Below are positions 1 to 21,255 of a stretch of 21,255 bases of DNA, piece by piece. Source of the DNA: a virus; the IMG/VR virus record IMGVR_UViG_3300013131_000294, positions 1-21,255 of that record. One strand, 5' to 3'. The translations under genes and the position numbers were made by a program. The first letter of the stretch is position 1, and every line of letters begins with the position of its first letter. Under the pieces are notes generated by a model. The model did no database searches, was not told the origin of the DNA, and worked only from the letters and a program-made list of their open reading frames with translations.

Positions 1-1
1 G

Positions 2-274
2 CTGGACGAGCGGGGCTTCCTCGCCTGGATCGATCGGGCCGCGCCCGGCGATCGCATCACCTATCACGAAGGCCATCTCGGCTGTGACCGAGCGCCGCGG
101 ATTTCGCCGTTCGCGGAACCGGCCCGGTGCGAACTGGACCGGGTCGCCGATCTGGCCATGACCCTGGCCGACAATGGCCACCTGCTGCTGGCCCAGGGCC
201 GCGTCGCCGAGGACCGGGTGGCCTATTTCGCCATCATGGCCACCCGCCGGACGGCGAAGGGAGGCCGGCGATGA
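2..274 (+). CDS. Conserved phage hypothetical protein, 5' end missing
   Basis: The reading frame is open from the window edge and ends at a TGA that overlaps the ATG of the next gene (ATGA), so 90 residues of the C-terminal part are visible. The segment FLAWIDRAAPGDRITYHEGH, then a DR, then a hydrophobic stretch (GHLLLAQGRV) and an aromatic VAYFAIMATRR end, looks like a compact small phage protein often placed ahead of replication genes. I do not recognise a named family. No catalytic motif, membrane segment or signal is visible. Its stop/start coupling to the following gene suggests translation as part of the same rightward replication operon. The coding call rests on the overlap geometry, G/C-ending codons and absence of a better frame. 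The role is unknown. Confidence 0.7.
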   Translation: MDERGFLAWIDRAAPGDRITYHEGHLGCDRAPRISPFAEPARCELDRVADLAMTLADNGHLLLAQGRVAEDRVAYFAIMATRRTAKGGRR

Positions 275-762
275 CCATCCCCAATCGCCCCCGTCTGGCC
301 GATCTCGTCACCATGCCGGTCGGCGCGGTGACCGCTCTGCCCGCCGAAACCCTGGCGCTGCTCCAGGAGGAGGCCGACGAGGCCCTGCGTGCCGCCAAGA
401 CCGTGAAGGATTGGCTGGATAGTGCGCTGGCCCTGAAATACAGCTCCCTGGCCAATCAGGCCCGCGCCGCCGCCAGCAAGGACACCGGCACCGTTCGCTT
501 CGCCGACGGCCTGGTCACCATCGTCGCCGATCTGCCGAAGCGGGTGGAATGGGATCAGTCCCGTCTCGCCGCCCTGGTGGAGCGCATCCGCGCCGAAGGC
601 GACGATCCGGCCGAGTTCGTCGAGATCTCCTACAAGGTGTCGGAACGCAAATACGGCGCTTGGCCCGGCTCCATCCGCTCGGCCTTCGAGGCGGCGCGCA
701 CGGTCAGGACCGGCAAGCCCACCTTCGCGCTGCAGATCGGCAGCGGGGAGGGCGTGCGATGA
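271..762 (+). CDS. Conserved phage hypothetical protein (163 aa)
   Basis: The ATG at 271 overlaps the preceding stop, and the gene's own TGA overlaps the ATG of the ATPase gene at 759, so it is translationally coupled on both sides. An upstream in-frame ATG at 127 would overlap the preceding gene by about 145 bases, so 271 is preferred; GGAGG at 260-264 is a plausible ribosome site. The N-terminal half is Ala/Leu-rich and probably helical (LALLQEEADEALRAAKTVK), followed by KDTGTVRFADG, ADLPKRVEWDQ and a KYGAWPGSIRSAFEAART segment. That order of conserved blocks is familiar from alphaproteobacterial prophage proteins next to AAA_24 ATPases, but I know of no assigned function. It may assist the recombination ATPase; this is only inferred from position. 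Confidence 0.8.
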   Translation: MTIPNRPRLADLVTMPVGAVTALPAETLALLQEEADEALRAAKTVKDWLDSALALKYSSLANQARAAASKDTGTVRFADGLVTIVADLPKRVEWDQSRLAALVERIRAEGDDPAEFVEISYKVSERKYGAWPGSIRSAFEAARTVRTGKPTFALQIGSGEGVR

Positions 763-1619
763 GCCTTCCCATTATCTCCGCCGACCAGCGCCTCGCCGAG
801 CGGCGCGGCATCAAGGGGGCGATCTTCGGCAAGTCGGGGATCGGCAAGACCACCCTGCTGCTGACCATGGCTCCGTCCTCGACGCTGTTCTTCGACCTGG
901 AAGCCGGCGACCTGGCCATCGAGGGCTGGGGCGGCGACAGCATCCGGCCGCGGACCTGGCAGGAATGCCGCGACTTCGCTGTGTTCATCGGCGGTCCCAA
1001 TCCGGCGCTGCGCGACGACCAGCCCTACAGCCAGGCCCATTTCGACGCGGTGTGCGAGCGCTTCGGCGAGGCGGCGGCGTTGGATCGCTACGACACCGTG
1101 TTCATCGACAGTATCACGGTGGCGGGGCGCCTGTGCCTGCAATGGTGCAAGGGCCAGCCGGAAGCCTTCTCGGATCGCACCGGCCGCCCCGACAGCCGTG
1201 GCGCCTATGGGCTGCACGGCCGCGAGATGATCGCCTGGCTGACCCATTTGCAGCACACCCGGGCCAAGAACGTCTGGTTCGTCGGCATCCTCGACGAGAA
1301 GCTGGACGACTTCAACCGCCGCCTGTTCGTGCCGCAGATCGACGGCTCCAAAACCGGCAACGAGCTGCCCGGCATCGTCGACGAGGTCATCACCATGGCG
1401 GAGATGACCGACGAGTCTGGCAAGCCGTACCGGGCTTTCGTCTGCCACACCCTCAATCCCTGGGGCTATCCGGCCAAGGACCGTAGCGGGCGGCTCGACG
1501 CGGTCGAGGAACCCCATCTCGGCCGACTGATGGACAAGATCCGCGGCCCCGCCCGGCCGGCGGCCGAACGCCTCGCCTTCGGCCTGCCCGCCCAATCCCC
1601 CGACACCACCACGATCTGA
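759..1619 (+). CDS. RecA-core phage ATPase, Sak4/AAA_24-like
   Basis: This 286-residue protein has a clear Walker A, GKSGIGKT at residues 24-31, and a Walker B ending in D117 (TVFIDSI). No AAA+ lid or helicase motifs are apparent, which fits the short RecA-core ATPases found in phages (AAA_24, or Sak4-type single-strand annealing/recombination proteins). The known role of Sak4-type proteins is ATP-dependent ssDNA binding and strand annealing or exchange during phage recombination, usually with an SSB partner. The next gene looks like such a partner, and an SF2 helicase follows. The ATG at 759 overlaps the preceding stop, which supports this start over an upstream in-frame one at 549. The C-terminal 30 residues are proline/alanine rich. 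The ATPase call is firm; the recombinase assignment is an inference from length and neighbours. Confidence 0.8.
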   Translation: MSLPIISADQRLAERRGIKGAIFGKSGIGKTTLLLTMAPSSTLFFDLEAGDLAIEGWGGDSIRPRTWQECRDFAVFIGGPNPALRDDQPYSQAHFDAVCERFGEAAALDRYDTVFIDSITVAGRLCLQWCKGQPEAFSDRTGRPDSRGAYGLHGREMIAWLTHLQHTRAKNVWFVGILDEKLDDFNRRLFVPQIDGSKTGNELPGIVDEVITMAEMTDESGKPYRAFVCHTLNPWGYPAKDRSGRLDAVEEPHLGRLMDKIRGPARPAAERLAFGLPAQSPDTTTI

Positions 1620-1636
1620 CGCAAAGGACGACGACC

Positions 1637-2257
1637 ATGTCCACCTGGAACGATTTCAACAACGCCGAGACCCAGTCCGCCTATTCCCTGATCCCCAAGG
1701 GCACCGTCGCCCGGGTGCGGATGACCATCCGCCCCGGCGGCTACAACGACCCCAATCAGGGCTGGACCGGCGGCTACGCCACCTATGGTGACAAGAGCGG
1801 CTCGGTCTACCTCAATGGCGAATTCACCGTGCTGGAAGGCCCCTACGCCAAGCGCAAGGTGTTCACCCTGATCGGGCTGTTCAGCCCCAAGGGGCCGGAC
1901 TGGGGCAACAAGGGCCGCAGCCTGATCCGCGGCATGCTCAACTCGGCGCGCGGCCTTTCCGACAAGGACACCTCGCCCCAGGCGCAGGCGGCGCGGCGCA
2001 TCAACGGCATCGGCGACCTTGACGGCATCGAGTTCCTGGCCAAGATCGACATCGGCAAGGACACCAACGGCGAGGACAAGAACGAGATCCGCCTCGCCGT
2101 GACGCCGGACCACAAGGAATACGGCACCTATTTCGGCTCCGGCGGCTCTGCCTCGCTGCCGGTCCAGGGGCAGGCGGCTCCGGCCCCGGCTTCGGCTCCG
2201 GCCCAGCCGCAGGCGGCGCGTCCCGCCGCCGGTGCCCGTCCGTCGTGGGCGCAGTGA
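1637..2257 (+). CDS. Probable ssDNA-binding partner, DUF669-like (206 aa)
   Basis: A good ribosome site (AAAGGA at 1623-1628) precedes the ATG. The N-terminus (WNDFNNAETQ, then LIPKGTVARVRMTIRPGGY) resembles DUF669-type phage proteins, which commonly sit between an AAA_24 ATPase and a DEAD/DEAH helicase. The central region alternates beta-like segments (FTVLEGPYAKRKVFTLIGLF) with a GRSLIRGMLNSARGL helix, and DGIEFLAKIDIGKD follows. The last roughly 45 residues are a low-complexity Ala/Pro/Gln/Ser tail ending in SWAQ. A disordered tail on a beta-rich core is the usual layout of phage ssDNA-binding proteins. No direct DNA-binding motif can be proven by eye, so the function rests on gene order and architecture. 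The gene ends just before the helicase start. Confidence 0.7.
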   Translation: MSTWNDFNNAETQSAYSLIPKGTVARVRMTIRPGGYNDPNQGWTGGYATYGDKSGSVYLNGEFTVLEGPYAKRKVFTLIGLFSPKGPDWGNKGRSLIRGMLNSARGLSDKDTSPQAQAARRINGIGDLDGIEFLAKIDIGKDTNGEDKNEIRLAVTPDHKEYGTYFGSGGSASLPVQGQAAPAPASAPAQPQAARPAAGARPSWAQ

Positions 2258-2258
2258 C

Positions 2259-3932
2259 ATGCTGCTGCGTCCCCGCCAGCGTCTGTTCGTCGAGCGCAGC
2301 GTCCGCGCGCTCGGCGAGCACCACAACACCCTGGGCGTCGCCCCGACCGGGGCCGGCAAGACGATCATGCTGTCGGCGGTGACCGGCGAAATGATCGGCG
2401 ACAGCCGGGCCAAGGCCTGCGTGCTGGCCCACCGCGACGAACTGACCGACCAGAACCGGACCAAGTTCGCCCGCGTCAATCCGGTCCTCACCACCTCGGT
2501 GGTGGATGCGGGGGGCAAGTCGTGGCAGGGCCAGGTCACCTTCGCCATGGTGCCGACCCTGGCGCGGGCGGCCAATCTGGACGGCATGCCGGCGCTCGAC
2601 CTGCTGGTGATCGACGAGGCCCATCATGCCGCCGCCGACAGCTATCGCCGCATCATCGACCGGGCGCTCTCCCGCAATCCGCAGTGCCGAATCTTCGGCG
2701 TTACCGCCACCCCCAATCGCGGCGACGGCAAGGGGCTGCGGCCGGTGTTCTCCAATGTCGCCGACCAGATCCGCATCGGCGAGTTGATCGCCTCCGGCCA
2801 TCTGGTCCGCCCGCGCACCTTCGTGGTCAATGTGGGCGTCCAGGACGCCCTGGCCGGGGTGCGCAAGACCGCTGACGACTTCGATATGACCCAGGTCGAC
2901 GCCATCATGAACCGGGCGCCGGTGACCGAGGCGGTGGTCGCGCATTGGCGGGAGAAGGCGGGCAACCGCCAGACGGTGGTGTTCTGCTCGACGGTGGACC
3001 ACGCCCGCAACGTCACCGCGGCGTTCAATGACACCGGTATCCCGGCGGTGATGGTGATCGGCGACATGGGCGAGGCCGAGCGCCGCGCGGCGCTGGCCGC
3101 CTATGGTCGCGGCGAGGCCCGGGTGGTGGTCAATGTCGCGGTGCTGACCGAGGGCTGGGACCATCCGCCCACCTCCTGCGTGGTGCTGCTGCGGCCCAGC
3201 TCCTACAAGTCGACCATGATCCAGATGGTCGGCCGGGGACTGCGCACCATCTGCCCCGACGAGCATCCGGGCTTGGTCAAGACCGACTGCGTGGTGCTGG
3301 ATTTCGGCACCTCCACCCTGCTGCACGGATCGCTGGAGCAGGATGTCGATCTCGACGGCCACGAGGGATGCGGCGAGGCCCCGTCCAAGGATTGCCCGGA
3401 ATGCGGGGCCAGCGTGCCGCTCGGCGTGTCCGAATGCCCGATCTGCGGCTATGTCTGGCAGCGCGGCAGCGAGGTGATCCCGATCAACGACTTCGCCATG
3501 ACCGAGGTCGATCTGCTGCAGCGCTCCAGCTTCCGCTGGTGCGACCTGTTCGGCGACGACGCGGCGCTGGTGGCCAGCGGCTTCAACGCCTGGGGCGGCA
3601 TCTTCTTCCTCGACGGGCTGTGGAGCGCCATCGGCGGCCTGCACCGCCAGCAGCCTCGCCTGCTGGCGGTGGGCGAACGCACTATCTGCCTGGCGGCGGC
3701 CGACGACTGGCTCAATGAGCACGAGACCGACGAAAGCGCTCACAAGAGCAAGCGCTGGTTGGGCCAGCCGCCCACCGACAAGCAGTTGGCCCTGCTGCCG
3801 GCGGAGTGTCGCCAGGATTTCGGGCTGACCCGCTATCAGGCCTCCGCCCTGTTGGCGTTCCGCTTCAACCGTCAGGCCATCCGCGCCCTGGTCACCCAGG
3901 CCCGCGATGGCTCCAACCGGAGGGCGGCGTAA
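2259..3932 (+). CDS. SF2 DEAH-box helicase with C-terminal zinc ribbon
   Basis: All core superfamily 2 motifs are visible in the 557-residue product: LRPRQ near the N-terminus, Walker A APTGAGKT (28-35), DEAH (119-122), motif III TAT (149-151) inside GVTATPNRGDGKG, and motif VI QMVGRGLR (322-329) with its arginine fingers. After the RecA2 lobe come two cysteine pairs, CPEC (379-382) and CPIC (393-396), forming a probable zinc ribbon, then a C-terminal region of about 150 residues without recognisable motifs. The family resembles UvrB/RecG-like and Ssl2-like phage helicases that translocate on DNA with ATP. The ATG at 2259 lies one base after the preceding stop and is preferred to 2232, which would overlap that gene. 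It probably unwinds or remodels DNA at phage forks or recombination intermediates together with the upstream ATPase. Confidence 0.92.
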   Translation: MLLRPRQRLFVERSVRALGEHHNTLGVAPTGAGKTIMLSAVTGEMIGDSRAKACVLAHRDELTDQNRTKFARVNPVLTTSVVDAGGKSWQGQVTFAMVPTLARAANLDGMPALDLLVIDEAHHAAADSYRRIIDRALSRNPQCRIFGVTATPNRGDGKGLRPVFSNVADQIRIGELIASGHLVRPRTFVVNVGVQDALAGVRKTADDFDMTQVDAIMNRAPVTEAVVAHWREKAGNRQTVVFCSTVDHARNVTAAFNDTGIPAVMVIGDMGEAERRAALAAYGRGEARVVVNVAVLTEGWDHPPTSCVVLLRPSSYKSTMIQMVGRGLRTICPDEHPGLVKTDCVVLDFGTSTLLHGSLEQDVDLDGHEGCGEAPSKDCPECGASVPLGVSECPICGYVWQRGSEVIPINDFAMTEVDLLQRSSFRWCDLFGDDAALVASGFNAWGGIFFLDGLWSAIGGLHRQQPRLLAVGERTICLAAADDWLNEHETDESAHKSKRWLGQPPTDKQLALLPAECRQDFGLTRYQASALLAFRFNRQAIRALVTQARDGSNRRAA

Positions 3933-3944
3933 TGGAGGCCGGTC

Positions 3945-4343
3945 ATGACCGAAACCGCCGCCGCCCGGCTGCGGGCATGGCATCCGCGTGGGACGCTCTG
4001 TGCCGTCTGCCGGTGTCCGACCCGTGGTTTTGGCTGGTTCGATCCAGTGCGCTCGAAGGTGCGCCGGCCATCGGTGTGGTTCTGCTCGAAGGGCTGCCAA
4101 GGCTTCTGGACGCGCTTGGCGCGGGAGCGGCCCACCATGGTTGACCTCACCCCTCAGGAAGACGCCGCCATCCATGCCGCGGTCAAGCCGGTGGCCGAGC
4201 TGATGGAGGAGATCGGCTGGGACACTCCGCTGGCCGGTCTCACCGAGGCCCAGGTCTGCGCCCTGATCGAGGCCGCCGTCGAGGGGTTCCAGGACGCCAT
4301 GCGCGCCCAGGCCACCACCGACGGCATGGAGATTCCGTTCTGA
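3945..4343 (+). CDS. Small cysteine-rich phage protein, DUF6511-like
   Basis: GGAGG at 3934-3938 gives a well-spaced ribosome site for the ATG at 3945. The 132-residue product has two cysteine pairs in its first half (CAVC near residue 19 and CSKGC near residue 48, separated by a GFGWFDP stretch), which could hold one zinc ion. The second half (LTPQEDAAIHAAVKPVAELM, then EIGWDTPLAGLTEAQV and an IEAAVEGFQDAM helix) matches my memory of DUF6511 proteins from alphaproteobacterial prophages. It ends EIPF, and the stop overlaps the nuclease start (TGATG). No enzymatic motif is visible. A DNA- or protein-binding adaptor for the neighbouring helicase or nuclease is possible but unproven. Confidence 0.75.
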   Translation: MTETAAARLRAWHPRGTLCAVCRCPTRGFGWFDPVRSKVRRPSVWFCSKGCQGFWTRLARERPTMVDLTPQEDAAIHAAVKPVAELMEEIGWDTPLAGLTEAQVCALIEAAVEGFQDAMRAQATTDGMEIPF

Positions 4344-5110
4344 TGCTGGATTTCAACCACCGGCCCAAATTGGCGGAACGGGTCAACGCCCTGATCGACG
4401 ACGCTCTTGTCGCCGAGCGGGACGCCACGCCGTCCCGCACCTATCTCGGCGCCTCCCGGCTGGGAGTGCCGTGCGACCGGGCGCTCCAGTTCGAATATGT
4501 CGGCGCCCCCAAGGATGAGGGCGCCGATTTCGACGGCCGGACGCTCCGCATCTTTGCCATCGGCCATGTGCTGGAAGATCAGGCCATCCACTGGCTGCGC
4601 CAGGCGGGGTTCGACCTCTACATCCGCAAGGGCAACCGGCCGGATGGCGGCCAGTTCGGCTTCTCGGTCGCCGATGGGCGCATTCGCGGCCATGTGGACG
4701 GCATCATCGCCGCCGGCCCCGACTTGCCGGGCATGGCATTCCCGGCGCTGTGGGAATGCAAGACCATGAACGCCAGGAACTGGCGCGAGACCGCCGCCAA
4801 GGGCGTGGCGGTCACCAAGCCGGTCTATGCCGCCCAGATCGCCACCTATCAAGCCTACATGGAGGCGACGGTGCCGGGCATTTCCCAGGCCCCGGCGCTG
4901 TTCACCGCCATCAACAAGGACACCGCCGAGCTTCATCACGAACTGGTGCCGTTCGACGCGGCGCTGGCTCAGACGGTCAGCGACCGCGCCGTGCGCATCC
5001 TGCGCGCCACCGAGGCGGGCGACCTGCTGCCGCGCATCGCCCGCGAGCGCGATTTCCACGAATGCCGCTTCTGCGCTTGGTCCAACCGCTGCTGGAGCCT
5101 GCCGGCATGA
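4343..5110 (+). CDS. PD-(D/E)XK nuclease with Cas4/AddB-like cysteine set
   Basis: The 255-residue protein shows the RecB/Cas4-type nuclease signature: GHVLED at 74-79, the metal-binding Asp119 in HVDG, the E138-C-K140 catalytic pair in WECKT, and a following Gln/Tyr helix (YAAQIATYQ). One cysteine near the N-terminus (C44, in GVPCDRALQFEY) and three at the C-terminus (C241, C244, C250) have the spacing that in Cas4 and AddB holds a 4Fe-4S cluster. The expected activity is metal-dependent ssDNA/dsDNA exonuclease, producing ends for the upstream Sak4-like ATPase and SSB. The start overlaps the preceding stop and its own stop overlaps the primase start, so it belongs to the replication operon. 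There are no CRISPR genes nearby, so this is a recombination nuclease rather than an adaptation factor. Confidence 0.87.
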   Translation: MLDFNHRPKLAERVNALIDDALVAERDATPSRTYLGASRLGVPCDRALQFEYVGAPKDEGADFDGRTLRIFAIGHVLEDQAIHWLRQAGFDLYIRKGNRPDGGQFGFSVADGRIRGHVDGIIAAGPDLPGMAFPALWECKTMNARNWRETAAKGVAVTKPVYAAQIATYQAYMEATVPGISQAPALFTAINKDTAELHHELVPFDAALAQTVSDRAVRILRATEAGDLLPRIARERDFHECRFCAWSNRCWSLPA

Positions 5111-7389
5111 CCGACGCCACCCCCGGCCCGTGGCAGGATTTCAACGACGCGCCCCCCCAGGACGATTGCGCCGGCCTGGAGGCGGATGCCGGGGAGATCG
5201 CCATCTTCCTCGACGTGGTGTTCGGCTATTGCGACGGCTGGATTCCGTTGCGCGGTTTTGTTGACAAGGGGCAAGGCATCCAGGATCGCCCCCATACCGC
5301 CTGGATTCAGGCCGATGCCACCATGGTGGACAGCGCCCTGGCTTTCGCCGGCTGGGCGGCGCGCGAGGGGGCGGCCTTCTATGTCGTCCCCGGCACGGTG
5401 GCCGAATCCGGTCAGGCCAAGTCCGCCGACATCCGGCAGATGCAGGCGGTGGTGGTCGATCTCGACACCGGAGACATCGAGGCCAAGCTGGCGCACCTCG
5501 TCCGCCACCTCGGCGATCCCACCCTGGTGGTGGAAAGCGGCGGACGCACGCCCGAGGGCGACGACAAGCTGCATGTCTGGTGGCGTCTGACCGAACCCTC
5601 CGAGGGCGAGGACATCGACCTGCTGTGCCGCCTGCGCGGTGACATCGCCGACAAGGTCGGTGGCGACGCCCATTTCCGCTCGGCCCACCAGCCGATCCGG
5701 GTGGCCGGGTCGGTCTACCACAAGGGCGGCAGGCGGCGGCTGGTCAATATCCGCACCCATGCTTCCGGCCTCGAGGTCGATCTCCGCGACTTCGCCAATC
5801 TGGTCGATGCCATGCCGCTGTTGCCCGGCATCGGCATGACTCCCCGACCGGCGACCGCGGCACGGCCAGGCATCGACGCCATCCTGCTCACCCCGGTGCA
5901 TGAGGGCGGTGCCGACGACTGGACGCGCTTCCAGGGGGCCAGCGCCGCCATCGGCCATTACGTCCGCATGGCCCATGAGGGCCGCATCAGCCGCGACGAG
6001 GCCTGGGAGGCCATCTGTCAGTACAACGCCGCCCAACTGCGCCCGTCCTGGGAACTGGAACGCCTGGCGGCCGAGGCCCAGCGCCTGTGGCGGCTGCACG
6101 AGGAAAAGCACGGCCCCGGCCTCGACCGCCTGGCATCGCCGCCCATGTCCGGCCTGCCGGCCTTCTCCCTGGGGCAGTTGCTCGACGATGACAGCCCCAT
6201 GCCCGACGACATCATCGCGCCCCGCCTGGTGACGCCGGGCGGCATGCTGGTGCTGGGTGGCGCCCCCAAGGTGGGCAAGAGCGACTTCCTCATCAGTCTG
6301 CTGGCCCACATGGCGGCGGGGGTGCCCTTCCTCGGTTTCACCCCGGCCCGGCCGCTGCGGATCTTCTATCTCCAGGCCGAGATCCAGTACCACTACCTGC
6401 GCGAACGCCTGCGCTCGATCCGCCTTGATCCGGCCATCCTGGCGGCGGCGCGCGACAATCTGGTCGCCACCCCCAAGGTGCGGATGCTGCTCGACGGCAA
6501 CGGCCTGGCCCAGACCATCGCCGCCGTGCGCAGCCGCTTCGGCGATGTCCCGCCCGACCTCATCTGCATCGACCCGATCCGCAACCTGTTCGACGGCGGC
6601 CCAGATGGCAGTGGCGAGAACGACAACGCCGCCATGCTCTTCTTCCTCCAGGAGCGGGTCGAGGCCCTGCGCGACGCCGTCGCCCCCGATGCCGGCCTGA
6701 TCCTCTGCCACCACACCCGCAAGATCACCAAGAAGCTGCTGGCCGAGGACCCCTTCATGGCGCTGTCCGGCGCCGGGGCGCTGCGCAGCTTCTACACCTC
6801 CGGCATCATCATGTTCCGGCCCGACGAGGAACGCCCCGAGCGCCTGCTGCATTTCGAGCTGCGCAACGGCCCGGCCATCGAGCCCCGGATCGTCGACAAG
6901 GTCCATGGCCGCTGGGTCGAGATCGACCGTGCCTCGGAACGGCTGGTGCGCAAGGCCCATGGCGACCGCCTCGACGCAGAGCGGGTGCGCAAGCATGACG
7001 TCATCCTGCAGATCCTGCTGGACGAGGCCGCACAGGGCCGCCTGTACACCACCCTGCAGTTCGCCGAGACCTTCGAGAACCAGGGCGGGTTGGGCGGCAA
7101 GGACACCATCCGCGACCGCGTCAGCGTGCTGGCCACCAAGGGCTACATCAAGTTCGTGCGTGATGGCGCGGCCTTCGATCTGCCGGTGAGCAGGTCCAAG
7201 TTCGGCTATCTGTGCGCCGAGGGCATGGCGTTCCCCACCGGGGGCGAAGTCGCCGATCCCCTCACCGGCGAGATCACCCCGGCCTTCGCCGACGTGCTGC
7301 CCAGCCACTACAAATGCCCGCAGACCGGGGCAGCGCTGCCGGTCGAAAATCCCACCGTCTGGGTCTATCCGGCGGAGGGCGATCAATGA
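5107..7389 (+). CDS. Primase-helicase fusion (AEP-like primase plus RepA-type ATPase)
   Basis: The 760-residue product has two parts. Residues about 60-230 carry an archaeo-eukaryotic/RepB-like primase pattern: D118-L-D120 in VVVDLDTGD, a Ser-Gly loop (VESGGRTP), H156 in KLHVWWRL and an IRVAGSVYHKGG segment. From about 365 on is a RecA-fold helicase of the AAA_25/RepA type: Walker A GAPKVGKS (385-392), Walker B D489 in LICIDP, and a sensor-like ILCHHTRK. A C-terminal winged-helix-like region (LQFAETFENQGGLGGKDTI) may bind DNA. Such fusions make primers and unwind DNA at a phage or plasmid origin. The ATG at 5107 overlaps the nuclease stop. The repeat-rich non-coding region directly downstream is a natural candidate for its target. 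The helicase half is firm; the primase half is good but by eye. Confidence 0.85.
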   Translation: MTDATPGPWQDFNDAPPQDDCAGLEADAGEIAIFLDVVFGYCDGWIPLRGFVDKGQGIQDRPHTAWIQADATMVDSALAFAGWAAREGAAFYVVPGTVAESGQAKSADIRQMQAVVVDLDTGDIEAKLAHLVRHLGDPTLVVESGGRTPEGDDKLHVWWRLTEPSEGEDIDLLCRLRGDIADKVGGDAHFRSAHQPIRVAGSVYHKGGRRRLVNIRTHASGLEVDLRDFANLVDAMPLLPGIGMTPRPATAARPGIDAILLTPVHEGGADDWTRFQGASAAIGHYVRMAHEGRISRDEAWEAICQYNAAQLRPSWELERLAAEAQRLWRLHEEKHGPGLDRLASPPMSGLPAFSLGQLLDDDSPMPDDIIAPRLVTPGGMLVLGGAPKVGKSDFLISLLAHMAAGVPFLGFTPARPLRIFYLQAEIQYHYLRERLRSIRLDPAILAAARDNLVATPKVRMLLDGNGLAQTIAAVRSRFGDVPPDLICIDPIRNLFDGGPDGSGENDNAAMLFFLQERVEALRDAVAPDAGLILCHHTRKITKKLLAEDPFMALSGAGALRSFYTSGIIMFRPDEERPERLLHFELRNGPAIEPRIVDKVHGRWVEIDRASERLVRKAHGDRLDAERVRKHDVILQILLDEAAQGRLYTTLQFAETFENQGGLGGKDTIRDRVSVLATKGYIKFVRDGAAFDLPVSRSKFGYLCAEGMAFPTGGEVADPLTGEITPAFADVLPSHYKCPQTGAALPVENPTVWVYPAEGDQ

Positions 7390-7423
7390 TCGTCGCCCCC
7401 ACCATCGCCTTGCGCAGGCTTTC

Positions 7424-7676
7424 GCGGATTCAAGTTGTGGCCAGTTGGGAACGCCTTTCCCAACTACATGCGCCTCGTCCCGAACCTGCCCTCCGCGTTT
7501 CTCTCCGGCCCGCCCCAGCAAGTTGGGAAAGCGTTTCCCAACTACATTCGCTCGACCCCGTCCAATCCCCTCGCATTGCGCGGATTCAAGTTGGGAACGG
7601 CAGCGGGCTTCCCAACTTCCCCAACTTGATTTTCTCCATGTCCCTCAATCAGTTGCGGGATGGTTCAAGTTGTGGG
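7424..7676. repeat. AGTTGGGAA palindrome / TTCAAGTTG direct-repeat array
   Basis: Direct copies of TTCAAGTTG lie at 7429-7437, 7585-7593 and 7664-7672, the first two within a longer shared GCGGATTCAAGTTG. AGTTGGGAA is paired with TTCCCAACT as inverted repeats at 7443-7465 (5-base spacer), 7521-7543 (arms extend to 10 bases, 3-base spacer) and 7589-7617 (11-base spacer). A further inverted CAACTTGA lies at 7622-7629. The first two palindromes are the same overall size, 78 bases centre to centre, and both are followed by ACAT. Such arrays are typical of replication origins (iterons) or cooperative repressor operators; which of the two cannot be told by eye. Confidence 0.75.
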
Positions 7677-7677
7677 G

Positions 7678-7752
7678 GTGAAACCCACCCCCTTTGGGGG
7701 TGGGGGAGAGCGCCGTGGGCGCGCTCTCCCATTCCCACCCCGGTGGGTTCAC
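7678..7752. repeat. Long G/C-rich hairpin downstream of the palindrome array
   Basis: An outer pair, GTGAAACCCACC (7678-7689) with GGTGGGTTCAC (7742-7752, one base shorter), encloses a G-rich/C-rich pair (GGGGTGG near 7697-7703 with CCACCCC at 7735-7741) and a perfect 10-base inner stem, GGGAGAGCGC (7704-7713) with GCGCTCTCCC (7721-7730), around a 7-base loop. There is no U-tract after it, so it is not a classical Rho-independent terminator. It could be an origin secondary structure for primer synthesis, a structured leader RNA or a transcription barrier. Confidence 0.6.
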
Positions 7753-7895
7753 GCGCGTGCGACCGATGGGCATCCCCCCGGTCACGGGCACCTCCGGAGC
7801 ACTCCCCAATTCCCAGGCGGGCGACGGTGGCCTGTCCCGCCAAGAACATCAGCCCCGTCGCCCTGACCACGATCATCCCCTTCACGGAGGCTATC

Positions 7896-8423
7896 ATGGC
7901 TGTTTCGACTCTGCCCGCTCCGGGCGACATTGCAAGTTCTCCGGCGGCATCTCCCGCCACCGCCATCCTCGCCCTTGATCTCGGCACCACTGCCGGATGG
8001 GCCATGCGCCTGTCCGACGGCACCATCGTCTCCGGCACCATGGCCTTCCGTCCCGGACGCTACGAGGGCGGGGGCATGCGCTTCCTGCGCTTCCGCTCCT
8101 GGCTCGACCACCTGCTGGACGGGGCCAAGGGTATCGGCACGGTGTATTTCGAGGAGGTCCGCCGCCATGCCGGGACCGATGCCGCCCACATCTACGGCGG
8201 CTTTCTCGCCCATCTCACCGCGTGGTGCGAACTCAACCACATCCCCTACCAGGGTGTTCCCGTCGGGGCCATCAAGCGCCACGCCACCGGCAAGGGCAAC
8301 GCCAGCAAGGACGCGGTCATCGCCGCCATGCGGGGGCGTGGGTTCAATCCCGAGGACGACAACGAGGCCGACGCGCTGGCCATCCTGTCCTGGGTAATCG
8401 ACACTCGGGGAGGTGCGCGATGA
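7896..8423 (+). CDS. RuvC-like Holliday junction resolvase
   Basis: The 175-residue protein has the RNase H-fold/RuvC arrangement of acidic residues: D28 in ILALDLGTTAGWA, the E86/E87 pair in VYFEEVRRHAG, and D154/D155 with D159 in the C-terminal EDDNEADALAI helix. The G-rich GKGNASKDAVI segment before the last motif is also typical. RuvC-like phage resolvases cut four-way junctions and branched DNA, clearing replication and recombination intermediates before packaging. The ATG at 7896 follows ACGGAGG at 7884-7890. The frame is open further upstream, but that part is low-complexity repeat DNA, so this start is preferred. The stop overlaps the next start. Length is normal for the family. Confidence 0.88.
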   Translation: MAVSTLPAPGDIASSPAASPATAILALDLGTTAGWAMRLSDGTIVSGTMAFRPGRYEGGGMRFLRFRSWLDHLLDGAKGIGTVYFEEVRRHAGTDAAHIYGGFLAHLTAWCELNHIPYQGVPVGAIKRHATGKGNASKDAVIAAMRGRGFNPEDDNEADALAILSWVIDTRGGAR

Positions 8424-8611
8424 AGTGGCATCCCCCTGGCTTCGGCGGCAGCCGCCGCGATCCCGAGACCGTGAAGCGCACCGGATGGCAGGACCAGGGT
8501 GTGCTGGTCATCGCCGAGAGCGATCCCCGCCTTACCTGGCCCGAGCGCGAACTGATCCGCCAGTTGGGCGCCAAGCTGTATGGTCCGCGCCCGGAGGTGT
8601 CCCATGGCTGA
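8420..8611 (+). CDS. Small conserved phage protein (63 aa)
   Basis: The ATG at 8420 overlaps the resolvase stop. The product begins MKWHPPGFGGSRRDPE and continues with a TGWQDQGVLVIAESDPRLTW block and a short PERELIRQLGAKLYG helix. This pattern is familiar from short hypothetical proteins of alphaproteobacterial prophages. There is no membrane segment, cysteine motif or catalytic signature. Its end overlaps the next start by 8 bases, another sign of a packed operon. Function unknown. Confidence 0.7.
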   Translation: MKWHPPGFGGSRRDPETVKRTGWQDQGVLVIAESDPRLTWPERELIRQLGAKLYGPRPEVSHG

Positions 8612-9047
8612 GACCCACTGGACGCCCTCCCTGGTCGAGGACCGTCTCGCCGAGGCTGCCGACACCCTGCGCCGGCTGCCCGATGTGCGAGTGCAGGGCT
8701 TCGCCAGCACCTGGCCGCCCATGCTCCGCGAGTTCTGGGACTCGTGCGCGGTGGCGGAGATCACCCTGCGACGCCCGCCGCCCTCGGCAGCCGCCATCAC
8801 CCGCATGGACGAGGCGCTGCCCTGGCTGCGTCTGCTCGACCCGCTCGACGCCCGCATCGTCTGGCTGCGGGCCACCGGCGAGCCGTGGAAATCCATCTGC
8901 TGGAAGGTCGGTCTGGCCCGCACCGCCGTCAACGAACACTGGCTTTTCGCCCTCTGCGTCGTTGCCTGGAAGCTCAACGGGCGTCACCTGCCGCGCAACA
9001 GGTCGCGGCGGCAGGTGATTCTGGCGACCAGATCGGCGGCGCGGTGA
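8604..9047 (+). CDS. DUF6362-like phage protein
   Basis: The 147-residue product starts at an ATG (8604) preceded by GGAGGTG at 8593-8599. Conserved blocks are WTPSLVEDRLAEAADTLRRL, a WPPMLREFWDS segment, ITRMDEALPWLRLLDPLDAR and VWLRATGEPWKSICWKVGLA, followed by a helix-turn-helix-like ARTAVNEHWLFALCVVAWKL. This order recalls DUF6362 proteins of alphaproteobacterial prophages. The second half (GEPWKSICWKVGLARTAVNEHW) is split by eye into two helices resembling a sigma-70 region 4-type HTH, so DNA binding is plausible. The basic end (RNRSRRQ) supports nucleic-acid contact. It could be a late regulator, but nothing here proves that. Confidence 0.75.
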   Translation: MAETHWTPSLVEDRLAEAADTLRRLPDVRVQGFASTWPPMLREFWDSCAVAEITLRRPPPSAAAITRMDEALPWLRLLDPLDARIVWLRATGEPWKSICWKVGLARTAVNEHWLFALCVVAWKLNGRHLPRNRSRRQVILATRSAAR

Positions 9048-9425
9048 GCAGGGGGGCGAAGTCGGCCATGCGAACACTTTTCGAACGGACAAAATCGGGC
9101 GATTTGGGATAGCCTGCGGTCATGCTGGCGACAGACGCGGACGGCACGGTCCACTCCCCGGACCAGCCGCCCGCATCCCCGGCAACCCCCGGAAAATCAA
9201 TGGTTCCTCCCTGGCGCACACGCTATGCGGGAGGGCTCAGCGCCGAACATCGGTAGCGACAGGCAGAAAAACTAGGGTACCACCCGGTTACCAGTTACCA
9301 CCCCACGAGGCGCGCCCGGCCAAGGCTGGTGCGCCTTTGGCGTCTTCGGGCAGGGTGGTAGCCGCCCGGTATCCGGCCGTCCGGATTCCACCCCGATTAC
9401 CACTCCGGATCCGGTTACCAGCCTC
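9048..9425. other. 378 bp gap with no convincing gene, upstream of C5-methyltransferase
   Basis: A 44-codon frame at 9122-9256 lacks a ribosome site and shows no recognisable pattern, so it is not called. Visible structure includes the inverted repeat AAATCG-GG-CGATTT at 9092-9105, a GC-rich imperfect hairpin at about 9309-9335 (GGCGC with GCGCC, plus inner GGCC/GGCT pairs) and the TACCA repeat array at 9278-9421. The gap probably holds the control region of the methyltransferase gene. Confidence 0.5.
9278..9421. repeat. TTACCA(C/G) repeat array before methyltransferase start
   Basis: Copies: TACCACCC at 9278-9285, GGTTACCAG at 9286-9294, GTTACCACCCC at 9294-9304, an inverted GGGTGGTA at 9353-9360, ATTACCAC at 9396-9403 and GGTTACCAG at 9413-9421. 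The last copy ends 4 bases before the ATG at 9426, where a Shine-Dalgarno sequence would normally be. A repressor or auto-regulating methyltransferase binding here could block initiation. This is inference from spacing only. Confidence 0.55.
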
Positions 9426-10649
9426 ATGCATCTTGCTCTTCCCGAGCCGGTCCCGCCGGCCATCGGCGCAATGTCGTGCGCCCCGGTTGCCGATGGGCTG
9501 ATCTACGGCTCGGTGTGCAGCGGGATCGAGGCGGCGACGGTGGCGTGGGAGCCGTTGGGCTGGCGCCCAGCCTTCTACGCCGAGATTGAACCGTTCCCCT
9601 CCGCCGTGCTGGCGCACCGCCACCCGGCCATCCCCAACCTGGGTGACATGACAGCCATCGACGGCTCGGCGTGGCGGGGAAAGATCGACGTTCTGGTGGG
9701 CGGCACGCCCTGCCAGGCGTTCTCGGTGGCGGGCCGGCGCAAGTCGCTGGACGACGCCCGTGGCAATCTCGCACTCACCTTCGTGGACCTCGCCGATGCC
9801 ATCGACCCCGCCTGGATCGTCTGGGAGAACGTCCCCGGCGTGCTGTCCACCCGCGACAACGCCTTCGGGTGCCTTCTGGGCGGACTGGCCGGCGAAGATG
9901 GTCCGCTTCTTCCGCCAGGGGGCAAATGGGCGGACGCTGGTTGTGTGCTTGGACCCGCGCGGACAGTCGCATGGCGGGTACTCGACGCCCAACATTTCGG
10001 CCTGGCCCAACGACGCCGTCGCGTGTTCGTTATCGCAGGTGCTGGAGGCCGGGCCGATCCCGTCGCGGTACTTCTTGAGCGCGACGGCCTGCGCCGGGAT
10101 TCTCCGCCGAGCCGCCAATCGCGGCAAGACACTGCCGGCCCGGCTGCATGCCGCGCTTTCGGCGGCAACAACACATCAGGCCCCATCGACGTCGCCACCG
10201 CCCTGAACGCCTGTGCCTCGGCCAGCGGCCGCATGGATTTCGAGACCGAGACCTTTGTCACCCATTCCCTGCGCGGCGAAGGCTTCGACGCTTCCGAGGA
10301 CGGCACCGGACGCGGCACGCCATTGGTGCCGGTGGCGTTCGACTGCAAGGCCAGCCGCGACGTCTCCGCCGGAGCCATCGCGCCGACCTTGCGGGCGATG
10401 AACGCAATCGGCCGCGACAATGCCGGTGGCCAGTTGGCCGTCCACCACCATCTCGGCGTCCGCCGCCTGACGCCGCGCGAATGCGAGCGGCTCCAGGGGT
10501 TCCCGGACGACTACACCCGCATCCCCTGGCGGCGGAAGGCTGCCGAGGATTGTCCCGACGGCCCGCGCTATCGGGCGCTGGGAAACAGCATGGCCGTGCC
10601 GGTGATGCACTGGATCGGCAGCCGCATCCAGGCCGCAGGGAATCGATGA
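9426..10649 (+). CDS. DNA (cytosine-5) methyltransferase
   Basis: The 407-residue protein contains the ordered motifs of C5-cytosine methyltransferases: motif I-like SVCSGIEAATVAWEPLG, motif IV with catalytic C96 in GGTPCQAFS, motif VI ENVPG (E134), motif VIII QRRRRVF, motif IX LTPRECERLQGFPDDYT and motif X RYRALGNSMAVPV. It transfers methyl from S-adenosylmethionine to carbon 5 of cytosine in a specific site; the recognition region between motifs VIII and IX is about 150 residues and its target cannot be read by eye. No restriction endonuclease is adjacent, so it is an orphan, likely protecting phage DNA from host restriction. The start is uncertain: ATG 9426 lacks a ribosome site and an alternative ATG lies at 9471. 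The stop overlaps the next gene. Confidence 0.92.
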   Translation: MHLALPEPVPPAIGAMSCAPVADGLIYGSVCSGIEAATVAWEPLGWRPAFYAEIEPFPSAVLAHRHPAIPNLGDMTAIDGSAWRGKIDVLVGGTPCQAFSVAGRRKSLDDARGNLALTFVDLADAIDPAWIVWENVPGVLSTRDNAFGCLLGGLAGEDGPLLPPGGKWADAGCVLGPARTVAWRVLDAQHFGLAQRRRRVFVIAGAGGRADPVAVLLERDGLRRDSPPSRQSRQDTAGPAACRAFGGNNTSGPIDVATALNACASASGRMDFETETFVTHSLRGEGFDASEDGTGRGTPLVPVAFDCKASRDVSAGAIAPTLRAMNAIGRDNAGGQLAVHHHLGVRRLTPRECERLQGFPDDYTRIPWRRKAAEDCPDGPRYRALGNSMAVPVMHWIGSRIQAAGNR

Positions 10650-11515
10650 TGACCGGCAGTCCCTATCGCATCGACGGCCCGGCGCTGGTGTCGTTCTCGG
10701 GCGGGCGGACCTCTGGGTTCATGCTGCGCCAGATCCTGGACGCCCACGATGGCCGACTGCCCGCCGACGTCCATGTGGTGTTTTTCAATACCGGCCGGGA
10801 ATTCGAGCAGACGCTCCGCTTCGTCCACGAATGTGGGTCGCGCTGGCAGGTCGCCATCACCTGGCTGGAATACGATCCCGCCGAGCCCTTCGACACCGGC
10901 GTGGTCGGCTACAACAGCGCCGCCCGCGACGGCGAGCCCTTCGCCAAGGTGGTCCGGGCGCGGGGCTTCCTGCCCAACCCGACCATGCGGCTCTGCACCC
11001 ATTACCTCAAGGTCAAGCGCGGCATCGCGTTCATGCGCGACATGCTGGGCTACCCGGAATGGATCAACGTCGTCGGCCTGCGCCACGACGAGCCCCGCCG
11101 CGTCGCCCGTCAGAAGGCCATGAACGAGGCCGGCAAGGAGAGGTTCGAAACCCTCCTGCCTCTGAACGAAGCCCGCGTCACCCGCCAGGACGTCTCGGCC
11201 TTCTGGAAGCGGCAGCCCTTCGATCTCGGCCTGCCCGACAACGACGGCAAGACGCCGTTGGGGAACTGCGACCTCTGCTTCATGAAGGGCGCGGCGACCA
11301 TCAAGGGGATCATGCGCCTGTTCCCGGATCGGGCCAGATGGTGGATCGACATGGAGCGCAATGCTCCGGCGCTCGGCACCCTGACCAAGCCGGAAATGGC
11401 GCTGTTCCGCGCTGATCGCCCCAGTTACCGCGAGATGTTCCAGTTCGTCCGCCGCCAGCGGGATTTCGAGGGCGGCCCACCCGACGACTGCCTGCCCTGC
11501 GACTGCACGGACTGA
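10646..11515 (+). CDS. PAPS reductase-like PP-loop protein
   Basis: The 289-residue product starts at ATG ATG (10646 or 10649) overlapping the methyltransferase stop. The PP-loop SFSGGRTSG is at 16-24, the signature of the adenine-nucleotide alpha-hydrolase/PAPS reductase family, and VFFNTGREFEQTLRF follows. Additional marks are C117 in MRLCTHYLKVKRG, C208/C211 in GNCDLCFMKGA, and a terminal CLPCDC cluster. Real PAPS reductases make sulfite from PAPS, but many phage members, and DndC of DNA phosphorothioation, share this fold while acting in nucleic-acid modification. The cysteines could hold an iron-sulfur cluster or carry sulfur. Coupling to a DNA methyltransferase points to DNA modification or sulfur transfer rather than sulfate assimilation, as an inference. 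The exact substrate is unknown. Confidence 0.85.
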   Translation: MMTGSPYRIDGPALVSFSGGRTSGFMLRQILDAHDGRLPADVHVVFFNTGREFEQTLRFVHECGSRWQVAITWLEYDPAEPFDTGVVGYNSAARDGEPFAKVVRARGFLPNPTMRLCTHYLKVKRGIAFMRDMLGYPEWINVVGLRHDEPRRVARQKAMNEAGKERFETLLPLNEARVTRQDVSAFWKRQPFDLGLPDNDGKTPLGNCDLCFMKGAATIKGIMRLFPDRARWWIDMERNAPALGTLTKPEMALFRADRPSYREMFQFVRRQRDFEGGPPDDCLPCDCTD

Positions 11516-11537
11516 TCATCGCCTTCCTGATCCGGGC

Positions 11538-11589
11538 GAACTTCCTTCCGAAGTTCCGCCTCTTTCCATTCCCCGGCGGCCACCGGGGA
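11538..11589. terminator. Two small hairpins after the PP-loop gene, weak terminator candidate
   Basis: GAACTTC (11538-11544) pairs with GAAGTTC (11550-11556) around CTTCC, and TCCCCGG (11570-11576) pairs with CCGGGGA (11583-11589) around a 6-base loop. The first is followed only by a pyrimidine-rich CTCTTTCC, not a run of T, so termination would be weak. Their position just after a gene end is the main support. Confidence 0.35.
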
Positions 11590-11617
11590 TATGACGCGAC
11601 CATATGCGATCCGAGCT

Positions 11618-11693
11618 TCCATCGGGTCCGGTGGTCGCCTTCGTGTGACCCCCTGATTCGCGTCCGGGACGTGGCCGCGCCGGACCCGATGGA
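11618..11693. promoter_or_regulatory. 14-bp perfect inverted repeat covering the next gene's ribosome site
   Basis: TCCATCGGGTCCGG (11618-11631) is exactly complementary to CCGGACCCGATGGA (11680-11693), with 48 bases between. The right arm includes the GGA of the GGAGA ribosome site at 11691-11695, 6 bases before the ATG at 11702. In RNA the stem would hide the site; in DNA the arms could be an operator. Confidence 0.6.
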
Positions 11694-11701
11694 GACCGAC
11701 C

Positions 11702-12370
11702 ATGACGACCAAGAAGGAAGCGACCCAGATCGAACTGCCGCCCATCAACCTGGAGATCATCGAGATCACCCTGGTGGGCGATACCCCGCTCATCTCCCAC
11801 GCCTGGTCCGAAAAGGCCAAGCGCGAGATGCTGGGCAAGCAGATGAAAGCGGCCAAGCCCGCCAAGGAGGCGAAGGACCCCTACGAGGACTTCCAGCAGA
11901 GCCTGTACCGGATCGAGGGCGGCGGGCACGGATTCCCTTCGGTGGCCTTCAAGGCTGCGGCGGTGACCGCCTGCACGTCCGTCGCAGGCATCACCAAGGT
12001 GGCGGCCCGGCAGGCATTCCATGTGATGGGCGAGCAGTCGGCGGTACGTGGCGCCTTCAACGGGGCGCTGATGCGCATGGATCTGGTGCGCATCCGGGGC
12101 TCCGAGCCCGAAATGCGCGAGGACATGGTCCGTGTTGGCATGGGCACCGCCGACATCCGCTACCGGGGACAGTTCTGGCCCTGGCACGCCACCGTGCGGG
12201 TCCGTTTCAACGGCAACGTGCTGAGCGCGGCGCAGATCGTCAACCTGTTCAACACCGCCGGGTTTGGCGTCGGGATTGGCGAATGGCGTCCCGAGAAGGA
12301 CGGCCAGTTCGGCATGTTCCATGTGGCGACCGCGGAAGAAATGGGCCGCCTCCTGGCGGAGGCAGCCTGA
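11702..12370 (+). CDS. Unrecognised phage protein with RAMP-like layout (222 aa)
   Basis: The ATG at 11702 has GGAGA at 11691-11695. The product opens with a charged tail, then LEIIEITLVGDTPLISH (TPLI at 28-31), a Lys/Ala-rich helix, GFPSVAFKAAAVTAC (77-91), and near the C-terminus a glycine-rich loop, GFGVGIGEWRPEKDGQFG (187-204). A beta strand ending in G-TPL, a mid-protein P-S-x-x-F-K segment and a late Gly-rich loop is the order seen in RAMP/Cas7-type ferredoxin-like RNA-binding proteins. This is by-eye similarity and may be chance; it is a conserved-looking phage protein with no assigned function. Its stop overlaps the next gene's start. There are no CRISPR repeats or other cas genes in the window. 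Confidence 0.7.
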   Translation: MTTKKEATQIELPPINLEIIEITLVGDTPLISHAWSEKAKREMLGKQMKAAKPAKEAKDPYEDFQQSLYRIEGGGHGFPSVAFKAAAVTACTSVAGITKVAARQAFHVMGEQSAVRGAFNGALMRMDLVRIRGSEPEMREDMVRVGMGTADIRYRGQFWPWHATVRVRFNGNVLSAAQIVNLFNTAGFGVGIGEWRPEKDGQFGMFHVATAEEMGRLLAEAA

Positions 12371-12876
12371 TGCACGGGCCGGAATATGCCTGGCGGAATG
12401 GCGCCCGCCTGCAGAAGGGTGCCCATGTGCCGGCCCAGACAGTCGGCGAACGGTTGGAGTGGCTCCGGGGCGATGGCGGAGGGGAACTGACGCCCGAGAC
12501 CGTGGTGGCGGACGCCCGGGATCCAGCCTCGCCGCTGCACCCCTTGTTCGAATGGAACGAGACGGAGGCCGCTCACCAATATCGCCTGTCCCAGGCCCGC
12601 AGCATCATCCGGGCGGTGGTGGTGCGCTATCGCGCCACGCCTGAGGGCGGTCCCCGCAGCATCGTCGCGTTCGTCAACGTCAAGGAAGGCGACCGCCGGT
12701 ACTACACCGCGACCGCCGTGGCGATGTCCGATCCGGAACGGCGGGGCATCGTGCTCCGCCAGGCCTGGGAGGATTTCCAGGCCCTGCGGCGGCGATATGC
12801 CGATCTCGCCGAGTTCGCGACCCTGTTCGCGGCCCTCGACGAAATCGAGGCGGCCCTCCCGCCCATGGCGGCGTGA
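12370..12876 (+). CDS. Unrecognised phage protein (168 aa)
   Basis: The ATG at 12370 overlaps the stop of the preceding gene (TGATG). An upstream in-frame extension would run through the preceding gene in another frame and is a shadow, so this start is preferred. The product has a variable N-terminus, a SPLHPLFEWNETEAAHQYRL block, an IVAFVNVKEGDRRYYTATAV beta-like region and a helical C-terminus (AWEDFQALRRRYADLAEF). I do not recognise the family. The EWNETEAAHQYR block is familiar from phage and mobile-element hypothetical proteins. Since it is coupled to the RAMP-like gene, the two products may act together. Transcription would then run into the pentamer-repeat region. Confidence 0.72.
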   Translation: MHGPEYAWRNGARLQKGAHVPAQTVGERLEWLRGDGGGELTPETVVADARDPASPLHPLFEWNETEAAHQYRLSQARSIIRAVVVRYRATPEGGPRSIVAFVNVKEGDRRYYTATAVAMSDPERRGIVLRQAWEDFQALRRRYADLAEFATLFAALDEIEAALPPMAA

Positions 12877-12885
12877 CCGCACATC

Positions 12886-13090
12886 GGCGTGGCTAGGCTA
12901 GGTCTGGCATGGCGGGACGGGCGACGGCACGGCAAGGCAGGCAAGGCGAGGCCGGGTTGGCCCAGGTGTGTCGAGGTTTGGCATGGAAAGGCAGGCCTGG
13001 CTTGGTTGGGCGGGGTTAGGCGTGGCGAGGTGAGTCGGGGCAGGCGCGGCAGGGATGGCATGTCGAGGCTTGGCGGGGTTGGGCACGGCA
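12886..13090. repeat. Degenerate pentamer repeat region, G-rich on + strand
   Basis: About 205 bases consist of diverged five-base units around GGC plus two variable bases (for example GGCTA, GGCAT, GGCAA, GGCGA, GGTTG, GGCAC), largely without runs of pyrimidines on the + strand. Several frames stay open because a 5-base unit repeats every five codons; translations such as RHGKAGKARPGW are artefacts of this. Phage genomes sometimes carry such low-complexity tracts between genes. The tract ends 22 bases before the ATG of the first ParB-methyltransferase gene. Confidence 0.8.
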
Positions 13091-13112
13091 ATGTCTATTT
13101 CAGGCAAATATC

Positions 13113-14510
13113 ATGACGATGAGTGATCTCAGGTTTCTGCCCTCTGCGATCGAGCATTGGCCGATCGACCGGCTGCACCCCTATGACCGCAACGCGCGGA
13201 CTCATTCGGACAGCCAGGTGGTGCAAATCGCGGGATCGATCGCCGAATTCGGCTGGACGACCCCCATCCTCGCCGACGGCCAGGGCAACGTCATCGCCGG
13301 CCATGGGCGGCTGGCGGCGGCGCAGCGGCTGGGGCTGGACAGGGTGCCGGTGCTGGTTCTCGACCACCTGACCGAGGCCCAGCGCCGCGCCTATGTGCTG
13401 GCCGACAACAAGCTGGCCCTCAATGCCGGCTGGGACGAGGAATTGCTGGCGGCGGAACTGCATGCGCTCAACGGCGACGGCTTCGACCTTGGGCTGACTG
13501 GCTTCTCCGACGAGGAACTGGCGGACCTGATGGCGCCGCTCGACGACGAGCCGGAGGAAGATGCTGCCGCCACTGACGGCGATGACGATGATATGGCCCC
13601 GGATCCGCCACGCGACCCGGTGTCGCGGCCTGGCGACCTCTGGCATTTCGGCAATAACCGCCTGCTGTGCGGCGACTCGACCGATGCGGCGGCGGTGGCC
13701 ACGCTGATGGCGGGTGAGACTGCGGCACTGGTGTTCACCTCGCCGCCCTACGGCCAGCAGCGGGATTACGCTTCCGGCGGTATCGCCGATTGGGACCGGC
13801 TGATGGCCGGGGTGTTCGCCGTCCTGCCGGTGAAGCCCGACGCGCAGGTGTTGGTCAATCTCGGCCTGATCCACCGCGAGGGGGAATGGGTACCGTATTG
13901 GCGCGGCTGGCTGGAGGCCATGCGCGAATCCGGCTGGCGTCAGTTTGGGTTGTACGCCTGGGATCAGGGACCGGGCCTGCCGGGCGACTGGGGCGGACGC
14001 CTAGCTCCCGCCTTCGAACTGGTGTTCCACTTCAACAAGGTCTCGCGCAAACCCAACAAGATCGTCGCCTGCGCCCATGCCGGCGAAAAACTGGGCGGCG
14101 GTGGCTTGCGGGCCGCCGACGGCACGGTGTCGAGAAAGACCGGCCACGGCAACGCCATCCAGGACGCCCGCATTCCCGACAGCGTGCTGCGGGTGACCCG
14201 CCACAAGGGCGCCATCGAAGGCGACGGCTGTCACCCGGCGGTGTTCCCGGTGGCGCTGCCGGACTTCGTCATGCGGGCCTATTCCGACGAGGGCGAGGTG
14301 GTGTTCGAGCCATTCTCTGGCTCGGGCAGCACCATCATCGCCGGCCAGCGCACGGGGCGGATCGTCCGTGCCATGGAACTGGCCCCCGCCTATTGCGACG
14401 TGGCGATCCTGCGCTGGCAGGCGCTGTTTCCCGACATCCCGGTGACGCTGGCTGACGGCCGCCCGTTCGCGGCGGTCATGACCGAGCGCGGAGTTGACCA
14501 TGCTGGTTGA
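13113..14510 (+). CDS. ParB-like / DNA methyltransferase fusion 1 (TSPPYG type)
   Basis: The 465-residue protein begins with a ParB/Srx-like domain (residues about 10-140): a RNARTHS segment, GSIAEFG and the signature IAGHGR at 61-66. An acidic linker (about 140-170) follows, with DPVSRPGDLW at its end. The C-terminal class-beta amino-methyltransferase has motif IV TSPPYG (209-214) before the AdoMet-binding motif I FSGSGS (401-406). It methylates an exocyclic amino group; S-P-P-Y is often seen in N4-cytosine enzymes, but N6-adenine is not excluded. The ParB domain may aid DNA binding. There is no restriction partner. The start may be 13113 or 13119; neither has a strong ribosome site. The 3' end overlaps fusion 2 by 11 bases. 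Confidence 0.9.
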   Translation: MTMSDLRFLPSAIEHWPIDRLHPYDRNARTHSDSQVVQIAGSIAEFGWTTPILADGQGNVIAGHGRLAAAQRLGLDRVPVLVLDHLTEAQRRAYVLADNKLALNAGWDEELLAAELHALNGDGFDLGLTGFSDEELADLMAPLDDEPEEDAAATDGDDDDMAPDPPRDPVSRPGDLWHFGNNRLLCGDSTDAAAVATLMAGETAALVFTSPPYGQQRDYASGGIADWDRLMAGVFAVLPVKPDAQVLVNLGLIHREGEWVPYWRGWLEAMRESGWRQFGLYAWDQGPGLPGDWGGRLAPAFELVFHFNKVSRKPNKIVACAHAGEKLGGGGLRAADGTVSRKTGHGNAIQDARIPDSVLRVTRHKGAIEGDGCHPAVFPVALPDFVMRAYSDEGEVVFEPFSGSGSTIIAGQRTGRIVRAMELAPAYCDVAILRWQALFPDIPVTLADGRPFAAVMTERGVDHAG

Positions 14511-15759
14511 AGCGATCGAGAAATGGCCGCTCGACCGGCTGCTGCCCTATGCCGCTAATGCCAGGACGCATTCCGAGGGGCAAGTAGCCCAACTCGCCGG
14601 CAGCATCGCTGAATTCGGTTTCAACGTGCCGGTCCTGGTGGACGAGCGCGGCGTGCTGATCGCCGGCCACGGCCGCCTGCTGGCTGCCCGCCATCTCGGG
14701 CTGACCGAGGTGCCGGTGATCCGGCTGGGCCACCTGACCGACGCCCAGGCTCGCGCCTACCGCCTTGCCGATAATCAGTTGGCGCTGAACGCCGGCTGGG
14801 ACGACGAGCTGCTCGCCGCCGAACTGGCCCGCCTCCAGGAGGATGGGTTCAGCCTCGACCTGATCGGCTTTTCCGACGAAGACCTGGAGCGGCTGATGGC
14901 CGACACCGATGCCGAGGGCGACGGTGCCGGCGAGACCGACGAAGACGACATCCCCAAGCCGCCCGCCGATCCGGTGACGCGGCCAGGCGATCTGTGGATC
15001 CTCGGCCGCCACCGCCTGCTGTGCGGCGACAGCACCAGCGCCACCGACGTCGAGCGCCTGCTGGCCGGAGCGACTCCGCACCTGATGGTCACAGATCCTC
15101 CGTATGGCGTGGAATACGATCCGTCCTGGCGGAACCAAGCCGGGGTGTCGTCCACCGCCCGCACCGGCAAGGTCGCCAACGATGACCGCGCCGATTGGCG
15201 GGAAGCCTGGGCGCTGTTCCCCGGCGAGGTCGCCTATGTCTGGCACGCGGCCATCTTCGCCAAGGTGGTGGCCGACAGCCTGGAAGCCAACGACTTCAAG
15301 ATCCGCACCCAGATCATCTGGTCGAAGAACCGCTTCGTCCTGGGCCGGGGTGATTATCACTGGCAGCACGAACCCTGCTGGTACGCCGTGCGCAAGAGCG
15401 GCACCGGCCATTGGCAAGGGGCGAGGGATCAGGCCACCGTTTGGGCCATCGGCAACGGTGGTGACGAGGACGAGGCCACGGTTCACGGCACCCAGAAGCC
15501 GGTGGAATGCATGCGCCGTCCGATCCTCAACAACAGCGCCGAGGGCGACGGGGTGTACGAGCCGTTCGCGGGCAGCGGAACCACGGTGATCGCCGCCGAG
15601 ACTACGGGCCGCAGATGCTTTGCGATGGAATTGAACCCGGCCTATGCCGACGTGATCGTCGGCCGCTGGCAGAAGCTGACCGGGAGCAAGGCCGTGCTGG
15701 ACGGCGATGGCCGGAGCTTCGAGGAGATTGCTGCCGGGAAGGCGGTCAGCGCCGGGTGA
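14500..15759 (+). CDS. ParB-like / DNA methyltransferase fusion 2 (TDPPYG type)
   Basis: A paralogue of the preceding gene: the N-terminal 130 residues share the NARTHS, GSIAEFG and IAGHGR (54-59) blocks, and LADN-LALNAGWD-ELLAAEL. The methyltransferase part has motif IV TDPPYG (198-203) and motif I FAGSGT (356-361), the DPPY form common in N6-adenine enzymes. The middle (for example IIWSKNRFVLGRGDYHWQHE and GTQKPVE) differs strongly from fusion 1, so the DNA sites should differ. ATG 14500 has GGAG at 14490-14493; a TTG at 14494 would only add two residues. The product is 419 residues. It most likely masks phage DNA at a second site. The stop lies inside the convergent leftward gene. Confidence 0.92.
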   Translation: MLVEAIEKWPLDRLLPYAANARTHSEGQVAQLAGSIAEFGFNVPVLVDERGVLIAGHGRLLAARHLGLTEVPVIRLGHLTDAQARAYRLADNQLALNAGWDDELLAAELARLQEDGFSLDLIGFSDEDLERLMADTDAEGDGAGETDEDDIPKPPADPVTRPGDLWILGRHRLLCGDSTSATDVERLLAGATPHLMVTDPPYGVEYDPSWRNQAGVSSTARTGKVANDDRADWREAWALFPGEVAYVWHAAIFAKVVADSLEANDFKIRTQIIWSKNRFVLGRGDYHWQHEPCWYAVRKSGTGHWQGARDQATVWAIGNGGDEDEATVHGTQKPVECMRRPILNNSAEGDGVYEPFAGSGTTVIAAETTGRRCFAMELNPAYADVIVGRWQKLTGSKAVLDGDGRSFEEIAAGKAVSAG

Positions 15760-15955
15760 TCCGGCGCAGGGAATGCTGGTACTTGGCGTCGGTGGGCTTC
15801 CAGTTCAGCGGCTGGCAGCCGAGGCGCAGGTCGCGCTCCCAGAATTCGAGGATCTGCTGGTTGGAATAGCCCTTGCCCCGGAAGTATTCGAAGTCGGTCT
15901 GCGACCACTGCGGATGGGCCTTCAGGGCGGCGGTGGGGCGAACGGTCAAGGCCAT
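15746..15955 (-). CDS. Small hypothetical protein (69 aa)
   Basis: This leftward gene starts at 15955, after the upstream leftward gene with only 2 bases between them, and its last 14 bases overlap the end of the convergent methyltransferase gene. The product contains PQWSQTDFEYFRGKGYSNQQ, ILEFWERDLRLG and a basic RRITRR end. The FEYFRGKGYSNQQILEFWERD stretch looks like a compact helix pair and may bind DNA. I do not recognise a named family. Upstream in-frame sequence is a shadow of the neighbouring gene, so the ATG at 15955 is preferred. It shares its promoter with the next leftward gene at 15958-16122. Confidence 0.68.
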   Translation of the reverse strand: MALTVRPTAALKAHPQWSQTDFEYFRGKGYSNQQILEFWERDLRLGCQPLNWKPTDAKYQHSLRRITRR

Positions 15956-15957
15956 GT

Positions 15958-16122
15958 TCACTTCGCCTCCTGGCCGGCTGCGTAGGCGGCTTCCAGGGCG
16001 GCCTTGATGCCCCAGACCGAAAGCTCGTGGAAGTCGAGGCGGTCGCTGTTGCGGGTCTCCAGGGTTTCCAGGTCCAGGATGGTGGCGGCGATCTTCGCCA
16101 GGGCTTCGTCGCGGGTTTGCAT
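15958..16122 (-). CDS. Small protein, DUF6900-like (54 aa)
   Basis: The start at 16122 has GGAGG upstream on the minus strand (16130-16135 region, spacing about 9). The product is MQTRDEALAKIAATILDLE followed by TLETRNSDRLDFHELSVWGI and a KAALEAAYAAG helix. The TLETRNSDRLDFHE-VAVW core recalls the small DUF6900 type found in mobile elements of Alphaproteobacteria, from memory. No catalytic motif is visible. A sigma-70-like promoter lies at 16174-16202 on the same strand, giving a leader of about 44 bases. The function is unknown; anti-restriction or replication accessory roles are guesses that I do not support further. Confidence 0.75.
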   Translation of the reverse strand: MQTRDEALAKIAATILDLETLETRNSDRLDFHELSVWGIKAALEAAYAAGQEAK

Positions 16123-16173
16123 CGTGGTGTTCCTCCGTTTTGGTGGACCCACTAACGCTCTCCAGCGCAGGCT

Positions 16174-16202
16174 TATCAAGTCGATTAATCAATCATTTTC
16201 AA
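16174..16202 (-). promoter_or_regulatory. Sigma-70-like promoter for leftward gene pair
   Basis: On the minus strand TTGAAA (complement of 16197-16202) and TTGATA (complement of 16174-16179) are separated by 17 bases. The region is locally AT-rich in an otherwise GC-rich window. Transcription would start near 16166 and cross the 16122 and 15955 genes. Confidence 0.5.
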
Positions 16203-16214
16203 TGGATTACGCCG

Positions 16215-16424
16215 ATGCGCCAAAGCCGCCGTATGTCGTTGACCGAGGCCATCGCCAACGTGGTCATCGGCTACATTCTGGCGGTGGCGACGCAGGTGGC
16301 GGCGTTCCCGCTGTTCGGCATCCGCATCGCCATCTCGGACGATTTGGCCATCGGCGGGATCTTCGCCCTGGTGTCCCTGCTGCGCGGCTTCGTCCTACGG
16401 CGGGTCTTTGAGCGGTTACGGTGA
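16215..16424 (+). CDS. Small membrane protein, DUF7220-like
   Basis: The 69-residue product starts MRQSRRMSLTEAIANV and has two hydrophobic segments: VVIGYILAVATQVAAFPLF (residues about 16-34) and a second around LAIGGIFALVSLLRGFVL (about 47-64), followed by a basic end (RRVFERLR). This two-helix layout with a LAIGGIFALVS core resembles the DUF7220 family of short phage membrane proteins. The alternative start at 16233 (MSLTEAIAN) is possible; an upstream ATG at 16140 would overlap the leftward promoter and is not preferred. There is no clear ribosome site. A holin-like or superinfection role is conceivable but not supported by anything beyond membrane topology. Confidence 0.7.
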   Translation: MRQSRRMSLTEAIANVVIGYILAVATQVAAFPLFGIRIAISDDLAIGGIFALVSLLRGFVLRRVFERLR

Positions 16425-16428
16425 AGGC

Positions 16429-16457
16429 TTGGATTTGGCGCCAACCGAATCTACTGT
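16429..16457 (+). promoter_or_regulatory. Sigma-70-like promoter of the HU gene with palindromic spacer
   Basis: TTGGAT (16429-16434) and TACTGT (16452-16457) are 17 bases apart, in the gap between the membrane-protein and HU genes. The spacer starts with the perfect palindrome TTGGCGCCAA at 16435-16444, well placed for an operator. Transcription would start near 16464, 27 bases before the HU ATG. Confidence 0.42.
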
Positions 16458-16490
16458 TCGAAATTCCGTCCAAGAAAGGTCTCGTTAGCC

Positions 16491-16760
16491 ATGTCCAAGT
16501 CTGCCCTGTCGAAGTCCGTCCGCGAGGCCACCGGCTGCACCGTCGCTCAGGCCGATGCCGCCGTCGAAGCGGTGCTGGCCACAATCGTCGAAGGCGTCAA
16601 GACCGAAGGCCGCTTCAGTCTCATCGGCTTCGGCTCCTTCTCGAAGTCGGAACGCCCGGCGCGCCAGGGCCGCAATCCGAAGACCGGCGAGACTATCGAC
16701 ATCGCCGCCTCGACCTCCATCAAGTTCAGCACGGCTGCGGCTTTGAAGAAGTCGCTGTAA
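16491..16760 (+). CDS. HU-family DNA-binding protein
   Basis: This 89-residue protein is the usual HU size. It opens with the helical dimerisation region (MSKSALSKSVREATGCTVAQ), then GRFSLIGFGSFSKSERPAR, which is the conserved strand-turn-strand FGxF block, and RQGRNPKTGETIDI, the beta-arm with the characteristic RNPxTGE. The C-terminal KFSTAAALKKSL helix completes the fold. HU bends and compacts DNA and helps initiation, recombination and packaging; a phage-carried copy may support phage replication or prophage control. AAAGG at 16475-16479 is a weak ribosome site. An apparent own promoter precedes it at 16429-16457. The call is firm; its specific phage role is inferred. Confidence 0.93.
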   Translation: MSKSALSKSVREATGCTVAQADAAVEAVLATIVEGVKTEGRFSLIGFGSFSKSERPARQGRNPKTGETIDIAASTSIKFSTAAALKKSL

Positions 16761-16763
16761 GTC

Positions 16764-16961
16764 ATGGCGGTCAATCCCGAGCATGTGGCCCGTGCCGCGA
16801 ATGACCTGATGGATCACTATGGTCGGGCCGCTCTCGATGTGGCCAAGACGCAGGTGGACCGCGCATCAAGGGCCGGTGATATGCCGGCCCTCGATCAAGC
16901 CCTGATGGTTCTGACCGAAATCGAGCGCCATCAGGGCAGTTCATCCACGCCAGTGACGTAG
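16764..16961 (+). CDS. Small hypothetical protein after HU (65 aa)
   Basis: It starts 3 bases after the HU stop and is probably co-transcribed with it. The product is helical and hydrophilic (NPEHVARAANDLMDHYGRAA, then DVAKTQVDRASRAGDMPALD and QALMVLTEIERHQ). The RAANDLMDHYGRAALDVA block is common-looking in Rhodospirillales/Rhizobiales phage hypotheticals, but I cannot name it. Its last 31 bases overlap the end of the convergent leftward gene at 16931. Codon usage is consistent with coding. Function unknown. Confidence 0.6.
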   Translation: MAVNPEHVARAANDLMDHYGRAALDVAKTQVDRASRAGDMPALDQALMVLTEIERHQGSSSTPVT

Positions 16962-17128
16962 GAATCGCCCTTGTTCCAGGACCCTTCGTCGAGTTCCCAC
17001 TCGGTGTCGGCGCTCTCGTGCAGTTTCTCGAAGGCAGCCGATTCGGCCTGTTCGGGGGTATCGGCCTCGACCTGGACGATGGTGCTTTCGGTGACGTCGC
17101 GGGTGATGATCACGCTGTAGCGGGGCAT
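16931..17128 (-). CDS. Small hypothetical protein (65 aa), leftward
   Basis: The start at 17128 has GAGGAG followed by ACCACCCC on the minus strand, a leader nearly the same as those of the leftward genes at 16122 and 18281. The product is acidic with a RYSVIITRDVTESTIVQVEA strand, then DTPEQAESAAFEKLHE, a WELDEGSWNKGDSY block and a VTGVDELP end. It looks like a small beta-alpha-beta domain of the type found in mobile-element hypotheticals. No catalytic signature. Its 3' end converges on and overlaps the 16764 gene by 31 bases. It follows the DUF3489-like gene leftward with 12 bases between. Confidence 0.68.
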   Translation of the reverse strand: MPRYSVIITRDVTESTIVQVEADTPEQAESAAFEKLHESADTEWELDEGSWNKGDSYVTGVDELP

Positions 17129-17140
17129 GGGGTGGTCTCC

Positions 17141-17827
17141 TCAGGCTTGAATTTTGTAGGTTCGACCGCGTCCCTCGACCTTCTCGCTGGTGACCTCCAG
17201 GCCCAGCTTCTTCTTCAAGGCCCCGGCGATGGCGCCCCTGACGGTGTGTGCCAGCCAGCCCGTCGCTGCCATGATCTCGGCGATGCTGGCCCCTTCAGGC
17301 CGCTTCAGCATGGCGATCAGGGTATCCTGCTTGGTGCCGCTGGTGGCGCACGGCTTGGTCGGCGCGGGATCGGGGGCGAGGCTAAGGCCGGAAATCGCCT
17401 CGCCACTCGGGAGGAGAACTTCGACTCCGGCTGCTGCGAGGACATCCCGTAGGGAGAGGTTCCGTTCGGACATTGCCCCGGCCAGCCGCGTCAGGGCCTT
17501 TTCCTTGTAATTGAACGACTTCGCGCTGACCGGCTCGCCGGTCAACGTCGTCATAGCGGTGGCGATCTGGGCAACGGTGAGCTTCTCCAGGCCGGCCGGA
17601 ATGGTCGGGGCATCTTCTTCCTTCGGAGGCGAGATCGCGTCCCGTCCCGCCGTGGTGACAATGAACGGCATGTCGGAGATCAGGCCCGCCTTCAGAAGGG
17701 CGTGGATGATCTTGGTGGCAGTGCCGCCCCTGATGTGATCGGGCAGGGGCTCGACGGCTCCATCGGGGCGTTCGGCTGCCGCTGCAAGAACAAGGCGCTG
17801 GCTGTCGGTAAGTTGAATTCGCGTCAT
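17141..17827 (-). CDS. DUF3489-domain protein
   Basis: The 228-residue product has an N-terminal winged-helix-like segment (IQLTDSQRLVLAAAAERPDG, then TKIIHALLKAGLISD), a middle linker, and a C-terminal DUF3489 domain: GTKQDTLIAMLKRPEGASIA, EIMAATGWLAHTVRG and a basic KVEGRGRTYKI end. Both halves look like DNA-binding helix-turn-helix units, so a regulator or DNA-binding accessory is likely. DUF3489 proteins are frequent on alphaproteobacterial phages and plasmids, without an established role. The start at 17827 is preceded on the minus strand by a GAGGG-like ribosome site. A strong hairpin (17881-17911) lies between this gene and the upstream leftward gene. Confidence 0.82.
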   Translation of the reverse strand: MTRIQLTDSQRLVLAAAAERPDGAVEPLPDHIRGGTATKIIHALLKAGLISDMPFIVTTAGRDAISPPKEEDAPTIPAGLEKLTVAQIATAMTTLTGEPVSAKSFNYKEKALTRLAGAMSERNLSLRDVLAAAGVEVLLPSGEAISGLSLAPDPAPTKPCATSGTKQDTLIAMLKRPEGASIAEIMAATGWLAHTVRGAIAGALKKKLGLEVTSEKVEGRGRTYKIQA

Positions 17828-17880
17828 GGTACCCTCGGGGGTGTTGGAGCGGGCCGATCCCGCGCCTGTACCACCCCAAG

Positions 17881-17911
17881 CCCCGCCGGGCGAAACCCGG
17901 TCGGGGCGGGG
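17881..17911. terminator. GC-rich hairpin between leftward genes
   Basis: CCCCGCC (17881-17887) pairs with GGCGGGG at 17905-17911, with an inner CCGGG/CCCGG stem around CGAAA and an asymmetric TCGG bulge. No T-run follows on the minus strand, so it would be an attenuator or RNA-stability hairpin rather than a full terminator. It sits just downstream of the leftward gene ending at 17928. Confidence 0.4.
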
Positions 17912-17927
17912 AGGGCGACGTTGCTGA

Positions 17928-18281
17928 TCAGGCGACGTCGGCCATGATCTCGCAGTGGGTGACGAAGCCCGTCAGGTAGGGCAGCCCGTGGGGGATTCCG
18001 GTGTCGCGCGACGTGCGCCGGCTGATCGTCCAGCCCATCCAGCGGCTCACGGCGGCCTCGGTCGCTGCCGCCAGCGTCTGCCCGGTAAAAAGCCCGTTGG
18101 CGACGTCGTCGGCGAAGTGGCGCCCCTGGGTGCTGTCCAGGAAGTCCCGCACCGCCGCCTCGGGGCAGCCGGTGGCGGGCTGGATTGCGGCCATCGCCAG
18201 TTCCCAGGCTTCGGCTTGGTCGGCATGGTGGCGAATCGTTCCGAAGAAGCCCCATTCGGTGTTGTTGGCGGGCAGGGTCAT
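17928..18281 (-). CDS. Conserved hypothetical protein (117 aa), leftward
   Basis: The start at 18281 has GAGGAGACCACC upstream on the minus strand; an upstream in-frame ATG at 18314 would lie before the ribosome site and is less likely. The product begins MTLPANNTEWGFFGTIRHHA, then AWELAMAAIQ, AVRDFLDSTQGRHFADDVAN, and GLFTGQTLAAATEAAVSRWM, ending with a LPYLTGFVTHCEI stretch. The FLDS-x-GRHFADDV block is one I associate with hypothetical proteins on plasmids and integrative elements. There is no recognised enzyme motif. The gene lies opposite the terminase small-subunit gene across a divergent promoter region that resembles the one at 16123-16214. Confidence 0.72.
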   Translation of the reverse strand: MTLPANNTEWGFFGTIRHHADQAEAWELAMAAIQPATGCPEAAVRDFLDSTQGRHFADDVANGLFTGQTLAAATEAAVSRWMGWTISRRTSRDTGIPHGLPYLTGFVTHCEIMADVA

Positions 18282-18385
18282 CGCGGTGGTCTCCTCTGTT
18301 CGTGGGACCATCAATCGCTCTACCGGGCGATGTCATCAACCGGATAAGTCGATCATTTCATTTCGTTTTTCGTGGGATTTCGCTC
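18282..18385. promoter_or_regulatory. Divergent control region, related to the one at 16123-16214
   Basis: Between the leftward 18281 gene and the rightward terminase operon, the order GTGGGACCATCAATCGCTCT, an ATCAA, AAGTCGAT and an AT-rich CATTTCATTTCG is close to GTGGACCCACTAACGCTCT, ATCAA, AAGTCGATT and AATCATTTTCAA in the 16123-16214 region. The shared order and the shared leader before each leftward start suggest a duplicated promoter/operator module. Confidence 0.5.
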
Positions 18386-18970
18386 ATGGGCCTGTCGATT
18401 CGCGCCTATGCGCGCCATCGCGGCATCAGCCACGTTTCAGTGCTGAAGGCCGTCCGCGCCGGGCGCATTTCCCAGGAAGCCGATGGCACCATCGACCCGG
18501 TCAAGGCCGACGCCGCCTGGGATGCCCACACCGATCCGGCCCGGAAGATGCCTGCGGCCCCAGCATCGGCGGTAACAGCCGCCCCACCGCCGGTCGCCCC
18601 TGTTCCGAAACCGGCGGCGTCGCCGCCCCAGCGTGAAGCCGCATCGCCACCACCCGTTGCCCCGCCACCCGCTTCCTCCGGCGCCACCTTCGCCCAGGCG
18701 CGGACCATGCACGAGGTGGCCAAGGCGCAGAAGGCGCGGCTGCAGGTGGATCGCCTCAAGGAGGAGGTGGTCGACCGGGCGCGGGCCTCGGCGCTGGTGT
18801 TCAAGCTGGCCCGGAGCGAGCGCGATGCCTGGATCACCTGGCCGGCCCGCGTCGCGGCGCAGATGGCGCTGGAGGCCGGGATCGACGCCCACACCATGCA
18901 GACCCTGTTGGAAACCTATGTGAGGGATCACCTTGGGGAACTCGCCGCCATCGAGCCGAATTTCCGATGA
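18386..18970 (+). CDS. Terminase small subunit-like protein (Nu1 type)
   Basis: The 194-residue product opens with a winged helix-turn-helix (SIRAYARHRGISHVSVLKAV, residues about 4-23) of the kind that binds the packaging site, a Pro/Ala-rich linker (about 60-105), then a basic helical region (VAKAQKARLQVDRLKEEVVD) and a C-terminal half with WITWPARVAAQMALEAGID. Nu1-type small terminases recognise phage cos/pac DNA and present it to the large subunit. Start ATG 18386 is preferred to upstream in-frame starts that lie in the control region; its ribosome site is weak. It directly precedes the GpA gene, overlapping it by 38 bases, which strongly supports the call. Confidence 0.82.
   Translation: MGLSIRAYARHRGISHVSVLKAVRAGRISQEADGTIDPVKADAAWDAHTDPARKMPAAPASAVTAAPPPVAPVPKPAASPPQREAASPPPVAPPPASSGATFAQARTMHEVAKAQKARLQVDRLKEEVVDRARASALVFKLARSERDAWITWPARVAAQMALEAGIDAHTMQTLLETYVRDHLGELAAIEPNFR
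18922..18935 (+). promoter_or_regulatory. Ribosome site and TTG start of the large terminase
   Basis: GAGGG at 18922-18926 is followed 6 bases later by TTG at 18933-18935. No ATG occurs in frame until well inside the ATPase domain, so the TTG is the best-supported start. The site lies within the end of the small-subunit gene. Confidence 0.65.
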
Positions 18971-20897
18971 CACCCTAAGCTACCGGGGATCGGACATCCT
19001 GCTCCAGGCATGGCGCGACGGATTGCGGCCCGATCCGCTGCTGACCGTCTCGGAATGGGCCGACCGCCACCGGGTGCTGTCGAGCCGCGCCTCCGCCGAG
19101 CCCGGCCGCTACCGCACCAATCGCACGCCCTACCTCCGCGAGATCATGGATTGCCTGTCGCCGTCCCATCCCTGCCGGCGGGTGGTGTTCATGAAGGGCG
19201 CCCAGGTGGGCGCGACGGAAGCCGGCAACAACTTCCTGGGCTTCATCATCCATCACGCCCCCGGCCCGGTGCTGGCGGTGCAGCCCACCGTCGAGATGGC
19301 CAAGCGCAACTCGCGCCAGCGCATCGACACCCTGATCGACGAGAGCCAGGTGCTGCGGGCGCTGGTCAAACCGGCCCGCTCGCGCGACGCGGGCAATACC
19401 ATGCTGTCGAAGGACTTCCCCGGCGGCACCCTGGTGATGACTGGGGCCAACAGCGCCGTCGGCCTGCGCTCCATGCCGGCCCGTTATCTGTTCCTCGACG
19501 AGGTGGACGCCTATCCCGCCTCGGCCGACGAGGAGGGCGACCCGGTGGCGCTGGCCTGCGCCCGCATGGCCACCTTCGCCCATCGGGCCAAGGCATTCCT
19601 GGTCTCGACGCCCACCATTCGCGGGCTGTCGCGGATCGAGCGGGAATTCGAGGCCAGCGACCAGCGCCGCTTCTTCGTGCCGTGCCCCCATTGCGGCGAA
19701 ATGCAGTGGCTGAAGTTCGAGCGGCTGAAATGGGACAAGGGCCAGCCGGCCTCCGTCCATTATCAGTGCGAATCCTGCGACCAGCCGATCACCGAATCGG
19801 CCAAGGCGGGAATGCTGGCCGCAGGCGTTTGGCGGGCCACGGCGGTGGCCGAGGATCCCGGCACCGTCGGCTTCCACATCTCGGCACTGTACTCGCCGCC
19901 GGGCTGGCAGTCCTGGGAGAGCATCGCGCGGCTGTGGGAAGCAGCCCAAGGGTCGGACGACGCCTTGCGGGTGTTCCGCAACACCGTGCTGGGCGAAACC
20001 TGGGTCGAATCTGGCGAGGCGCCCGATTGGCAGCGGCTGTACGACCGCCGCGAGACCTGGGCCAACGGCACCGTGCCGGCGGGCGGGCTGTTTCTCACCG
20101 CCGGGGCCGACGTCCAGAAGGACCGCGTCGAGATCGACGTCTGGGCCTGGGGCCGCAACCTGGAAAGCTGGCTGGTCGATCACATCGTCATCGACGGCGG
20201 GCCGGAACATGCCGAGACCTGGGCGGCGCTGGAGCGCGTGCTGGGGCAAACCTGGACCCATGCCAGCGGCGCCGCCCTCAAGATCGCCCGTCTGGCCATC
20301 GACAGCGGTTACGAATCCTCGGCGGTCTACACCTGGGGCCGCAAGATGGGCGTCGGCCAGGTCTCGCCGATCAAGGGCGTCGAGGGCTTCAATCGCTCCA
20401 GCCCGGTCTCCGGCCCCACCCTGGTGGACGCCACCGAGGGCGGCAAGAAGGTCCGTCGCGGTGCCCGGCTGTGGATTGTGGCGGTGTCCACCTTCAAGAC
20501 GGAAACCTACCGCTTCCTGCGCCTGGAGCGCCCTACCGACGAGGAATTGGCGGAGGGTGTCCGTTTCCCCGCCGGAACGGTGCATCTGCCATCGTGGGCG
20601 GACTCGGAGTGGTGCAAGCAATTCGTGGCCGAGCAACTGGTGACGGTCAAGAACCGGCGCGGCTTCTCCAAGCTGGAATGGCAGAAGCTGCGCGAGCGCA
20701 ACGAGGCGCTGGATTGCCGGGTCTATGCCCGCGCAGCCGCCTGGATCGCCGGTGCTGACCGCTGGCCCGAGGCCAAGTGGCGGGATCTCGAACAGCAGGT
20801 GGCGGTCGCGGACCACGCCAGCGACCCCGAAGCCGGACAGGTGCGCCGGATCGCCCGCCGTCCCCGGCGCATCATCAAGTTCAGCGGGATGCACTGA
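18933..20897 (+). CDS. Phage terminase large subunit, GpA family
   Basis: The 654-residue product is full length for lambda GpA-type terminases. The N-terminal motor has a deviant Walker A (VVFMKGAQVGATE), a Walker B LFLDEVDAYP and a coupling-like STPTIRGLSRIE. A zinc-binding CPHC...CESC pair follows. The C-terminal nuclease shows LTAGADVQKDRVEIDVWAWG, AIDSGYES and RGARLWIVAVSTFKT. The enzyme cuts concatemeric DNA and pumps it into the procapsid with ATP, with the preceding small subunit and through the portal encoded next. The start is TTG 18933 with a good ribosome site. gpW-like and portal genes follow in the same direction, spaced 2 bases apart. Confidence 0.95.
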   Translation: MGNSPPSSRISDDTLSYRGSDILLQAWRDGLRPDPLLTVSEWADRHRVLSSRASAEPGRYRTNRTPYLREIMDCLSPSHPCRRVVFMKGAQVGATEAGNNFLGFIIHHAPGPVLAVQPTVEMAKRNSRQRIDTLIDESQVLRALVKPARSRDAGNTMLSKDFPGGTLVMTGANSAVGLRSMPARYLFLDEVDAYPASADEEGDPVALACARMATFAHRAKAFLVSTPTIRGLSRIEREFEASDQRRFFVPCPHCGEMQWLKFERLKWDKGQPASVHYQCESCDQPITESAKAGMLAAGVWRATAVAEDPGTVGFHISALYSPPGWQSWESIARLWEAAQGSDDALRVFRNTVLGETWVESGEAPDWQRLYDRRETWANGTVPAGGLFLTAGADVQKDRVEIDVWAWGRNLESWLVDHIVIDGGPEHAETWAALERVLGQTWTHASGAALKIARLAIDSGYESSAVYTWGRKMGVGQVSPIKGVEGFNRSSPVSGPTLVDATEGGKKVRRGARLWIVAVSTFKTETYRFLRLERPTDEELAEGVRFPAGTVHLPSWADSEWCKQFVAEQLVTVKNRRGFSKLEWQKLRERNEALDCRVYARAAAWIAGADRWPEAKWRDLEQQVAVADHASDPEAGQVRRIARRPRRIIKFSGMH

Positions 20898-20899
20898 TC

Positions 20900-21109
20900 A
20901 TGACTCTCGAAGAGATGAAGGCCGAGCGCGAGCGGGTGCTGGTGCGGCGCAATTCGCTGGTCGCCCGCGTCACCGTCGGCGACCGCACCGTCCAGTACGA
21001 CCTGACCCAGGCCAATCATGTCCTGGCCGACCTCGACCGCCGCATCGCCCAGGCCGAGGGCAGGAAGCCCCGCCGCCGGATTCTCGCTGTCGCCACCAAG
21101 GGGCTGTGA
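20900..21109 (+). CDS. gpW-like head-tail joining protein
   Basis: The 69-residue product is short and starts MTLEEMKAERERVLVRRNSL, followed by VARVTVGDRTVQYDLTQANH and LADLDRRIAQAEG, ending in a basic stretch. This matches the gpW fold: two helices flanking a beta hairpin. Phage gpW seals the filled head and provides the platform for the tail connector. It lies 2 bases after the terminase stop and just before the portal gene, the same place as W in lambda. The start at 20900 is preferred; an upstream in-frame ATG would overlap the terminase gene. Confidence 0.85.
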   Translation: MTLEEMKAERERVLVRRNSLVARVTVGDRTVQYDLTQANHVLADLDRRIAQAEGRKPRRRILAVATKGL

Positions 21110-21111
21110 CC

Positions 21112-21255
21112 ATGTTGTCGGCCTTCCGGCGAAAGGTAGGTGCCCTGATCGGCGGCTTCGAGGCCGCGCAGGGCAGTCGGCGGCTCAAGGGCTTTCAGCC
21201 CAGCCGCGCCCACGTCAACACCCTGATCGCCGCCGCCGGCTCGGACATCACCGCC
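21112..21255 (+). CDS. Portal protein, lambda family (5' end only)
   Basis: The first 48 codons are visible before the window ends. After MLSAFRRKVGALIGGFEAAQ comes RRLKGFQPSRAHVNTLIAAA, the conserved opening block of lambda GpB-type portals. The full protein would form the 12-subunit ring through which DNA enters and leaves the head. The ATG is 2 bases after the gpW stop. Position after terminase and gpW gives further support. Catalytic or membrane features are not expected. Confidence 0.85.
   Translation, partial: MLSAFRRKVGALIGGFEAAQGSRRLKGFQPSRAHVNTLIAAAGSDITA

Follow-up and report, generated by a model that had tools for sequence, protein, structure and literature searches.

A probable iteron-type replication origin directly 3' of a primase-helicase gene in phages of Alphaproteobacteria

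Comparative analysis of a viral genome fragment (IMG/VR record IMGVR_UViG_3300013131_000294; the whole stretch of 21,255 nucleotides is referred to here as the window) suggests that a repeat array directly 3' of its primase-helicase gene is, in all likelihood, a phage replication origin of the iteron type, to which the protein encoded next to it, a PrimPol joined to a RepA-like helicase, binds through its C-terminal domain. A preliminary description had proposed either an origin bound by the primase-helicase or an operator. The first option is strongly supported by comparison, because the array is conserved beside the gene and covaries with the C-terminal winged-helix domain, but with neither the remainder of the protein nor the gene that follows; the operator option gained no independent support.

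The array lies inside a gap of 506 bases between the gene for the 760-residue primase-helicase (5107-7389, + strand) and a gene for a RuvC-like Holliday junction resolvase (7896-8423, + strand; PHROG 159, 6e-27). Its repeats are far above chance: AGTTGGGAA has six copies in the whole 21,255-base record, all within the array, while the reversed control word has none, and AAGTTGGGAA with at most one mismatch gives seven matches, again all within the array, where 0.41 are expected and no shuffled sequence reached seven. The three inverted pairs of the preliminary description, with spacers of 5, 3 and 11 bases, are present as AGTTGGGAA-N5-TTCCCAACT at 7443-7465 (arms 7443-7451 and 7457-7465), AGTTGGGAAA-N3-TTTCCCAACT at 7521-7543 (10-bp arms, 7521-7530 and 7534-7543) and AGTTGGGAA-N11-TTCCCAACT at 7589-7617 (arms 7589-7597 and 7609-7617). 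The two tightest palindromes are, as described, of equal size (23 bp) with starts 78 bases apart, and the analysis likewise recovered the three direct TTCAAGTTG units (starts 7429, 7585 and 7664), two of them inside the shared longer unit GCGGATTCAAGTTG (starts 7424 and 7580), and the extra inverted CAACTTGA (7622-7629). Half-sites absent from that earlier list are AGTTGTG at 7433-7439 (+ strand), the inverted CCCAACT at 7620-7626 (- strand), AGTTGCG at 7651-7657 and the last half-site, AGTTGTG, at 7668-7674 (+ strand). In all, ten half-sites across 7433-7674 place multiple short repeats beside the primase-helicase gene, as is typical of iteron origins.

Relatives were taken as loci encoding a protein 63-79% identical to that of the window, and were found in viral contigs and in 80 genome contigs, nearly all of the latter from named Alphaproteobacteria; removal of duplicates left 214 distinct downstream regions for comparison. 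In alphaproteobacterial prophages and phage contigs, the same layout recurs on the 3' side of the primase-helicase gene, with 1250 AGTT words in the first 330 nt past the primase stop codon at the 214 loci against 32 in an equal coding stretch. The preliminary description would have been contradicted had the repeats not been conserved in relatives with the same flanking genes; they are conserved. The half-sites fall into three main classes, AGTTGGG, AGTTTnGG and AGTTAGG, which were assigned by simple-word calls on the base that follows AGTT (AGTTG(G/T/C)G, AGTTTnG and AGT(T/C)AGG). A few relatives have few or no AGTT repeats, and most of these, although not all, carry other repeats. Further classes were seen at L068 (CAGATTCC), L147 (CAGATTTC), L139 (TCGTCCTC), L112 (CCCAAAGTC), L039 (GAGGTTGC) and L244 (CTCGGTCC), each of these loci having its own C-terminal residues; the set of specificities is therefore larger than three, as repeats such as CAGATTCC, TCGTCCTC and CCCAAAGTC illustrate. 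No such array was found near the AAA_25 gene of phage WO of Wolbachia, whose product has this domain in common with the window protein. At this locus (L488), adjacent AAA_24 and AAA_25 genes, related to window positions 699-1619 and to the helicase domain, respectively, are split from a PrimPol.

The element is longer than the 7424-7676 interval of the preliminary description: it takes in an AT-rich stretch and an IHF-like site as well and, with two tandem hairpins, reaches position 7743. The IHF-like site, CCTCAATCAGTTG (7643-7655, + strand), has two mismatches to WATCAANNNNTTR, overlaps the half-site at 7651-7657 and is followed after 12 nt by the last half-site. WATCAANNNNTTR itself occurs exactly on the + strand in 86 of the 214 downstream regions, as compared with three occurrences on the minus strand and none in shuffled sequences or coding controls, and in 161 of 192 relatives a distance of 12 or 13 nt separates the IHF-like site from the AGTT or AGTC that comes next. 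A candidate unwinding zone is provided by the 40 nt with the highest AT content in the intergenic region (7614-7653; 57.5%), and AT content over the 50 nt that precede the hairpin is 0.55, compared with 0.44 elsewhere, so that an AT-rich region adjoins the repeats. AGTTAGG-class loci (L066, L160, L201 and others) have IHF-like sites approximately 33 nt and 112 nt after the stop codon, with GAAGACTTCATGAAGTCTT between them. The window also encodes a DNA-binding protein of the HU/IHF family (PF00216; 16491-16760).

Beyond the array, GTGAAA (7678-7683) precedes hairpin A (CCACCCCC-TTT-GGGGGTGG; 7685-7703, + strand), which is followed by hairpin C (GGGAGAGCGCC...GGCGCGCTCTCCC; 7704-7730, + strand) and by strand A2 (CCCACCCCGG; 7734-7743, + strand), which duplicates hairpin A's 5' arm and is able to pair with the 3' arm. 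Stem A, scored as at least seven of eight pairs around a T-initial triloop, was counted in 71 of 80 relatives, against 12 in shuffled sequences, by a script that leans towards pairing; a loop-anchored register was used because alignment of the hairpins with MAFFT misplaced the loop between classes. The inner pairs of hairpin A covary in relatives (C-G to A-T and so on), giving many pair types with pairing kept. Across all viral contigs, 47 of 47 matches to one hairpin pattern and 77 of 80 matches to another fell within 400 bases 3' of a primase-helicase gene and on the same strand; the remaining three of 80 are all at contig ends, one of them showing the last codons of the primase-helicase gene. 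Searches of Rfam with the window and eight relatives returned no matching family.

The only Pfam domain matched by the 760-residue protein was AAA_25 (2e-19), and the primase profile found no meaningful match among PDB sequences, but an AlphaFold2 model (mean pLDDT 74.9) predicts a PrimPol domain at residues ~25-234, a helicase domain at ~387-606 and a C-terminal winged helix at ~622-760. In structural comparisons of this model (Foldseek/VIA-align), the AEP/PrimPol part (residues ~25-234/344) resembles the PrimPol of cyanophage S-2L (6zp9, Z 20.9) and the RSF1010 primase RepB' (3h20, Z 16.4; 3h25 also matched), and the predicted RecA-fold of residues 387-606 resembles the RSF1010 helicase RepA (1g8y, Z 13.5). 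The predicted structure thus combines a RepB'-like primase with a RepA-like helicase, the pairing that is characteristic of RSF1010-type systems. The C-terminal domain, the proposed iteron reader (codons 622-760, window positions 6970-7386, + strand), reached a pLDDT of 82 when folded alone, with a helix-helix-helix-wing layout, and its structural neighbours were mostly winged helices at modest Z scores (5-6.5); Foldseek with this domain alone returned no match at E below 0.05. A winged-helix fold is the likely interpretation of this model.

If the C-terminal domain reads the array, then the array class should track that domain and not the remainder of the protein. Class changes were counted by parsimony on FastTree trees of protein windows, keeping 71-80 sequences below 95% identity. 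Every window up to residue 620 required a minimum of 16-22 changes (shuffled labels, ~34), whereas windows from residue 600 on required 4-7. Individual pairs illustrate both directions of exchange: in L052 and L246, identity is 97% across residues 1-605 and 68% across the C-terminal part, and the two loci differ in iteron class while having the same hairpin type; converse pairs with cores 65% identical and C-terminal parts 83% identical share a class. All of the 30 most class-linked of the 760 residues lie in 600-760. In an association that was found in the data and had not been predicted beforehand, class is best predicted by residue 650 (7054-7056), which is L, N or M and gives the right class in 96% of cases; residues 664 and 666 come next (residues 664-666, 7096-7104). 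Tree-independent pairs agree for residue 650, with L accompanying AGTTG in 9-11 pairs to 0, N accompanying AGTTT in 6-7 to 0 and M accompanying AGTTA in 6-7 to 0, while the agreement of hairpin type with two of the classes was not significant and with the remaining class amounted to a weak trend. From these sequence comparisons, it appears that related phages have repeatedly swapped the C-terminal domain together with the matching repeats, and this joint exchange suggests that the two function as a pair.

An operator or regulatory array, through which the C-terminal domain of the primase or some other regulator would control ruvC and later genes, with the hairpins acting as terminator or attenuator, is an unlikely explanation of these observations. 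It would suit the constant position of the element between primase and ruvC, which are transcribed in the same direction, and a dimeric regulator would suit inverted half-sites; the A1, B1 and A2 strands could, in addition, give alternative hairpins. However, specificity follows a domain of the replication enzyme and not ruvC, on whose tree the class changes 22 times; the hairpins lack a T-run after them, the promoter of the primase itself is located elsewhere, and iterons, an IHF-like site and AT-rich DNA together represent the anatomy of an origin.

The tree of ruvC also bears on whether the covariation reflects nothing but the linkage of neighbours, as the array adjoins the C-terminal domain and the exchanged stretch is contiguous. 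Because linkage alone could give such covariation for neighbouring sequences, the gene on the other side was examined through its tree, a change of downstream gene being uninformative, since 70 of 70 relatives have ruvC as the next gene. For an identical set of 62 rows, the RuvC tree required 22 changes and the C-terminal domain tree 5, although ruvC is comparably distant from the array. Furthermore, the number of changes is flat at 16-22 over 600 residues and then drops sharply at the domain boundary, the best-linked residues lie where helices 2 (649-655) and 3 (665-677) of the predicted winged helix begin, and the hairpin between the array and ruvC often stayed in place when the array moved. 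Mere linkage is, accordingly, quite improbable as the cause of the covariation.

That the array is a centromere-like partition site or a packaging site, lying beside the primase by chance, is hardly credible: partition and packaging elements can also have repeated inverted sites and an IHF-like site, and the window contains two ParB_N-methylase genes, but these are kilobases from the array, the terminase genes are ~11 kb from it, and specificity tracks the C-terminal domain of the primase. The two genes in question are adjacent (13113-14510 and 14494-15759), and both combine a ParB_N-like domain with an N6/N4 DNA methylase domain. A C5 cytosine methylase gene (9426-10649) followed by a PAPS-reductase-like gene (10664-11515) may form a DNA-modification pair, and a gene with a DUF3489 domain lies on the opposite strand (17141-17827).

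SaPI Rep and Cch2 contain SF3 helicases. The proposed origin resembles those of P4 alpha, SaPI-PICI Rep and SCCmec Cch2 in its iterons, in a C-terminal domain that would bind and read them and in its allelic variants, the P4 winged helix serving as precedent (PMC6092414; PMC7581432; PMC4234260). The SaPI, PICI and SCCmec origins lie directly 3' of the helicase (rep) gene and are read by its C-terminal domain, and the position directly 3' of the initiator helicase gene is thus a further likeness to PICI and SCCmec (PMC6092414; PMC7581432). Unlike these systems, the present element resides in terminase-bearing alphaproteobacterial phages, its protein has a predicted AEP primase fused to a RepA-like RecA-fold helicase, and its array is flanked by an IHF-like site and tandem hairpins. 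RSF1010 oriV offers a second likeness, with a RepB'-like AEP primase and a RepA-like hexameric helicase, as judged from predicted structures, and with iterons and hairpins beside GTG (PMC4434180; PMC4538821). However, RepA, RepB' and RepC are separate proteins in RSF1010, while the three activities are predicted to reside in one polypeptide here, and in place of two opposite-strand ssi hairpins with GTG 3' of each, the present element has one hairpin cluster with GTG 5' of hairpin A.

A structure-conserved stem-loop directly 3' of a primase-helicase gene is shared with the archaeal plasmid pRN1 and the unrelated Bordetella phage BPP-1, in which a stem-loop of varying sequence but maintained pairing follows a PrimPol-helicase-winged-helix gene (PMC4234260). 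These elements are devoid of iterons, no sequence-specific binding was found for pRN1, and the helicase of the pRN1-type protein belongs to SF3 (PMC4234260), whereas iterons are present here and the helicase is predicted to be RepA-like with a RecA fold. The PrimQH and related PrimPol-PV1 families have the same layout of AEP, RepA/DnaB-type helicase and C-terminal winged helix, for which origin recognition was suggested; the likeness is one of domain layout, and the accessible part of their description gives no origin sequences or specificity (PMC5862659). The primase-polymerase of phage NrS-1, also a phage PrimPol fused to a helicase, recognizes GTGA/GTGG and an 8-base template motif, and the accessible part of its description mentions neither an iteron array nor an IHF-like site, nor any swaps of C-terminal specificity (PMC8718748). 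A literature search of limited breadth revealed no description of the present element. It appears to be a distinct variant that resembles the P4, PICI and RSF1010 origins and merges known features, in phages, with natural cassette exchange.

In the proposed mechanism of initiation, the PrimPol/RepA-like helicase would bind the inverted AGTTGGG half-sites through its C-terminal winged-helix domain, and IHF or a relative would bend the DNA that separates the last half-site from the array. The neighbouring AT-rich DNA might then open and the helicase domain load, and the single-stranded hairpins exposed beside GTG may position the N-terminal primase, as RSF1010 ssi sites do. Priming at the hairpin and GTG is the least certain step of this mechanism, because GTG lies 3' of the hairpin in RSF1010 ssiA (PMC4434180), but 5' of it on the + strand here. 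Conservation of the element, its exclusive linkage to the gene, the covariation of both specificity and hairpin, and the IHF-like consensus are supported by comparison, and the three domain folds by prediction. Cumulative GC skew of the 21-kb fragment reaches its minimum near 11.5-12 kb, away from the array, and was not used as evidence because the record is incomplete.

These findings name a likely origin, together with its likely initiator, for a large group of alphaproteobacterial phages and prophages that has received little description. It is tentatively suggested, at somewhat short of even confidence, that this origin is modular, with the winged helix of the initiator and the iteron array being swapped as a cassette between otherwise near-identical phages and a few positions (L, N or M at residue 650, with GKD or SKH at 664-666) setting the base after AGTT, and that such swaps may create incompatibility groups, allowing related phages and prophages to coexist. 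The natural swaps supply initiator/origin pairs, matched and mismatched, with which the suggested recognition of origins by the C-terminal winged helices of PrimPol-helicases can be tested directly at the level of single residues, and the element could, in addition, yield new replicons for laboratory strains of Alphaproteobacteria.
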